Shown piece after piece: positions 1-64,000 of a DNA stretch of 64,000 nt. Positions within the stretch are counted from its first letter, which is position 1, and every line of letters starts with the position of its first letter. The notes under the pieces were generated by a model, which was not told the origin of the DNA, did not search any database, and saw nothing but the letters and a program-made list of their open reading frames with translations. The translations under genes and the position numbers were made by a program. The stretch is taken from contig NZ_JAQOUE010000001.1 in assembly GCF_032191465.1 (NCBI RefSeq), forward strand, positions 248,001-312,000, written 5' to 3'. This stretch comes from Candidatus Nitronereus thalassa (lineage in GTDB: Bacteria > Nitrospirota > Nitrospiria > Nitrospirales > UBA8639).

Positions 1-2
1 GG

Positions 3-521
3 GCACTACTCCAAGACATTGGGATGTTAGCCTTAAGCGTGGTTTCACCGGATCTTTACCCTAAGGTTATCGCTGAGGCGGCTCATTGCCATCCTCGTTT
101 GCAAGCCCTGGAAATTGAGCAATTTGGCGCAGACCATGCCGAAGTGGGAGCCTGGTTGGCGAAAGAGTGGCAATTGCCAGAGGTTTATCAAAAGGCCATA
201 AGTGGAAGCCATCAATACCCTGGAGGAGAATTATCATGCCTCCAAGCTGAATGTGTAAAATATGTGGCGTTGTCTGGTGTCTTTGCCGATATCTGGTGTT
301 GGTCGGATACTGAAAAGGCGGTGTGTGAAGCCATGGCAGCAATCACTGCCCTTTTAGATGAAGATGCCAATCTGTTGAATCCCATCTTGACGGAAATTGT
401 CGAGAACATTCCGTTGATCTCGGCACTTTTTGAAATTGATCTTGGTGCTCCGGTCGAAGTGCAGCAGACATTTGAGCAGGCCCAAAAAATCCTTCTCAGT
501 GAAAGCGTGGTTGAGTGCTGA
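3..521 (+). CDS. HDOD domain protein, C-terminal part (5' end outside window)
   Basis: The reading frame is open from the window edge, beginning ALLQDIGMLAL, which matches the metal-dependent-phosphohydrolase-like motif seen in HDOD proteins (usually LLHDIG). Here the His of HD is Gln, as is normal for this non-catalytic family. The remaining ~170 residues hold the typical HDOD helices, with a WLAKEWQLPEV segment (usually LL..W.LP..I). HDOD proteins serve as signalling output domains and often occur with c-di-GMP or two-component modules. N-terminal domains cannot be seen. The TGA at 519-521 is followed about 85 bp later by a strong terminator. Family assignment is fairly sure; the partner domain and exact role are unknown. 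Confidence 0.75.
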   Translation, partial: ALLQDIGMLALSVVSPDLYPKVIAEAAHCHPRLQALEIEQFGADHAEVGAWLAKEWQLPEVYQKAISGSHQYPGGELSCLQAECVKYVALSGVFADIWCWSDTEKAVCEAMAAITALLDEDANLLNPILTEIVENIPLISALFEIDLGAPVEVQQTFEQAQKILLSESVVEC

Positions 522-605
522 TTATGGGGTCTTAGTAATACGCCTCTCCATTGTGTTTTTCATTGATCCACTGATCACATTTCTAACCACATAATATTAA
601 ATCAA

Positions 606-651
606 AAACTAAAAGGGAGGCCTGATCCAGATCGGGCCTCCCTTTTAGTTT
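606..651. terminator. Strong palindromic intrinsic terminator
   Basis: A 17-bp perfect inverted repeat (AAACTAAAAGGGAGGCC at 606-622 and its complement at 635-651) surrounds a 12-nt loop. The A-rich and T-rich ends would let it stop transcription from either side. It separates the HDOD gene from the DUF1015 gene. Confidence 0.85.
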
Positions 652-756
652 CAATGTCGAACAATAGTGTCCGCGATTATGTAGGGTGGTAGGCGGTAGC
701 TGTGGAAATATGCTATGGTGGCCTACAAAAATTTTTTGACATGAAAAGGAGATCTC

Positions 757-2010
757 ATGGTCACTGTTAAGCCCTTTCGACCCCTGAGGCCAAAACCTGA
801 ATTTGCTTCACGGGTTGCCGCACCACCCTATGATGTTGTGTCTCTGGAAGAGGCGCGTAAGGTCGCCGAAGGGAACCCACATTGTTTTCTTCGCGTTGGA
901 CGAGCCGAGCTAGAGCTTGCTGATGACGTCGATCCTTATTCGGATGAGGTATATCGGCATGGCGCGGCGAATCTTCAAGGATTCATTGAAAGTGGTGTGA
1001 TGTTGCAGGAACGACAGTCAATATTTGGGGTGTACCGCCAACGTTGGGGCAACCATGAACAAACTGGATTAGTCGCTCTGGCGTCGGTGGAGGATTACGA
1101 TCGTGGCATTATCAAGAAGCATGAACTTACGCGTCCGGTGAAAGAAAATGATCGGGTACGAATTATTGAGACGCACGACTCCCAATCTGGGCCCGTCTTG
1201 TTGTTTTTTCGGCGTACGCCAACATTTCAGTCGTGGCTTAACGATGTCACAGGGACGACACCAGACTCACAATTCACCGCCGAGGATGGGGTGGAACATA
1301 CGGTTTGGAGTCTACGAGACCAAGGGGCCATTCAAAAAATCGTGAAAGATTTTCAAGACGTTGAGTCGTTATACATTGCGGATGGTCATCATCGATCGGC
1401 TGCGGCGAGTCGAGTGCGAGCTGTACGGGCGAAAAGTGGTTCGAGCTCATCAACTCATTCTGAAGAAGGGTTTTTGTCCGTGATCTTTCCCCATGATGAA
1501 TTGCAAATTCTTCCATATAATCGTGTCGTGCGAGATTTAAACGGCCATTCCACTCAACAATTTATGGCGGCGTTGGGTACGCACTATGATTTGAAAGCAA
1601 CATCAAGTCCGGGGAAGCCTCCTGAAGCAGGGTTCGATGTGTATGTCGATGGACAATGGCATCGGGCTACACCAAAACTGACACTTGAGCAACGTGCGCA
1701 GATGACGAAAAATCCCGTCAGCGCTTTAGCCGTGTCTGTGCTCACGGAACGGGTGCTGAATCCAATCCTAGGCATACAAGATCAACGCTCCGATTCTCGG
1801 ATCGACTTTGTGGGCGGTGTGCGTCCGCCCAAAGAATTAGCGGCAAAGGTCGATGGGGGAGAATGGGCTGTCGCGTTTTGGTTGTATCCTACCACGGTCG
1901 AGGAGTTGATCGCGGTGTCCGATGCCGACCGTATTATGCCGCCGAAGAGTACATGGTTTGAGCCAAAACTCCGCGATGGTCTGTTTGTGCATATGTTAGG
2001 AGAAAAGTAG
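757..2010 (+). CDS. DUF1015 family protein
   Basis: This 417-residue protein matches the DUF1015 family along its length. It has the N-terminal RPxPEFASRVAAPPYDVV segment, HELTRPVKENDR near residue 125, and the family hallmark YIADGHHRSAAA near residue 208, which resembles the ParB-superfamily DGHHR motif. The family is conserved and cytosolic, and its members often sit near serine biosynthesis genes. No biochemical role can be read from this sequence, and no ser genes lie beside it here. The start is supported by AAGGAG about 7 nt upstream of ATG. Length is normal and the frame is intact. Confidence 0.85.
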   Translation: MVTVKPFRPLRPKPEFASRVAAPPYDVVSLEEARKVAEGNPHCFLRVGRAELELADDVDPYSDEVYRHGAANLQGFIESGVMLQERQSIFGVYRQRWGNHEQTGLVALASVEDYDRGIIKKHELTRPVKENDRVRIIETHDSQSGPVLLFFRRTPTFQSWLNDVTGTTPDSQFTAEDGVEHTVWSLRDQGAIQKIVKDFQDVESLYIADGHHRSAAASRVRAVRAKSGSSSSTHSEEGFLSVIFPHDELQILPYNRVVRDLNGHSTQQFMAALGTHYDLKATSSPGKPPEAGFDVYVDGQWHRATPKLTLEQRAQMTKNPVSALAVSVLTERVLNPILGIQDQRSDSRIDFVGGVRPPKELAAKVDGGEWAVAFWLYPTTVEELIAVSDADRIMPPKSTWFEPKLRDGLFVHMLGEK

Positions 2011-2033
2011 TCTTTGCCCTCGAAAGGTAGGAT

Positions 2034-2399
2034 TTATTTCTCATCACGGTGCACGGTCGAAGGGGAAAATGCCGGGATGCAAACGGTGACATATTCTGCT
2101 CCTTCGGTCTTGCAGGCACTATATTTCACCCATTCTCCAGGATGACAAATGGCAGCCTGGCCTGCTCGTACAAGCATCACACCATCCTTGTGTTCCACTT
2201 GTAACATGCCCTTAAGAATGACTTTGGTCTCAGTAAATTCAGGGCATTGCCCTACTTCCGACCAGCCTGGCGGACAGACAATCCTGGCAATGCTGACCTG
2301 ATCTGTCTTGGTGGCCACCCGTCCTGAATACTCCTCGATCAGTTTGGGGTTTTGACCTGCAGGTGGAATGATGGACGGTTGCTCGACAAGATGTGGCAT
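2034..2399 (-). CDS. Small cupin-domain protein
   Basis: The 121-residue product is a single-domain cupin. A first motif region contains PGWSEVGQCPEFTETKVILKG and a second contains GQAAICHPGEWVKYSACK. The usual first-motif histidines are mostly replaced (EVGQCPEFTE), so metal binding may differ from classical cupins. The family ranges from sugar epimerases to ligand sensors, and the function cannot be fixed. It is convergent with the DUF1015 gene (24-bp gap) and probably follows the hypothetical gene at 2448-2777 on the same strand. Confidence 0.75.
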   Translation of the reverse strand: MPHLVEQPSIIPPAGQNPKLIEEYSGRVATKTDQVSIARIVCPPGWSEVGQCPEFTETKVILKGMLQVEHKDGVMLVRAGQAAICHPGEWVKYSACKTEGAEYVTVCIPAFSPSTVHRDEK

Positions 2400-2447
2400 A
2401 CACCGTTACTTTCTCTCAGAGTCTCGAATTGGAGATTGAGTGGGAAT

Positions 2448-2777
2448 TTACATTTCGTGAAGTTTGGCCAGTTCGCTTGTCGCAAAATGGAGAATCTTCT
2501 CGGCGTCTTCAACCATGCCATCAGTAATGTTCATGCCCAAAGCGAGGTCATCGTCATCCAAAGTATCCACTAGCCCCTGCGCTTGAAGCAAACTGACGTC
2601 CCAAAACACGAGGCCAATGTTTTTTCGTTCACCATTAAGAATCGCGGTGGCGGTAATATTGTCGCCGTGTTCAGTTGGGGTGCTGACAAACGAAAGCTCA
2701 ACATCAGAGCTTTTCACATGTTGGATAAACTCTGCAAAAACCTTGATGCGTTGGAGACTTGCTGGATCCATTGCCAT
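2448..2777 (-). CDS. Hypothetical protein, 109 aa
   Basis: This is an acidic, soluble protein with a DDDD stretch and no signal peptide or membrane segment. I do not recognise a family. The gene is credible because AGGAG lies 9 nt before the ATG and the cupin gene follows 48 bp downstream on the same strand. An overlapping frame on the other strand lacks such support. Confidence 0.6.
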   Translation of the reverse strand: MAMDPASLQRIKVFAEFIQHVKSSDVELSFVSTPTEHGDNITATAILNGERKNIGLVFWDVSLLQAQGLVDTLDDDDLALGMNITDGMVEDAEKILHFATSELAKLHEM

Positions 2778-3318
2778 ATGACGTTTCTCCTACTTTTCAT
2801 TACTTGGTTCAAGGGAGCAAAAATGAAATGAAAATAATATGATAAGACTGCCAGGCATGCCGAAAATATTCAACCCAGGTTAGGCCATAACATAGAATGC
2901 ACCTAAAAGCCTTTGAGGAAGTTAAAAGTATGGAAAAGTCAGAACGGGAGTACTAGCACAGTGATTGGAGAAACATTCAGGTCCTGGTAATCTTGGCTAA
3001 AATGGCTAAAACTATTCGAATGGAATGGTTGAGATTTTTCAATATTTTCTAGGGCTTGACAGTTTCAGTGAATAGGATCAAGCTACCTCTCATCAGGGCA
3101 TTTCTTTTAGCCTTTTCCAGGAATCATTTCTTTCGTCCTTCTTTTCAGATCGATTGAAACAATTGAGTGTGGGTGGGGAGTGATAACCATATTGGTGAAT
3201 TGCTCCTGGCGTCGGCAAACACAGGATTGGTGTTCCGATGTTGTGTTTCGTGTATTGCTCTAAGTTCCCTGTTACATCAAATAACAAAAAATTTACCCTC
3301 CAAGGAAGGAGTACTCTT
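2778..3318. other. Intergenic region, about 540 bp
   Basis: No convincing gene is present. The region separates divergently transcribed genes and must hold promoters both ways. A TTGACA lies at 3056-3061, but no matching -10 box occurs at normal spacing. A short direct repeat (tggctaaaa) appears twice near 2995-3010. Nothing else stands out. Confidence 0.5.
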
Positions 3319-3783
3319 ATGAATAAAACATTTTTTGTGGTTGCGTTGAGTATGTTGGTAGGTTTGTCTGTGAGTGGTTGCGATTCCGGTAAGGGGTCTG
3401 ATGCGTCCAAATCAGAACCCGCCGTCATGAGTGAAGCGGAACCTTCAATGGAAGCCCCTGGTGAACCGGCTATGGAAGAGGCACTTGACGCTTCAGGGCC
3501 CATGGCTCTTTCTGCACCCGATGGCGTTGCTGGGGCAGATGACAACAATGAGGGAATATCTCATTTTCAACAAGGCCATTTTGATGTAGCCCAAGAGCAT
3601 TTCCAAAAAGCTGTTTCGGCCAATTCCAATCTAGCCGAAGCGCATTATAATTTGGCATTAACGCTCGATAAACTTGGTAACCACGGAGAAGCCGCCAACC
3701 ATTTCAAAACAGCGTTAGATCTCGCTCCCGATAATCCCAGTATTAAGGACTCTGCGATTTTACAAGCCCATGTGAAGGGGTAA
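3319..3783 (+). CDS. TPR-containing lipoprotein
   Basis: The start is placed at MNKTFFVVALSMLVG because AAGGAG precedes it; a longer in-frame extension upstream lacks this. The 154-residue product has a signal peptide ending in a lipobox (SVSG-C), a Glu/Ala/Pro-rich linker (residues ~25-70), then about two tetratricopeptide repeats (residues ~75-140) with the usual AEAHYNLALTLDKLG spacing. It should be a membrane-anchored periplasmic scaffold for protein contacts. The partner is unknown. A strong terminator follows at 3826-3862, so it seems to be a single-gene unit. Confidence 0.8.
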   Translation: MNKTFFVVALSMLVGLSVSGCDSGKGSDASKSEPAVMSEAEPSMEAPGEPAMEEALDASGPMALSAPDGVAGADDNNEGISHFQQGHFDVAQEHFQKAVSANSNLAEAHYNLALTLDKLGNHGEAANHFKTALDLAPDNPSIKDSAILQAHVKG

Positions 3784-3825
3784 AGGTTAGGTCGTTTCCA
3801 ATCTAACACAACCAAATTTGACATG

Positions 3826-3862
3826 AAAAAAGGAGGCGGGATTCGTCCTACCTCCTTTTTTT
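3826..3862 (+). terminator. Intrinsic terminator after the TPR lipoprotein
   Basis: A GGAGG/CCTCC stem extended by A-run/T-run pairing (AAAAAAGGAGG ... CCTCCTTTTTTT) ends in seven T residues, 43 bp after the stop codon. Confidence 0.85.
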
Positions 3863-3929
3863 GTCATTCCCTCAATCGAAAATTGTTACCTGACGTGTTC
3901 AACTAATGCTGCCAACATTACTGACAGGT

Positions 3930-4190
3930 TCAGATTTGCTTCACTGCATTTTTTTGGACAAGTTTCTGTGAAGGTCGTGTGCGCTGAGTTTTGGTGGAGT
4001 GCGTGGTTGGGGTAATAAGTTTTGGTCCGGTGCTGGACATACTTACGGCTTGGCGTCGGATTTCCTCCATGGCATTAGGGGTTGGCTTGGTTGGCGCTTC
4101 TAAAACCAAAGAAAGACGGGACATTTTGGGACGGGTCCGTTTCTTTTTTTGGGGACGAACACTACCTGGCCATAACCGAGAAAAATTCAT
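3930..4190 (-). CDS. Possible small basic protein, 86 aa
   Basis: This short, very basic ORF (many Lys, Arg, Pro, Thr) has no recognisable domain. Support comes from a purine-rich AAAGGAAG about 7 nt before the ATG. Composition is low in hydrophobic residues, so it is probably disordered or not real. An 82-residue frame on the opposite strand overlaps it and lacks a ribosome binding site. Confidence 0.35.
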   Translation of the reverse strand: MNFSRLWPGSVRPQKKKRTRPKMSRLSLVLEAPTKPTPNAMEEIRRQAVSMSSTGPKLITPTTHSTKTQRTRPSQKLVQKNAVKQI

Positions 4191-4246
4191 GGTCGCTTCC
4201 TTTGTTTATGCTGTTCGATTATCAGTGATTACTGGATGACGGGGGT

Positions 4247-4537
4247 TCACCGTTGTTGAGAAGGACCGTGCCAAATTAGGTACGGTGGTTTTTTGATCCC
4301 CTCCGTGAGGGTGGGGTACAGGCGTTGAGCGGACCGAAATGCAAAGTCCTGGGCTTCCATGGAAGAGATTCCGGACATGTGAGCCGATACGGAATCAATT
4401 TCCCAGTTATTGTTGTCCCTGGTTCGAATCACGAATAGCTCGCACTCAAATCTTCCCTCTCCAGAATGCTGAGTGCTGACGACCAATTGTGAGCCGTCGG
4501 AAAACGTGAGAAGGGGATCGAGGTTGATTCTGGCCAT
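4247..4537 (-). CDS. Hypothetical protein, 96 aa
   Basis: This soluble small protein has no signal peptide. It has alternating strands at the N-terminus (LLTFSDGSQLVVSTQH, CELFVIRTRD) and a C-terminal helix (MEAQDFAFRSAQRLY). The ribosome binding site AAGGAAAATTCT supports the start at MARINLDP. No family is recognised. The 310 bp between this gene and fumarase (4538-4847) shows no supported gene; the only frame there needs a TTG start without a ribosome binding site. Confidence 0.55.
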   Translation of the reverse strand: MARINLDPLLTFSDGSQLVVSTQHSGEGRFECELFVIRTRDNNNWEIDSVSAHMSGISSMEAQDFAFRSAQRLYPTLTEGIKKPPYLIWHGPSQQR

Positions 4538-4847
4538 AGAATTTTCCTTGTCATCACTCCCAAGAGGCTATGTGGAGGTCCTCAGACGGAGGGAATGGTA
4601 AACGATGACGGCTTACTCGGTCCTCGGCATAACGCGATATGGTTGCCTGGAAAAAAGGTGTAGGGGTACGGGAACACCAAATCCACCATGCCCATGTTGA
4701 ATACGAGAATATTACGGAGAAAGGTAGGAAGGTCAGGCGACTTCTTACGTAAAGCCAAAGTAGCAGCTAATTGATGGCGCGTCAACGTAGATTCCAGGTG
4801 GATAAATAAGAATGTTGGTTAGGGCTGGGGCCCGGTAACCATTTGGT

Positions 4848-6509
4848 TCATTTCTTACCCGTTGGGGTTGGTTGAATCAAGTTAGGTGGGCGTTGGTTAG
4901 CGAGGTCAGCGTAGAAATCCTGGCCTTCGTGGTTGATGACGATGAAGGCAGGAAAGTCTTCGACTTCAATTTTCCACACGGCTTCCATGCCAAGGTCTTC
5001 ATACTCCAGGACTTCGACTTTTTTGATGCTGTGTTCGGCCAGGCGGGCGGCAGGACCGCCGATCGAGCCGAGATAAAATCCGCCATACCTCCCACAGGCT
5101 TCGCGCACTTGTTTCGAACGATTCCCTTTGGCAAGCATAATCATGCTGCCTCCTGCGGCTTGAAATTGATCGACATACGAATCCATGCGTCCCGCAGTGG
5201 TGGGACCGAAGGACCCGGATGCATGGCCTTTGGGTTTTTTTGCGGGACCGGCGTAATAGACCGGATGGTCTTTGAGGTATTGGGGAAGACCCTCTCCAGA
5301 ATCCAAACGCTCTTTGAGTTTTGCATGTGCGATGTCTCTGGCCACGACCACTGGTCCGGTGAGTGACACTCGGGTGGCGATTGGGTGTTTTCGAAGTTCA
5401 GCAAGAATGGCTGGCATGGGTTGATTGAGATCGATCTTGACGACGTCTCCATCGAGGTCTTTTTCGGTGATCTCTGGAAGATATTGCGCGGGATTAGTTT
5501 CGAGTTGTTCGAGGAAGACCCCGTCCTTGGTGATCTTGCCGATGATTTGTCGGTCGGCCGAGCAGGACACTCCCAACCCCACAGGGCAAGACGCTCCGTG
5601 TCGAGGTAGGCGGATAACGCGTACATCGTGGGCAAAGTATTTCCCGCCAAATTGTGCCCCTATGCCGGTTTCAGCGCATAGTTCCAAGATCTCTTTTTCC
5701 AGTGCGGTGTCCCGGAAGGCTCGGCCTTGGGGATTTCCGGTGGTTGGTAAATCATCGAGATCGTGACAGCTTGCCAGCTTCACGGTTTTCAAGGTGAACT
5801 CTGCAGACAGGCCGCCGATGACCAGCGCCAGATGGTACGGCGGGCAGGCGGAGGTGCCAAGAGTACGAATTTTTTCGGAAACGAAATTGAGCAGGGACTT
5901 TGGATTCAGCAGAGCCTTCGTCTCTTGATAGAGAAATGTTTTGTTTGCCGAACCCCCGCCCTTGGCGATAAGCAGAAATCGGTATTCGTTTCCAGGTTTT
6001 GCATAGAGATCAATCTGCGCGGGCAGATTTGTGCCAGTGTTCTTTTCGGTATACATGTCGAGGGGCGCCATCTGGGAATAACGCAGGTTGCGTTGATCGT
6101 AGGCTTCGTAAATGCCACGGGAGAGCGCTTCGGCATCATCACCGGTGGTGAAGACCTGTTGACCCTTATACCCGAGGGCAATGGCGGTGCCGGTGTCTTG
6201 GCACCCTGGGAGTACTCGTCCGGCCGCGATGTTGGCGTTCTTGAGGAGCTCCATGGCCACGAAACGATCATTATGAGACGCTTCGGGGTCGTCTAGAATA
6301 TTAGCCAATTGCTTGAGGTGACTTGGTCGTAATAAATGCGCGATGTCATCCATGGCTTCGCGGGCGAGGAGAGTAAGGGCTTGAGGATCCACTCGCACAA
6401 TCTCTTGTCCCTCGAACATGGTGGTGGAAACATAGTCGGACGTCAGTTTGCGATACGGTGTGGTATCGGTCCTGTGTTCAAAGATCTCCTGATACTGAAA
6501 CTCGGCCAT
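4848..6509 (-). CDS. fumA: Class I fumarate hydratase ([4Fe-4S])
   Basis: The protein interconverts fumarate and (S)-malate in the TCA cycle. It is a single-chain class I fumarase of 553 residues, the usual length. Cluster cysteines are in the expected contexts: GCQDTGTA (N-terminal lobe), [10 protein letters not shown] and SCPVGLG. The C-terminal lobe carries [12 protein letters not shown] and [16 protein letters not shown]. The start was moved to MAEFQYQE at 6509: AAGGA lies 8 nt before this ATG, and the 49 upstream codons of the longest frame do not look like fumarase. The gene stands alone. Class I enzymes are oxygen-sensitive, which hints at low-oxygen or well-protected metabolism. Assignment is secure. 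Confidence 0.95.
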
Positions 6510-6763
6510 GGTGCGTATTCCTTTATGTTTCGTGGTTTGCGTTCGATGCTTGCTCCTTTCCAATGTGTTGGCTGAAGGAGTCACAATCTGTGAAGGGGGC
6601 TTGGATTTCCCCAGTTTCTGTGTCCGATCTTGCCATACTTTTGGTTTGGAATGCACCTAGTGATGAGCAGAGTGGAGGGATCAAGGCAAACTTTCTGGAT
6701 CTGGTATACTGCTTGAAGGAAAGGAATTGACATCCAATGGTTTTCACATTCATGGAGGAATTT

Positions 6764-7027
6764 ATGCATCACAGGATTTTTGGTACAGGAAGATCTGGGG
6801 AAACTCTGAAATCGTTTATGGGTGCGCTGGCCTTGACCGTGTGTAGTCTGGTTTTGGTAGCTGCGGGATGGGCAGGTGAAGGTGGGCACAAACATGATCA
6901 TAGTCCGGATAAACAAATAGCCAAATTGACCAAAAGGTTAGGACTTTCCGATGCCCAGCAGGCAAAAATTAAACCGATACTTGAAGACAAGGCTAAAAAA
7001 CTTGACGCCCTATACACCAGGAAATGA
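6764..7027 (+). pseudogene. Spy/CpxP-like periplasmic protein, N-terminal half
   Basis: A GGAGGA site sits just before MHHRIFGTG, then a signal peptide (SFMGALALTVCSLVLVAAGWAG) and a His-rich stretch (GHKHDHS). A helix typical of Spy/CpxP and heavy-metal-sensor proteins follows (LGLSDAQQAKIKPILEDKAKKLDALY). The frame stops at TGA just where the family continues, and the next ORF carries the missing half. Family members are periplasmic chaperones or metal-responsive regulators. The gene is either frameshifted or has become two coupled ORFs (ATGA overlap). A base error in the assembly is also possible. Confidence 0.6.
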
Positions 7028-7224
7028 AATCCATTCGCAAAAATACTGCGGTTCGGATTGAAGCGGAATTAACTCCGGATCAAGTTCAGGCATTTAAGGA
7101 ACATCGGGAGAAGCGAAAAGAAGCCAAAGAAAAATATCAAGAAAAACATAGAAAAGGGCATAAAGGGGAAAAGCATAAGGATCGCCATCATGAAGACGGT
7201 CATCACGAGAGTAAAGGGGAATAG
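7024..7224 (+). pseudogene. Spy/CpxP-like protein, C-terminal half
   Basis: This 66-residue frame begins in the ATGA overlap with the preceding ORF. It continues the Spy-like fold: MKSIRKNTAVRIEAELTPDQ corresponds to the second conserved LTPEQ-type helix of the family. It ends in a long Lys/His/Glu-rich tail (HKGEKHKDRHHEDGHHE) that could bind metal. It has no signal peptide of its own, so if translated alone it would stay in the cytoplasm. It is probably the second half of a disrupted gene. Confidence 0.55.
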
Positions 7225-7273
7225 ATCAAGAAATTCTCCCCCCTCCTGATTCTATTATCTTGATAACGCTGAG

Positions 7274-7364
7274 TGTCATCCTGACTGAAGCGAAGGATCT
7301 GCTTCGAACGAAGGGTCTTTTGTCCGTGAACGAGAGGTTTTTCGCCGGTTGGCTCAGGATGACA
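7274..7364. repeat. REP-like interspersed palindromic element
   Basis: The element starts TGTCATCCTGA (7274-7284) and ends with the exact complement TCAGGATGACA (7354-7364). Inside are CGAAGGATCT and CTTCGAACGAAG, so the unit folds into a long hairpin. The outer sequence resembles widespread dispersed repeats (GTCATCCTGAGCGAAGCGAAGGATCT type) found between genes in many bacteria. Only one copy was seen in the window. The rest of the 7225-7562 gap holds no supported gene. Confidence 0.55.
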
Positions 7365-7562
7365 GGGGTAAGGGAGGTCATGCCCAGCCATATAAAAAAT
7401 CTCCGACGTAAGAAAACTACCAACCCTTCCGACTGACCCACCCTGAGGTATGTTGAAGAAGTGCGTTGGGGGGCCCTCTACCTATTCCTTCCATGATTAA
7501 GGTGAATGAGAAAAAGCGGTTCCTAATAAATAGGTCAGCTTAAAAAACCTTATCGCCGAAAT

Positions 7563-7591
7563 GTGACAAGACAGACTGGACGACGTATAAT
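7563..7591 (+). promoter_or_regulatory. Sigma-70-type promoter of amgK
   Basis: GTGACA (7563-7568) and a perfect TATAAT (7586-7591) are separated by exactly 17 bp. Transcription should begin near 7598. This excludes the GTG at 7563 as the amgK start and leaves ATG 7602 (almost leaderless) or ATG 7644. Confidence 0.7.
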
Positions 7592-7601
7592 TCCCACACT
7601 T

Positions 7602-8717
7602 ATGAGTGTGAGCACGACATCCATTCCGGCTCCTCCTGATCCCATGTTAATCGCGACGACTTTGCAAACCCGTTTAGGTGTTCCCTTTAAATTAGCAAGC
7701 ATGGAACCGTTGGCTGGCGATGCGTCGAACCGTCGCTATTTTCGGTTGCATGTAGAGGGGGAAGGATCTCCTTCTTTGATTCTCATGCAGTTGGCAGACC
7801 CGGAAGGATTCAAGGCTTCCGAAGAGGCCGTGAGTGGGGCGGGAACTGTTATTCATGAGCTACCGTTTTTGAACGTGTTACGGCCATTGGCGCAATCCGG
7901 CATCTCGGTTCCCAGGCTTTATTTTTTCGATGACACTGCCGGGCTTGTGTATTTGGAGGATTTGGGAGATACCACATTATTTCAGGCAATTCTCGAAGGA
8001 GGGGAGGCGGCGATTCGGCGGTATTATCCCCATGCCATTGATACCCTTATTCGCATGCACGTGTCCCTCAAACCTCAAGCTGCGGATCCTTGCCTGGCGT
8101 TTTCCCGGGGCTTTGATGTGGCGTTGCTCATGTGGGAATTCGAACATTTTATGGAATATGGAGTGTGGGTGCGACAAGGGAAGAAACCGATTTGTGCGGA
8201 TCATGAGAAGGTCTGTCGTGAGACGTTCAACGCCATGGCCGAATATCTCGCAGATCAACCCAAGGTGTTTACTCATCGTGATTATCATTCCCGGAATTTG
8301 ATGGTGCATGGCGATCAACTGGGGGTGATAGATTTTCAAGATGCGCTATTAGGACCCGCGACATATGACCTGGCGTCCTTATTGCGAGATTCCTACATGG
8401 CTTTGGATGATGCCTTCATTGATGAGATGATTCTTCGCTATCGGGAAGGGATGTGTGCCGAGTTGGATCTTGCCACGCAAGACGACATGCTTCTGACTGA
8501 TCCTGTGGCGTTTCGCCGACTATTTGATTGGACGAGTATTCAACGTAATCTCAAAGCCGCAGGTCGTTTTGTGTATATCGATCAGGTCAAGGGAAATCCA
8601 AAATTTCTTTCGGACATTCCCCGCACATTGGGATATGTCCGTCGAAATTTGGAACGCTATCCTGAGCTGGAACCATTGCGTCTTGCACTCACCCCCTATG
8701 TGAAAGAATGGCAGTAG
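7602..8717 (+). CDS. amgK: AmgK-like anomeric N-acetylmuramate/N-acetylglucosamine kinase
   Basis: It belongs to the aminoglycoside-phosphotransferase fold family and matches AmgK, which phosphorylates the anomeric hydroxyl of MurNAc and GlcNAc recovered from peptidoglycan. Visible features are the nucleotide-binding N-lobe (GDASNRRYFRL), the catalytic loop THRDYHSRNLMV and the metal site GVIDFQDALLGPATYDLASLLRD, the latter almost diagnostic for AmgK. murU starts 10 bp downstream, forming the known two-step recycling pair that yields UDP-MurNAc. The start is uncertain: the promoter at 7563-7591 leaves ATG 7602 or 7644, and neither has a clear ribosome binding site. Confidence 0.88.
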   Translation: MSVSTTSIPAPPDPMLIATTLQTRLGVPFKLASMEPLAGDASNRRYFRLHVEGEGSPSLILMQLADPEGFKASEEAVSGAGTVIHELPFLNVLRPLAQSGISVPRLYFFDDTAGLVYLEDLGDTTLFQAILEGGEAAIRRYYPHAIDTLIRMHVSLKPQAADPCLAFSRGFDVALLMWEFEHFMEYGVWVRQGKKPICADHEKVCRETFNAMAEYLADQPKVFTHRDYHSRNLMVHGDQLGVIDFQDALLGPATYDLASLLRDSYMALDDAFIDEMILRYREGMCAELDLATQDDMLLTDPVAFRRLFDWTSIQRNLKAAGRFVYIDQVKGNPKFLSDIPRTLGYVRRNLERYPELEPLRLALTPYVKEWQ

Positions 8718-8727
8718 GTTCTCTCCC

Positions 8728-9462
8728 ATGAAGGCCATGGTCCTAGCCGCCGGGTTGGGGACCCGGTTACGTCCTCTCACGAATTCCCTTCCAAAGCCGC
8801 TGCTCTCCTTGGGGCCCCATCCGCTGTTGGTCTGGAATCTGTTGCTTCTGCGCAAGCATGGCATCGCAGATGTCATCATGAATCTCCATTACCTTGGTGA
8901 ACAAATTCAACATGCTATTGGGGATGGGAGTCAATGGGGACTAAAGGTAACTTATTCCTTCGAGCCAGTGTTGTTGGGGACGGGAGGTGGGGTGAAACAG
9001 GCGGAACCCTTTTTTGAAGGCGAACCGTTCTTAGTGATTAATGGGGATACGATTTTTGATCTTAATTTGTCTGCGGTGATTGCTCATCATCGTGAGGCCG
9101 AGGCGATTGCGACCATGGTGCTCCGTGATGATCCCGATGTGGATCAATGGGGGGTGATTGAAACGGATGCTCAGGGACAGGTGTTGAGGATTAATGGGAA
9201 TGGGCGACCTGCGAGCCAGGATGGGGAGTACGTCGTTCGACGTATGTTTGCAGGAATCCATGTGGTTGATCCTTTTCTTTTACGCCATGTTCCCGAAGGT
9301 GTTCCTTACTCTATAATTGATGCCTATGTGTTGTGGCTGGAACGGGGAGCCTCAGTCTCCAGCTATCTTTTGACTGGCTATTGGTCGGATGTCGGCACTC
9401 CTCAACGTTATGCCCAGGTTCAACAAGATTTCGATTTCGGCCGTATTCGTCTCCCTGCATAA
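8728..9462 (+). CDS. murU: MurU-like N-acetylmuramate-1-phosphate uridylyltransferase
   Basis: This nucleotidyltransferase starts MKAMVLAAGLGTRLRPLT, the classical NTP-transferase glycine-rich loop. It has LPKPLLSLG (substrate Lys), LGTGGGVKQA and the metal aspartate in VINGDTIFDL. Its 244-residue size fits MurU (single domain, no left-handed beta-helix). MurU converts MurNAc-1-phosphate and UTP to UDP-MurNAc, bypassing de novo MurA and so giving intrinsic fosfomycin tolerance in organisms that have it. Placement directly after amgK makes this much more likely than a generic mannose-1-phosphate guanylyltransferase. No mupP is seen nearby. Confidence 0.88.
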   Translation: MKAMVLAAGLGTRLRPLTNSLPKPLLSLGPHPLLVWNLLLLRKHGIADVIMNLHYLGEQIQHAIGDGSQWGLKVTYSFEPVLLGTGGGVKQAEPFFEGEPFLVINGDTIFDLNLSAVIAHHREAEAIATMVLRDDPDVDQWGVIETDAQGQVLRINGNGRPASQDGEYVVRRMFAGIHVVDPFLLRHVPEGVPYSIIDAYVLWLERGASVSSYLLTGYWSDVGTPQRYAQVQQDFDFGRIRLPA

Positions 9463-9548
9463 GATATTTTTCTTGGTGTGTGGCCTATTGACGACTTGAG
9501 CAGGATTTGTGTCAAAATGGCCACAAACCCTTTGGTGTATGCGATCTT

Positions 9549-12332
9549 ATGAGCAACCCTCAACAATCTCGACGTTCCTCCCCTCAACGCGCTACTCATA
9601 CGAGGGAGCTCACCAAACGGCTTCGCCGCGTACAAGCACAACTTCAAAAGCTCGTTCATTCTCCTGAAGGGATTTCCCCCACTACTGCCCAAGACTTGTC
9701 TCAGGAACTGGATACCGTCGCCACTGCGTTGCAACGGGGAGGGATGATACCTCCAGCCTCAAAAAATCAAGACACGTCTTCATTTGGGGCTGTGGGTGGT
9801 TCGAAAGGACTTGTGAGGCCGCATATGCCTGACCCCTTTCTACAAATCGATAGTCATTTTGTGACTGATGCCAGCGGGATAATTCAACTTGCCGATCATT
9901 CCGCTACGCTATTGTTGGCCTTACCCTCGAACAAACTCACTGGTCAAAACCTTTTAGATCTACTGGCCCCCAACGACCGGTTTGTTCTTCTCCAGCACCT
10001 GCGGAAACTTGAGGATGGAGAACCAGGCTTGGAATGGGAAATGACTTTGGCTCCAGCCGGAGGTCATCCGTTTGATGCATTTCTTACCATCTCTGCCTTA
10101 CGCAATCCTGACGGCGTCCTATCTTCTGTCCATTGGTTGATTCGTAATATTTCAGCACAGAAACGGATGATGGGTAGCGACGAGTTAACTCAAGCATTGG
10201 GCGAGCATGTATTGGAAGGCGTGACCTTGCCAGAAATTCTCTCGCACTTATGCCAGCATTTTGTGCAAGTGTTTGCCTATCCCTTGGTCTGGGTTGCCTT
10301 AAAGGAACTGGATGGGGAGGTGACGTTGGCCGCCCAAGCGGGGAGTCATTCTTCGGTTATCGGGAATGTGGACTTTGAATTATCCGCTGCGGACGTAACT
10401 TGTGTGAAGGCCGTCATGGCTTCCCAGGTATCACACGGGTTCCAAGTAAGCGATTCGGAATGGCCTCACAAAGGGTTTGGCCAACGATACGGGTTAAAAG
10501 CTAGTTTGTTTGTGCCGCTTTGCGCACGGGGGCAGGTATTAGGTGTGTTGGCCGTGGGGGCTTCTCGTGAGGATGCGTTTGATGTGTCTACGGGACAATG
10601 GTTAGAAAAGTTGGCTAGTCAGGTCTCAGTGAGTCTCTTACTTGTAAAGGAATATGAACATTTGCGTGTGCGTGGGGCGGCCATTGCTTCGGCTGAACAT
10701 GCGGTTTTTATTACTGATCCCAAAGGGCGGATCGAATGGGTCAATGATGCCTATACCCGGTTGACGGGATATGGGGCGGCCGAGCTTATCGGGACGATTC
10801 CTCAAGTGTTGAAGTCGAGCAGGCTTCGTACGACTATGCGGAAAGCTCACCGGCATTCGACTCCTGGAAAACTCTGGCGTCATGAGTTAGTGGATGAACG
10901 AAAGGATGGTCGGTCCTTTATGGTGGAGCTTGTCTTTACTCCCTTGCGAAACGATCAAGGCAAGATCACGCACTTTGTGGCGATTCATCAAGATATTACT
11001 CTGCGTAAAGAAACGGAAGCGAAGTTTTTCCATTTAGCTCATCATGATCCTCTGACGGATTTGCCAAATCGCACGATGTTTTTCGATCGCCTTAAGCAGG
11101 CGTTGGGGCAGGCGAGACGTCATGATCGTGCTGTGGGCGTTATGTTTTTAGATCTCGACCGATTTAAATTCGTCAACGATGAATTTGGGCATGAGATGGG
11201 TGATGAGTTGCTTCGAACTGTCGCGGGCCGTCTCACTCAATGCGTGCGAGCGACGGACACAGTGGCCAGATTGAGTGGCGACGAGTTTACAATTCTTTTG
11301 CAGGATTTGGAACGTGATCAGGATGCTGGCCATGTGGCGCAGAAAATTTTAGAGACTCTGGCTCAGCCCCTTGAGGTTGGTGGGCAGGTGATTTTGGTGC
11401 ATGCGAGTATTGGGATTGCCCTGTTTCCCTTTGATGCGAAAGATCCCGATCTTCTGATTGCTCAGGCTGACCGAGGCATGTATCGCGCCAAGGAAAAAGG
11501 GGGGCATTGCTACCAATTTGTATCCGAAGAATTGAATTCACAAGCCTTCGAACGGTTAATGTTGGAAAAGAGTTTGCAGACGGCTTGGCAGCAAGAGGAA
11601 TTTACGTTGCATTTTCAACCAGAAGTGGATGTCCGCACCGGGAATCTTCTGGGAATGGAGGCGTTGCTTCGATGGCAGCACCCGGAATTGGGGTTGGTGT
11701 TTCCTCATCAATTTCTTTCTTTGGCCAAGGAATCCAGCTTTTTTTCATCGCTTCAGGAATGGGTGCTTCGAAAGGCTTGCGAGCAAAATCAACAGTGGAA
11801 AACTCTTGGCTTGCCTACCGGGCCAATTACAGTGAATCTCTCTGTGAGTCAAGATGATCCAGATGTTGTAATTGAAACGATTAAACGCGCGCTTCATCAG
11901 ACGGGTTATGATCCCAAGGGACTTGCGATTGAAATTTCCCAGACGACGGTCATGGGAGATCAGGAGGGAGTCTCACGCTTGGTGGAAAAAGCGGCAGATT
12001 TGGGTATTGCCTGTGTCCTTGATGATGTAGAAGATAGCGAATCTCTTTCTCGTCTTCTCAAGCGGGTTCCGTTTCGACGTTTGAAATTAGCCTCCTCTTT
12101 GGTCTTTGACTTGCCCAGTTCTTCCCATGCGGTTGATGGCGTTCAGCAATGCCTTGGGGTAGCAAGAGCCGCCCATTTAGACATCACGGCTAAGGGAGTG
12201 GAATCAGCCGGACAAGTCACCTTCTTGCGTGAGCATGGATGCCATCATCTTCAAGGGTATTTGTGTTCGCGTCCCTTGCCCGCCAACGAAATGACCACGT
12301 TGCTTCGTGGTTGGTGGGCTTCGGAATTTTAA
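9549..12332 (+). CDS. PAS-GAF-PAS-GGDEF-EAL protein with a degenerate EAL domain
   Basis: Order of parts in the 927-residue protein: a polar N-terminus, a PAS-like region (~100-200), GAF (~215-365), PAS/PAC (~370-490, ending FVAIHQDITLRKETEAK), GGDEF (~500-660) and EAL (~680-925). The cyclase signature is RLSGDEF, a tolerated variant of GGDEF, so it may make c-di-GMP. The EAL domain keeps MEALLRW, TVNLS and LDD. However, KID is KLA, DDFGTG is DDVEDS, and the catalytic first Glu of EGVE is Lys (TAKGVE), so phosphodiesterase activity is doubtful. No membrane segment is visible. ATG 9549 is preferred over an upstream GTG that would overlap a weak TTGACG promoter element (9488-9493). Confidence 0.88.
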   Translation: MSNPQQSRRSSPQRATHTRELTKRLRRVQAQLQKLVHSPEGISPTTAQDLSQELDTVATALQRGGMIPPASKNQDTSSFGAVGGSKGLVRPHMPDPFLQIDSHFVTDASGIIQLADHSATLLLALPSNKLTGQNLLDLLAPNDRFVLLQHLRKLEDGEPGLEWEMTLAPAGGHPFDAFLTISALRNPDGVLSSVHWLIRNISAQKRMMGSDELTQALGEHVLEGVTLPEILSHLCQHFVQVFAYPLVWVALKELDGEVTLAAQAGSHSSVIGNVDFELSAADVTCVKAVMASQVSHGFQVSDSEWPHKGFGQRYGLKASLFVPLCARGQVLGVLAVGASREDAFDVSTGQWLEKLASQVSVSLLLVKEYEHLRVRGAAIASAEHAVFITDPKGRIEWVNDAYTRLTGYGAAELIGTIPQVLKSSRLRTTMRKAHRHSTPGKLWRHELVDERKDGRSFMVELVFTPLRNDQGKITHFVAIHQDITLRKETEAKFFHLAHHDPLTDLPNRTMFFDRLKQALGQARRHDRAVGVMFLDLDRFKFVNDEFGHEMGDELLRTVAGRLTQCVRATDTVARLSGDEFTILLQDLERDQDAGHVAQKILETLAQPLEVGGQVILVHASIGIALFPFDAKDPDLLIAQADRGMYRAKEKGGHCYQFVSEELNSQAFERLMLEKSLQTAWQQEEFTLHFQPEVDVRTGNLLGMEALLRWQHPELGLVFPHQFLSLAKESSFFSSLQEWVLRKACEQNQQWKTLGLPTGPITVNLSVSQDDPDVVIETIKRALHQTGYDPKGLAIEISQTTVMGDQEGVSRLVEKAADLGIACVLDDVEDSESLSRLLKRVPFRRLKLASSLVFDLPSSSHAVDGVQQCLGVARAAHLDITAKGVESAGQVTFLREHGCHHLQGYLCSRPLPANEMTTLLRGWWASEF

Positions 12333-12660
12333 TTTTCCCCGGTATTGTCCCCCCGTTGGAAAAATGTCACGAGTGTTGGAAATTTGCCTCAACATTCTAT
12401 GGGTGTAGGAAAAACCATACTTTCTCCACCTCTTCACTCATCTTGTCTGGATAAATGTACTACCACCCATATTTTGTGGGCACCTTCCCTTTTCTTCATC
12501 AATATTCAAATAATCAAGTGTTAATCAAAAAAATTGGTTCTGAATTTGCATTACCCTTATGAAAGGGGCACATCAGACACTTGGTTCAATTGGGTGAGGG
12601 GCACTCAAAAGTCACCGGAATATAACTAACGTAGCTGTTAATAATGAGAGGTGTATGATT

Positions 12661-13473
12661 ATGAAGCAGATGTTGAAACGGATTGGTATCCTACTCCTAG
12701 GGATCAGCCTCCTGGGATTAACCTCTGGTTGTGGGAAAAAAATGGTGAGGGGCTCGGCTGGGAAAGATCACAGGCTTGCCCGTGCGTCCTTAAAAGATTC
12801 CCCGCACACGTTGGGTAGTTTGGCGGGGCTTGATCGAGATTATCAGATGAAGGATTTTGATCTTGAGTCTGAAAATGCCGGTGGCATGCATACATCTCTT
12901 TCCCATAGCGTTACGGGGAAGAATTCTTTTGCTGGGGACGATGGCTTGGAATTGTTTGAGGAGTCTGCGGATGGGGCGATCCTGACGACCCCGGCAACAG
13001 GTTCCACTGGGTTTTATGATGCACCTTATGCTTCCTCAGGTGGCCCCTTATCAGACGGAAGTATTGGCAATAATTTGCAAGGCGGGGCACGGGGAGAGGC
13101 GTCCCAAAAAGGCGTGACGTTTTCAAAAGGTCTTCGAGATATTTACTTTCAATTTGATAGTTGGCGGCTTACAGAAGATGCGCGTCGTACTCTTGAAGCC
13201 AATGCGCAATGGTTAAAGGCTCACCCTCACGAGCGAATTATGATTGAAGGGCATTGTGATGAGCGTGGTACGCAGGCTTACAATTATGTTCTTGGTGAAA
13301 AACGTGCCACGATGGTTCATCAATATTTAGGGTTTCTCGGCGTGGATCATCGCCAGTTGGTTGTCACCTCATTTGGCAAAGATAAACCAAAGTGTCATTC
13401 CTTTTCTGAAGCCTGTTTCCAAGAAAATCGCCGAGCCCATTTTGGATCGGATATGAATATGGCTAGGCATTAA
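12661..13473 (+). CDS. pal: Pal-like OmpA-family lipoprotein
   Basis: A signal peptide ending in the lipobox GLTSG-C gives an outer-membrane lipoprotein. After a ~120-residue low-complexity linker comes an OmpA/Pal peptidoglycan-binding domain (residues ~155-265): DIYFQFDSWRLTEDAR, then IMIEGHCDERGTQAYN with the key Asp, and a C-terminal ENRRAHF close to the family NRR. It should tether the outer membrane to peptidoglycan. The linker is longer than in typical Pal, and no tol genes are adjacent, so it may be a Pal paralogue. ATG 12661 is better spaced from GAGAGG than ATG 12655. Confidence 0.82.
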   Translation: MKQMLKRIGILLLGISLLGLTSGCGKKMVRGSAGKDHRLARASLKDSPHTLGSLAGLDRDYQMKDFDLESENAGGMHTSLSHSVTGKNSFAGDDGLELFEESADGAILTTPATGSTGFYDAPYASSGGPLSDGSIGNNLQGGARGEASQKGVTFSKGLRDIYFQFDSWRLTEDARRTLEANAQWLKAHPHERIMIEGHCDERGTQAYNYVLGEKRATMVHQYLGFLGVDHRQLVVTSFGKDKPKCHSFSEACFQENRRAHFGSDMNMARH

Positions 13474-14137
13474 CACGCACTTGTTCGATATAAGCTATGT
13501 TGTGAATTGTCAGTTTATAGCACATACTTAAAGAAGAATTATCCCATAAGGCATGAAGGGCGTAGCTCCCTTTTGGCACTCATCAGAGTTGTGGTGCTTT
13601 ATTTTCTTTTACCAGACAACACCATAGCATTGTTTCTATGAATAGGATACGATAAGCCAATATTAAATTCTTCATATTGTTCAACATGTTGGCCTGTTAC
13701 TATGTTTTGCCCAAGGCTTTCATTTGTTGAGTCCTATTACCGGCAGAGCCTACCAACTCGGAGTTTACCTAGTAAGACTTTTTGAGTTCTTCCTTCCTCT
13801 TGTTCTGAACCCTACGGGTTCATGTTCCTCTGGTCTTGTCTTTGGGCTTACCGTATTTATTCTTTTCATTCTTTCTGCCACTTGCCCCTTTTACACAGTT
13901 TTTTCTCGTTGATGATCCAAAGGTATTCGCTGAAATTTTTTTAAATATATAGAAGAAATAACTGAACTCTGGTTGCAAGTTTAAGCCGTAACGGAGAGAA
14001 GCATTCAAAAAGATCAAAGAAAGCAATTTTTAATATCGTTTAAGGCATAAATTTTATCTGCCGAAAATGTAGACACGCGTATGTTTATGCCTCGCTGTGG
14101 TAGGGCTTAGATTTCTTCCAAAGTAGGAGTGGCAAAT
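13474..14137. other. Intergenic region, about 660 bp
   Basis: No supported gene is present. A 62-codon hydrophobic frame at 13724-13912 has no ribosome binding site. A GGCAC...GTGC hairpin followed by TTTATTTTCTTTT at about 13575-13610 may terminate the pal transcript. The second half is AT-rich and probably carries the promoter for the next operon. Confidence 0.45.
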
Positions 14138-14338
14138 ATGACGATTGTAATTTTATTTCTCTGTGCTGCTGTGCTGATTTTTCCACTACAGGCTCATGCC
14201 TATGTCGGGCCAGGGTTAGGCTTGGGAGTGATAGGTGTGGTACTTGGCGTTTTGTTTTCAGTGCTTTTAGGCCTGCTTGGAATTTTTTGGTATCCGCTCA
14301 AACGAATGTTTTGGAAAAGCTCTACTAAAAGAGCCTAG
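14138..14338 (+). CDS. Small membrane protein with YVGPGLGLG motif
   Basis: TAGGAGT lies 7 nt before ATG 14138, which is better than the GTG three codons upstream. The 66-residue product has a signal-like first segment (VILFLCAAVLIFPLQAHA), the motif YVGPGLGLGVIG and a second hydrophobic segment, then a basic C-terminus. Similar small proteins are common near surface-polysaccharide genes. No function is known. It is the first gene of an apparent three-gene unit with the membrane protein (2-bp gap) and the sulfotransferase. Confidence 0.7.
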   Translation: MTIVILFLCAAVLIFPLQAHAYVGPGLGLGVIGVVLGVLFSVLLGLLGIFWYPLKRMFWKSSTKRA

Positions 14339-14340
14339 TC

Positions 14341-14745
14341 ATGCCAAAAATACAATCCATTTTTGCAGCAATTCCTATGGTGATAGGTGCTGTCATCGTG
14401 ACGGAATTGTTTTTCTATGTCCAAGTTAATCATTACGTCCAGGCAGTGAAGGGTACAGCTTTAAAGGCGTTTGCCGTATTATCAACATCGAAAATCTCAG
14501 ATCATTGGAAAGAAAAAATTCTTCCCTATTATGCGGCAAAAATATTGGCTGCAACCATAAAAGTTTTTTATTGTCTTGGATTGTTGGTGGTATCATTTTG
14601 TGTCGTCTATGGTTTAATCGGCCTTGTAGTGTTTGAGAGCTTGCCGGAAGGGTTGGAAAATTTATATAGACTTGATATGCAAATTATCGTGATTGCCATT
14701 AGTATGATTTATGGATTATTCCGGATCAGATTGACTTATGGCTGA
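14341..14745 (+). CDS. Membrane protein of unknown function, 134 aa
   Basis: Three hydrophobic helices are visible: residues ~8-28, ~80-105 and ~115-130. The segment between the first two is amphipathic. No family is recognised. Its 3' end overlaps the sulfotransferase start by 8 nt, so the two are probably translationally coupled, and it may help anchor or assemble that enzyme. Confidence 0.65.
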   Translation: MPKIQSIFAAIPMVIGAVIVTELFFYVQVNHYVQAVKGTALKAFAVLSTSKISDHWKEKILPYYAAKILAATIKVFYCLGLLVVSFCVVYGLIGLVVFESLPEGLENLYRLDMQIIVIAISMIYGLFRIRLTYG

Positions 14746-15829
14746 ATATACTTTTGCGACAAAAACATTACATCATCTGGTTCTGGATAATCCCCTCATA
14801 AAGAAGGTTGGGTTTGATATAGATTGTGTATTTAGCAGGCTTCGATATACTCATGTTCAAGCTCCCCCTCCAGTATTTATTGCCGGCTTGGCACGCGCGG
14901 GAACGACGATTCTCCTTGAAGCCCTTTATTCAACCCGTCAATTTACAACATTGACGTATCGGGACATGCCTTTTGTAACGTCCCCACTCATCTGGAGAGC
15001 ATTGACCGCAAGCTATCGTCATTCAGCTGAAAAATTAGAAAGGGCACATGGCGATGGTTTGTATGTCAATTTTGATAGCCCTGAAGCATTTGAAGAAGTG
15101 TTCTGGATGACATTTACTGGACAGAAGTATGTACAAGAGAAGTGGATTGAACCGCAGTTTATCGATGAAGAAGTGGTAGAAAATTATCGAAGATTCGTGG
15201 CGAATATTATTGCGAAAAGTGAAGGAAGCCGCTCGACTAGGTATTTGGCAAAAAATAACAATAATGTCTTGCGGATTAACAGTCTGAAAGAAGCGTTTCC
15301 TGAGTCTATTATCATCGTGCCGTTTAGAAATCCCTTTGATCATTCACGGTCTCTTTTAGCTCAACATCAGCAATTTCGAAAAATCCATTCAGAAGATACC
15401 TTTTCTTTGCAATATATGAATTGGTTAGGGCATTTCGAATTTGGAGAAAATTTTAAACCCTTCAGGGTGAGTGATGAAGCTTTGCCTGGGCATAAGGATG
15501 AGCTCGACCAACTGAATTACTGGCTTCGATACTGGAAATGTGTTTATGAGTATTTGATTCAACACCATGCCTCGAATGTTGTTTTTTTTGACTATGATGA
15601 ATTTTGCCTGGATCCAAGTAACTGCTTTGATAGGTTAGGTCGGGTTTTGTCTTTAGATCCTATCCTGTTGAAACCGTTTTGTTCTCAGGTAAGGAATGAC
15701 ACAAGACGGGGTTCTTTGCCCGTAGGGATTCGAACCTTAGATGCTCAAACGGAAAAAGTGTACAAGACTTTAAAGGGTCTTTCCGTGCATGTGAATTCGA
15801 AATTTGAATACAGCTGTGCTGATCGTTGA
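14738..15829 (+). CDS. PAPS-dependent sulfotransferase family protein
   Basis: The N-terminal region has the 5'-phosphosulfate-binding loop FIAGLARAGTTILLEALY (residues ~45-62), typical of bacterial sulfotransferases. The 3'-phosphate site is in IIIVPFRNPFDHSRSLLAQH (residues ~190-210). No signal peptide or membrane helix appears, so it acts in the cytosol or at the inner face of the membrane. The acceptor is unknown; surface carbohydrate or lipid is likely given the neighbourhood. An APS kinase gene that would supply PAPS lies 720 bp downstream on the opposite strand. The family is sure, the substrate is not. Confidence 0.82.
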   Translation: MAEYTFATKTLHHLVLDNPLIKKVGFDIDCVFSRLRYTHVQAPPPVFIAGLARAGTTILLEALYSTRQFTTLTYRDMPFVTSPLIWRALTASYRHSAEKLERAHGDGLYVNFDSPEAFEEVFWMTFTGQKYVQEKWIEPQFIDEEVVENYRRFVANIIAKSEGSRSTRYLAKNNNNVLRINSLKEAFPESIIIVPFRNPFDHSRSLLAQHQQFRKIHSEDTFSLQYMNWLGHFEFGENFKPFRVSDEALPGHKDELDQLNYWLRYWKCVYEYLIQHHASNVVFFDYDEFCLDPSNCFDRLGRVLSLDPILLKPFCSQVRNDTRRGSLPVGIRTLDAQTEKVYKTLKGLSVHVNSKFEYSCADR

Positions 15830-16032
15830 AGTTCATGGCAACTGCTCAGCCTGAGAGTTTCCTTTCAAAAATAACATTCCTCATTTGTTCAATGGTAATA
15901 TTTTGTTTTAGAGTATAGTATTTCACTGTTAGTCTATGTGTTTATGAGATTGCCGGGTTTGATCATTTTAGTCTGGTGCGAAAATATGAGAACCGCATGG
16001 TAGTTCCTTCGTTTTCTTGTCGAAATTTGTTA

Positions 16033-16536
16033 ATGAGTGGAAAAAATGTCTCGAGGTTGGGGTTGTATTTGGTCTTTTGTGTTTTGTTTATCTTTTCTTT
16101 CGACTTGGCTTTTGGATCTGAAAAGAGACCAGCACCAAAAGAAACTTTGCTTGGTATTAAGGAACTTTTTGTACTGGTAAATATTGGATTGTCTAGAAGT
16201 GGACCCACCCAAACGAAACTGCAAGACCTTGTTGAACAAAAAGTCTCAAGTTTAGGTTTGGTCGTGCACTCAAAAGATGAGTATGAGGAAGAGAGTTTAA
16301 TTCCATCTCTCCACATAAATGTTGCTATCATAAAAGGAGAGAACAACTTCCATACTTTCTTTGTAACGATTAAACTTTACCAGATAGTGAGCCTCGAACA
16401 AGAAGGAAAAGTTAGTAATCCTTCTGCGGTCACTTGGGAAGTCGCTTCCATGGGTGTTGGCGGTATTGAGAGTATCCAAGAAAAAGTTGAGGATTTAAGT
16501 GAAGTTTTTTTGATGGACTATCGAGCAGTCAATTAG
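16033..16536 (+). CDS. Secreted hypothetical protein
   Basis: Starting at MSGKNVSRLG gives a clear signal peptide (LGLYLVFCVLFIFSFDLAFG). An upstream in-frame ATG at 15976 would bury it behind 19 polar residues. Neither start has a good ribosome binding site. The mature ~140 residues look like a small alpha/beta domain with no recognisable motif. It converges with cysC, the stop codons being 14 bp apart. Confidence 0.6.
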   Translation: MSGKNVSRLGLYLVFCVLFIFSFDLAFGSEKRPAPKETLLGIKELFVLVNIGLSRSGPTQTKLQDLVEQKVSSLGLVVHSKDEYEEESLIPSLHINVAIIKGENNFHTFFVTIKLYQIVSLEQEGKVSNPSAVTWEVASMGVGGIESIQEKVEDLSEVFLMDYRAVN

Positions 16537-16550
16537 CATGAAGGGTTTTA

Positions 16551-17174
16551 TTATATGGACCATTGGGTTTTGAGGTTAGGGTCCATAGCTTTACCAAGAT
16601 TACGAGACGATTCCTCTTCCTGGAAAAAGGTTTGGATCATGGCTGCTGGAATGTAATTGTGTGCTACAAGGTGTTCAAGGATTTTAGTGACATTGGATAT
16701 TGGTAGAATGTTGTCAGTTTGCACTGTAATGTCTGGGCTAATTGGAGGTTCGTACGGATCCGAAATCCCTGTAAAATTTTCGATTTCACCTCTGGATGCT
16801 TTTGCATAGAGCCCTTTGACGTCCCGTTTCATACAGACCTGGAGTGGACATTCCACATAGACTTCAAGAAAATTGCCAATTTCAGCTTTGGCGCGTTCGC
16901 GGGATTCTCGATAGGGGGAAATAGCCGCGACGATTGCAATTGCACCAACTCGAGTTAATAGTTTAGAAACAAAAGCAATTCGCCGAATGTTTTCATCTCT
17001 GTCCTCTTTTGTAAACCCAAGCCCCTTTGTCAAACGCTGTCGGACTTCATCTCCATCCAGGATCTCAACTGGCAATCCAGCTTCATCCAAGATTTCATGA
17101 AGCACTCGAGCCAACGTGCTTTTTCCCGCACTTGGTAGTCCAGTAAACCAAATGGTAAAGCCAGTGTTTTTCAT
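16551..17174 (-). CDS. cysC: Adenylylsulfate (APS) kinase
   Basis: The enzyme phosphorylates adenylyl sulfate to PAPS, the sulfate donor for sulfotransferases. The Walker A loop GLPSAGKST is at residues ~11-19. The APS-binding segment LDGDEVRQRL follows, then GLGFTKEDRDENIRRI and FLEVYVECPLQVCMKRDVKGLY, all characteristic of CysC. Length (207) is slightly above the usual ~200, with a polar C-terminal tail. No sulfurylase genes are present, and the neighbouring sulfotransferase suggests PAPS is used for sulfation rather than assimilation. GGGAG precedes the ATG. Confidence 0.92.
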   Translation of the reverse strand: MKNTGFTIWFTGLPSAGKSTLARVLHEILDEAGLPVEILDGDEVRQRLTKGLGFTKEDRDENIRRIAFVSKLLTRVGAIAIVAAISPYRESRERAKAEIGNFLEVYVECPLQVCMKRDVKGLYAKASRGEIENFTGISDPYEPPISPDITVQTDNILPISNVTKILEHLVAHNYIPAAMIQTFFQEEESSRNLGKAMDPNLKTQWSI

Positions 17175-17323
17175 CCTGGGACTCCCTCATTTTTCTTTCA
17201 TAATCTTTTGGTCAATGGTTGTCAATTTTCTTATTCTAAAAAAAAGATACTCCAACTAATAATTTAATCGGGGTAATATAGCCCTTGCTTGAATTAGTTT
17301 TGGCCATATATTTTTGGAGTTAT

Positions 17324-19273
17324 CTAACTTTCCTCCTTACCGTTAATAAGTTCCTTGCAGGAATGGGGGGAATTCTCATGGTGAAGTGGCAATTGGTCGG
17401 GGTTTTGTATTGTTGATACAAGATTTGCTCTTTTGGTGTTAGAGGATATGGTGGTATCCAGTTGTTTTCTAAGACATGCTGCTAGGGCCTGACCAGATAC
17501 AGTTTCTGAAAGATCTCTGGTTTCCCAAGGGTCTTTTCGGAGGTCATAGATTTCTTCTTTTCCATCACCTCTAAGAATATAATGCAAATCTTGAATGACC
17601 ATTGATTTCATGTCTCCTTTGGAAACCGGATGCCATTCAGGTAGATACATGGCATAGCGAAGTTCTGATAGGATGGGGTCCGTTATGGGAGGAAAATCTT
17701 TTTGAATGCTTTTATCATTCCAATAACGAGCAAGTGAATATCCAGGAAAAGTCTGATCGGTACCAGGATTCTGAAGATTGGTTAAATCAGCAATGGTTGC
17801 TGGCAAGTCACGAAGCGAAACCCATTCAGTTACTATTTTTCCTCTTGGAACTTTGGGAGGGAATGAGATAATCAGTGGGACGTTGAGGGATGGACCATAG
17901 AGAGAATGTCCATGGCTCGGGATTCCATGCTCAGAAAATTCCTCTCCATGATCCGATGTAATGATGACGATAGTATTTTCCAGGATGCCGTCAGATCGAA
18001 GCTGATCAAGAAGTTCTCCAATCTGAAAATCTAAAAAGGCAATGGCCCCGTCATATAAATTTTGAAGTCTTTCAGCTTCAGCCGGGGTGTAATTTTTCCA
18101 AAGGTCTGCAAAAGGCAATGTGTCGACGTCCTTTCCGAACATTCCCTTGTAGGGGGCTGGCGGTAGATAGGGTTCATGTGCATCAAAATAATTTAAGAAG
18201 GCAAAGAAAGGTCGGCCCTCCTCTTTTGCTTGTGGTAGCCAGTCGAGGAAAGCGCGATTAATGTCAGGAGCTTTTTTTCTATTTAACAGTTCGTAATAAG
18301 TGAACCATCGTTCGTTGGGTATGCCGAAAATGCTACGTATGAGTGATGCGCTGACGGCAAGTTCTCCAAGAGAGAATTCAAAGTCTTCATAGTGAATGAA
18401 TCCACGATTGATTCCATAGACATAACTACAGTATTCAAGGTTAGCCACGAATCCGGCGGTGAGATACCCTGCGTTTCGGAGCTCTTCGGCCAAGGTGGGA
18501 TAAGTGGCGTCAAGGGGAACCCGCCAATTCGTTGAGAGTTCATGCCCGTGATACCCCGTAAACATACTTCCATGAGATGGAAGGGTCCAGGGTGCCGTGC
18601 TTAAAGCCTGATCGAATCGGGCTCCTGTTGCTGCAAAATCTTTGAGTCTTGGGGTTGTTTCTCGATCATAGCCATATAGACTTAAGCTTTGGGCGCGGAC
18701 AGTATCCAGAACAATGAATAAAACATTCGGGGTTTGTTGCGACACTGGAGCGGGCAGGGTTTTTATGGCTTGGTATTCTATTATCATTTGTCCGCTTGTG
18801 AGTGACACGGCAATTAGGAACTCAATCACAAGGAAAATAATTGAAGTTTTTTTCAACATTAAAAGAAACTGTTGTACGTCTAAAAATATTATTCGGGAAA
18901 TGAATATGGTTGGTCCGAGGCCGACCACTAGAGCTAACCAATGATTTAGGGGGAATAACATGAGGAGAAGACTTAGTGACCAAAGAAAGGTGAATAGAAC
19001 AATACTTGAACGGACCGATATCGTTTCTGCCTTGAAGGAATTTATCAGTACAAAGAGCAGCCCGAAGGCAGCGAAAATCAGCATGTTCGCCAATGGAGAC
19101 ATCCAAACGAAATGTGGACTGTGAATGATATGGATCCCGTGAAACAGGTATTTTTTTATTGCGTAAATTGCTATCTCACCTGTACCGGCAAGAAAACCCG
19201 CCCATATTCCAATGAGGACGTGGATAAAAGGTGAAGAGGGAAACAGGGTTTGTGGCTGCTCTTTGTTAAGCAT
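17324..19273 (-). CDS. Membrane-anchored sulfatase-fold (alkaline phosphatase superfamily) protein
   Basis: The first ~170 residues hold about five hydrophobic helices. The remainder is a sulfatase/alkaline-phosphatase domain: NVLFIVLDTVRAQSLSLYGY, the nucleophile region APWTLPSHGSMFTG, TSDHGEEFSEHG for metals and a C-terminal IYDLRKDPWETRDLS typical of sulfatases. At the position of the formylglycine Cys/Ser (C/S-x-P-S-R) it has Thr230 (T-L-P-S-H). Threonine nucleophiles occur in phosphoethanolamine and phosphoglycerol transferases, which share this membrane-plus-periplasmic layout. It could be a transferase that decorates surface glycans rather than a sulfatase. It is the last gene of the arabinose block. 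Confidence 0.8.
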   Translation of the reverse strand: MLNKEQPQTLFPSSPFIHVLIGIWAGFLAGTGEIAIYAIKKYLFHGIHIIHSPHFVWMSPLANMLIFAAFGLLFVLINSFKAETISVRSSIVLFTFLWSLSLLLMLFPLNHWLALVVGLGPTIFISRIIFLDVQQFLLMLKKTSIIFLVIEFLIAVSLTSGQMIIEYQAIKTLPAPVSQQTPNVLFIVLDTVRAQSLSLYGYDRETTPRLKDFAATGARFDQALSTAPWTLPSHGSMFTGYHGHELSTNWRVPLDATYPTLAEELRNAGYLTAGFVANLEYCSYVYGINRGFIHYEDFEFSLGELAVSASLIRSIFGIPNERWFTYYELLNRKKAPDINRAFLDWLPQAKEEGRPFFAFLNYFDAHEPYLPPAPYKGMFGKDVDTLPFADLWKNYTPAEAERLQNLYDGAIAFLDFQIGELLDQLRSDGILENTIVIITSDHGEEFSEHGIPSHGHSLYGPSLNVPLIISFPPKVPRGKIVTEWVSLRDLPATIADLTNLQNPGTDQTFPGYSLARYWNDKSIQKDFPPITDPILSELRYAMYLPEWHPVSKGDMKSMVIQDLHYILRGDGKEEIYDLRKDPWETRDLSETVSGQALAACLRKQLDTTISSNTKRANLVSTIQNPDQLPLHHENSPHSCKELINGKEES

Positions 19274-19312
19274 TGTAGGTTCTTGGGGAAATAGAGTGAC
19301 GAAAGAATCGGC

Positions 19313-20047
19313 TTAAAGTTTGAGTTTTTTAAAAATGTTTTCAGGTATTAACTTTATTATGGTCATAATCGGCCACCAGAACCCTGGAGTATATACCACG
19401 TTTTTATTTTTCAAAATGGCCTGGTATATCTGATTTCCTATCCTAGCTGGGCTTGCAAAGAGTCCATTTTTTTTCAAATGGGCTGTCATTGGAGTATCGA
19501 CAAATCCCGGTTTAATTGTCACCACAGAAACTCCAAAAGGCGCTAGTCGATTTCGAAGACCTTGAAGAAAAAGAGTCACGGCCCCCTTGCCGGTGCCATA
19601 GATATAATTACTCTGTCGTCCCCGGTCTCCTGCCACAGAAGAAATTACCGCGATGCAACCCTTTCGACGTTGTTCGAAGTAGTTTGCAAGATGGGTTAAA
19701 AGGGAGAGAGTACTTAAACAATTGGTATTAAACTCCTTGATCAATGCCGGCGTGTTGTTTTGGCATTCATTTTGGTCGCTGAGGGTGCCATGAGCGATGA
19801 GAACGATATCGATTTCGGATAGGTTTGCATTTGCGATATCAATCAGTTGTTGGTGTAGTTCGAAAAGATTTAGATCCATTGGGAATTCTTCTGCCCGTCG
19901 TGCTCCCCTGACAAGTAAATCTGCTGCAACCACGTCGAGTTTTTCCTTGTTCCGTGCTACTAGGAAGAACTCTGCACCGTCTGAAGCAAAAAGCTTTGCC
20001 GTTTCGTGAGCAATCGCAGAAGTGGCGCCTAAAATGAGAATTTTCAT
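19313..20047 (-). CDS. dprE2: DprE2-like SDR reductase (decaprenylphosphoryl-2-keto-ribose reductase)
   Basis: This 244-residue short-chain dehydrogenase has the nucleotide motif GATSAIA at residues 7-13, VLIAHGTLSD, catalytic Ser in SSVAG, and Tyr150-x3-Lys154 in YGTGK. The segment SSVAGDRGRQSNYIYGTGKG closely resembles mycobacterial DprE2. DprE2 reduces the 2-keto intermediate made by DprE1 to decaprenyl-phosphoryl-arabinose. It lies 16 bp downstream of dprE1. ATG 20047 is preferred because GAGG precedes it. A C-terminal hydrophobic, basic tail may bring it to the membrane. Family placement is strong; the exact lipid substrate is inferred. Confidence 0.85.
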   Translation of the reverse strand: MKILILGATSAIAHETAKLFASDGAEFFLVARNKEKLDVVAADLLVRGARRAEEFPMDLNLFELHQQLIDIANANLSEIDIVLIAHGTLSDQNECQNNTPALIKEFNTNCLSTLSLLTHLANYFEQRRKGCIAVISSVAGDRGRQSNYIYGTGKGAVTLFLQGLRNRLAPFGVSVVTIKPGFVDTPMTAHLKKNGLFASPARIGNQIYQAILKNKNVVYTPGFWWPIMTIIKLIPENIFKKLKL

Positions 20048-20063
20048 GGGTTGCCTCATGTAG

Positions 20064-21467
20064 TTATGGCATTGAAATAAGTGTATTTTCTGATTTCGAA
20101 AGTGGGTCTAATAGCCTTCCGCTCGGTTCCTCCATCAAGCAATGAGAAATATGGGATGTGGTGACTCGTCGCCAGAAACTGGAAGAAAATTTCGGATCCA
20201 TGAATTGAATTAGTGTCTCCCATTGCGGGAAAAAACGTTGAAAATTTGAGGCAGACATTCTTGCGTCCTTGGCTGGATATACGGCCCCACCGTATTGCAG
20301 GACAATTTCATCCAGGGAGGCAAGTAAATCCAGTGTGCGTGCTCCCTGAAATGCAAAATCCAAGGCCAGTGTCGTTCCAGGTCTTGGAAAGGAGAGAAGA
20401 CCAGGCGAAGAGATTGACCCAAATTGTTTGAGAACTGCCAAAAAAGACCCTTGGCCAGAATTTTTTATTTTAGCTAGTAGAGCATAAATTCCTTCTTTTT
20501 GATGCTCGGGTGGAATGACGCATTGGTGTTGGAGAAATCCGAAAGTCCCATAAAGACGGTTCCAGTTGAGGATTGAATCTAAGGGGTAAAAAAATTGCTC
20601 ATATGTTTCATTCTTTAACCCAGAAGAAAAAGGCCTCGAATGGTAGTACAAAGCATTAAATAATTTAAGGGCAGCTGGATTTAAGAAACAGGATGGAAAA
20701 TTACATGGAACCTGTAGGTATTTGCGTGATTTTGGTGTGTGGGTTGGTGAATTCGCAGCATTTCCATGGTTACCTCGTATAAATATCCCTCTTCCCAAAT
20801 TATTTTCTGGGGCAAAGCAATCGATCCAAGCAACTGTGTATTCAAAATCTTTTTCGGAAGAAGATGACAGCAGGAAAAACTCTTCAAGATGAGAAAACTT
20901 TAAACGCTCAGCTAAAATCCAGGGACTACGAATGTGAGTTAATTGTATTTCAGCCCGCAAAATTAATCCGGTAAGGCCCAATCCTCCGACCGTAGCGCGA
21001 AACCATTCGGGGTTTTCAGTGCGCGAACAGTACATTCGCGTACCATCGGAACGAAGTATTTCCATACTATTCACATGGCACCCAAATGTCCCAGAGCGAT
21101 GATGGTTTTTCCCATGGACATCATTTGCAATCGCTCCTCCAATGGATACGAATTGCGTCCCCGGAGTGACCGGTATGAACCATCCATGTGGGATCACAAC
21201 CTTGAGGATTTCTTGAAGGCTGACCCCAGACTCGCATTGAAGGATGCCGGTTGAGGCGTCAAAGGAAAGCAATCGATTAAGCGAAATTGTGTCAAGGAGA
21301 ATTCCACCCTCGTTCAAGCAACTGTCCCCATAACTTCTTCCGTAAGCATGGGGAAGCACACTCGACTCCAAAGTCTCAAATTGTGGAGTCTCATGGGCCC
21401 AGAGAATGGGGTGGACCTGCTGTCGCTGGGTCTTTGGGTAGCAGCCCCATGATTGATATCGAGCCAT
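20064..21467 (-). CDS. dprE1: DprE1-like FAD oxidase (decaprenylphosphoryl-ribose 2'-epimerase subunit)
   Basis: The FAD-binding-4 domain starts with HAYGRSYGDSCLNEGG, then GTQFVSIGGAIANDVHGKNH, closely matching DprE1. The His used for FAD contact sits in HGKNHH (near residue 120). The substrate domain keeps FFYPLDSILNWNRLYG, the active-site Lys in VLKQFG (Mtb K367) and in YPAKDAR (Mtb K418). The cysteine attacked by benzothiazinone inhibitors (Mtb C387, in SFPIPGWNIC) is replaced by Ala (SFPRPGTTLA). It should oxidise polyprenyl-phosphoryl-ribose at C2. The gene is sandwiched between ubiA and dprE2. ATG 21467 replaces a TTG start four codons upstream. Confidence 0.88.
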   Translation of the reverse strand: MARYQSWGCYPKTQRQQVHPILWAHETPQFETLESSVLPHAYGRSYGDSCLNEGGILLDTISLNRLLSFDASTGILQCESGVSLQEILKVVIPHGWFIPVTPGTQFVSIGGAIANDVHGKNHHRSGTFGCHVNSMEILRSDGTRMYCSRTENPEWFRATVGGLGLTGLILRAEIQLTHIRSPWILAERLKFSHLEEFFLLSSSSEKDFEYTVAWIDCFAPENNLGRGIFIRGNHGNAANSPTHTPKSRKYLQVPCNFPSCFLNPAALKLFNALYYHSRPFSSGLKNETYEQFFYPLDSILNWNRLYGTFGFLQHQCVIPPEHQKEGIYALLAKIKNSGQGSFLAVLKQFGSISSPGLLSFPRPGTTLALDFAFQGARTLDLLASLDEIVLQYGGAVYPAKDARMSASNFQRFFPQWETLIQFMDPKFSSSFWRRVTTSHISHCLMEEPSGRLLDPLSKSENTLISMP

Positions 21468-21491
21468 GGTTGATTTCAATAATGAATGTTT

Positions 21492-22970
21492 TTAAATGGC
21501 TAATACAGCCAAGATTACTGCCCCCGCTCCTACTGCATAACTGCTTGGGTCTTTCAGGGCAATCATAAGTGGATCATCATCTAAACTTCCTCGGTGAGCC
21601 AGAAGCCATGTTCGACTGACCCAATACAGAAGTAAGGGGCAAATGAACCATAAGAAGTTTGGATTTGCGTATATAGTGGAGACCTCTGGACTATTGATGT
21701 AAAGAGCAAGGACTAGAACTGACATGTAGCCGCTTATCGTTCCCATTGTTGCAAGGATTTCTTTGTCGGCCCCTACATAGGCCCTGCGTTCAATGCCTTG
21801 AAAATTCTCCACTTTTCGAAGTCGTATTTCGGCGTAACGTTTCCCAAATGCTAGGCTGAGAAAGAAAAATATGGAAAAAGCTAATAGCCATGCTGAAATA
21901 GGAACGGAAACGGCAGCGCCTCCTGCGATAATGCGTACGGTATAAAATCCGGCGAGTGTTAGAACGTCAAGAATGGCGATTTTCTTAAGATAGGTGGAAT
22001 AGATCACGGTCGTTATTGCGTATCCGCCCAAAAGGAGAGAGAACAGTGGCGGGAGTGCGAGTAAAGAAATGGAAAAAGCAAAACAAAGAAGCACAGGTTG
22101 AAGCCAGAGCCCCATTTTTATTGAAAGGGCTCCTGAAGCAAAGGGGCGCGATTGCTTTTTGGGATGTCGTCTGTCCGCAGGAAGGTCAAGTAAGTCGTTA
22201 AAAATGTATAGTCCTGAAGCACAAAAACTAAAAGCAACAAATGCCAGAGAGGCCTGGAAAAGTTGTTCAAAATGAAAGAGATGATGTGCTGTGGCGACAG
22301 GGAAAAAAAGTAGAATGTTTTTAACCCATTGATGAACTCGTAAAGCCTTTAATATGAGAGAAAATGTAGGAGTCTTGCCTTGATAAAAAACCTTGATAGA
22401 GCCGTATTTTGGGGTGGTATGTAGTAATTGGTCGTGTGATTGAACCAATGTCACTGTTTGGGCTGCTTCAAAATTCTGACGTTCGGATTGGCCAGGAGTG
22501 ATATGCTCGAGGCCATTTGGGTCAAATCGTGTTTCAGTTGTCTGTTGATGTCGTCGGTGAGAGAGATATTGAAGGTCACTTCTGAGTACGACTTGTGAAA
22601 ATAGTTTGAGATGTGTTGAGACTGCATGAGCAATATCCAAATTCCATCCGGTAATCAACACTAAATCTCGGCCTTGTGTGGCCTCTTCGCGGAGATATCC
22701 TATGACATTTTGGCGGAATGGAAGGTTGGATGCATCAAGGTGGACCTTCTTGGCAATCTCTTGATGAACATGTCGGAACCCTCGAAATGTCCAAATCAGG
22801 ATTTGAAAAATGGAAAAAGGATTCTTTTTGAGCAGCAGTAACAGAGACTCTAAAAACGTGTTTGTTGCAAGGAGAGAGTCATCTAACTCTATGTAGAGCT
22901 TATGGGTATCCTTGCCAATAGGAGAGGACTCCTTCTTTTCAAATGATGGTTCAAGAGTTGTCGTAGTCAT
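21492..22970 (-). CDS. HAD-UbiA fusion: polyprenyl-phosphate phosphoribosyltransferase-like
   Basis: Residues ~20-200 form a HAD-like domain. Residues ~205-492 are a multi-helix UbiA prenyltransferase with NDLLDLPAD (258-266, the NDxxDxxxD metal motif) and YSTYLKKIAILDVLTLAG. This subgroup (decaprenyl-phosphate phosphoribosyltransferase type) joins PRPP to polyprenyl phosphate, the first step towards lipid-linked arabinose. The HAD domain is degenerate: the nucleophile motif is ELDDS instead of DxDGT and the last acidic motif is missing, so phosphatase activity is unlikely. AGAGGA precedes ATG 22970, which overlaps the stop of the previous gene (ATGA), indicating coupled translation. Confidence 0.85.
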   Translation of the reverse strand: MTTTTLEPSFEKKESSPIGKDTHKLYIELDDSLLATNTFLESLLLLLKKNPFSIFQILIWTFRGFRHVHQEIAKKVHLDASNLPFRQNVIGYLREEATQGRDLVLITGWNLDIAHAVSTHLKLFSQVVLRSDLQYLSHRRHQQTTETRFDPNGLEHITPGQSERQNFEAAQTVTLVQSHDQLLHTTPKYGSIKVFYQGKTPTFSLILKALRVHQWVKNILLFFPVATAHHLFHFEQLFQASLAFVAFSFCASGLYIFNDLLDLPADRRHPKKQSRPFASGALSIKMGLWLQPVLLCFAFSISLLALPPLFSLLLGGYAITTVIYSTYLKKIAILDVLTLAGFYTVRIIAGGAAVSVPISAWLLAFSIFFFLSLAFGKRYAEIRLRKVENFQGIERRAYVGADKEILATMGTISGYMSVLVLALYINSPEVSTIYANPNFLWFICPLLLYWVSRTWLLAHRGSLDDDPLMIALKDPSSYAVGAGAVILAVLAI

Positions 22971-24442
22971 ATCGCATTCCTCTCGATGGAACCAGCTTCC
23001 TGGCAATCTAATTGCTTAGAGTTTCTATGAAGAATGCTTGACAATAATCCCATCTCAGGTATGGACCCCGATAGCGAGTTAAACTCTTTTTGTTCTGGGT
23101 AGTTGGGTTCTGTTTGAGTGGAAGTTTCGATGTGCCAATCAAGTAGAAGCGTCGCCCAAACTGCCAGGGTGCACCAACAATAAATAGACCCTATGGTAAT
23201 CGTTGCCCAAGCGGCGGGTTGGAATAAAACTGTAAATTGTAGGGGAAGTATGAATCCCACTGCAGCAAACGCAACCAATCCGTTTCTTGCCTCTACTTGA
23301 TATGTGATGGCAGGAAGAGGAGTTCCCTGTAAAGTTTTTCCACGTTGGTAAATTATGGCCGTGAGTGGACCAAGGGGAAAGAATAAATAATAAATCCATC
23401 CTAGCGGGGAAATTAGAATGGCCGAGATTAGTAATAAGGCAAATGCCCTATCTACGGAATACTTTGATTGATCTTTATATATAATGAAGAATGTGCTTGT
23501 TGCGATGAGGCCTGATAACGCCAACCATAAAAAGTTTACGGTATTTGAGGAATCGAATGCCAAAGCAAAACTCGGGTTTTCCTGAAATATCCGACTAAGT
23601 AGCCCGTGAAGCGAAGCATTCATGGACGCCCATGACCAATCTACCAATCTGAGTTTTTCGATCCACTGCCAATATATCTCTTGCCCAAGTACCAAAATCC
23701 CAGTGATGTAGGAAACTATGCAAATAAAAAGGAGGTTGGCGAAGGCTTTATATTCTTTCTTTATTAGGAAATATGGAGCAAAGATGAGCAGAAAGGGTTT
23801 AATGGCACAGGCCAACCCTAATGAAAGTCCTGCTTTTGCCCATTGGGTGTTTCTTGCTTGAATCCAACTTATTGTTATGGGGAAAAGTAAAAGGAATGAC
23901 AGTTGTCCCGTTAAAAAAAATGCCCCTGTCCCGCAAAAAGCTAAAAATCCAATAAACAAAACACGGCTTTGTCTTGGGGTAGGGGTCATATGCAATTCTT
24001 TTCCAATGAAGTGTAGGCTTGCGACAAGACCTATAAGGTTGAGGATGCCCCAAATGGTTAATGCTATCTCCGGGGCCATGTGCCCAAGAGGGAGAAGTGG
24101 TAGGTGAAAGTGAGGTGGGTTAAGATTCCAAAATTGTTGGCCAAACTGGGGATTAATCACAATAAATGTACCAGGATTAGGTCCATACATTTCCCCACCC
24201 TGTAAATAGGCAACGATGGAGTAGAAAAATTTACCAAAGTCATTCATGTTAAGTTTATCAATCATCAGATAGGTAAGTAGCACGTTCCAGCCTATGATGA
24301 GAGTGGCGAGAAATACGAAGCATGGTAGAGATATCCCATTGAAGGTAGGACGTTGAATGATTGATCGAATATTCATACTGGGTATTTTAATTTTATCCAT
24401 TGGAGATGGAACCTTGCGCCTTAATGGTTGGTCCTGGAACAT
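22967..24442 (-). CDS. GT87-type polyprenol-phosphate-dependent glycosyltransferase
   Basis: This 491-residue protein has about ten hydrophobic helices and matches the GT87/DUF2029 family. The first extracytoplasmic loop holds acidic and aromatic residues (NMNDFGKFFYSIVAYLQGGEMYGP), as in GT-C enzymes, where a loop acid is catalytic, followed by NPPHFHLPLLPLG. GT87 enzymes take mannose or other sugars from polyprenyl-phosphate donors on the outer face of the membrane. Coupling to UbiA by an ATGA overlap, and then to dprE1-dprE2, suggests its donor is polyprenyl-phosphoryl-arabinofuranose. The C-terminal ~60 residues are hydrophilic. Start uncertain (24442 or 24400). Confidence 0.78.
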   Translation of the reverse strand: MFQDQPLRRKVPSPMDKIKIPSMNIRSIIQRPTFNGISLPCFVFLATLIIGWNVLLTYLMIDKLNMNDFGKFFYSIVAYLQGGEMYGPNPGTFIVINPQFGQQFWNLNPPHFHLPLLPLGHMAPEIALTIWGILNLIGLVASLHFIGKELHMTPTPRQSRVLFIGFLAFCGTGAFFLTGQLSFLLLFPITISWIQARNTQWAKAGLSLGLACAIKPFLLIFAPYFLIKKEYKAFANLLFICIVSYITGILVLGQEIYWQWIEKLRLVDWSWASMNASLHGLLSRIFQENPSFALAFDSSNTVNFLWLALSGLIATSTFFIIYKDQSKYSVDRAFALLLISAILISPLGWIYYLFFPLGPLTAIIYQRGKTLQGTPLPAITYQVEARNGLVAFAAVGFILPLQFTVLFQPAAWATITIGSIYCWCTLAVWATLLLDWHIETSTQTEPNYPEQKEFNSLSGSIPEMGLLSSILHRNSKQLDCQEAGSIERNAI

Positions 24443-24496
24443 TGAGGATGACTAATGGTAGATGGTTCCTAGTTTTCATGCTTGTGTCTATAAGGG

Positions 24497-25516
24497 CTAT
24501 GCCAATCGTATTCCTTGGTGTGCAGGAATATGATCAAGAAGTGAAAATGATTTATGTAATTCAGAAATGGGATTACCCACTTGTGTGATATGTTCCTCAT
24601 GTATCGGACCTAACCAATTGGAGGCTTTAGCGAGATACTCGACTCTGTGAGGGTCAATTTTCATTAAACGAGCGCAGGTAGCATCGACTGCAGGAAGGTT
24701 GCGACCCATCACAAGGACTCCAGAATGAATAGGTGTGCCCATAATAGGTCCGTCGCCCTCCATTCCCACGATACCATCAACGATGGCAAAGTGGGGTTGT
24801 AGGGTCGCATTGATATCCAGAATCGAATTGGTGATGCCAGCCTGATGTAGAACATTTTTGGGCCAGCCGTAGTAAATTCCAGGCATGACTCCAAATAGGT
24901 TTTTCATGGATAGTGTGGCGCCGGCCCAATGGTGGGTTTTGAGCTTTGCAATAGATACGATCCAATCAACCGAATCAAACACGCGAGGAAAAGTGAGCCT
25001 CTGAAGCTTCGTTTTGTTGCCCAAGTTTGGGGTAGCCCTTCCACTTTCATAATTCAGGTTCAGGAATTGAATTTTGTCCTCGTAAAGGATGTCTCCCAGT
25101 CCTGAGGTTTCTATGACATCAAGGGTGTCACGTCGATGACCAGGTCCTTCCCCGACCATAACTTCTAATGCCCCGAATGAAAGAAAAGCCTCGATGGCTC
25201 CTCGAACAACTAATGGGTGGGTGTTGATGTGGCTGGCTCCTTGATGTGTTTCAACAAGATTAGGCTTCAAAAGAATACGTTTGCCTTTTATTTCAGAAGG
25301 CGTAATTCCCAGCTCCTGAAAGCCAGAGATGATCACCGAGCGAATATCTTCGCTATAAGTACTGGCTTGACCAATGAAAGTTCGAGCTTTAAGTGTTGGT
25401 CGATTTATCCATTCAGCGAACGATATCCCAGAAGAAACGAGAAGCCCACCAGCAAGGATCGTGCGAAGGAGTTCCCGTCGTGTCCAGAGGTTAGGATTCA
25501 GTGAAGACCAAGACAT
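24497..25516 (-). CDS. DUF362 domain protein with twin-arginine-like signal
   Basis: The N-terminus (WTRRELLRTILAGGLLVSSG) resembles a Tat signal, suggesting export of a folded, possibly cofactor-bearing protein. The rest matches DUF362: GKRILLKPNLVETHQGASHINTHP, then VSIAKLKTHHWAGATLSMKNLFG and a C-terminal AVDATCARLMKIDP. Four-Cys iron-sulfur motifs seen in some DUF362 proteins are absent here. The biochemical role of the family is unknown. It lies 11 bp after the toroid gene and 54 bp before the glycosyltransferase, so it belongs to the same transcription unit. Confidence 0.78.
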   Translation of the reverse strand: MSWSSLNPNLWTRRELLRTILAGGLLVSSGISFAEWINRPTLKARTFIGQASTYSEDIRSVIISGFQELGITPSEIKGKRILLKPNLVETHQGASHINTHPLVVRGAIEAFLSFGALEVMVGEGPGHRRDTLDVIETSGLGDILYEDKIQFLNLNYESGRATPNLGNKTKLQRLTFPRVFDSVDWIVSIAKLKTHHWAGATLSMKNLFGVMPGIYYGWPKNVLHQAGITNSILDINATLQPHFAIVDGIVGMEGDGPIMGTPIHSGVLVMGRNLPAVDATCARLMKIDPHRVEYLAKASNWLGPIHEEHITQVGNPISELHKSFSLLDHIPAHQGIRLA

Positions 25517-25527
25517 TAATCAGTTCC

Positions 25528-26436
25528 TTACATGCTCGCCAAAGTGGCAGTCGAAGTTTGAGAAGAAACCTCAGCGTTGATTAGGTTATTAAGACCGTGG
25601 GGAGCGATCAATGGGGCCAATAGCAAACATAAAGACGGTGTATCGTATCCTCCAAATCGTTCTCGATGTTTCCATGTATCGTGAATGCGTGTTGTGGCAT
25701 CGGGGGGAGTTTCATTCCAAGCGTTAAGACCCAGAAGGCTCCATCCTACTGCAATCGGCGTTCGAAGGCGTGTGAATTCGGTCTGTAAAAATTCAAGACT
25801 TTTAGAAATGTGAATCCTGGAAATTCTCCCAGCCAAAGCCGACAGTGCCGCACCCGTATCTTCGGGTGAGGGTTTGAGCTCTTGTTCAAAAACCATTGTA
25901 TTTCCATAGTTCCACCCCCCATGGGATAATTGACGATCCAAGATCATACTTGTGGCTTCCTTTAATCTGGGATGATCGGAAAAGCCAACATTATGTAAGG
26001 CCGTCATGGCCATGGCTGTAGACTCGACCCATGAGTGGGTATGGCCAATCCAGGGCCATCCCTTTAAAGAGGGGTCATGGCCTAAAGGTGTTTCAGGATT
26101 TTTTATCCAATGCTCTCCTGAGGAATTTAGTAGAAATTGGATGGCTTTCTCTCGCGACACATGATGGGATTTCGATGTTTCCCAAGCCAAAATTGAAATT
26201 GGGGTTGGCCAAAAAGATTCGGGGTGATCGGGAGAAAGACTTACCCGACCGTCTGGCATTTGAAAGGAGGTTAAGTAATCTCGGGAGCGTTGGAGGACTT
26301 GTGCGTCGTGTTTAAAGTGACTAAGGATGATGGTGCCCCAGGCCGTAGCATCCGGACGATCCTCACCTTGAGTAGTGAACAGGAACCCTCCGTTAGGACG
26401 GATTCGAGTGCGAAGTTCATTGAGAAGAATTTCCAC
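25528..26436 (-). CDS. Squalene-cyclase/prenyltransferase-like alpha-toroid protein
   Basis: The 302-residue protein consists of repeated helix pairs with QW-like motifs: QMPDGRVSLS, GWPWIGHTHSWVESTAMAM and the canonical QLSHGGW (QxxxGxW). This is the alpha/alpha toroid fold of terpene cyclases and prenyltransferase subunits. It is about half the length of squalene-hopene cyclase and lacks the DxDD acid motif, so a cyclase reaction is unlikely. It has no signal peptide. As the first gene of the minus-strand block it may be a lipid-handling partner for the DUF362 protein or the polyprenyl-sugar enzymes. That role is inference. Confidence 0.7.
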   Translation of the reverse strand: MEILLNELRTRIRPNGGFLFTTQGEDRPDATAWGTIILSHFKHDAQVLQRSRDYLTSFQMPDGRVSLSPDHPESFWPTPISILAWETSKSHHVSREKAIQFLLNSSGEHWIKNPETPLGHDPSLKGWPWIGHTHSWVESTAMAMTALHNVGFSDHPRLKEATSMILDRQLSHGGWNYGNTMVFEQELKPSPEDTGAALSALAGRISRIHISKSLEFLQTEFTRLRTPIAVGWSLLGLNAWNETPPDATTRIHDTWKHRERFGGYDTPSLCLLLAPLIAPHGLNNLINAEVSSQTSTATLASM

Positions 26437-27020
26437 AGAAACTTTCCAGTGCTGGCGTGCCCTTAAGCCCTAGGACAATTGCTTGTATTTTGGATGTAAT
26501 AGGATCTCATGCGTTAACCATGTCCTTGCCAAACTATTAATGGAGTCAAAAATGGGGGCAAAGAGTGAGCTCTGGCAATGGAATTTTCGGTTTGAATGTG
26601 AAAGGACTTTATTTTTAACTGTCAGGGTATTGTTCTCCTAGGGAATCTCGTACTCCAGGTATTGAAATACGTGAAAGGTTTTTTTCAAAGGGAATGAATA
26701 CTTAATTAAGTTTGGAGGTCATTTGAGTTAAAGAACGCCATGAATTGATAGAGAATTTACAGCAAGAAAACCGGACAAATACATCATTTTTACCTAGGGT
26801 GAATGCTAATCAAGGGAAGGCAAAATCAAGCCGATAGGAGTACAGAAGCGAGTGATGTTGAAGCGATTTTCTTGAGCCTGAAAATTTTAATTAAAGCTCT
26901 AAGCCTTATCCTTTTATTTGTCTCTTCAAAGATGGTCTAGGTGGGACGCAAGGTTTTAGAAGGGCAAACCGATAGCAGAATTGGATGCATTAGTACGAAA
27001 TTAATAGTGAATCGAGAACT
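26437..27020. other. Divergent intergenic region between arabinose block and Tad locus
   Basis: This stretch holds no supported gene and must carry promoters for both the minus-strand glycan block and the plus-strand riboswitch/Tad transcript. No clear sigma-70 or sigma-54 pair could be identified. Fragments resembling aptamer elements (GGGACGCAAGG at 26943-26953, GGGCAAACC at 26962-26970) occur in the wrong order and may be a decayed aptamer or chance. Confidence 0.5.
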
Positions 27021-27021
27021 C

Positions 27022-27110
27022 CTTCTCGAAATGGCAAACCTGTCGTGAGGCAGGGACGCAAAGCCACGGGTCAGAAGAATTTCAGCTGACAGCCGGGTTG
27101 TCGAAGGAAG
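27022..27110 (+). promoter_or_regulatory. c-di-GMP-I (GEMM-I) riboswitch aptamer 1
   Basis: The aptamer core is clear: ATGGCAAACC (27031-27040), a P2 stem CCTGTC/GGCAGG closed by a GTGA (GNRA) tetraloop, GGGACGCAAAGCC (27053-27065), a P3 stem and AGCCGGGTT (27091-27099). The flanks CTTCTCGA and TCGAAGG close P1. The base matching Vc2 G20 is G, which fits c-di-GMP rather than cGAMP selectivity. It lies 59 nt upstream of an ORF with a strong ribosome binding site. Confidence 0.92.
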
Positions 27111-27139
27111 GGATGCAGTGCCACCCATAGGGATGGAGT

Positions 27140-27163
27140 TCTCCTGCTTGCTCTAAGAGGAGA
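27140..27163 (+). promoter_or_regulatory. Putative Shine-Dalgarno-sequestering hairpin of riboswitch 1
   Basis: TCTCCT (27140-27145) is the exact complement of AGGAGA (27158-27163), which contains the ribosome binding site of the ORF starting at 27169. A competing GGAG (27135-27138) upstream could capture the anti-SD strand. This layout fits translational control by the aptamer just upstream. Confidence 0.6.
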
Positions 27164-27168
27164 TTTCT

Positions 27169-27672
27169 ATGACCACTTGGTATTGGTTGCTGCCTGAAGA
27201 TAATCCATGTGAATCCCACAATAATCAGTGGAAACACTCCTCTTCTCTAAGCTCCATCATTACATCGAAATATTCTGTTTTGAAGCCATGGGTTCTTGTT
27301 AAAGGTTCCCAACGGCATTGTGCGCTACTCTCCCAAAAATATTTAAAAACAGGTCCTTTCCTAGAAGTAAATAAACGTAAATCCAATCTTTCAGATTACG
27401 GTTCCTTTGGTTTTGGCTGTGGAGTAAGAAGCACTGGCATCGTTCCTCCGCGGGGCCATAAATCCTTTGCTCAGCCAGCCCCTCGGGAAGTGGAACCCCA
27501 GTCTAGTAGCAAGCGAGATTTGTGCTGGCAACGTGAACATCTACTATTGACATCAAAACATCTTCCTAGTCGGGCTCCCCTTCCCGATAAAGGCAAACCT
27601 GTCGTGAGGCGGGGGCGCAAAGCCACGGATCAGGTCAGCGATCTGAAAGCCGGGTTGCCGGAGGAGGAATAG
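27169..27672 (+). CDS. Riboswitch-controlled ORF of unknown function, reads through aptamer 2
   Basis: The ORF has an excellent start (AGGAG, 6-nt spacing, ATG) directly behind riboswitch 1. Its 167-residue product is rich in Ser, Lys, Pro and Trp, has no signal peptide, no membrane segment and no recognisable domain. The last ~33 codons are the sequence of riboswitch aptamer 2, and the stop TAG (27670-27672) falls just past it, so the C-terminus is RNA-constrained. It may be a leader ORF whose translation controls folding of aptamer 2, a decayed gene, or a non-coding artefact. Codon usage looks unlike the flanking tad genes. Confidence 0.4.
   Translation: MTTWYWLLPEDNPCESHNNQWKHSSSLSSIITSKYSVLKPWVLVKGSQRHCALLSQKYLKTGPFLEVNKRKSNLSDYGSFGFGCGVRSTGIVPPRGHKSFAQPAPREVEPQSSSKRDLCWQREHLLLTSKHLPSRAPLPDKGKPVVRRGRKATDQVSDLKAGLPEEE
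27572..27668 (+). promoter_or_regulatory. c-di-GMP-I (GEMM-I) riboswitch aptamer 2
   Basis: The core repeats that of aptamer 1: AAGGCAAACC (27590-27599), P2 stem CCTGTC/GGCGGG with GTGA tetraloop, GGGCGCAAAGCCACGG, P3, then AAGCCGGGTTGCC (27647-27658). P1 flanks are pyrimidine-rich CCCCTTCCCG and purine-rich CGGAGGAGG. The position equivalent to Vc2 G20 is G. It lies about 90 nt upstream of the first Flp pilin gene and controls the Tad operon. Confidence 0.92.
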
Positions 27673-27684
27673 GAAAAGGGGATA

Positions 27685-27722
27685 GCCGAGGCTGGTGGAA
27701 ATACGGGCCACCCCGTTTCGGC
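27685..27722 (+). terminator. Hairpin between riboswitch 2 and flp1, possible expression platform
   Basis: GCCGA (27685-27689) pairs with TCGGC (27718-27722), and GGTGG (27694-27698) with CCACC (27708-27712). The following AATATTCTTTATTTAT is AT-rich but not a pure T run. It could act as a conditional terminator or attenuator for the pilin transcript. Confidence 0.5.
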
Positions 27723-27760
27723 AATATTCTTTATTTATCGTGCCCGTGAGGAGATTCGAT

Positions 27761-27940
27761 ATGACGAATTCTGTCATGCAGTTTATTCGGGATGAAGAAG
27801 GGGCTACCGCTCTTGAGTACGGATTGTTGGCTGCTCTTATTGCTGCCGCGATTGTGACAGCAGTGACTCAATTAGGTACCACGGTGTCTAATACCTTCAA
27901 CTCCATTGCCAACGATATGGCGGCTGCTACGGCCAGCTAA
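27761..27940 (+). CDS. flp: Flp-type pilin 1
   Basis: This is the major Flp/Tad pilin precursor, 59 residues. A short charged leader (MTNSVMQFIRDEEG) is followed by the class-defining ATALEYGLLAALIAAAIV. Cleavage by the prepilin peptidase TadV is expected after Gly. The hydrophobic helix packs the filament core, and the Thr/Ser-rich C-terminus (LGTTVSNTFNS, ATAS) is exposed and could be glycosylated. GAGGAG lies 7 nt before ATG 27761, which rules out a longer upstream start. Two c-di-GMP riboswitches precede it and a strong hairpin follows, so it is probably made in excess over the assembly genes. Confidence 0.93.
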   Translation: MTNSVMQFIRDEEGATALEYGLLAALIAAAIVTAVTQLGTTVSNTFNSIANDMAAATAS

Positions 27941-27974
27941 TCTGCAATGTAAGCTCCTTCGGTTGTTCCCCTCT

Positions 27975-28009
27975 GAGAACCTATCCGATCTTCGCATCGG
28001 ATAGGTCTC
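27975..28009 (+). terminator. Strong hairpin after flp1
   Basis: GAGACCTATCCGAT-type arms (27975-27989 and 27996-28009) form a 14-bp stem with one bulged base and a loop around CTTCGC. No T run follows, so it may be a partial terminator or an RNA-stabilising processing site that raises pilin mRNA above downstream genes. Confidence 0.65.
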
Positions 28010-28182
28010 AAAGGGATTACGCAGGGAAGGCTGGGATAAATAGTGGCCTGTATGGATCTACCAACCAGCACACACGACTATAAAAATTTTTGTTCCTTGC
28101 CGCCTTTTCGCATGAGGTGCTCCTCCATCCCCATGGATTGGGACCGAGGAAAAAGTCGACTGGGAATATTGAGGGAACCACT

Positions 28183-28719
28183 ATGAACGTGAAGACAACG
28201 CAGATCTCACCCTCTCGTGCAATCAAAAGCCAGCGCGGCAACACAACGACTGAAATGGCGATGATGTTGCTCCCATTTGTCATTTTGATAATGGGGGTCA
28301 TGGAATTCGGCTGGTATTTTCTTCATCAACATACGCTCCAATATGCCACCCGAGAAGGCATGCGTTTGGCATTAGTTGGGGAAGTTTTAAATGATGAAAA
28401 TGGAAATCCTCAAACTCGAGATGCTTCTATCAGACAGGTCATCCATGAAAAGGGTGAAATTGGGTTAATGAATATTGACCCAGCTGATGACATTTCTATT
28501 TGGAAGGCTGGCGCAAACGATGACGAAGAAGGTGGCTTGACATTTGATGAACTCGCCCCAAATGCCGGTAATCCAGCAGATTACATGAGAATCAAGGTTG
28601 ACTATCAACATCAATTTTTGACACCGCTTATCGGCCAATTTTTCTCAGAATCAGAAGCAATTACTCTGAGAGCTGAAGCGACTTATCGTAACGAAGATTT
28701 CACAGTGGAGGGGGTATAA
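28183..28719 (+). CDS. tadE: TadE-like pseudopilin
   Basis: The start is placed at MNVKTTQISPS (GAGGGA upstream). The 178-residue protein has the TadE signature QRGNTTTEMAMMLLPFVILIMGVMEFGW: a Gly-containing leader, Glu at +5 and a hydrophobic helix. Pseudopilins of this type are processed by the same peptidase and act in initiating Flp pilus assembly. The C-terminal ~120 residues are a soluble periplasmic domain rich in Asp and Glu. The next TadE-type gene starts 5 bp downstream. Confidence 0.85.
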   Translation: MNVKTTQISPSRAIKSQRGNTTTEMAMMLLPFVILIMGVMEFGWYFLHQHTLQYATREGMRLALVGEVLNDENGNPQTRDASIRQVIHEKGEIGLMNIDPADDISIWKAGANDDEEGGLTFDELAPNAGNPADYMRIKVDYQHQFLTPLIGQFFSESEAITLRAEATYRNEDFTVEGV

Positions 28720-28724
28720 ACGCC

Positions 28725-29360
28725 ATGGCTAATCACATCGTTCGAAATCAAAAAGGAATGGCGGCAGTTGAGTTTTCCGTGTTGGTCAGCATTGCCCTCC
28801 TCATTATCTTTGTAATCGTGGACTTTGGCACGCTGATACAGGCTCAAGCGGTTGTGACCAATATTACGAGAGAAGGGGGCAGTTTAGCGTCTCGTGACCT
28901 AAAAAATGGTTCAGACCTTTTGGACCTCATGGCGGAATCAAGCGCCCCACTTAATTTTACGCAAAATCCAGAATTGTACAAAATATATCTTGCCAAGGCC
29001 GACGCTGGCGAAAATGCCAGTAACCCAGACCCAACATGCACGGTGCAAGAACTTGGATCATTAGATGCGATTGCAGGCAATGGCGTCGATTCTCCTGCAA
29101 ATAGTCCAACCTGCGATTTGCCGCAAAATTTGTACGATCTTTTAAAGTATGACGATAGCGTGGAAGTACAAGCGGCCCCGATTTCCCAGTTTACTATTGT
29201 CAAAGTTTATTATGTACATCAACCTGTCACCCCCTTGGAAGAATTTTTTAATGCTTCAGGGCATACCGTGAATAATTATGATCTCTACGATGAGCTGGGC
29301 CAATACGGCCAAGATGGTGAGTCGGATGGGATTTTGATTACGAGCAAGGCGGTGTTTTGA
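28725..29360 (+). CDS. tadF: TadE/TadF-like pseudopilin
   Basis: This 211-residue protein has a short basic leader ending in QKGMAAVEF, matching the (Q)xG-x3-(V/E)EF pattern of TadE/TadF, then a hydrophobic helix (SVLVSIALLIIFVIVDFGTLI). A large periplasmic part contains two Cys (PTCTV and PTCDL) that could form a disulfide. It probably forms a minor pilus tip or initiation complex with TadE and TadG. The gene symbol is by position, since TadE and TadF are hard to separate by sequence. Confidence 0.78.
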   Translation: MANHIVRNQKGMAAVEFSVLVSIALLIIFVIVDFGTLIQAQAVVTNITREGGSLASRDLKNGSDLLDLMAESSAPLNFTQNPELYKIYLAKADAGENASNPDPTCTVQELGSLDAIAGNGVDSPANSPTCDLPQNLYDLLKYDDSVEVQAAPISQFTIVKVYYVHQPVTPLEEFFNASGHTVNNYDLYDELGQYGQDGESDGILITSKAVF

Positions 29361-29468
29361 TCGCTTTTTTGAAGGCGAAAAAGGGTTGGTAACATTGGTA
29401 ACAATTGAACGCCAGATTTCCCGGGCAGATAGCTACAGACAAATTTTGTCCGTGATGGGGAGCAGTAT

Positions 29469-30872
29469 ATGAAACCAATTAAACATTCTTTAGATTTAGA
29501 TAACTTAGAAAACAGAGATGTAGTTCGCGGTTCGAAACGCCAAAGTAGCAAGCTTCATGTGTCGAATTCGCGAGGAATTTTTGCCCTTGTCACAGCCTTG
29601 TCGGTAGTGAGTTTGTTTGCCTTTGTGGCGTTGGGCATTGAGGTAGGTCGATGGTATGTGGTGAGAGCCGAATTATCAAAATCCGTGGATGCCGCAGCCC
29701 TGTTGGGTGCAAAAAATTATTCAAATCCCTTTCTTGTGACCGAAGATCTCATGGCCGCAGTAGGGCAAGCGAATTTCAGCCCAGGGCTATTGGGTACGGA
29801 GGGCAATCCCCAAATTACAGGGACCAAAGGAGCTGAAGGCAAAGTATTTGTCGAGGGCAGCACGAACGTTTTAAATAAAATCACGCAGGTGGTCGAAATG
29901 CAAGACCATATTGCCAAGGGGACCTATGAAAAAACATATATCACGTCATCAGGGGTAGCCCAACAACGGGAAGTAGAAATCATGCTTGTGCTCGATGAAT
30001 CTGGGTCAATGAGTAGTGCCATGAGTAATTTAAAGACCGCAGCCAAGAGTTTCGTTGATTTTTTTGAGCATACTGATGACACTGACCAGATGGGTCTTAT
30101 TACATTTGCTTCAGGCGTGGTGGTTGAACGTGCCCTTGGGCCAAATTTTTATGATGATATGACCACGGCCATTGATAATATGTCTGCTAGTGGTGGTACC
30201 AATACGGAAGATGCGTTGGATCAGGCCGATGGTCCCTCAGGGTTCACGGATCAAACCGGGATTCCAGGTGACGAAAGAGTCCAACAATTTCTGGTGTTTT
30301 TCTCAGATGGTAATCCGACGGCCTTCCGTGGAGATTTTACTCGAAATGGCACTGACTATGATGCCGTGGGGTATGCGGCTAATTGGGATATCAAATTAAT
30401 GAATCCTAATTCCCAGTTTTCGTATCTCAATGTGAAGCAATATGAAACGGGTGATGGAAAAACCACGGGTTCTACAGTTTGTCAATCAGGGAGCCCGCTT
30501 GCTGGATATTCAAACACCAAGTGGCATGTCTTGGATGATCCCACCTATGGGGTGAGCGGATATAGTGACTTTTTAGAAGTCTACTATTCTGACTTATTAG
30601 GAACCACCGATCCTGAAAAGTGTAGCCTTAATTGGAATAAGGGAAGGGACTATGTCGAAGCTATTACGAAGCAAATGGCTATTGACCATGCCCAGGAGGT
30701 TAAAGACAAAGGCATTAAAATCTATACCGTTGGGCTAGGTAGTGTGGATCAGGACTTCCTATCTCAAATCGCGAGCGGGCCAGGGTTTGAATATTTTGCA
30801 CCAACCTCTGCCGACTTGAAAAATTTGTTCCAAAAAATTGCCACGAATATCAGGCTGCGCCTAGTTCAGTAA
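29469..30872 (+). CDS. tadG: TadG-like protein with von Willebrand A domain
   Basis: After a polar ~35-residue N-terminus comes a pilin-like segment (RGIFALVTALSVVSLFAFVALG) with the TadG pattern IEVGRWYVVRAELSKSVDAAALLGA. The remaining ~300 residues form a vWA domain with a full MIDAS start (VLDESGSMSS), a Thr in the second loop region (GGTNTEDAL) and FFSDGNP for the third. vWA-bearing TadG proteins are extracytoplasmic and may act as adhesive pilus tips or anchors. Divalent-metal-dependent binding is expected. It lies between the two pilin genes. Confidence 0.87.
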   Translation: MKPIKHSLDLDNLENRDVVRGSKRQSSKLHVSNSRGIFALVTALSVVSLFAFVALGIEVGRWYVVRAELSKSVDAAALLGAKNYSNPFLVTEDLMAAVGQANFSPGLLGTEGNPQITGTKGAEGKVFVEGSTNVLNKITQVVEMQDHIAKGTYEKTYITSSGVAQQREVEIMLVLDESGSMSSAMSNLKTAAKSFVDFFEHTDDTDQMGLITFASGVVVERALGPNFYDDMTTAIDNMSASGGTNTEDALDQADGPSGFTDQTGIPGDERVQQFLVFFSDGNPTAFRGDFTRNGTDYDAVGYAANWDIKLMNPNSQFSYLNVKQYETGDGKTTGSTVCQSGSPLAGYSNTKWHVLDDPTYGVSGYSDFLEVYYSDLLGTTDPEKCSLNWNKGRDYVEAITKQMAIDHAQEVKDKGIKIYTVGLGSVDQDFLSQIASGPGFEYFAPTSADLKNLFQKIATNIRLRLVQ

Positions 30873-30938
30873 TGCCGTTATGGATGTGTGGTGTGGAAGC
30901 GTAGTCCCTGTGATTGGAAGTTGGAGGAGGGAATCAGG

Positions 30939-31121
30939 ATGGTACAGATTCTAAAATTTTTGACCGATGAAGAAGGAGCGACAGCATTAGAGTATGGACT
31001 TTTGGCAGCCTTGATTGCTGCGGCCATTGTGGCCTCAGTGACAAATCTCGGACAAGTCATCCTTAATGCATTTAATTTTATTACGGCTGCCATGCAAGCG
31101 GCTGTTGGTGGTGGGAGTTAA
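30939..31121 (+). CDS. flp: Flp-type pilin 2
   Basis: This second pilin precursor of 60 residues reads MVQILKFLTDEEG then ATALEYGLLAALIAAAIVAS, nearly identical to pilin 1 through the helix. The exposed C-terminus differs: LGQVILNAFNFITAAMQAAVGGGS, less Thr-rich and ending in Gly. GGAGGAGGGA gives a strong ribosome binding site. It is followed by its own terminator. It may be a minor or condition-specific subunit. No riboswitch was found directly before it. Confidence 0.92.
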   Translation: MVQILKFLTDEEGATALEYGLLAALIAAAIVASVTNLGQVILNAFNFITAAMQAAVGGGS

Positions 31122-31152
31122 CGACTAACCTTCTTGCCATGTGACAGTTTTA

Positions 31153-31200
31153 AAAAACGGCCGTGCCGGCTCTTTTAGAGTAGTCGGGACGGCTGTTTTT
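31153..31200 (+). terminator. Intrinsic terminator after flp2
   Basis: AAAAAACGGCCGTGCCG pairs with CGGGACGGCTGTTTTT across an internal loop, ending in five T residues. It should lower transcription into the assembly-machine genes relative to the pilin. Confidence 0.75.
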
Positions 31201-31216
31201 CGTTGTAAGGATATAC

Positions 31217-31747
31217 ATGGAAAATATCTGGTTAACTCTATTTGTCATCATGGTGGTTGTCGGGGCTGCCGTGACGGATTTCCGAAAGCAAAAAATTCCA
31301 AATATCTTAACGTTCCCTAGTATGGTCGTGGGTATTGCTGGTCACAGCCTTGTTCATGGATGGCAAGGCCTAGGCTTTAGTCTTAGTGGGCTAGGATTAG
31401 GACTTATTCTTCTTCTAGGATTCTATGCGATGGGGGGGATGGCAGCAGGTGATGTAAAGTTGATGGCCGCTGTCGGTTCATTTTTAGGCCCTCTAAATAT
31501 ATTTCTAGTTTTCCTCATGACGGCAATTCTCGGAGGGTTTTATTCTCTTGGCATGATGATTCATGTTTTAGGTTTTCGTGGGATGTTGGAACATGTGGGG
31601 GGAATGTTCAAAACTTTGTTCCTGACAGGAAGAATTAAGCTGGCGTTTGCAGGAAATGCCGAATCCGAAGTCAAGTTGCGTTATGGACTTGTTATTGCTC
31701 TGGGAACGTTAACTTTTCAATTTTGGTTTTGGATTGGTATTGGTTGA
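31217..31747 (+). CDS. tadV: Prepilin peptidase TadV/CpaA (A24 aspartic protease)
   Basis: The 176-residue membrane protein has six hydrophobic segments and both catalytic aspartates of the A24 family: AAVTDFRKQKIPN near residue 21 and GGMAAGDVKLM (GxGD motif variant AGD) near residue 75. It lacks the methylase domain of PilD, as is usual for TadV/CpaA. It cleaves the leaders of Flp, TadE and TadF at the inner membrane. Confidence 0.9.
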   Translation: MENIWLTLFVIMVVVGAAVTDFRKQKIPNILTFPSMVVGIAGHSLVHGWQGLGFSLSGLGLGLILLLGFYAMGGMAAGDVKLMAAVGSFLGPLNIFLVFLMTAILGGFYSLGMMIHVLGFRGMLEHVGGMFKTLFLTGRIKLAFAGNAESEVKLRYGLVIALGTLTFQFWFWIGIG

Positions 31748-31906
31748 TCGTCAAACGAATGATCTTTCTGTTTCCAAAAAATTTATTTTCTTAAATGGGT
31801 TAAGGAGAAGAAAAAACACTCCGATACATCAGACATGGATTGTTGTATGCCGTTCACTCCTTGAGTAGATTTTTTAATTTGAGAGTGTTTCCGAAAGGCC
31901 CTGGTT

Positions 31907-32734
31907 ATGGTTCGAAATCGTTCTCTTCTCTTTTTTGGATTGGCGATTCTTTTGGCCTTTGGAACTTCTATCATGGCCTATAATTGGTTTCAAAACCAAA
32001 CCCCAGCCCCCCAAGTTAAAAAAATCGTAAAATTTGAGGGAACCCCTATTGTCGTGGCCAGTGCGGACCTTCCGTGGGGTACCCCCTTGACCAAAGAAAT
32101 GGTTCGAGTTGTGAATTATCCAGCTGAGCATTTGCCAGAGGGAAGATTTGAGAACATTGATATGTTGCCTGGACGGGTAGTGCTCACCCATCTCAAACGG
32201 AATGAGCCGATACTGGAATCCAAACTTGCCCCGTTGGATATTAAGAATGGGGGTGTTGGTGGTGTTTTGCATCCTGGGATGCGGGCCATGGCAGTTCGGG
32301 TGAATGAAGTTGTGGGTGTCTCAGGATTTTTAAAGCCAGGAGATCGTGTCGATATTATGGTCACTCTCCAAAATCGTGGAAAGAGGGAAAAGATTACCAA
32401 AACGGTCTTAGAAAATACCTTGATTTTGGCTGCTGGAACACAAATGGAGCGGAAGGGACCAGGGGAAAAACCAAGGGCAGTGAAAGTTATCACCTTTGAA
32501 GTGTCTTTGGAGGAAGCTGAAAAATTAGCGTTAGCTTCCACGGAAGGAAAATTGCGTTTAGCTCTTCGCAGTCCAATTAATACAGAACCCGAGCTGACCA
32601 AAGGTGCAACTACACAAAACTTACTGTCCTCTTATCGAGCGGCAAGCCGGGCACCAGTGGCAAAACGGCGAGCCATCTCCCGTGACAAAGTCGAATTGAT
32701 TAAAGGCACGAACCGAAAATATTTAAGTTTTTGA
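31907..32734 (+). CDS. cpaB: Flp pilus assembly protein CpaB/RcpC
   Basis: One N-terminal membrane helix (LLFFGLAILLAFGTSIMAYNWF) is followed by a SAF domain (TPIVVASADLPWGTPLTKEMVR...GRVVLTHLKRNEPI) and the CpaB-specific region GMRAMAVRVNEVVGVSGFLKPGDRVDI. CpaB is a periplasmic partner of the secretin that may bind peptidoglycan. Length 275 is typical. It is followed by cpaC in the usual order. Confidence 0.9.
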   Translation: MVRNRSLLFFGLAILLAFGTSIMAYNWFQNQTPAPQVKKIVKFEGTPIVVASADLPWGTPLTKEMVRVVNYPAEHLPEGRFENIDMLPGRVVLTHLKRNEPILESKLAPLDIKNGGVGGVLHPGMRAMAVRVNEVVGVSGFLKPGDRVDIMVTLQNRGKREKITKTVLENTLILAAGTQMERKGPGEKPRAVKVITFEVSLEEAEKLALASTEGKLRLALRSPINTEPELTKGATTQNLLSSYRAASRAPVAKRRAISRDKVELIKGTNRKYLSF

Positions 32735-32818
32735 TTAATCAAGCAACCCTGAAAAATGGATGCCCAAATACAGTCTCAAGGCTAATAGATCAAATCAAAT
32801 AAAAGTTGCATAACCATC

Positions 32819-34369
32819 ATGAGCAATAAATTTTCTGTTTTTAATAGTTCTCTAATACAACCAATTTCTTGTCGGATATCTAAGCTGGCGGTTGTTTTTG
32901 TCGTAACGCTTTCCCTGATTTTTGGTACCCCAATTCAGGCTTTATCTGATGGGCTGACACGAGACATCATTCAAACTCCCAATCCTCAAACCTTGTCAGT
33001 AGTTGTCGGGAAATCAACCGTTCTCCAAAGCCCTTTGCCCTTAAAACGAGCGTCACTCGCTAATCCGGAAATTGCCGATACATTGGTACTTTCCCCCACC
33101 CAATTATATCTCAATGGAAAAACCATTGGATCGACAAATCTCACATTGTGGGGCCGTGATGGAAATGTGTTCGCGGTGTATGATGTTGTGGTTCAGCCAA
33201 ATATTACGCGCCTGAAAACCCAGATCCATGAATTGTTTCCGGAAGAAAATTCAATAGAGGTACGTGCCTCCCAAGCACATATTACCCTTTCAGGATCTGC
33301 TTCAGGTCCGGAGGTGATTACCCAAGTTGTCGGGTTAGCCAACACTTATGCACCTGAAAAAGTGATGAACTTTATGCAGGTTCAAGGAGTGCAGCAAGTC
33401 ATGTTGGAGGTGAAAGTCGCAGAAATGGCGAAAGGGGTGTTGAAGCGTTTGGGGGTAAACATACTAAATGTTTCAAATCGTACCGAGACCATTGGGTTGC
33501 TTGATGATCTTACTTCATTTTCAAGGGATGACCAAACAGGGGCCTTAACGCAGTTGCTCGGAACGAGTGTCGATTTGGCCGTAGGATTTGATCTTGGAAG
33601 CGATGTCTTGCTGGTGGCTCTTGCCGCCTTGAAACAGCACAATCTCACAAAAATTTTGGCGGAACCAACACTGGTCTCTCTGAGTGGGCAAGAAGCCAGT
33701 TTTCTTGCGGGTGGGGAATTCCCTGTTCCCGTACCCCAATCATTTGGAGTGACCACCATCAAATTTAAGGAATTTGGAGTAAGCTTGAAATTTAATCCAA
33801 CAGTTTTGGGTGATGGAAATATTACATTGAAAATTGCTCCTGAAGTATCGGAACTAGATTTTTCAAATGGTGTAAATTTTGAAGGATTCACCATTCCGGC
33901 ATTACTCACGAGAAAAGTCGAAACAATCATTGAATTAAAGGATGGTCAGAGTTTTGCAATCGCGGGTCTTCTACAGGACAACATTCGCGAAGCCATTGCA
34001 AAGTACCCAGTCTTAGGTGACATCCCTATTTTGGGGGCCCTATTCCGGAGCACCAGCTTCCGAAAAAATGAGACCGAGTTGATTATCATTGTAACTCCTC
34101 GTTTAGTGAAGCCATTGGATATGAAAAAACAAAGTCTTCCCACGGATGCCTATTTGGAGCCGAATGATTTTGAACTCATGCTCATGGGATACATGGAGGG
34201 GGTACGACGAAATCCTGGTCAGAATTCAGGAGGAGTATCACAGGAAATATCTAAGACAAAACAGTCAAATCGAAAAACGCTTTCTGTTTCTTCACCCACA
34301 GAGCCCCCTTCAGCACTAGTTCCGATGGCTGGTGGGTTCGAGGGGCAGTTTGGGCATTTGGCACCCTAA
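32819..34369 (+). CDS. cpaC: Secretin CpaC/RcpA of the Tad system
   Basis: A signal peptide (LAVVFVVTLSLIFGTPIQALS) leads to the pilus-secretin N-terminal domain (VVGKSTVLQSPLPLKRASLANPE), a BON-like segment (IEVRASQAHITLSGS), then the secretin core with VQQVMLEVKVAEM, AEPTLVSLSGQEASFLAGGEFPVP, and KDGQSFAIAGLL. It forms the outer-membrane channel for the Flp pilus. The 516-residue length is normal. The last ~70 residues are a variable Ser/Lys-rich tail. Confidence 0.92.
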   Translation: MSNKFSVFNSSLIQPISCRISKLAVVFVVTLSLIFGTPIQALSDGLTRDIIQTPNPQTLSVVVGKSTVLQSPLPLKRASLANPEIADTLVLSPTQLYLNGKTIGSTNLTLWGRDGNVFAVYDVVVQPNITRLKTQIHELFPEENSIEVRASQAHITLSGSASGPEVITQVVGLANTYAPEKVMNFMQVQGVQQVMLEVKVAEMAKGVLKRLGVNILNVSNRTETIGLLDDLTSFSRDDQTGALTQLLGTSVDLAVGFDLGSDVLLVALAALKQHNLTKILAEPTLVSLSGQEASFLAGGEFPVPVPQSFGVTTIKFKEFGVSLKFNPTVLGDGNITLKIAPEVSELDFSNGVNFEGFTIPALLTRKVETIIELKDGQSFAIAGLLQDNIREAIAKYPVLGDIPILGALFRSTSFRKNETELIIIVTPRLVKPLDMKKQSLPTDAYLEPNDFELMLMGYMEGVRRNPGQNSGGVSQEISKTKQSNRKTLSVSSPTEPPSALVPMAGGFEGQFGHLAP

Positions 34370-34385
34370 GATCTAGAGGTATTTG

Positions 34386-34739
34386 ATGGAACGAATAATC
34401 CCAAATTTTATCATGGTTGGAATTTTTAGTGTGTTACTTGAAGGATGTCTGGTCTGGCCAACGATGACTGAAACCATGGGGCATCGGCCTGTTGAAATGG
34501 GTAAGGATGATCAAGTCATGTTCCCAACGGCTCCTCAACCCATTAACTTATCCACAAATTATGGCAATTCATTTAGAGCGGCCCGTGACAATCAAATTCT
34601 TAATCCTGAGGCTTCAGATAATTTAGAACCTGTTGAAGGGTTGGATGGAAATGCAGGTGTTCTTGCGACACAACGATTCAACTCATTCTTTAAGAAGCCT
34701 CCATTTGGAGGAAAAAAAGCCGGAGGCTCTGGTAAGTAA
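34386..34739 (+). CDS. Small putative lipoprotein at the CpaD position
   Basis: Starting at ATG 34386 (GAGG upstream), the 117-residue protein has a signal segment ending in LLEG-C, a plausible lipobox. The mature part is polar with no recognised domain and ends in a Gly/Lys-rich tail (KKPPFGGKKAGGSGK). Its place between the secretin and CpaE matches that of the CpaD/TadD-type pilot lipoproteins, so it may help localise the secretin. That is inferred from position only. It overlaps cpaE by one base (TAATG). Confidence 0.65.
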   Translation: MERIIPNFIMVGIFSVLLEGCLVWPTMTETMGHRPVEMGKDDQVMFPTAPQPINLSTNYGNSFRAARDNQILNPEASDNLEPVEGLDGNAGVLATQRFNSFFKKPPFGGKKAGGSGK

Positions 34740-36001
34740 TGAGTCAACAATCTTGGAAACCAGTACGATTGAATGATGGGAAGTCTGGAGGGAGCAAGGG
34801 AGGATCGTCCAGCCAATTTCTGGTGGACTTAGTCATTTATAATCCAGAAGTCAAAAAAACCTTTCAAGAGGTGGTTGACGCTCATCCAAGTTTACAGGTC
34901 AAAGATCCCAATGATCCTACTGTGGCGCGACTTGTTATTTTAGAACTTGATGAAGACCCATCTGAATCCTTTTCCTTTATTGAAACTGTCGTCCAAGCGG
35001 TCGAAGGGCGAGAAGTATTTCTTACATCACCCCGCACAGATTCTCAGGTACTACTGGAAGCACTTCGGGCGGGCGCCAAAGAATTTTTTCCTCAGCCAAT
35101 TCAAGAATCTGAAGTGGGAGTGGCTTTAGAGAAATTCGTGACTCGATGTCAACAGGCGACAAAGGAACACACGAAAAAAGTTGGAAATATTCTTTGTCTC
35201 CTTGGAGGAAAGGGTGGCGTAGGGACCACGACAGTAGCCGTAAACCTTGGCTTGGGTCTTCATGGCGCTTCGCCAGGAAGATCGGTGGTCCTGGTTGAAT
35301 TAAATCAGCATGGTGGGGACCTAGCGATCTTTCTTGATGTGCAGTCCAATCATAGTTTGCGTGACCTCGGCTCAGATTTGACTCGATTGGACCTTGCCTT
35401 GTTGACGCGTGTGCTCACCAAGCATTCTTCAGGAATGCATATTCTTCCTTCTGGATATGATGATTTGAGTAGTGGCCGGATTTCCCCAGAATCCGTGGAG
35501 CCCATCTTGAAACTCCTCCAATCAGTATTTGATCATGTCGTGGTTGATTGTGGTCATGTGTTGGACCTTCCGACTAAAAAGGTACTTGAGATGGCATCAA
35601 CGATCATTGTGATGTCGACCTTGATTGTCCCGGTCATTCACCGAACTAAAAAAATCTTAGATTTATTACGGAATTCCGGCATTGATGGGAAAAAAGTTCG
35701 TGTGGTGTTTAATCGTTTTTCTACACAAGAACAGGAGGTACTTCGAGAAACCGAGGAAACTCTTAAGATTGACTCCTCCTTTGTGATACCTAACGACTAT
35801 CCCACAGCAAGTGATTCAATTAATAACGGGACGCCAATGGTCCTCTCGGCTCCCCGAATGCCTATTACCAAGGTCTTTCATGATATCGTAAAGGATTTAG
35901 GGTTTGGTTCAGATGACCCAAAAGAGCAGGCAAATTGGATGGGGCGTTTGCGAGGAATGATGAATGGGCGGGCGGCATCCAAGACCGCTCAAGTGTCATA
36001 G
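34739..36001 (+). CDS. cpaE: CpaE/TadZ-like ATPase
   Basis: An N-terminal receiver-like domain (residues ~25-130, LVIYNPEVKKTFQEVV ... LEALRAGAKEFFPQPI) precedes a MinD/ParA-type ATPase with the deviant Walker A GGKGGVGTTTVAVNLG near residue 156. Further motifs are VVLVELNQHGGDLAIFLD and DHVVVDCGHVLD. TadZ/CpaE places the pilus machine at a cell pole or site. The receiver-like domain lacks obvious phospho-acceptor spacing, as is common for CpaE. Length 420 is typical. Confidence 0.9.
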   Translation: MSQQSWKPVRLNDGKSGGSKGGSSSQFLVDLVIYNPEVKKTFQEVVDAHPSLQVKDPNDPTVARLVILELDEDPSESFSFIETVVQAVEGREVFLTSPRTDSQVLLEALRAGAKEFFPQPIQESEVGVALEKFVTRCQQATKEHTKKVGNILCLLGGKGGVGTTTVAVNLGLGLHGASPGRSVVLVELNQHGGDLAIFLDVQSNHSLRDLGSDLTRLDLALLTRVLTKHSSGMHILPSGYDDLSSGRISPESVEPILKLLQSVFDHVVVDCGHVLDLPTKKVLEMASTIIVMSTLIVPVIHRTKKILDLLRNSGIDGKKVRVVFNRFSTQEQEVLRETEETLKIDSSFVIPNDYPTASDSINNGTPMVLSAPRMPITKVFHDIVKDLGFGSDDPKEQANWMGRLRGMMNGRAASKTAQVS

Positions 36002-36032
36002 GATTTCCTTCCAGTGAAGGGTTTTTACCTCA

Positions 36033-37349
36033 ATGTTTAGTCCTAATTGGGATGATAGTGCAGCTATTGGACTTGCGAATTATGGTGACCTCAAGCATGA
36101 ATTGCATCGGAAGGTCATCGAAGCACTTGATCTTTCTGTTGTCTCAAAACTCGATCCGGATCTACTCAAAAAAGAATTAAGTACACTTGTCGAACATCTC
36201 CTCGAGCAGGAGTCTGCCCCGCTTAACATCCGAGAACGCGAACAACTAATTTCCGAAATTCAAAATGAAGTGATGGGGCTGGGACCCCTCGAACCGCTTG
36301 TTCAAGATCCAACGATCAATGATATTTTGGTGAATCGTTGCGATCAGATTTATGTGGAACGGGCAGGGAAGCTTGAATTAGCCGACGTACGATTTCGCGA
36401 TGAAGCGCACCTGAGGAAGGTGATCGAAAAAATCGTGTCTGCCATAGGGCGTCGGATTGATGAGTCTTCCCCCATGTGTGATTGCCGGTTGTTGGATGGC
36501 TCTCGGGTAAATGCCATTATTCCTCCTCTTGCCCTTGATGGTTCATCAATCTCAATCCGGAAATTCAGCAAAGACAAACTTCAGATTCAAGATCTCGTCA
36601 ATAAGCGATCCTTGACCCCAGAAATTGCGGAGCTGCTCCAAGGCATTGTGGAAGCAAGACTAAACGTCATTATTGCAGGGGGTACTGGCTGCGGAAAGAC
36701 TACGATTTTAAATATTTTGTCAGGATTTATTCCAGACGACGAGCGAATCATTACGATAGAAGATGCGGCGGAGCTCCAACTTCGGCAGGATCACGTCGTT
36801 CGTCTTGAAACACGGCCACCCAATGTTGAAGGGAAAGGAGAAGTCAACCAACGAGATTTGGTGAAGAACTGTCTCCGTATGCGACCCGATCGAATCGTGA
36901 TGGGGGAATGCCGTGGTCCCGAAACCTTGGACATGCTCCAAGCGATGAACACGGGTCATGATGGTTCGTTAACAACGATTCATGCGAATACTCCACGGGA
37001 TGCCTTGACTCGAATTGAAACCTTGGTGGCCTTGGCTGGTTTGAATATTAGTACCAAGGGCCTTCGCCATTATATTAGTTCAGCGGTAGATGTCATTTTG
37101 CAAATGACTCGCTTGTCCGATGGGTCAAGGAAATTAACCAGTTTGCAAGAAATTACTGGGATGGAAGGAGAGATTATCACACTCCAAGAAATTTTTACGT
37201 TTGAACAGACTGGGTTATCTGATGATCGAAAGGTCCGTGGAAAATTTACGTCAACGGGAGTTCGCCCGAAGTTCACGGAGAAGTTTAGAGCGTTGGGAAT
37301 TGAATTGTCTCAAGATGTCTTTGATCCCTTAAAAGTCTATGAAGTGTAA
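36033..37349 (+). CDS. tadA: Tad secretion ATPase TadA/CpaF
   Basis: This 438-residue GspE/VirB11-type hexameric ATPase drives Flp pilus assembly. It has the Walker [10 protein letters not shown] (residues ~214-222), the Asp box [10 protein letters not shown], the Walker B-type [12 protein letters not shown] and the His box [13 protein letters not shown]. The N-terminal domain has [14 protein letters not shown] typical of CpaF. It sits between cpaE and tadB, as in other Tad loci. Confidence 0.95.
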
Positions 37350-37432
37350 GTTATTTTGTGGGCGATACTTCTTGAGCACATCTCTGGTAACAGCAATGAC
37401 AGGATTTAGAGGACGGGGCTGAGGAATTAATC

Positions 37433-38407
37433 ATGACAATTCTCATGAGTATAGGCATTTTCTTGTCAGTGATCCTATTTATTGAGGGAGGTGCCTATGC
37501 CTACCATGCTCATTTGAATCCTAAGACCAAAGCCCTGAAACGGCGTTTACGCGGTTCTGTGGGGTCAACACCTACAAGAAAGACCCCAGAGCAAGTTGAG
37601 GTCATGAGAAAAAGAAGTTCAGGGGACATGCCCTGGATTGATCGGTTGTTAACAAAGTTGCCGAAATTAGACTCCCTCGAAAAAACTCTTCAACAAGCTA
37701 ATAGTAGTATGCCGCTGGGCGTGTTTTTGTTTCTCTCCGTAGGGATGGCCGTGACAGGCTTGGCCATTGCTGCCCTCAATAATGCCCCTCTTTATGCCAT
37801 GTTCATTGCGACGATCGTTGGTGGGTTTTTGCCGTGGTTGTATATGCGTCGGCAGCGAGCTCAGCGCTTTAAAGATTTTCAACGCCAACTTCCTGATGCA
37901 TTAGACTTAGTCTCTCGGTCACTTAGGGCCGGCCACGCGTTTAGCGTGGGCATGAAAATGGTAGGGGACGAATTCCCCGATCCGATTGGGCCAGAATTTA
38001 ATCGAGCCGTTGAAGAAATATCTTTTGGCATTGATGTGGCGGAAGCATTAAAAAATCTTTCAACGAGAATCGAATGTGTGGATCTACGGTTTTTTATTAC
38101 TTCTCTGATTGTACAACGAGAAACAGGTGGAAATCTTGCAGAAATCCTAGAGTCGATTAGTCGGCTGATTCGGCAACGTTTCGAATTGTTAGGAAAGGTT
38201 GCCGCTCTATCAGCTGAAGGGAAATTGTCTGGAATAGTTCTTGTCTTGTTGCCCTTTGGGATTGGCATTCTTCTCTGGTTTCTGAATCCTGCCTATATGA
38301 ATCTGCTTGTCACCGACCCTATGGGAAAAAACATGTTAACGATTAGTGGGGTCTTGATGGTCATTGGTTCATTTATGATGAAAAAAATGATTTCTTTTAA
38401 AGTGTAA
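37433..38407 (+). CDS. tadB: Tad inner-membrane platform protein TadB
   Basis: The 324-residue type II secretion F-type protein has an N-terminal helix, a pair of helices near residues 90-140 (LGVFLFLSVGMAVTGLAIAAL) and two C-terminal helices. The T2SF domain contains FQRQLPDALDLVSRSLRAGHAF and VQRETGGNLAEILESISRLIRQR. With TadC it forms the platform on which TadA acts. TadC follows 7 bp downstream. Confidence 0.92.
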   Translation: MTILMSIGIFLSVILFIEGGAYAYHAHLNPKTKALKRRLRGSVGSTPTRKTPEQVEVMRKRSSGDMPWIDRLLTKLPKLDSLEKTLQQANSSMPLGVFLFLSVGMAVTGLAIAALNNAPLYAMFIATIVGGFLPWLYMRRQRAQRFKDFQRQLPDALDLVSRSLRAGHAFSVGMKMVGDEFPDPIGPEFNRAVEEISFGIDVAEALKNLSTRIECVDLRFFITSLIVQRETGGNLAEILESISRLIRQRFELLGKVAALSAEGKLSGIVLVLLPFGIGILLWFLNPAYMNLLVTDPMGKNMLTISGVLMVIGSFMMKKMISFKV

Positions 38408-38414
38408 GGATTTC

Positions 38415-39368
38415 ATGGATCAAGCGCTTATCATTGCTTTTATGGTGTTTATGATGACGGTCCTCACCATGGTGGGTGTCTATACTCTTGTCCGTTCTCG
38501 ACAAACTGCAAAAGATTGGGGTGAACGTATAAGGGGAAGAACGCCGACAGTTGAAAGCACGGAAACCGGTAAAGGCTTGGCATATCTGAGCGGAATATTT
38601 CTTAAGCTTCTTGAGCGATTAGGTCAGGCCAATAAACCCAAAGACCAAGCGGAAACCTCTCGTCTTAAAAAGACGCTTGTGACGGCAGGGTATCGTGGAC
38701 CTCGGGCTCCAGTAATTTTTCTTGGGAGTAAAATATTTCTCGGGATACTTTTTGGTGCATTGTTTTTTATTTTTGGTGACCAGATTACAAAAGGTATGAC
38801 GGCTAATGTCTTTTCCATGATCATGATCGCTACGGCACTTGGGGGCTTTTATATGCCTCAATTGTGGTTGTCTCTGGCAACTTCACAACGAAAGCAAAAG
38901 TTGCTCAATGGGTTTCCCGATGCCCTGGATCTTATGGTGGTCTGCGTAGAAGCTGGTCTTGGGCTTGATCAAGCCATTGCTCGAGTGGGTGAAGAAATCA
39001 AAATTGGGCATAAAGACCTTGGTGATGAATTCCAATTAGTGAGCTTGGAATTGCGCGCTGGGTTTTCTCGTGAACAAGCGTTGCGAAATTTAAGTGATCG
39101 CACTGACATTGATGAAATAAGAAGTTTGATTGCCCTGTTGATTCAAACTGATCGGTTTGGGACGAGTGTGGGCCAAGCCTTACGCGTGCATTCAGATTCC
39201 ATGCGAATGAATCGACGCCTTCGGGCCGAAGAAATGGCGGCGAAGCTGCCGGTTAAACTCATGCTTCCCCTTATAGTGTTTATCTTTCCGAGTTTAATGG
39301 TCGTCATTATTGGTCCAGGTGCGATAAAACTTATTCGAAATTTTCTGCCCGCTATGTCAGGAAGTTAG
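38415..39368 (+). CDS. tadC: Tad inner-membrane platform protein TadC
   Basis: This second T2SF-domain protein has 317 residues. Visible motifs are GFPDALDLMVVCVEAGLGLDQA and IQTDRFGTSVGQALRVHSDSMR, the TadC versions of the platform motifs. Three to four membrane helices are present, with the last near LMLPLIVFIFPSLMVVIIGPG. It is paired with TadB. Confidence 0.92.
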   Translation: MDQALIIAFMVFMMTVLTMVGVYTLVRSRQTAKDWGERIRGRTPTVESTETGKGLAYLSGIFLKLLERLGQANKPKDQAETSRLKKTLVTAGYRGPRAPVIFLGSKIFLGILFGALFFIFGDQITKGMTANVFSMIMIATALGGFYMPQLWLSLATSQRKQKLLNGFPDALDLMVVCVEAGLGLDQAIARVGEEIKIGHKDLGDEFQLVSLELRAGFSREQALRNLSDRTDIDEIRSLIALLIQTDRFGTSVGQALRVHSDSMRMNRRLRAEEMAAKLPVKLMLPLIVFIFPSLMVVIIGPGAIKLIRNFLPAMSGS

Positions 39369-39430
39369 TTATTTTAGGCGGTACCTTATTAGGGCCACTC
39401 GTCAATACATATTACCGCGAAGGGAATATC

Positions 39431-40417
39431 ATGAAATTAATTCAGATGCCACAATATCTTATTGTTACTGCTTGTTGCGGCCTCATCTTAGTGGGGTGTG
39501 AGTCTTTTTCTATGAAGCCCCAAAAATTTTCTACTCCCGATGAACATTATCAGCAAGTATTAGAGGCACAAAAAGCTGGTGTAGAATTTGATGAAGCTGC
39601 AAAAAATCTTCCGGAAGCCACGGCTGAAGAGCATGCCAAACTTGGAGATGCTCATCTTCAACAAGGGCAGTTAGGGCTGGCGATTGGTCAATATCTTCAA
39701 GTCTTAGAAAAAGATCCCACACAAACTGCCACTCGGTATAAATTGGCTATGCTGTTATTAAAGCATGGCAAGGCTGATGCTAGTCGGAAAGAATTTAAGA
39801 AAGTGCTCGAGCAAGATGACCAATTTGCCTTAGCCTACGAGGGGCTAGGCCAAGCATTTCTCGTGTTAGGTGACCATCTTGGTGCAGATCAATCGTTTCG
39901 CAAAGCACTCAGCCTTGATCAAAATCTTTGGCGATCCCATACCTATTTGGGCATTATGGCTGATCGACGTCATCTGCATTTATCGGCCATTGAGGCATAC
40001 AATGCAGCGTTAGCCATTCAACCTAGAGAAGGGATGGTCTTGAATAACCTAGGTATGGCTCAATATATGAACCGGCAATATCGTCAAGCTGCAAACACTT
40101 TTCAGTTGGCCATTCAGGCAGGAACAGACTCACCGAAAGTAGCAAACAACTTGGGATTAGCACTTTCAAAGCTAGGAAAGTTTCCAGAGGCTTTTGATGC
40201 ATTTAAAAAGGGGACAAATCCTGCCAAGGCCTACAATAATGTCGGAATTGCTTTGCTGGAAGCAGGGCGGCCAAAGCGTGCCATATCCTGCTTTGAAAAG
40301 GCCATTGAGTTGGAACCGACGTTTTATGAAAAAGCCAATGAGAATCTTGAACAAGCCAAACGAGCTGCGAGTCAGGTTGACCCAAAGGGGTCTACTAAAT
40401 TAGAGGCCTGTTTGTAG
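39431..40417 (+). CDS. tadD: TadD-like TPR lipoprotein
   Basis: The signal peptide ends in the lipobox LILVG-C. The mature 300 residues contain about six to seven tetratricopeptide repeats (residues ~65-310), for example LGDAHLQQGQLGLAIGQYLQVLEKD and NNLGMAQYMNRQYRQAANTFQLA. TadD-type lipoproteins assist secretin assembly and pilus biogenesis. It is the last gene of the Tad unit. No clear terminator follows. Confidence 0.85.
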   Translation: MKLIQMPQYLIVTACCGLILVGCESFSMKPQKFSTPDEHYQQVLEAQKAGVEFDEAAKNLPEATAEEHAKLGDAHLQQGQLGLAIGQYLQVLEKDPTQTATRYKLAMLLLKHGKADASRKEFKKVLEQDDQFALAYEGLGQAFLVLGDHLGADQSFRKALSLDQNLWRSHTYLGIMADRRHLHLSAIEAYNAALAIQPREGMVLNNLGMAQYMNRQYRQAANTFQLAIQAGTDSPKVANNLGLALSKLGKFPEAFDAFKKGTNPAKAYNNVGIALLEAGRPKRAISCFEKAIELEPTFYEKANENLEQAKRAASQVDPKGSTKLEACL

Positions 40418-40496
40418 CGTTTAGAGTTTGAAAGGACGTCTCTAGTTATCCGGAAAACTCTGACGAGAAAAAATTCCCACCGTTTTGGTTAATGAA

Positions 40497-40823
40497 CTAT
40501 GACGATAATGTTGAATTTCTTTTCTTTTTTTTCACTCCTTTCTCCCCAATAGAAAAACGTGGGTACGTTATGGCCTCACTCCGGCAGTGCGGGCAACGGC
40601 TAGGTCGTTTGAGGCGAGTCCGATGTCGAAATTCATACCCGCAATCAATGCATGTCGGTTTTTCCATCATAATTTGTTGTGACGGGCTTCTGGCGAAAGA
40701 ACGAATGATATGAGTCAGATGGTCCTCTACCTGCCGTTCTGAGAGATGGACTAGACCAGATAGTTCGTGCACGGTATAGGATTGATGGGCCAATAAGTGA
40801 ATGAGGTATTGTCGAGCGGTCAA
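40497..40823 (-). CDS. HTH regulator fused to a zinc ribbon
   Basis: The N-terminal ~50 residues form a winged-helix-like segment (YTVHELSGLVHLSERQVEDHLTHI). The C-terminal half has two CxxC knuckles (CIDCGYEF and RCPHCRS) forming a zinc ribbon. This layout matches the small HTH plus Zn-ribbon predicted regulators known mainly from archaea and deep-branching bacteria. It ends in a Lys-rich tail. It converges on the Tad locus and may or may not regulate it. Target unknown. Confidence 0.7.
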   Translation of the reverse strand: MTARQYLIHLLAHQSYTVHELSGLVHLSERQVEDHLTHIIRSFARSPSQQIMMEKPTCIDCGYEFRHRTRLKRPSRCPHCRSEAITYPRFSIGEKGVKKKKRNSTLSS

Positions 40824-40889
40824 GGCCGAGGAAATCCTATGGTGTCAAGATTACAAGAACCTTTAAGTAAGTGGTGTATGGCCTTTGGT

Positions 40890-41456
40890 TCATTGGCGTA
40901 AAATGGCTTCTCTTCTAGCATGTAGTTTTCCTGCTTCTTCTTCACGATTCATCAAGTTCATTAGAGAACCATACACTTCAAGGGTTGAGGCAATCTGTGG
41001 ATGCTCCATTCCAAAGGCCTTTTCTCGAATCTTTAACGCCTGTTTAATTAATGGTTCTGCCTTTTGGTATTCTTGCCTGTCCTGGTAAATTTGAGCAAGA
41101 CTCGTGAGAGCGTTGGCCATGTTTGGGTGTTCAGCACCTACGGATTTTGTCCAAATTGGGAGTGCCCTCCAAAAATAGGGTTCGGCTTTTGCCAAGTCAT
41201 GTTGCCGCCGATATACCTCCCCTAAAGAGTACAAGACCGAGGCGAGTCGGCTATCGGACTCTCCCCACATTTCGGCCTGTGGCAAGGCTTTTGTCAGGAG
41301 ACCTTCTGCATAGGCATATTCCTTCTGTTCAATGGCTTCCTGAGCTTCTCGTAAGGAAGCTTCCCAGGGGGATTCCTGACCGCTGCATCCATACAGCGGG
41401 AGCCCCAACAATACTAATAGGAAAAGACACCTCAGTTGTTTCATCAGTTCTTTCAT
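40890..41456 (-). CDS. TPR lipoprotein, 188 aa
   Basis: A signal peptide (CLFLLVLLGLPLYG-C) gives a lipoprotein. It is followed by three to four TPR_12-type repeats with the kinesin-light-chain pattern (LASVLYSLGEVYRRQHDLAKAEPYFWRALPI, MANALTSLAQIYQDRQEYQKAEPLIKQAL). It is likely a periplasmic scaffold. A second ATG at 41444 is an alternative start; neither has a strong ribosome binding site. The promoter probably lies in the 170-bp divergent gap before the YihY gene. Confidence 0.8.
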   Translation of the reverse strand: MKELMKQLRCLFLLVLLGLPLYGCSGQESPWEASLREAQEAIEQKEYAYAEGLLTKALPQAEMWGESDSRLASVLYSLGEVYRRQHDLAKAEPYFWRALPIWTKSVGAEHPNMANALTSLAQIYQDRQEYQKAEPLIKQALKIREKAFGMEHPQIASTLEVYGSLMNLMNREEEAGKLHARREAILRQ

Positions 41457-41630
41457 AGTAAAAAACTTATAAGGTTTTCGCCAACTTTGTTGTGGAGGAG
41501 ATTGGAAAGTCTATCCATTTAGGCTTTTTCCTGGACATTTCCCTTTCTCCACTGTAGCCTTATTAATTGGAGTGAAGCATTCTTATGTCTTTGAAATTAG
41601 GCATAATTTCGAGGTGCAAGGGGTTTAAGC

Positions 41631-43004
41631 ATGAGTGTCATTTCGAGAATTGAAAAATTCCTACGACGAGATTTATGGCTCCCTGAGCTGGAAACGCTCC
41701 GAGGCTGGGCAGCATTCTATATCAAGACCCTTCGGTTGATCGTCGTCGCATTTTCAGACTTTCGTGACGGTGCGTTAAGCATTAGGGCCACGAGTTTGGT
41801 GTCTACTACCCTATTGTCTTTGGTCCCGGTATTGGCAGTGACGTTTTCTGTGCTGAAAGGTTTTGGCATTCATCAGCAAGTGGAACCGCTCTTGGCACAA
41901 GCTCTTGAGCCATTAGGCGCCAAGGGGGCGGAGCTTACCACCAAAATCATCGAATTTGTGAATAATCTTAAAGTGGGAGCTTTGGGGGCGGTGGGTGTGG
42001 CTGGACTCTTTTATACGACGTATTCGCTCATCGATAAAATCGAGGAAGCGCTCAATCATATTTGGCGTGTTCGCCAAGCCCGTCCGTTGGCTCGGAAATT
42101 CACCGATTATTTGAGCGTCATTCTAGTAGGGCCCGTACTGGTCTTTACCGCTTTTGCGACTACAGCTTCTGCCCAAAGTCATTGGTTGGTTCAATCCATA
42201 TTGAAAATTGAACCACTCGGCGCGGCCTTTGTGTGGGCGACGACCCTTATGCCCTTTCTGTTGATTTGTGTGGGGTTTAGCTTTCTTTACAAATTTGTCC
42301 CGCATACCGTGGTTCACACGTCTTCCGCGTTGATGGGAGGAGTCACGGCAGGAATATTGTGGCAAATCGCAGGAATGCTCTTCGCGACCTTTGTCGCTGG
42401 GACAGCCAAATATAGTGCGATTTACTCAAGCTTTGCAATCCTTATTTTGTTCCTCATGTGGGTCTATGTTGGATGGTTAATTGTGTTGATTGGGGCCCAG
42501 GTGGCTTATTATTATCAACACCCTTCGGCGTATCTCACGAGACTACGCTGGAAGCACAATACCGCCGCATTCCGAGAACACCTGGCGTTGACCATGCTTG
42601 TCCATATGACCCGCCGTTATCTTGCTCAAGAGCCACCCTTTGAGGAGGCGGAATTGGCCAGCATGTTAGGGGTGCCCCTTTCTGCTCAAGAGGAAATCGT
42701 TGAGGATTTTATTGATCATGGGTTGGTCTACCGCACGGTAGATCCCAAGGGTCTCATGTTGGGGAAACCCCCGGAGCAAGTCACCGTGTTGGAAATTCTG
42801 CAATTGGTCTCCCATCGGGAATATCCTCCGGCGCCGATGGATTCCCATGCGGACGATCCTGTTGGGTCGATTTTACGCGTGAAGGATCAGGCCGTGAATG
42901 AATCATTGAATGGGTTGACCTTAAAAACATTGTCGGAAAAAGACCCTTCTGCCTTCACACTTTCAGAATCCTCCTCAATTTTAATTGACGAACCTGTCTC
43001 GTAA
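41631..43004 (+). CDS. YihY/BrkB family membrane protein with C-terminal winged helix
   Basis: The first ~310 residues contain six hydrophobic helices and the YihY core (RDGALSIRATSLVSTTLLSLVPVLAV; LYKFVPHTVVHTSSALMGGVTAGILWQ; AILILFLMWVYVGWLIVLIGA). The family was once misnamed ribonuclease BN; its true function (envelope transport or stress) is unclear. The C-terminal ~130 residues are cytosolic with a winged-helix-like part (LAQEPPFEEAELASMLGVPLSAQEEIVEDFIDHGLVYR), as in many longer members. Confidence 0.85.
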   Translation: MSVISRIEKFLRRDLWLPELETLRGWAAFYIKTLRLIVVAFSDFRDGALSIRATSLVSTTLLSLVPVLAVTFSVLKGFGIHQQVEPLLAQALEPLGAKGAELTTKIIEFVNNLKVGALGAVGVAGLFYTTYSLIDKIEEALNHIWRVRQARPLARKFTDYLSVILVGPVLVFTAFATTASAQSHWLVQSILKIEPLGAAFVWATTLMPFLLICVGFSFLYKFVPHTVVHTSSALMGGVTAGILWQIAGMLFATFVAGTAKYSAIYSSFAILILFLMWVYVGWLIVLIGAQVAYYYQHPSAYLTRLRWKHNTAAFREHLALTMLVHMTRRYLAQEPPFEEAELASMLGVPLSAQEEIVEDFIDHGLVYRTVDPKGLMLGKPPEQVTVLEILQLVSHREYPPAPMDSHADDPVGSILRVKDQAVNESLNGLTLKTLSEKDPSAFTLSESSSILIDEPVS

Positions 43005-43318
43005 TTTGGCATAGTGCAGTTCCCCCGGGCTGTTGGTGCTAGAATATGAAACGTAACCCGACTACTGTCGTTCCAATTTTTGGAAGGAAATTCTGTGATG
43101 GGATAGGGTTATGGAAACGAAGAGAGTATCAACTGATGTCCAAATCATCACTCATGCCCAGACGGGGGAAAGATTAGGCACTGGCCATTGATTCAAAGGA
43201 TGATTTATCCCGCCCCAGGATTGATCCAGAGGCATTATGTACAAAGTCTATAAAGAAAAGATGAGTTCATTCGTACCAGACTACCTTTTAACTGCCTTCG
43301 TTAGCGTTCCATGGATTC
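43005..43318. other. Intergenic region, about 310 bp
   Basis: No gene, terminator or repeat that I can support. It presumably holds the promoter of the aguB-aguA unit. Confidence 0.5.
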
Positions 43319-44236
43319 ATGATTATGCAACCTTCAAGTAAGATTCGCGTGGGTCTTGTTCAGCTTGCCTGTTCCCCAGGTCCAAAAGATAACCTGGATC
43401 GGGCGGTGGCCAAAATTGAAGTAGCCGCTCGTGACGGTGTGACGCTGGTGTGTTTGCCAGAGCTATTTACATCCCAATATTTTTGCCAAAAAGAAGATGC
43501 GGCATTGTTTGATTTGGCCGAACCTGTTCCTGGGCCTTCAACGGAAGCATTAAGCAAGATCGCTAAGCAGTATAAGATCGTCATCATTGTTCCAATTTTC
43601 GAAAGACGAACTGCTGGAATCTATCACAACTCCATTGTGGTGTTGGATAAGGATGGCTCCTTAGTCGGGCTGTATCGCAAGATGCACATTCCCGACGACC
43701 CGGCATATTATGAAAAATTCTATTTCACGCCAGGAGATAAAGGGTTCCAGGCGATTTCTACAAGTGTGGGAAAGGTCGGCACATTAATTTGTTGGGATCA
43801 ATGGTATCCGGAGGCCGCACGGTTGACCACGCTTCAAGGTGCCGAAATGTTGTTCTATCCTACCGCGATTGGATGGCATCCATCGGAAAAGGCGCAAGAA
43901 GGGAAAGCGCAACGGGAAGCCTGGCAAACGATTCAACGAAGTCATGCCATTGCCAATGGCGTGTTTGTGGTGTCCGTGAATCGTATTGGTCATGAGAAAC
44001 CAAATGCTGGGGCTGACGGAATTGAGTTTTGGGGCAGCTCCTTTGTCTGTGATCCCTTTGGTGTGGTGCTTGCCGAGGCATCTATTGATAAGGAGGAAAC
44101 TCTAATGACGGAAGTGGATTTACGTCGGGTGGAGGAAGTCCGACGGAATTGGCCCTTTCTTCGCGACCGGCGAGTTGATGCGTATGGTGGTATCACGAAA
44201 CGGTTTCTAGACCAAGAGGATCCTGGTGAATGCTAA
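43319..44236 (+). CDS. aguB: N-carbamoylputrescine amidase
   Basis: This carbon-nitrogen hydrolase hydrolyses N-carbamoylputrescine to putrescine, CO2 and ammonia. The catalytic triad is visible: Glu in CLPELFTSQYFCQ, Lys in LYRKMHIPDD and Cys in GTLICWDQWYPEAARL. The motif CWDQWYPE and the HIPDDPAYYEKFYFTPGD segment are typical of AguB rather than nitrilases. The stop overlaps the start of aguA by 11 nt, so the two enzymes are co-translated. A second ATG two codons in (43325) may be the start. Confidence 0.93.
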   Translation: MIMQPSSKIRVGLVQLACSPGPKDNLDRAVAKIEVAARDGVTLVCLPELFTSQYFCQKEDAALFDLAEPVPGPSTEALSKIAKQYKIVIIVPIFERRTAGIYHNSIVVLDKDGSLVGLYRKMHIPDDPAYYEKFYFTPGDKGFQAISTSVGKVGTLICWDQWYPEAARLTTLQGAEMLFYPTAIGWHPSEKAQEGKAQREAWQTIQRSHAIANGVFVVSVNRIGHEKPNAGADGIEFWGSSFVCDPFGVVLAEASIDKEETLMTEVDLRRVEEVRRNWPFLRDRRVDAYGGITKRFLDQEDPGEC

Positions 44237-45326
44237 AACAAAAACCGGCCAGGCAGAAATGCGGGGCATGGGGACAGGTTATCGGATGCCTGCAGAATGG
44301 GAGCCTCATGAAGCGACCTGGTTGGGTTGGCCGCACAATGTCTCAGATTGGCCAGGAAAGTTGGCTCCCATTCATTGGGTGTATGCCGAGATCGTTCGAA
44401 AATTGTCGGAAGGGGAATTCGTCAGGATTCTCGTCCAGTCGAAAGTCCATGAAAATCGTGCCAGGCGGTTTCTTCGTCGCGCTCATGTAAATCTGGATCA
44501 GGTTCAATTCTTTCAAATTCCTACCAATCGAGGGTGGACCCGGGATTTCGGTCCTATTTTTGTAACTCAGGAACAACCATGCCTTCAGAGGACCATAGCT
44601 CGATTTCGATTTAATGCATGGGCCCGGTATTCCGACTGGAAAAAGGATGATCAGGTGCCGGTACGTTTAGCCAAATGCCTCAAACATCCAATGGTTCCTG
44701 TGACCTATAAAGGGAATGATGTGGTCCTCGAAGGAGGGAGTATCGACGTCAATGGCGCTGGGACCTTGTTGACTACTGAAGAATGTTTGCTTGATCCTCA
44801 TATCCAAGTTCGCAACGTCGACATGACTAGATATGATTACGAAACGATCTTCAAGGACGCATTGGGGATTACCAATACCGTATGGTTAAATAAGGGAATT
44901 GCCGGTGATGATACCCATGGGCATGTGGATGATATTTGCCGATTCGTGAATCCACGCACAGTTGTCCTTTGCCAAGAACGAAATGGGTACGACGAAAACC
45001 ATCGACCTCTGGCTGAAAATCGAGAACGCCTTGAAGGGGCTTTATTACAAGATGGCTCAAAAGTTGAAATGATCCCGTTGCCCATGCCTAGTCCATTAAT
45101 GTTCGATGGGCGTCGATTGCCGGCGAGTTATGCGAATTTTTATATTGGGAACGCCGCAGTGCTGGTGCCAACCTTTAATGATCCTAATGACCGTGTCGCA
45201 CTCGGCATTTTGAGCGACATTTTCCGCGATCGCCCTGTGGTGGGAATTCATGCGGTGGATCTCGTGTGGGGCTTTGGCACCATTCATTGCCTCACCCAGC
45301 AACAGCCTGTCTTGTCTGTGTCATGA
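44226..45326 (+). CDS. aguA: Agmatine deiminase
   Basis: The enzyme converts agmatine to N-carbamoylputrescine, the step before AguB. Family landmarks: MPAEWEPHEATWLGWPHN at the N-terminus, RGWTRDFGPIFV, LEGGSIDVNG, the His of DTHGHVDDICRF, and the nucleophilic Cys in GFGTIHCLTQQQP near the C-terminus. Length 366 is normal. The order aguB-aguA with an overlap suggests polyamine synthesis from arginine. No arginine decarboxylase is in the window. Confidence 0.95.
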   Translation: MNAKTKTGQAEMRGMGTGYRMPAEWEPHEATWLGWPHNVSDWPGKLAPIHWVYAEIVRKLSEGEFVRILVQSKVHENRARRFLRRAHVNLDQVQFFQIPTNRGWTRDFGPIFVTQEQPCLQRTIARFRFNAWARYSDWKKDDQVPVRLAKCLKHPMVPVTYKGNDVVLEGGSIDVNGAGTLLTTEECLLDPHIQVRNVDMTRYDYETIFKDALGITNTVWLNKGIAGDDTHGHVDDICRFVNPRTVVLCQERNGYDENHRPLAENRERLEGALLQDGSKVEMIPLPMPSPLMFDGRRLPASYANFYIGNAAVLVPTFNDPNDRVALGILSDIFRDRPVVGIHAVDLVWGFGTIHCLTQQQPVLSVS

Positions 45327-45342
45327 AATTTTACATGCTTCT

Positions 45343-46269
45343 ATGACATTGCAAAAATTATTGCGTCTTTCTTCACCCCTTCGGCTTGGATGGATTGGCA
45401 CTGGTGTCATGGGCGCCGCTATGTGCCAACACCTCCTGAAGAATTCTTATCCAGTCACGGTTTATTCTCGAACTCGTCAAAAGGCCGAGGGTCTCTTGGC
45501 GAATGGGGCCCAGTGGGCTTCATCTCCATCGGAGGTCGTTAAACACGCGGATGTCGTATTCACCATGGTGGGGTTTCCTCATGATGTGCGAGAAGTCTAC
45601 TGTGGGGATTCCGGCCTTCTGAAGTCCCTTCGCCCCAACACCGTACTCGTGGATATGACAACTTCACTGCCAAGTTTGGCCGTGGAAATTTCGGCAATTT
45701 GCAATGCCAAGGGCAGTTATTTTGTTGATGCCCCGGTTTCAGGAGGAGATGTCGGGGCGCAACAGGCTACTTTATCCATCATGGTTGGAGGCGAAACCGA
45801 AGTCGTAGTTGCCCTTCGGCCATTTTTTAAAATCTTAAGTCAGACGATAAATCATCAAGGTCCCCCTGGAGCTGGCCAACATGCAAAGCTGTGCAACCAA
45901 ATTACCATCGCTGGGACCATGATTGGGGTGTGTGAATCTTTATTGTATGGCTATCGAGCAGGTTTGGATTTGGATACCTTGCTGCAATCTATCCGTGGAG
46001 GGGCTGCGGCCTGCTGGACCTTAGACCATCTGGCTCCTCGAATATTGGTCAGAAATTTTGAACCCGGGTTCTATGTCGACCATTTTGTGAAAGACATGGG
46101 GATGGCATTAGAGGAGGCCAAGCGATTGGGGCTCGTTCTGCCTGGATTGGCCTTGGTACACCAGTTATATCTCTCTGTGCAAGCTTATGGGCATGGTCGT
46201 GCAGGAACCCATGCGCTCATGTTGGCCCTTGAACGTCTCTCCAATATTTCTGGAAAAGAGGATATGTGA
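45343..46269 (+). CDS. NAD(P)-dependent beta-hydroxyacid dehydrogenase
   Basis: This 3-hydroxyisobutyrate dehydrogenase-like protein has a Rossmann motif GWIGTGVMGAAM, substrate motif DAPVSGGDVGAQQATLSIM and the catalytic Lys in GAGQHAKLCNQI. Family members reduce short semialdehydes (succinic or glyoxylic) or oxidise beta-hydroxyacids. ATG 45343 starts 16 bp after aguA; a longer frame overlapping aguA adds a Cys-rich stretch not seen in the family. Being downstream of the putrescine genes, it could act on a polyamine-derived semialdehyde, but this is only inference. Confidence 0.82.
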   Translation: MTLQKLLRLSSPLRLGWIGTGVMGAAMCQHLLKNSYPVTVYSRTRQKAEGLLANGAQWASSPSEVVKHADVVFTMVGFPHDVREVYCGDSGLLKSLRPNTVLVDMTTSLPSLAVEISAICNAKGSYFVDAPVSGGDVGAQQATLSIMVGGETEVVVALRPFFKILSQTINHQGPPGAGQHAKLCNQITIAGTMIGVCESLLYGYRAGLDLDTLLQSIRGGAAACWTLDHLAPRILVRNFEPGFYVDHFVKDMGMALEEAKRLGLVLPGLALVHQLYLSVQAYGHGRAGTHALMLALERLSNISGKEDM

Positions 46270-46410
46270 GGAAGGCAGTCTTAGGTTTCCTTGACCTTTG
46301 TGACTGTCCTTAAACGGGAGATTGTGCTTTTCTAGATCACTGAATTGAGGGACGATGGTACTCTGGCCTGGAAATTGCCTAGTTCTAAAAAGCCGGAATT
46401 CTCCTAATCC

Positions 46411-46719
46411 CTAGACGGATTCTTCTGCCATAGCGCTTAACACGATGAGAAGCACGCCAAGCCGTTTTTTCTCAGATAAGCCTAAGGGTGGTTCTGTTCG
46501 TAGACGTTTTTTAGAAGCGGATAATGACGCAGGTCTCAATATGGTAATCGTTGGCACGGCTTTTTCGAAAGATTGGGAAATATATCGTTCAGAACCCTGC
46601 ATATTGTAGGCGCCAATATTGGCCCACCCTTCAACTCCCAAAACTGACAACCCAAAGGAAAGAGTCAGACAACCAACGGCCAAGGCTTTGTGAATGAATG
46701 TTTTTCGTTCATGTCGCAT
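46411..46719 (-). CDS. Secreted hypothetical protein, 102 aa
   Basis: AGGAGG precedes ATG 46719, giving a signal peptide (ALAVGCLTLSFGLSVLGVEGWA). The mature ~75 residues are basic with no recognised domain and contain IGAYNMQGSERYISQSFEKAVPTITI. It appears to be a single gene. Confidence 0.55.
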   Translation of the reverse strand: MRHERKTFIHKALAVGCLTLSFGLSVLGVEGWANIGAYNMQGSERYISQSFEKAVPTITILRPASLSASKKRLRTEPPLGLSEKKRLGVLLIVLSAMAEESV

Positions 46720-47267
46720 AAGTTCCTCCTCAGCCCTGCACCGTGAACGAGTCACGATGCAGGGTGGGCTGGGTAACGAAGGTGCACCAAGGGCGGTGGC
46801 GCTTCGTATGAATGAATTCTTACTTCCATTCTCGGCACATTTTGAAACTTATTGCCTCTCCACCTTCAAGGGTAGGAACAAGAACCTGCAGCCAACCACA
46901 TTTGCTGTTTATTCGAATGGTAGTGATCCTATGCCCCATTTTGTGCTCTCATGGTTGTTATTCAAAAATTCCAACTTTGTCTCTAGGTTGATGGTCTTTT
47001 CCCTCAAGCCTAATGAATTGGCCTGGCTCTTTCATTATCGGTCCCTGGTAATGAATGCTTCCAGACTGATTGGTTCGTGAAGATTGGTCGAAGTTGTATT
47101 GGAATGGTTTCTGTTGCTAGAAGGCTAAAAAGCGGAGATGGAGTGCGAGGAAAATCGATAGGAAGGGAATTCCTAGGTCAAATCAAAGATTACGTGGCCA
47201 TTCAAGAGTGGTGTATTCCGTGATGCAAGTTTCTGATCGTGAGATGTTTTGTTGTGAACACGAAATG
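46720..47267. other. Intergenic region, about 550 bp
   Basis: The region between two minus-strand genes holds no supported gene. A 128-codon plus-strand frame begins inside the neighbouring gene and lacks a ribosome binding site. No terminator-like hairpin with a T run was found. Confidence 0.45.
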
Positions 47268-48512
47268 TTATAACGCGACCCAATCGGCGAGTACCTCTTC
47301 AACCGAAACGCCTTCTTTTTCTGCATCAAGCACTTCAGTGATTTGTAGTGGGGGTTCTTCGGGTAAGCGTGTGGAGAAATTAATGGGAATGGGGTTGTCG
47401 TATGGTTGCCGATTTGCATCTTGGATGATCAGGACAACCGGATAGAGAAGTTTGCCAGGTGTGATGGCGGTAATGATTCCTCGCTCCCCAGTATTTAATT
47501 CTACAAGACTATAGATGGGATAGATGCCAATTTGATTGATCAAGTGGGAAACCAAAGTCAAATCGAGTTCATTTCGTTGACCTCGTTGGTACAACTCACT
47601 GAGGGTATCTTTCACAGGCATGGGTTTTTGTAGCCCTTGCCCAGTTAGAAGCTCGTCGTAGGCATCGACCACTCGGAGCACACCACCGGCGGTATTCCAT
47701 TCACCCGGGCTCCCATCATCTAGAATATTAGAAAAAGTCGATTGGTGGTGAATAGCGATCATCTCGATGACTTCTTCCGAGATCCCTTCACTTTTTTTCA
47801 GAATTTCAACTCCGAGAACCGGATGTTGATGGTAAAGTTTTAGTTCGGTTTCAGAAAGGAGTCTGCGTGGGCGGACCACATTGGCGGGTAGTTGTAGAAG
47901 GCCGATATCATGCAAAAGAGCTCCCATGGCTAACTGGTGGAGCAGGTGTTTTTCGTAACCTAAGAGGCGCCCGAGTAGAACGGAAATCGTGCAGACGGAC
48001 AAGGAATGATCATAGAGGTCAGGGGAGAATTCCCGTGTGCGAATCAATGCACCCAGTGCATCTTCGTATCCTATCGTTCGGGCAATAATATCTTCTGCCA
48101 CTTCCTTCGCTTTTTCTCCATCGACTACGCCTGATGTTCGAACCTGGCTTAATACGTCTTGAACTTCACCAAGCATTTCCTTGCGGAAATCCCGGGCATG
48201 ATGAAATTCATTTGAAAGGGGATGCCCCTGGGAATCAGCAGGTAGCTTAGCCAGTTCTTCTTCTAGCTGCATGGCTGGATCTGAATCTGACGATTCGGGT
48301 ATTTCGTCAGTTTGGGGTTGGGTATCATCCAGTCCTTGATCCGTATCTATCTCAACATAGCGAATACCCGTCTCTCGGATTTTTGTGAGTTGGGAGACTT
48401 TTTTTATGAGGAATCGGTGCGTAAGAAAAGGAGTCTCAAGCCAAGAACGGTCAAATCCCACAATAAACATGCCAAGTCTGACTGAATCGATTGGGATTTT
48501 TTTTATACTCAT
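47268..48512 (-). CDS. HD-GYP-type protein with DUF3391 and altered GYP motif
   Basis: The N-terminal DUF3391-like segment (KKIPIDSVRLGMFIVGFDRSWLETPFL) precedes an HD domain: HSLSVCTISVLLGRLLG, GALLHDIGLLQLP and HHQSTFSN. HD-GYP proteins degrade c-di-GMP. The metal-binding HD and the second His pair are kept, but where HHExxDGSGYP is expected it reads HHQSTFSNILDDGSPGEW, so the GYP signature is lost. Activity is uncertain: it could be slow or act as a c-di-GMP sensor. A C-terminal ~60-residue domain (VELNTGERGIITAITPG) follows. ATG 48512 fits the family better than an upstream TTG. Confidence 0.85.
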   Translation of the reverse strand: MSIKKIPIDSVRLGMFIVGFDRSWLETPFLTHRFLIKKVSQLTKIRETGIRYVEIDTDQGLDDTQPQTDEIPESSDSDPAMQLEEELAKLPADSQGHPLSNEFHHARDFRKEMLGEVQDVLSQVRTSGVVDGEKAKEVAEDIIARTIGYEDALGALIRTREFSPDLYDHSLSVCTISVLLGRLLGYEKHLLHQLAMGALLHDIGLLQLPANVVRPRRLLSETELKLYHQHPVLGVEILKKSEGISEEVIEMIAIHHQSTFSNILDDGSPGEWNTAGGVLRVVDAYDELLTGQGLQKPMPVKDTLSELYQRGQRNELDLTLVSHLINQIGIYPIYSLVELNTGERGIITAITPGKLLYPVVLIIQDANRQPYDNPIPINFSTRLPEEPPLQITEVLDAEKEGVSVEEVLADWVAL

Positions 48513-48793
48513 GGCATGAGATGGCTTTATGCAACGCAGTGACTGAGGGATAGTATTTAATTCATCAACTTTCTTGTTACTCTTCAATTTTTTCGGAAAA
48601 GGAGAGAGTGATCTTAAGCAATTGTATATACGTAGTTTTAGATATTTTTATTTGATGCTAGGCACAGGGTCTTAATCGGGAAAAAAGGTTGGGGGAAAAC
48701 GATAAGAATGATCGAAGATATTGATTGCTGGTTCAAGTTGATGCCTCGTTGCCCCGAAAGGGAAAAGAGAGGAATTGGACGGAGGAAGGTCGA

Positions 48794-49591
48794 ATGGTCG
48801 AGAAAGCGGTCATTTCCCCACTATTCTTAGAAGGTGCTTGCGCCAAACGAGAGAGCACCGTTGGCCCTTCCTTTCTTTTTCGTCTGATTCTCTGGTCTTG
48901 GGTCATAAGTCTGGTTTTAAATTCCGGTATCCCTCTTCCCTCATTTGCCCAAGAGGTGTTTTTACCAAGTTCAATTCAACGTGTGACCGTACCCATTTTG
49001 GGAACTACCCTGAATCGCCATTGGGAACAGATTGGGGTTGTGGCTGAAGTCCAAATACAATTTGAACTTCGTCCCGATCATAATGGCCTTCGGGTACTTT
49101 TTCAAAAAACACCGGGTCGGTTTTCGCCTTTGGCTCAACAGGCAGTACAGCAAGCGATTCGCGAAGTGGTAAAAGTTGGTAACGTGGATCCTGATTCGTG
49201 GACCGTCACGCTTACTTTGCCTTATCAAGGGTTGACGATGTATGGGGAAAGTTTGTCCGGAATGGTTGGCTTGTGCGTGTTGGCGTTAGCCAGAGGGGAT
49301 GCATTGCCCAGAGGGCGAGTCTTGACTGGAACCATTACCCCAACAGGGCAAATTGGCATGGTGGGTGGAATTCCATTGAAAATTGAAGCAGCCTTTCAAC
49401 GAAATCTTCATAAAGTGATTATTCCAGAGGAAATCGATGTAGCCGATGGAGATTGGAGTACCCCATTTTTGATGGTAATTTCTCCAGTGGGGACAATCAA
49501 AAAAGCGTATCGTGCCTTGACTGATCGGTCATTGGAATTTCCTCCGTCTAAGCAAGCTATTTCAGCATTTGCGTCGCATAACCTCCGGTAG
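48794..49591 (+). CDS. Exported stand-alone Lon-type (S16) protease domain
   Basis: GGAGGAAGG precedes ATG 48794. A hydrophobic segment (LFRLILWSWVISLVLNSGIPLP, residues ~28-50) looks like a signal peptide or anchor. The rest resembles the C-terminal protease domain of Lon without its ATPase. Ser153 in GESLSG fits the GDSAS/GPSAG nucleophile, Lys196 in GGIPLKIEAA fits the catalytic lysine, and the Ser-Lys distance (43) equals that of E. coli Lon S679-K722. LTGTITPTGQIGMVGG matches the Lon TGEITLxGxVxxVGG strand. It probably cleaves proteins in the periplasm without ATP. Substrate unknown. Confidence 0.78.
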   Translation: MVEKAVISPLFLEGACAKRESTVGPSFLFRLILWSWVISLVLNSGIPLPSFAQEVFLPSSIQRVTVPILGTTLNRHWEQIGVVAEVQIQFELRPDHNGLRVLFQKTPGRFSPLAQQAVQQAIREVVKVGNVDPDSWTVTLTLPYQGLTMYGESLSGMVGLCVLALARGDALPRGRVLTGTITPTGQIGMVGGIPLKIEAAFQRNLHKVIIPEEIDVADGDWSTPFLMVISPVGTIKKAYRALTDRSLEFPPSKQAISAFASHNLR

Positions 49592-49779
49592 TCAATTCGA
49601 TTTTCCAAAGTATGGCCTCTTTTAAGTAATTTTTGCTTGCCGCAGAGTTCGGACCGCACATCTTGACACCTCACCTAAAAATGATGATTCTTCGATATGG
49701 TTCGTAAGAACATCCAATACCCTGAATTTTCGGGGAGGGTAGTGTAAGGCTTATAATCAAGAAATAGAGAAGGGGAGAA

Positions 49780-50319
49780 ATGCGACCAGGGTTTGCTGTA
49801 GATATTGATAATGTGTTGGCAATTGCTGAAGACGAAGTTCAGCGCATTTTTCAGGAATTAACTGGAGAGGCCTGGCCAGGAGACCTCTACGCAAGTGCCG
49901 GAGGGTTAGATGGAAGTGCTCTTGATCGAAGTGTAATTGAGCAAATTTTTGATTATTTCCATGATCGAAGTATTCCCGCTCTTCCAGTCGTTCCTGGAGC
50001 CCGCCTGGCATTGGAAACTCTTCAGGAGCAATTTAGGATTGTCATTATAACGGCTCGACGTCCCAGTGCCAGACCTCAAACTTTGGAATGGCTACACCGA
50101 CATGAATTGCCATTTGATGAGCTTCATCTGACGGGTGAGAAAACTGATGTTTCGGAAGGTGTGGTATGTGCGGTGGATGATCACCCTGCCCATATTCAAG
50201 ATTACCTCAGTCGCGGGATTCAAACATTTTTGATGGATCAGCCCTGGAACCGCTCGTTTTCAAGGGTTGGGGTGACCAGGGTCGAAAATTGGGAACAATT
50301 GCTTCAGACCTTCCATTGA
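49780..50319 (+). CDS. HAD-superfamily 5'-nucleotidase-like protein
   Basis: Short HAD-fold protein (179 residues) with motif I FAVDIDNVLA, motif II IIITARRPSARP and a motif IV-like AVDDHPAHI. The motif I ending (DIDNVL) resembles the deoxyribonucleotidase/YqfW-type group. It lacks a signal peptide. The phosphate substrate is unknown. It is followed closely by a methyltransferase on the same strand. Confidence 0.7.
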   Translation: MRPGFAVDIDNVLAIAEDEVQRIFQELTGEAWPGDLYASAGGLDGSALDRSVIEQIFDYFHDRSIPALPVVPGARLALETLQEQFRIVIITARRPSARPQTLEWLHRHELPFDELHLTGEKTDVSEGVVCAVDDHPAHIQDYLSRGIQTFLMDQPWNRSFSRVGVTRVENWEQLLQTFH

Positions 50320-50374
50320 ACTCCGCGTTTTGCCCAATTCCCATCTCGGAGGCTTCTTCTACTCCATATTTCTC

Positions 50375-51049
50375 ATGCCTAAAATTGAAAACGTAGAATT
50401 TCCGTCCCTCGGTAGTATTCAGCTCATTATTCAATCTAAGCGAGAAATACGTGAATACGAGAAGATGGGAAGTGTTGATGCCGAATCGAGTGAGTGGTTT
50501 TACTGGAACCGCATATGGGCGTCCGAGGTTGGCTTGTCGGAGTTTCTTATTCGAGAGTTCTATCCAGATTCCCTTAAAGGGAAAAAGATTTTAGAGCTTG
50601 GATGTGGGACGGGTCTTGCCGGAATGGTTTGCGGCAAATTAGGCGGAATCCCAACTTTTTCGGATAAAGTTCCGATGGTAATGGAATCCATCCGCGAAGC
50701 CTGTCGACTTAATAAGCTATCCAAGTATCAAACGCTGGTATTGGATTGGGCTAATTGCGAAGGAATCGGGCATCGTTACGATACGGTATTAGGCAGTGAG
50801 ATTTTTTATGATAACACCTTTCTTAACGATATCTCTCGATTGTTAGATCAGGTACTAACTCCTGGAGGGACCGGGTTATTTTGTGATCCTAATCGTCTGG
50901 GATTTGAAGTGGTCGAAGCATGCTTCAGTAAAAAGTTCCATCTGACAATTTCAAATTTGGAGGTTGAATGGCCTCAATCACGGTCCATACATCGAAAGAA
51001 AAAGACCGTTTTTCTTTATCAGTTGGTAAAAAAGAAACCTGTAAACTAA
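50375..51049 (+). CDS. Class I SAM-dependent methyltransferase
   Basis: This 224-residue protein has the SAM-binding motif KKILELGCGTGLAG (residues ~70-83), an acidic motif II (PTFSDKVPMV) and LGSEIFYDNTFLNDISRLLDQ downstream. It resembles the protein-lysine or small-molecule methyltransferases of the METTL21/NNMT-like group. ATG 50375 is preferred to a TTG 15 codons earlier. Substrate unknown. Confidence 0.78.
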   Translation: MPKIENVEFPSLGSIQLIIQSKREIREYEKMGSVDAESSEWFYWNRIWASEVGLSEFLIREFYPDSLKGKKILELGCGTGLAGMVCGKLGGIPTFSDKVPMVMESIREACRLNKLSKYQTLVLDWANCEGIGHRYDTVLGSEIFYDNTFLNDISRLLDQVLTPGGTGLFCDPNRLGFEVVEACFSKKFHLTISNLEVEWPQSRSIHRKKKTVFLYQLVKKKPVN

Positions 51050-51140
51050 GTGTCTGAAAATTAAAAATACCCGAAGACCGGGATTATGCATGGGCCTGTC
51101 TGGAAATTCACTTTAAGGTTGTTCTTTTCAGAACGGTAAC

Positions 51141-52046
51141 TTATGGATTTTGTGAATTTTCGGATTTCCCTGTGGAGTGTTTTACTCGCAGAATTCTCTG
51201 AGAATCTTGGGTTTTTTGTTGTTTCAATGCAAGATAGATTTGAGATCCATCTGCTAATTGCATAGGAATGTCCCGTGCAGTTACCGTGGCGCAAGGACCG
51301 TCATTTGATCGTTCAAATGAAGTCAACCGAGTCACAGAATTTTCTTCTTTCCGAATTTGTAAAATCGTTGATACACAGGTGCCGGTCTTCGAAGGCTTTG
51401 TGATGATGTCCGTGTCATTCCATGTCTCAACTTCATAGATATTGGTATAGCTCAGCAAGGTTGGGGTATATCCCGGAGAGAGTTTTGCGGTGGAAACGGC
51501 GCATAAATTCCATTTTCTGTGACAAGAAATTTGGGATGTCTGCAGGGCTTCCGCCACGGGAAGATTTTCGACTGCCCATGTTCCATGAGCGGAAACGGTC
51601 TCTGGCCAATGTTCGTCTTTAAAGTTAAATTTGGGAATGAACGGAAGAATCTGGTCTAAGGTGTTATTATCGTCAGTGAGATGTTTTAACGTTTCCTTGT
51701 TAATCGTACCCGTTTCCGCAATGCCGACATTTTTCTGATACTCGCGAAGCGCCTTTTGCGTTTGTTGATCTAGCTCTCCCGTAAAGGGGCCCACCCCATA
51801 CCCAAATCGTCCAAGATAAATTTGAGTGCCAAGGACAAGCAAGCGATACTCTTCCGGTTTTAACTTTTCCAATTCTTTGGCTTCTTCAGATTGTTGGTTA
51901 GATGTTTGGGATGTGCCAGCCTTGATTGATGGTTTAGAAGGGTCTTCAGCATGTTTCCCGTGATTGGGCTTTGCCGTCTCAGCTAAGGCTGTCGATGAAA
52001 GGGAGAATACAAAAAGTATACCGATAACCAAAAAACTTCGTCGCAT
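51141..52046 (-). CDS. Secreted protein with peptidoglycan-binding-like domain
   Basis: A clean signal peptide (SFLVIGILFVFSLSSTALA) is followed by a charged linker (residues ~22-60) and a PG-binding-1-like three-helix domain (IYLGRFGYGVGPFTGELDQQTQKALREYQKNVGI). The C-terminal ~150 residues are unknown, with Cys pairs (SCHRKWNLC and GTCVS/GPCATV) that could form disulfides in the periplasm. A role at the cell wall is likely. Confidence 0.72.
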   Translation of the reverse strand: MRRSFLVIGILFVFSLSSTALAETAKPNHGKHAEDPSKPSIKAGTSQTSNQQSEEAKELEKLKPEEYRLLVLGTQIYLGRFGYGVGPFTGELDQQTQKALREYQKNVGIAETGTINKETLKHLTDDNNTLDQILPFIPKFNFKDEHWPETVSAHGTWAVENLPVAEALQTSQISCHRKWNLCAVSTAKLSPGYTPTLLSYTNIYEVETWNDTDIITKPSKTGTCVSTILQIRKEENSVTRLTSFERSNDGPCATVTARDIPMQLADGSQIYLALKQQKTQDSQRILRVKHSTGKSENSQNP

Positions 52047-52416
52047 GAAACCAACCCTCCTTCAGAAAAAATTAGTGAAATTATGGGGGGAGATACCTGT
52101 GACTATGATGGCAAGACCATCTCAGAAGGGTCAAGTTGCGGGAAGAATTATTACTAGGGACCTGTGGCGTTTCTGGTCAGAAGAAAGCACAGAAAAAATG
52201 TGAAAATAAATTATTGAGGGCTGGTTCTTGGGAATGAGGAATTAATGACATGGCCCAGAAAGAAGAAGTGAGAATCTGCAACAGTAGACCCTGTGTCCAT
52301 TAAAGAGGTGGCTGGTGTGCCGGTGGTCGAATGTCTTCTCGCTTCTTCTGGCCAAAGTACATGCTGCCAAATTTTTGTTTCAATGTCCGTAGAGTTTTTT
52401 GTCAATTATCAAACTC

Positions 52417-52686
52417 CTACTTGGCCTGATCATCCTCCGGGGGTGGTAATAAATTTTGTGATGGCGGAGATTGTTGTTTACGTCGCGCAACAGCGGACTC
52501 TAGCAAATTCACCGAATCTTTGAGTAAATCCGCAGCGCATCCCAGGGTCACTTGCAGTTGCTGCATGGCTTCTGGCCACATGCCAGCCGCTTGCAATTCC
52601 TGAAAACGGCGATGTTGTTCCTCAAGAATGGCCTTTTTCGCATCCAGCATTAAACTTTCCGCATCGAGATTTGAATGATTGTCCAT
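52417..52686 (-). CDS. Hypothetical protein, 89 aa
   Basis: A GGGGGAGG site precedes two ATGs; the inner one (52686, MDNHSNLDAES) is best spaced. The protein is mainly helical (KKAILEEQHRRFQELQAAG), probably a small coiled coil, and ends in Pro/Asp/Gln. No family recognised. The 370-bp gap before the next gene (52047-52416) shows only a weak 64-codon frame and nothing else. Confidence 0.6.
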   Translation of the reverse strand: MDNHSNLDAESLMLDAKKAILEEQHRRFQELQAAGMWPEAMQQLQVTLGCAADLLKDSVNLLESAVARRKQQSPPSQNLLPPPEDDQAK

Positions 52687-53127
52687 AATCATGCCTCCCC
52701 CTTGAGTGTTGTTTTCACGTGTTGCTCATCTTCATTGAGCAAGGGGAATGCCATCTCGTTTGGAATGATGCATTCATGATAAATATTTTTGATTAAAGAA
52801 GAACGTGTGCAGTTCTTGTCCTATTGATATAAGAAAATGAGTGGAGTTGGATCGGTGTATCGTAAATAATTCTGACACGGCTCTGGTGGATAGGTAAAAA
52901 TAGTTGAGAAATATTCAGCATTTGAATGAGTTGCATCCTCAGGGCGAGGAGTAAAAAAACCCGACAGCATTGTCGAGACAAATTTCAAGGGCCGGGTTAT
53001 TCGAATATATGTGCGTTTAGTGCAGGTTGTATTTCAATATTCTCTGTTTTTGGGAAGACACAGGAAGTAGGATTAGAAGAAGACATTTGTAAGTTGTGAA
53101 ATATCTGAAACAATAAACCAGCCATCC
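52687..53127. other. Intergenic region, about 440 bp
   Basis: No supported gene. It contains a minus-strand terminator (52952-52998) and upstream sequence for the 89-residue hypothetical gene. Confidence 0.45.
52952..52998 (-). terminator. Intrinsic terminator, minus strand
   Basis: Read on the minus strand, AACCCG ... CGGGTT ends in a run of seven T residues, with a further small GACA/TGTC hairpin inside the loop. It lies about 130 bp beyond the stop of the gene at 53128-53553. Confidence 0.6.
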
Positions 53128-53553
53128 TTATTGAATTTCAATGGCCCCGCCATTGAGATCAACATCGACGTCTTTGAGTTCTAATTTCTTCCCTACCTGC
53201 CAAGATTCCGGAGTGACCTCAGATACCATACCTCCAGGTAAATAAAATTTGGCCTGGGGGACTGAGATTGCGGTTTGGCTTTCTTTTTTGATGGCCAAAA
53301 TGACACCTTTCAGAGTTTTGTCGACGAGGAGGGCGGTTTCGCCTTCCGTCCTTAATTCAAACCTATCCTGCTCATTTGATTCCCATGCATTGTGCTTGAG
53401 TTGAGCCACCTGGGTCCCAGCGGGATTAAATAAATCCATGGATAATAGGATTGCCCCATCATCACTGATGGCGACCTGAATGAGGTCTTGGCCTTCAGCT
53501 TGGAAAATGCCGTTGGTGTTGCGGAGTTGATTAGATCCGATTGAAATATCCAT
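53128..53553 (-). CDS. Hypothetical protein, 141 aa
   Basis: This soluble, beta-rich protein (SDDGAILLSMDLFNPAGTQVAQLKHN; GVILAIKKESQTAISVPQAKFYLPGG) lacks a signal peptide. The repeated strand pattern suggests a single beta-sandwich or a structural domain. No family recognised. A terminator on the same strand follows. Confidence 0.6.
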   Translation of the reverse strand: MDISIGSNQLRNTNGIFQAEGQDLIQVAISDDGAILLSMDLFNPAGTQVAQLKHNAWESNEQDRFELRTEGETALLVDKTLKGVILAIKKESQTAISVPQAKFYLPGGMVSEVTPESWQVGKKLELKDVDVDLNGGAIEIQ

Positions 53554-53596
53554 CCTGTCCTCGTATTCACAAGAAAAATGATGAAGAGGGAATTAG

Positions 53597-53602
53597 TATA
53601 AT
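53597..53602 (+). promoter_or_regulatory. TATAAT box upstream of a 50-codon ORF
   Basis: A perfect -10 hexamer lies 29 nt before ATG 53632. No good -35 element is visible at 17-nt spacing. Confidence 0.45.
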
Positions 53603-53631
53603 GGGCAACCCTCACGTCTTTTTGAAGAACC

Positions 53632-53784
53632 ATGCACCTTACCGAAGAAAAACAAAGCTGGTCAACTTGCCTGGATTTACGTAATTGTGCTGAAGGTAAG
53701 TGTGTGCACAGGCCCATGGTTAGTGACGAAAATGAATTTCAGTGGGTTTCAAAGGTTAAGTTCTTCATCATGGGAAACCGATGA
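53632..53784 (+). CDS. Possible Cys-containing small protein, 50 aa
   Basis: The frame starts MHLTEEKQSWSTCLDLRNC and contains Cys-x5-Cys-x4-Cys (CLDLRNCAEGKC) followed by polar sequence. A TATAAT box sits 29 nt upstream. The ribosome binding site is weak (TTGAAGAA). It resembles small Cys-bearing cytosolic proteins in spacing but no family is recognised. It lies in the 310-bp gap before the next gene and could also be chance. Confidence 0.4.
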   Translation: MHLTEEKQSWSTCLDLRNCAEGKCVHRPMVSDENEFQWVSKVKFFIMGNR

Positions 53785-53864
53785 AGGACTTGTGCATACG
53801 ATGCTGGTCTTTCCAATCAATGTCATCCTTGTTTCTTACACCACAACTACGATGAGAGTTTCTT

Positions 53865-55049
53865 ATGGTCTCCTTGACTCCTGAATATTCTAGCCTCACG
53901 CGGTTTGCCAATTTGTTTTCACAACCTGGTGGGCGGTCAGCGCAAACTTTCTCCAAGGCCGATGTGCAGTCGCAGACCCAAACGGGACTTTCGATTGTTA
54001 CGGCTGAAGGCGACCGGGTCACACTTTCCACAAACGCTTCTTTTCAGGGAACCGGGGTGAAATATAATGCCCGGGGTATTGCTGAGGGGCAAGCGATAAG
54101 CTTAAGGTCGAATGTGTTGGAAGGGCAAACGACGAGTCAAAAGCAAATAACCATCGAAGGGGATTTGAATGAGCAAGAGATTGAAGATATTAAAAAGATC
54201 GTCAATCAAGTCAATGGCCTCCGGCAGGATGTGATCAGTGGGGATCTGAACGCGGTGTTGGCCAATGGTCAAAAGTTTTCGACGACGGAATCTATTGCCA
54301 GCGTGGAACTCAATATTCAGTATGCTGAGAGAGTTTCCATTCAACAAACATCTCTTCGACAGAGGTCGCAATCTCAGCCTTCTTCCTCAAGTCAGGTGAC
54401 TTCTGATAGTCCAAGTTCGCGTTCTACAGGGACATCTCCACTCGATTTTCTTAAAGAAATCTTCCAATCGTTCGGAAGAAACCCACGTATTGAAGACGGG
54501 AATGCAAAAACTTCAACACAGTCTCCACCATCAACACAAAATTCAATTGTAGAAAATCAGCCTCTTTCACAGACGCCCAACACCACTAAGAATGACAACA
54601 CTAAGAATGTGGAGCAGACTGAAAACCCATTGAATCAATTTTTGAATGAGATTGGGGCGAAGATATTTAAAGGAGCGAAAAGGATCGCGAAGTTGGCCAA
54701 CCGGCTTGTGGAGAAAGTTGAAAGGCAGGCTGGGAAAATTGCTAAAAACTTAGCGCGAATTTCCGAGGCCATTGCCAATGGCAATGAAGATAAGGCCGAG
54801 CGTTTACAACAGAAGGTTGATCGTCGGATTAATCGGTTGGAACGTATATCAGAAAGAATTGGTAACCGTATCGAACGCGCCACCAACAAACTCAACAATT
54901 TCATCGACTCATTGACCAATCGACTGACCCAGTCCCAAGGCCAGTCTGGTGAGACTCCCGCAATACCACCTAGTGCGCCCACCGATACTACCAATGAGGA
55001 GCAACCAACAGTGGAGCAAAAACCCGTCGGAGAATCTTTGGTCGCCTAA
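53865..55049 (+). CDS. Hypothetical protein with coiled-coil C-terminal half, 394 aa
   Basis: The N-terminal ~150 residues are beta/alpha mixed (GLSIVTAEGDRVTLSTNASFQGTG; a helix ending GDLNAVLANGQKFSTTES) and recall uncharacterised DUF-type proteins of Gram-negatives. Residues ~160-250 are low-complexity Ser/Gln/Asn/Thr. Residues ~250-350 form long charged helices with heptad-like Arg/Ile spacing (RLERISERIGNRIERATNKLN). The tail is Pro/Thr/Glu-rich. No signal peptide is seen. A terminator follows. Function unknown. Confidence 0.7.
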   Translation: MVSLTPEYSSLTRFANLFSQPGGRSAQTFSKADVQSQTQTGLSIVTAEGDRVTLSTNASFQGTGVKYNARGIAEGQAISLRSNVLEGQTTSQKQITIEGDLNEQEIEDIKKIVNQVNGLRQDVISGDLNAVLANGQKFSTTESIASVELNIQYAERVSIQQTSLRQRSQSQPSSSSQVTSDSPSSRSTGTSPLDFLKEIFQSFGRNPRIEDGNAKTSTQSPPSTQNSIVENQPLSQTPNTTKNDNTKNVEQTENPLNQFLNEIGAKIFKGAKRIAKLANRLVEKVERQAGKIAKNLARISEAIANGNEDKAERLQQKVDRRINRLERISERIGNRIERATNKLNNFIDSLTNRLTQSQGQSGETPAIPPSAPTDTTNEEQPTVEQKPVGESLVA

Positions 55050-55109
55050 TCAGGTCGCATCACCTCTTGAGGATGACCCCAAGTTCTCGAGAGCGGATGT
55101 CGTCGTGAA

Positions 55110-55141
55110 GGGTCTCCCAGGAAGGGAGACCCTTTTTTTTT
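55110..55141 (+). terminator. Intrinsic terminator
   Basis: A perfect GGGTCTCCC/GGGAGACCC stem with a five-base loop (AGGAA) is followed by nine T residues, 61 bp after the stop of the preceding gene. Confidence 0.9.
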
Positions 55142-55329
55142 ATATCCCATCTCAACCTAGTATGTTTCAGCCTGAGCTTTGTACCCAAGCTCGCTGTTTA
55201 GCCTTTAAGGAAATTTTGCGTGAAATGACTGGTGTAGTCTTGGTCGGTTTGACAGGAAATACGACGTCACCTACTCTTTGACCAGATTTTTCCAACCGGC
55301 CCGCCTACCACTAAAAGAGTGAAAAATTC

Positions 55330-56523
55330 ATGAGTGCCTCTCCACAAAAATCTTGGATTCGACGACATCCTAAAACCACAATTGTTGTGACGGTTCTCTT
55401 TTTCACCTTATTTTTTGATTTGGTCGGGACTGGGATCTACCATTTGGCGAAGTATGGTACGCTTCACAAATATGAATATCTCCGTGTCATGCGAATAAAA
55501 GATCCCGTCTTTCATCATACGCTCAAACCTGAAGCTGAATATACTTTGGAAAAATGGGGTGGGACGCAGTACATATTAATCACCAATTCCTTGGGGTTTA
55601 AAGATCGGCAAGTCCGTGACGTTCCCCTCGAATCTGCCTCGCGCCGGGTTCTCTTTATTGGAGACTCCTTCACCGAAGGGGTAGGGTATGGGTATGACCA
55701 AACTTTTGTGGGGCGGATCGATATTGCCTTTGCCGACCGGCAGATTGAAGTGCTGAATGCCGGTGTCGCTTCCTACTCGCCCATAATGTATTACGCCAAG
55801 GTTAACCATCTTTTAAAAACCGTGGGCTTGAAATTCGATGATCTGGTGGTGTTTTTGGATATTTCCGATATCCATGATGAAACTGGGTATGAATTAGAAA
55901 ATGGGCAAGTGATCCCAAATGCCATTCCGAGTTCAGTATCCGTCTTACGCGGGTTTTTCTTTGAATATACAATGATTCCCAGAAATATTTGGAGTACGTC
56001 CGAGAAGCTGTGCCGAAAGTTTGTAAAAGATCCAGATTCGCATCCCCGTTCGAAAGAGGACCACAGTTATGGGACCAATACCTATAGAAGTTTATGGACG
56101 ATTGAGGATTCGATTTATGAAGCCTATGGGGAGGAAGGGCTGCAAAGAAGCCGACAGCACATGAATCTTCTTTATCAGTTACTGAAAGATCATGGAATAA
56201 CCATGACTGTGGCCGTATATCCGCAACCTGATCAAATCCTTCATCATGACCTAGATTCCCGGCAAGTGAAGTTTTGGCAAGCCTGGGCTCGTGAACATTC
56301 AGTGCCTTTTCTTAATTTCTTTCCTGATTTCATACAGGAGGGCCAAGATCCTAAAGAAGCCATACGTAAATACTTCATTCCCGGGGACCTTCATTGGAAT
56401 GATGAAGGGCATCGGCTCATTACCGAGAAATTTCTGGAGCGCTGGCAGCCAGCCAACCCGTTGGATGGGGAGGCCGTGGTAGCAGGGGCTGAAGGCGCTT
56501 CTAATCGCTCCGGTCTTCAATGA
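55330..56523 (+). CDS. Membrane-anchored SGNH/GDSL hydrolase-like protein
   Basis: One N-terminal helix (TTIVVTVLFFTLFFDLVGTGIYHL) anchors a periplasmic SGNH domain. Block I is VLFIGDSFTEGVGYG (nucleophile Ser), block II/III region LNAGVASYSPIMYY, and block V the DxxH of GDLHWNDEGH near residue 360. Such proteins often add or remove acyl groups on surface polysaccharide. The acceptor is unknown. Its 3' end overlaps the convergent gene by 23 bp. Confidence 0.8.
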   Translation: MSASPQKSWIRRHPKTTIVVTVLFFTLFFDLVGTGIYHLAKYGTLHKYEYLRVMRIKDPVFHHTLKPEAEYTLEKWGGTQYILITNSLGFKDRQVRDVPLESASRRVLFIGDSFTEGVGYGYDQTFVGRIDIAFADRQIEVLNAGVASYSPIMYYAKVNHLLKTVGLKFDDLVVFLDISDIHDETGYELENGQVIPNAIPSSVSVLRGFFFEYTMIPRNIWSTSEKLCRKFVKDPDSHPRSKEDHSYGTNTYRSLWTIEDSIYEAYGEEGLQRSRQHMNLLYQLLKDHGITMTVAVYPQPDQILHHDLDSRQVKFWQAWAREHSVPFLNFFPDFIQEGQDPKEAIRKYFIPGDLHWNDEGHRLITEKFLERWQPANPLDGEAVVAGAEGASNRSGLQ

Positions 56524-57199
56524 AATATTGTACCGCCTCGATTTGCACCACTGGCATGATCATGCCTTGTTCCAGCCCATCATGTGAAAACCCATAAATA
56601 ATCGATTCCCAAGGAATGAGGGTTCCGGTAAACAGGATGCCGATTTCAGGTGGATGGCCTTTGGCAATGTGCTCCTTGATGACGGGCGCAAGAAGAGGCG
56701 AAGGAATGGTCACCATTTCATTGGGCAACCCTGTCGGTTTAAAACGAACGATGCCCCAGCGAGTTTGGGTGGGATGTGGGCCAATCACGACTTTATATCC
56801 GTTATGTTTTTCGTGAAATTCGTGGAGAAAGCCGGACCAGACAAAAGCAATCCGTTGATTGAGAAGTGGATTGCCTTCCCGCAGGTCATCTCGATGTCGA
56901 TTCAAATCAAAAAGTCTTGCCCCATGTTCTTCTCCTGGAGGATCGTGTAATTGGTCCCACGGTGGGGGCTGTTGTTCTAATTCAAAAAGAAACGATTCTT
57001 GTTCAGTGGCTGTTAACAATGGGCGAATGGATAAGTCTTTGATGAGGGAATGGGCATCGGTGCCCTGAAGTTCGTGCAAAGGTTGGATTCCTGATGGAGC
57101 CTCAGCATAAAGGAGAGATGGAACCCAAATTAGAAAGGAAAATAGGAGCGCAGAAAAAATTCTCGAGCCATAACACATCAAGTGGTTTCTTCGATTCAT
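56501..57199 (-). CDS. Secreted hypothetical protein, 232 aa
   Basis: A signal peptide (IFSALLFSFLIWVPSLLYAEA) precedes a ~200-residue domain with no recognised family. Conserved-looking segments include FVWSGFLHEFHEKHNGYKVVIGP and RWGIVRFKPTGLP. The start may be the inner MCYGSR. Convergent overlap with the SGNH gene. Confidence 0.6.
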   Translation of the reverse strand: MNRRNHLMCYGSRIFSALLFSFLIWVPSLLYAEAPSGIQPLHELQGTDAHSLIKDLSIRPLLTATEQESFLFELEQQPPPWDQLHDPPGEEHGARLFDLNRHRDDLREGNPLLNQRIAFVWSGFLHEFHEKHNGYKVVIGPHPTQTRWGIVRFKPTGLPNEMVTIPSPLLAPVIKEHIAKGHPPEIGILFTGTLIPWESIIYGFSHDGLEQGMIMPVVQIEAVQYFIEDRSD

Positions 57200-57239
57200 G
57201 AGGACCCCATATCACAAAACCCTATTCTATCTCTCCTGC

Positions 57240-58340
57240 TTATGATCGAAATAGCTCCAAGGGAATACGAACCTGGTTAATAAATAAGTGAACCTTTGCG
57301 AGTGGCACATGGGCGGTGATGGAATCGCCGGCCTGTCGGCCAAGGGTGGGGGAAGCTCGTGCCGTGAGGTGCTGCCCTTGTGCCAGAAGATAGACAATAT
57401 GATCTCCCCCAAGATTTTCTATCATATCGATAGTACTCGACATGGAAAAATGAGGGTCACCAGGAAAATTGAATGTAATATCTTCGGGTCGAATGCCCAG
57501 GGTGGCCTGATCAGATTGGAGTGAAGTGGTGAGTGGGGAGGGAGTGTCCAAGGTTAACGAAAAATCGCCGGCATGAAATTCTAGCTTTTGACCTTCAAGG
57601 CGAACGCTTCCTGAAAGCAGGTTCATGGGCGGGTTCCCAATAAAGGCGGCAACGAAAGGATTGATGGAATGATGATAGATCTGATCCGGTGTCCCGATTT
57701 GCTGAATTATTCCTTGATCCATGATGACGATCGTCTGCCCTAACGTCATGGCCTCAACCTGATCGTGGGTCACGTACACCATGGTGACTCCAAGTCGCTG
57801 ATGAAGTTTTTTTAACTCTACGCGCATGGAAGCTCGCAGACGTGCATCGAGATTAGAAAGGGGTTCGTCAAAAAGAAACAATTTCGGCTTGCGAACAATG
57901 GCCCGTCCCATGGCCACGCGTTGACGTTGACCGCCGGACAGTTCCTTGGGCTTGCGGTCGAGTAGTTCGTGGATTTCCAATAGCTCGGCCGCCTCGGCAA
58001 TCCGCTCTTCAATCACCATGGGAGACTCTTTTCGCATTTTTAGACCAAACGCCAAATTGTCTCTCACGGTCAGATGCGGGTACAGTGCATATTGCTGAAA
58101 TACCATGGCAATGTCGCGGTCACGCGGTGGCAAAGAATCCACGACACGTTCACCGATACTCACCGAACCGCTCGTCTGGGCTTCAAGCCCAGCAATAATG
58201 CGAAGGAGTGTAGACTTGCCGCACCCTGATGGCCCAAGCAGCACCACAAACTCGCCATCCGCCGCTTGCAGCGAAATGTCGGTCAGGACGTTCGTCGTTC
58301 CAAACGATTTGCTAATCTGAGAAAGTACGAAGCCTGCCAT
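57240..58340 (-). CDS. Sugar ABC transporter ATPase (MalK/UgpC type)
   Basis: The 366-residue ATPase has Walker A GPSGCGKST, Q-loop VFQQYALYPHLTV, signature LSGGQRQRVAMGRA, Walker B KLFLFDEPLSNLDA and the H-loop THD. The C-terminal ~130 residues are the MalK/UgpC-type OB regulatory domain. It energises uptake of an oligosaccharide or polyol with the two permeases encoded upstream; the start overlaps the stop of the previous gene (TAATG). Substrate unknown. Confidence 0.92.
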   Translation of the reverse strand: MAGFVLSQISKSFGTTNVLTDISLQAADGEFVVLLGPSGCGKSTLLRIIAGLEAQTSGSVSIGERVVDSLPPRDRDIAMVFQQYALYPHLTVRDNLAFGLKMRKESPMVIEERIAEAAELLEIHELLDRKPKELSGGQRQRVAMGRAIVRKPKLFLFDEPLSNLDARLRASMRVELKKLHQRLGVTMVYVTHDQVEAMTLGQTIVIMDQGIIQQIGTPDQIYHHSINPFVAAFIGNPPMNLLSGSVRLEGQKLEFHAGDFSLTLDTPSPLTTSLQSDQATLGIRPEDITFNFPGDPHFSMSSTIDMIENLGGDHIVYLLAQGQHLTARASPTLGRQAGDSITAHVPLAKVHLFINQVRIPLELFRS

Positions 58341-59167
58341 TATCCTTTCACCGCTCCTGAAGACAACCCACTAATAATCCCTCGTTGAAACAGGAGAACC
58401 AGTATAATCAAAGGCAGTGTTGCCACCACGGATGCAGCGGCAATTTCTCCCCAAGGCATGGTGAATTCGCCTTGGAAGAGCGCAATGCCAACGGGAAGTG
58501 TTTGCTTGGCCGGATCGGTCAAAATCAACAGCGCAAAGAAAAACTCATTCCACGCATATATAAAGGTGAGAATGGCAGCGGTAAAGATTCCCGGTGAAGC
58601 AAGAGGTAGCATGACTTTATAGAGCGCTTGCCATGTCGTACAGCCATCGATCCGAGCCGCTTCTTCCAGTTCCAGTGGAAGCTCCTTGAAAAAGGTCGCC
58701 AGAATCCAGACCGAAAGAGGAAGCGTTAACGTGACGTAGGGCAGTACCAAGCCCCAATGAGTATTGAGCCCACCTATGCGTTCCAGGATCTGCCACACCG
58801 GTCCTGCTATGACAATTTGTGGGAACATGGCCACGCAGAGAAGGCCACCCAGAACCCAGACTTTTCCTGCCAAACGAATGCGTGCCAGGGCATAGGCTGC
58901 GGGTGTGGCGATCAACAGTGCGATAATCGTGGTTGCACTCGCCACAATCACGCTGTTCACAATATAGTCCACAAGTTGATGATCGATCAGAGCCGAATAA
59001 TAAAATTCCAGACTTCCATCAGGCCACCAGGTTGGGGGAATCGCTTCGACTTGAATTTGTGATTTCAATGAAGTGAGCACAAACCAAAGAAAAGGCAACA
59101 AGCTGCCGAAAACGGCAGAGACAATGCCAACGATTAACAGCAAGCGCTCTGTCAATGACTTGGTCAT
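58340..59167 (-). CDS. Sugar ABC transporter permease (MalG/UgpE type)
   Basis: This 275-residue permease has six helices and the EAA loop EEAARIDGCTTWQALYKVMLPL near residue 175, which docks with the ATPase. It belongs to the CUT1 family. It overlaps the preceding permease gene by four bases (ATGA) and the ATPase gene by one (TAATG), so the three are one operon. Confidence 0.92.
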   Translation of the reverse strand: MTKSLTERLLLIVGIVSAVFGSLLPFLWFVLTSLKSQIQVEAIPPTWWPDGSLEFYYSALIDHQLVDYIVNSVIVASATTIIALLIATPAAYALARIRLAGKVWVLGGLLCVAMFPQIVIAGPVWQILERIGGLNTHWGLVLPYVTLTLPLSVWILATFFKELPLELEEAARIDGCTTWQALYKVMLPLASPGIFTAAILTFIYAWNEFFFALLILTDPAKQTLPVGIALFQGEFTMPWGEIAAASVVATLPLIILVLLFQRGIISGLSSGAVKG

Positions 59168-60060
59168 GCTCGTTCCTGCTCCAGTAGTTTCGACCCAACC
59201 GTGCGCACATAAAACAAGGAGAGAATCAAAATGGCCACAAAGACGGTGACGGAGATCGTCGTCCCATAGCCCACACGTCCTTCGGTGAAGAGTGTTTTGT
59301 ATCCATAAAATTGAATCACTTGCGTGGCATCGCCCGGCCCACCCTGGGTCATAACAAAGACCAAGTCAAAGACACGAAACGCATCGATCGTTCGAAACAA
59401 CAGCGCGGTGAGCAAGGCGGGTTTCAGCAAGGGGAGGGTGATGTGCCAAAAACGTTGCCAGGCGGTCGCGCCATCGATACGCGCGGCGTCATACACATCA
59501 TCGGGAATGATTTGCAGCCCGGCGAGTATCAGCAGCCCTGCGAAGGAAGAGGTTTTCCACACATCAGCCAGGACAATGGCGCCAAACGCCATCCACGGAT
59601 CGGCCAGCCAAGGCACGTACGACTCTACTCTCTCCCCAAAGAGCAGGAGGTTGGCGAGGCCATATTGATCATTCAACAAAAACCGCCACATCTGGGAAGC
59701 CACGACCGTAGGTATGGCCCAGGGAATCAACACTGCTGCCCGTACCCAGCCTCGCCCTGAAAAGTGCTCATGGATCACCAGGGCGATGCCAAGGCCAAGA
59801 ACCAATTCGAACGTGGTAGACAAAACCACAAAACCCAATGTTACCAAAAACGCCTGATGCGCCACCGGATCTTGAAAAAGCTGGACGTAATTGTCCAATC
59901 CAATAAACGGTTCCCCCAAACTCGGTAGCCCAAGGTAAATCTGATGTAAACTCAACAGAAACGAGTCCACTGCCGGATACAGCGAAAAAATCCCCACCAC
60001 CGCCAAGGTCGGAAACACCATGACCCAACCGGTTGTCTGATCTGTAGAAAACTTGGTCAT
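59164..60060 (-). CDS. Sugar ABC transporter permease (MalF/UgpA type)
   Basis: The 298-residue first permease of the importer has six helices and the EAA loop YDAARIDGATAWQRFWHITLPL. The sequence VMTQGGPGDATQVIQFYGYKT is typical of UgpA-type proteins. It heads the operon; the expected substrate-binding protein is not encoded on either side. The promoter probably lies in the long upstream gap. Confidence 0.9.
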   Translation of the reverse strand: MTKFSTDQTTGWVMVFPTLAVVGIFSLYPAVDSFLLSLHQIYLGLPSLGEPFIGLDNYVQLFQDPVAHQAFLVTLGFVVLSTTFELVLGLGIALVIHEHFSGRGWVRAAVLIPWAIPTVVASQMWRFLLNDQYGLANLLLFGERVESYVPWLADPWMAFGAIVLADVWKTSSFAGLLILAGLQIIPDDVYDAARIDGATAWQRFWHITLPLLKPALLTALLFRTIDAFRVFDLVFVMTQGGPGDATQVIQFYGYKTLFTEGRVGYGTTISVTVFVAILILSLFYVRTVGSKLLEQERA

Positions 60061-61335
60061 AATTAGAAACAGATGTGAGATACCCGCTTAAAAAGACAGG
60101 TATGACAGATAAAAGCTGTAATACCCCATTTACTTAATTTTCCTTGGAGGTTTCGTTGAAATGAAACTGATAGTTTGGTTGGAAAATTTTCAAATTGGAA
60201 AAGAGTTCAATTTTCAAAGAAAGCATTGAGGGATGAACTTTAAAAATTTTCTGTATTTCCACGCTACTCATAAATTTACTAACCCTCAACGTGATCTTCT
60301 TTCCCCCAGGAAAATTTAGGTCAGCGTATCCATTGAAAGAAAAAAATGAGGAGGGTAAGTAGTGACAAAACGCTGTGTTTCACACTCACCAGTTAGAAAA
60401 ATATTTTGCTCGTTGATTGTAGCCCTCCTGTATCACAGGAACCCTTCGGGAGCAAGAAAGTTGCAAGGGAAGTAGAAACTTCCTGAAGTCTTGAGACCGC
60501 AGGAATTTGGAATATGTCTTGGTCTGACCCAGTAGATTTAAGAGGTCGAGGGAATGCCATAATTTACTAATGCCGACAGAAATGGCTAACATTTCCATTT
60601 GGTTGAAAGGTTGAAAAAAAGTCATTAATGGGCATTTTTTTATATTAATCATTATGTTATATAGATACGGATTTCTTCGTAAAGTATATTAATCCACGGT
60701 TAATTTGTATCTATGTGGGGGCATTTCTAATTTCAAATTTAAGAGTTTAGTCAGTTGAGATTGATATCCACGGAGGTCTGATATTCTCAAGGTCAATCAA
60801 GAGGGGATCTTTTAAATAGGATCTGAGTGCAATCCGAATAACGCGTAGCTTCTTTCCCAGAAGGTAAGATCCATGCATGAGATACACAGTCGTTTCGTGG
60901 CCATGGTGAATGGAATACCCTTCCCCGCTGGAAAAGATTCGAATAGAAATGGGTGCTGTCTGAGGTTGGTGGTAACCCGCAATACTGGTTCTCTTGTAAG
61001 AAAACTAATTGATTTGCTCCTGTGCGCGTCCTTCCTCACGGACCGAATCACCTACCTTAACTCAAATTTACAATCCGATATTCAACAAACCCGATGTGAA
61101 ATCATTGGTCCGATTTCTGTTTGTCTGGTGAGACAGGTTCCTGGTGGCATGGCAATTTTCTGTCATTAACTAAGTGGGGAGAAATAGTGTGGCTGGGGTG
61201 CCGAGGGAGCAGCGGTGTTCTAGGTGAGTGCTAGGTGGACACGGGTTTCAAGAATTGGAACGATTCTGGTGGGCTGCCTGAAAATCCACCAAACCGAAAG
61301 GGCAAAAGTTTCCTAAATCCCAAATGGAAGTTGAA
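60061..61335. other. Long intergenic region, about 1.27 kb
   Basis: No supported protein gene. A 98-codon plus-strand frame at 60873 lacks a ribosome binding site and family. The stretch 60600-60760 is AT-rich (T runs, ATTAAT repeats). It contains a dense cluster of short hairpins at 60426-60505 and another AAATGG/CCATTT hairpin near 60580. It must hold promoters for the ABC operon (minus) and the histidine kinase (plus). Confidence 0.5.
60426..60505. ncRNA. Candidate structured RNA (hairpin cluster)
   Basis: Four consecutive perfect hairpins occur within 80 nt: TCCTGT/ACAGGA (60426-60440), CC-TTCG-GG (60443-60450), GCAA/TTGC (60452-60464) and GGAAGT-AGAA-ACTTCC (60468-60483). A further alternative stem TTCCTG (60480-60485)/CAGGAA (60500-60505) encloses GTC-TTGA-GAC and is mutually exclusive with the fourth hairpin. 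Strand is unknown. No known RNA family is recognised. Confidence 0.4.
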
Positions 61336-64000
61336 ATGAATAGGAATATGTTTACAAAAGCCCAATGGGGATTTTCCACAAAATTAGCGGTTCTGGTTGG
61401 CGTGTCCGTCCTGGTGACGGGGAGCATCATCTTTTTGTGGACGTATCAAAGTTTTCATGCGGCACTGGTCACTCAAACTTTGGATGAGGTGGGGAATGAG
61501 GCACTGGTAGCCAGTGTCCGCCTCACGGCTTCCATTGACCGAGTGAGTGAAGACGTACGATTTCTGTCAGATATGCCCCCCGTACAAGAGATTATTCGTG
61601 CAACGGAATCGAAAGACCGGAGAAGTAGGGATGGAGAGATATCGAAAGCACAATTGGCCGGTCTGTTTGTGGAAATGCTAAAGGCCAAACCACTCTATTT
61701 GCAGATTCGGTTCATAGGTGTGGCGGACCATGGATTGGAACTCGTGAAGGTTGAACGGGTTGGCGGTACTATATTAGTGGTTCCCCCTTCTCAGCTGGAG
61801 TCCAAAGAGCATCGTGACTATTTTCAAGAAACGATCACTCAGCAGGAATCCACGGCTCCGTATATTTCTCCGATAACACTCACCCGTCAGCATAACCAGA
61901 TTCAATCGCCGTATCTTCCGGTAATGCGGGTTGGCCTTCCGGTTTTTTCGGAATTCACCGGCGAACTGTTTGGTTTAATCGTGGTGAATGTCAATATGGG
62001 TCTTATTTTTCTCGAGAGAACGAGCAGTCTTCCCTCCTTTCAAACGCTTTATATCGTGAATGAAGATGGAGAGTTTCTTGTCCATCCTAATCCCGAGAAA
62101 ACGTTCAGATTCGAATTCGGCCAATCCCATCAGCTAGCCGACCAATTTCCTGAAGTGGCCGGGCAATTTGGCAATTTGAATACCCAGTCCCCTCCACTCG
62201 TTTGGGAAAGTAGAGAAGGTTCGCAGGTGCTAGGGATTCATAAGGCTTATTTAGATCCTCCGAATCAACAGCGATTTCTCGGGGTCATGGTTGAGGATTC
62301 TTATGAGCATGCTCTCGCTCAGGTCGTGGCGTTACGAAATCAGACTATTGCCGTCGGTCTCGGGCTGTTAATCCTGGCGTTTTTAGCTGCACAGTTCTTC
62401 TCGCGGAAAATGACCCGCCCACTCTTTGAAATTGCTCAAGCCGCAATTAACGTTGGAAAAGGAATAGCCGGAATTAGGATTCCCGTGCAGGGAAAGGATG
62501 AGATTGGTCAATTGGCACAGTCCTTTAATACGATGGTAGAGCAGATAGAGGATCGTACAAAATTAGCAGACCTCGAATCGGAGATGGCTGTAGCCATCAG
62601 TCAGGCAGACCGGATGGGTGTGATGCTGCAGGATTGTACCAACGCTCTAGGGCTGCATCTAAAAGTGGCATATACCGGAATTTGGCTGGTCAATGAGGTG
62701 AACCAAAGTCTTGAGTTTCAGGCGAGGGCCGGTTGGGATTCCCAATTGGAAGGAGTACCCCAGGTCAAGGCTTTGGGCCATGAAGAGGCGGAGCGGATTG
62801 CGACTGAACGTACTTCTTATTGGACCAACACCATTATTGGAGATCCGGGTATTGTAAATCAACATTGGGCCAAGCAGGACAATTTGGTCGCGTTTGCTGG
62901 TTATCCGTTGATGTTAGGGGAGCGGGTGCTTGGAGTCGTGGTCCTATTTGCCCGGCAGTCGTTTTCCGCCGTGACATTGCATGGGTTAGAACGGGTGATG
63001 GACCGATTGACCTTGGGCATCGATCGTTTCCGCCAGGAGGAGTTGTTCAAGACTATCGTGGAATCTTCTCCTAATGGATTGCTGATGGTCAATCCCGATG
63101 GAAAAATTACGGTGTCCAACCACCGGATGGAAACCCTGTTTGGATATTCTCGGACGGAGCTACTCGGACAACCCGTTGAAATGCTTGTGCCTAACCGATT
63201 TCGTGATATCCATCCTGGAGAGCGCACAACATTCTTCGGCAACCCAAAACCACGAGCCATGGGAGCGGGGAGAGATCTTTACGGGCGGCGAAAGGATGGT
63301 TCGGAATGTGCGATTGAAATTGGTTTGAATCCCGTCAGGACCGATCAGGGATTGTTTGTTCTTGCCTCCGTGGTCGATATCACTGAACGTAAACAGGCTG
63401 AGGAGCGCTTTCGGTTAGTATTCGAAGCCTCTCCGAGTGCCATTCTTTTGGTTGACGCCGATGGAATAATGACATTGGTTAATAAGCAGACCGAAGAATT
63501 GTTCGGATATACCAGGGATGAAATGGTCGGTCATTTAGTAGAAATGCTGGTGCCACAACGGTTTCGAACCTTGCATTCTGAGCAGCGCGAGGGTTTTTTC
63601 CGAATGCCGTCTACGCGACAAATGGGAAAAGGGCGCGACCTATTTGGGCTTCGGAAGGACGGGTCAGAATTTCCCACGGAAATTGGACTGAATCCGGTCA
63701 CCATGGACCAAGGCACTTTTGTCCTTGTGTCCATCGTGGATATTACCGAACGTGTACAGGCTGGTAAACGTCTCCTTGATTCCCTGCAAGAAAAGGAAGT
63801 CCTGCTAAAGGAAGTCCACCATCGCGTGAAAAATAATCTTGCGGTCATTGGGAGCCTGTTTTATTTGCAATCGACAACCACTCAGAGCCAAGAAGTCCGA
63901 CGAATATTACAAGACTGTCAGGACCGGGTTCGATCAATGGCTTTGGTACATGAGCGGCTCTATGGGTCGGATGACTTGGCGAGCGTGAATTTTGCGGAGT
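61336..64000 (+). CDS. Sensor histidine kinase (dCache-HAMP-GAF-PAS-PAS-HisKA_2), 3' end outside window
   Basis: The frame is open to the window end (888 codons). It has an N-terminal helix (residues ~15-35), a periplasmic dCache-like sensor (~40-330) and a second helix (TIAVGLGLLILAFLAAQFF). Then come HAMP (~355-405), GAF (~420-560), two similar PAS/PAC units (~570-690, ~695-810) and the start of a HisKA_2-type dimerisation domain. EVHHRVKNNL (~826-835) holds the phospho-acceptor His. The ATPase domain lies beyond the edge. Starts at 61324 or 61348 are alternatives. Ligand unknown. Confidence 0.85.
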   Translation, partial: MNRNMFTKAQWGFSTKLAVLVGVSVLVTGSIIFLWTYQSFHAALVTQTLDEVGNEALVASVRLTASIDRVSEDVRFLSDMPPVQEIIRATESKDRRSRDGEISKAQLAGLFVEMLKAKPLYLQIRFIGVADHGLELVKVERVGGTILVVPPSQLESKEHRDYFQETITQQESTAPYISPITLTRQHNQIQSPYLPVMRVGLPVFSEFTGELFGLIVVNVNMGLIFLERTSSLPSFQTLYIVNEDGEFLVHPNPEKTFRFEFGQSHQLADQFPEVAGQFGNLNTQSPPLVWESREGSQVLGIHKAYLDPPNQQRFLGVMVEDSYEHALAQVVALRNQTIAVGLGLLILAFLAAQFFSRKMTRPLFEIAQAAINVGKGIAGIRIPVQGKDEIGQLAQSFNTMVEQIEDRTKLADLESEMAVAISQADRMGVMLQDCTNALGLHLKVAYTGIWLVNEVNQSLEFQARAGWDSQLEGVPQVKALGHEEAERIATERTSYWTNTIIGDPGIVNQHWAKQDNLVAFAGYPLMLGERVLGVVVLFARQSFSAVTLHGLERVMDRLTLGIDRFRQEELFKTIVESSPNGLLMVNPDGKITVSNHRMETLFGYSRTELLGQPVEMLVPNRFRDIHPGERTTFFGNPKPRAMGAGRDLYGRRKDGSECAIEIGLNPVRTDQGLFVLASVVDITERKQAEERFRLVFEASPSAILLVDADGIMTLVNKQTEELFGYTRDEMVGHLVEMLVPQRFRTLHSEQREGFFRMPSTRQMGKGRDLFGLRKDGSEFPTEIGLNPVTMDQGTFVLVSIVDITERVQAGKRLLDSLQEKEVLLKEVHHRVKNNLAVIGSLFYLQSTTTQSQEVRRILQDCQDRVRSMALVHERLYGSDDLASVNFAE

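Follow-up and report, generated by a model that had tools for sequence, protein, structure and literature searches.

The flp1 pilin gene of Candidatus Nitronereus thalassa is preceded by two RF03167 aptamers, and an open reading frame of 167 codons lies between and across them. We interpret this arrangement as a relay leader of the flp/tad operon that is translated and whose ribosomes would reset the second aptamer and the platform at the flp start, and we assign this reading a probability of about 0.6. Its basis consists of the two aptamers, the ORF, the conservation of its frame, a coding-type pattern of selection, and a pair of mutually exclusive stems. All coordinates refer to the window, i.e., the whole stretch of 64,000 nucleotides that was analysed, and the features are as follows:

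26949–26975, plus strand: FliA (sigma-28)-like promoter by sequence, CAAGGTTT-N11-ACCGATAG, diverged from the CAAGTTT(T)...CGATAA of relatives
27014–27022, plus strand: 5' strand GAGAACTCC of the aptamer 1 closing stem (P0), complement of 27135–27143
27024–27106, plus strand: aptamer 1, c-di-GMP-I-GGC riboswitch (RF03167, 65.5 bits, E 3.2e-13)
27135–27145, plus strand: switching segment, where the P0 3' strand GGAGTTCTC (27135–27143) overlaps the anti-SD sequence TCTCCT (27140–27145)
27158–27163, plus strand: Shine-Dalgarno (SD) sequence AGGAGA of the leader ORF, exact complement of 27140–27145
27169–27672, plus strand: leader (relay) ORF, 167 aa, passing through aptamer 2, ATG start, TAG stop at 27670–27672
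27526–27558, plus strand: W120-x3-H124-x3-T128-x-K130 motif of the leader ORF
27576–27582, plus strand: 5' strand TCCCCTT of the aptamer 2 closing stem (P0), within the ORF, pairing with 27676–27682
27583–27663, plus strand: aptamer 2, c-di-GMP-I-GGC riboswitch, fully within the ORF (RF03167, 67.6 bits, E 8e-14)
27676–27682, plus strand: 3' strand AAGGGGA of the aptamer 2 P0, beginning 4 nt after the ORF stop
27685–27722, plus strand: hairpin upstream of flp, with loop CGGGC at 27704–27708
27761–27940, plus strand: flp1 pilin gene (Flp/Fap; PF04964, 63.3 bits), with tad genes downstream

Both aptamers exceed the RF03167 gathering score of the covariance model (59 bits) and belong to the c-di-GMP-I-GGC class; the ligand is probably c-di-GMP, an assignment taken entirely from Rfam family membership. 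Downstream of flp1 follow TadE-like genes, a VWA/Tad protein, a second Flp, a prepilin peptidase, CpaB/RcpC, and a secretin. The genome (G000) comprises two contigs and 4.0 Mb, and the named members of its family are Nitrospirota/Nitrospirales MAGs. Two more Flp pilin genes are present (30948–31121 in the window and G000:C1:3099613–3099786), one of them in the same tad cluster. Other RF03167 aptamers of this genome stand before other genes (C1:2313702–2313782 and C1:1396125–1396206), as do aptamers at many loci among L031–L096, and Rokubacteria carry many RF03167 copies preceding genes with signal-peptide-like starts.

The initial annotation described an ORF at 27169–27672 whose codons cross the whole of aptamer 2, and this holds: the ORF covers the entire aptamer and stops 9 nt beyond it, 88 nt from the flp ATG and with no stop/start overlap. 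Its part upstream of the aptamer stays open in 4/5000 dinucleotide shuffles, and the equivalent parts of the relatives G004 and G008 in 31/2000 and 77/2000, respectively. The same annotation noted that the SD of the ORF is exactly complementary to an upstream TCTCCT, as confirmed here (27158–27163 against 27140–27145), and proposed that aptamer 1 gates translation, for which the in silico analysis of relatives provides support. At nine loci, GAGTTC lies about 27 nt 3' of aptamer 1, where it completes the GAACTC/GAGTTC core of P0 (9/9) and also contributes to the hairpin in which the SD is sequestered, such that the closing stem and the hairpin are mutually exclusive at every locus. When the P0 3' strand was masked in energy folding as a mimic of ligand binding, the start region was predicted to become more open in 9/9 loci. 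The folding thus predicts that aptamer 1 is a translational ON switch for the leader ORF at all nine.

RF03167 searches of 60 relatives and then of 49 genomes of the family revealed three types of leader upstream of flp. Class A (aptamer 1, ORF, aptamer 2, flp) is found in the window, G004, and G008, in three genera, each with two complete riboswitches of the same class in one leader, i.e., a tandem. Class B (G006, G007, G013, G016, G019, and G022) has aptamer 1, the ORF, and flp, without aptamer 2; the nine loci considered above are those of classes A and B. Class C (16 genomes of genus g9, and G009) has a promoter, a short ORF, aptamer 2, and flp, without aptamer 1. The class C ORFs start about 100 nt upstream of aptamer 2, cross it in the same frame in 17/17 leaders, and stop either 51 or 57 nt past it, a difference that is a multiple of three. 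In G008, the ORF crosses aptamer 2 in the frame of the window and ends at the same stop. Comparison of relatives, suggested earlier as a check on the reading through aptamer 2, is therefore mostly favorable (G008 and the 17 class C leaders, in addition to the coding signatures described below), but G004 departs from it, since an additional base immediately upstream of aptamer 2 shifts the frame, and the ORF ends in the TAA of CCCGATAA, where the aptamer begins to fold out of its flank, i.e., at its edge. No stop interrupts the frame between position −57 and the end of the aptamer in 19/20 flp-proximal copies, versus 4/43 other RF03167 copies (Fisher p 3e-11, kinship ignored). The relatives represent one family and are mostly MAGs, and counts of this kind overstate independence.

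Compared between relatives, the leader ORF shows protein-level selection, pN/pS being near 0.5 in its own frame and near 1 in the others. For the 33 codons before the aptamer in class C, the ratio is 0.55 in frame, whereas the two alternative forward frames give 1.16 and 1.39 and an upstream control stretch gives 0.84–0.99; stop codons occur in none of the 17 sequences in frame, and in 15 and 10 sequences in the other forward frames. In neutral simulations, which rest on an estimated tree, a simple HKY model, and four rate classes and serve as guides rather than as exact p-values, a ratio as low was reached in 2/300 runs and all sequences were open in 0/300, the corresponding values for the 19 codons common to classes A and C being 0/300 and 3/300. 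The window and G004 compared over 59 codons give a pN/pS of 0.49, with 24, 17, and 33 changes at the first, second, and third codon positions. Purifying selection on codons and frame-preserving changes were found with G004 and G016 as exceptions. Inside aptamer 2, change relative to control aptamers amounts to 0.36, 0.43, and 0.67 at codon positions 1, 2, and 3, and the depletion at positions 1 and 2 (permutation p 0.029) hints at codon-level selection inside the aptamer without proving it. Because one frame of the GGC aptamer is naturally stop-poor, openness inside the aptamer is by itself weak evidence.

The region between aptamer 2 and flp is also structured. P0 of aptamer 2 is a stem of 7 to 8 bp, or of 5–7 pairs in the class A relatives, and it carries compensatory changes: one pair goes from C-G to T-A in five genomes, and of two further pairs one goes from G-C to T-A and the other from C-G to T-A. 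Aptamer 2 is 81 nt long at 20/20 flp-proximal loci, where other RF03167 copies range from 77 to 100 nt. The loop CGGGC of the hairpin can form a pseudoknot with GCCCG (27742–27746), which adjoins the flp SD, and one compensatory change, G-C to A-T, is seen in G068. This pairing between hairpin loop and pre-SD segment is conserved in the window, L066, L036, L075, and others, and a related GGGCACA/TGTGCCC pair is present even without aptamer 2. The class A ORF stops just 5' of the P0 3' strand and the class C ORFs in the 3' arm of the hairpin, so that a terminating ribosome would cover P0 in class A, and the hairpin and pseudoknot in class C. Energy folding of the aptamer 2 platform was discarded as an indicator of the sign of the effect on flp, as the predicted openness of the flp SD changes in opposite directions in different genomes. 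An intrinsic terminator after aptamer 2 was likewise rejected, since the window has only a T-rich stretch and no clean terminator and none was seen by eye in relatives, which favors a translational platform for aptamer 2.

With respect to transcription, the leaders of G004 and G008 match the FliA-like pattern exactly, and the search of the genome of the window for the exact pattern gave zero matches at zero mismatches. The sigma-28 assignment of 26949–26975 is made against the E. coli FliA consensus. FliA-like promoters of the form CAAGTTT-N10/12-(C/T)CGATAA occur upstream of flp leaders of classes A, B, and C. CAAGTTT(T)..GTCGATAA is located exactly at −131 from the aptamer in 13/17 class C leaders. 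In most of the class C leaders, the ATG of the ORF follows the −10-like GTCGATAA by a few bases, and the message may for this reason be leaderless or nearly so. The genome also encodes a second FliA/WhiG-type sigma factor (G000:C1:732134–733117; L182:1459–2485, minus strand; TIGR02479, 205.9 bits), with a c-di-GMP-I riboswitch (RF01051, 52.9 bits) about 30 nt upstream. Taken together with the FliA-like flp promoter, this riboswitch suggests that c-di-GMP may act twice on the pilus operon.

As for the peptide, W-x3-H-x3-T is invariant in classes A and C, and kept in 4/6 class B genomes; G007 has it only in a weak form (W...H), and G016 has a stop codon within it. No family match was obtained in Pfam or NCBIfam, and none in a phage collection. 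Matches in Rokubacteria to the peptide encoded by the aptamer were set aside; they are often open in frame, but do not precede flp and do not have W..H..T. The N-terminal ‘TRFW’ conservation in class B was rejected as a protein signal because it is explained by the RNA pairing ATCTTG/CAAGAT. A duplication of a riboswitch and flp unit was also considered, as the SD and ATG contexts are alike (GAGGAGATT..TATGAC), but the ORF is unlike Flp. The persistence of the motif in genomes without aptamer 2 and the coding-type substitution pattern would both be expected if the ORF were mainly a gene for a small protein acting in trans, its 3' overlap with aptamer 2 being tolerated rather than used. We regard this as unlikely, though it survives best among the alternatives: the conserved core is only about 20 residues and the remainder diverges, AlphaFold gives no fold for the 78-aa form beyond one low-confidence helix (mean pLDDT 56.9), copies have decayed in two genomes, and the ORF is always located in cis upstream of flp, with no whole-ORF match outside these flp leaders among 197 genomes of the order.

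Translation may alternatively serve as protection from Rho only, aptamer 1 turning on the ORF so that transcription reaches flp, and aptamer 2 acting separately. This is a known logic for translational riboswitches, and it agrees with the gating of the SD by aptamer 1 and with the long ORF that follows aptamer 1 in classes A and B, even without aptamer 2. We consider it somewhat less likely still, as it leaves unexplained the peptide motif, the constant length of aptamer 2 (81 nt), and the fact that class C ORFs cross that aptamer in frame in the absence of aptamer 1. Least probable is an ordinary tandem without translation, in which the frame would be open simply because the aptamer has few stops in it and the leader is conserved as RNA: the aptamer consensus favors this frame, which is open within Rokubacteria aptamers too, RNA pairing accounts for the similar N-terminal codons in class B, and tandem c-di-GMP-I riboswitches are common (PMC9481103), but the frame upstream of the aptamer is open in 17/17 class C leaders with a synonymous excess, control aptamers of the same genomes are open in just 4/43 cases, and SD and anti-SD are conserved in nine loci.

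In the relay leader that we favor, a FliA-type promoter would produce the leader transcript, and the ligand, probably c-di-GMP, would close P0 of aptamer 1 and thereby free the SD of the leader ORF. Ribosomes on the ORF would then translate across aptamer 2 and terminate shortly beyond it, or at the hairpin before flp in relatives without aptamer 1. A moving or terminating ribosome should be incompatible with folded aptamer 2, with its P0, or, in those relatives, with the hairpin and pseudoknot; since the two cannot coexist, ribosome traffic would determine whether folding is possible at aptamer 2 and at the start site of flp. The 480-nt stretch, kept translated, would also be shielded from Rho. 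We infer translation itself, the ligand, that aptamer 2 unfolds, and the direction in which flp responds; the conservation of the frame in relatives suggests that ribosomes probably link the two switches physically. More tentatively, and with somewhat less than even odds, aptamer 2 may be dual-coded, both as a sensor and as conserved codons, the ORF allowing the ligand state of riboswitch 1 to cancel or reset riboswitch 2 and giving a non-additive Flp response.

Similar elements are found in other leaders, in different combinations. In leader-peptide attenuators and translational coupling of the trp, mgtCBR, and TopAI-YjhQ type, the position of the ribosome on the leader ORF selects the RNA structure; here, by contrast, the structure that the ORF overlaps is an aptamer for a ligand, and a riboswitch is predicted to gate the ORF itself. 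The B12 riboswitch of Mycobacterium tuberculosis metE has a translated short ORF inside the aptamer, uMetE2, which starts within the aptamer, has about 16 codons, and is poorly conserved, and the ppe2 B12 riboswitch gates a uORF, uPPE2, through which control passes to the gene downstream (Kipkorir et al. 2024, PMC11260477). These leaders are comparable in having an ORF inside an aptamer and a uORF gated by a riboswitch (here by prediction), respectively, but each has one riboswitch and one functional uORF, whereas the present ORF, conserved between genera, begins downstream of riboswitch 1 and extends through all of riboswitch 2. Published tandem c-di-GMP-I riboswitches, which likewise have two aptamers of the same class in one leader, are treated as independent units with a pseudo-cooperative digital output (PMC9481103, PMC12452182), and have no coding sequence through an aptamer; the spacer here is about 480 nt and coding. 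The earlier statement that no such layout is known needs to be narrowed accordingly, as an ORF in an aptamer and a riboswitch-gated uORF have both been published (PMC11260477), but one conserved ORF joining two riboswitches seems to be new. The literature searched, which included few subscription papers, yielded no case of an ORF that leads from one riboswitch across a second.

If the relay reading is correct, selection has acted on a conserved RNA stretch in two capacities, as codons and as an aptamer that binds a ligand, and ribosomes carry the influence of one riboswitch to the other, so that the two are not independent. This suggests a search for coding frames through other aptamers, frames that annotation pipelines discard. 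The arrangement would furthermore provide a model for how tandem switches for the same ligand could yield responses beyond a steeper curve, and a non-additive response to c-di-GMP, if true, could for instance give a pulse or band-pass for Flp pili.
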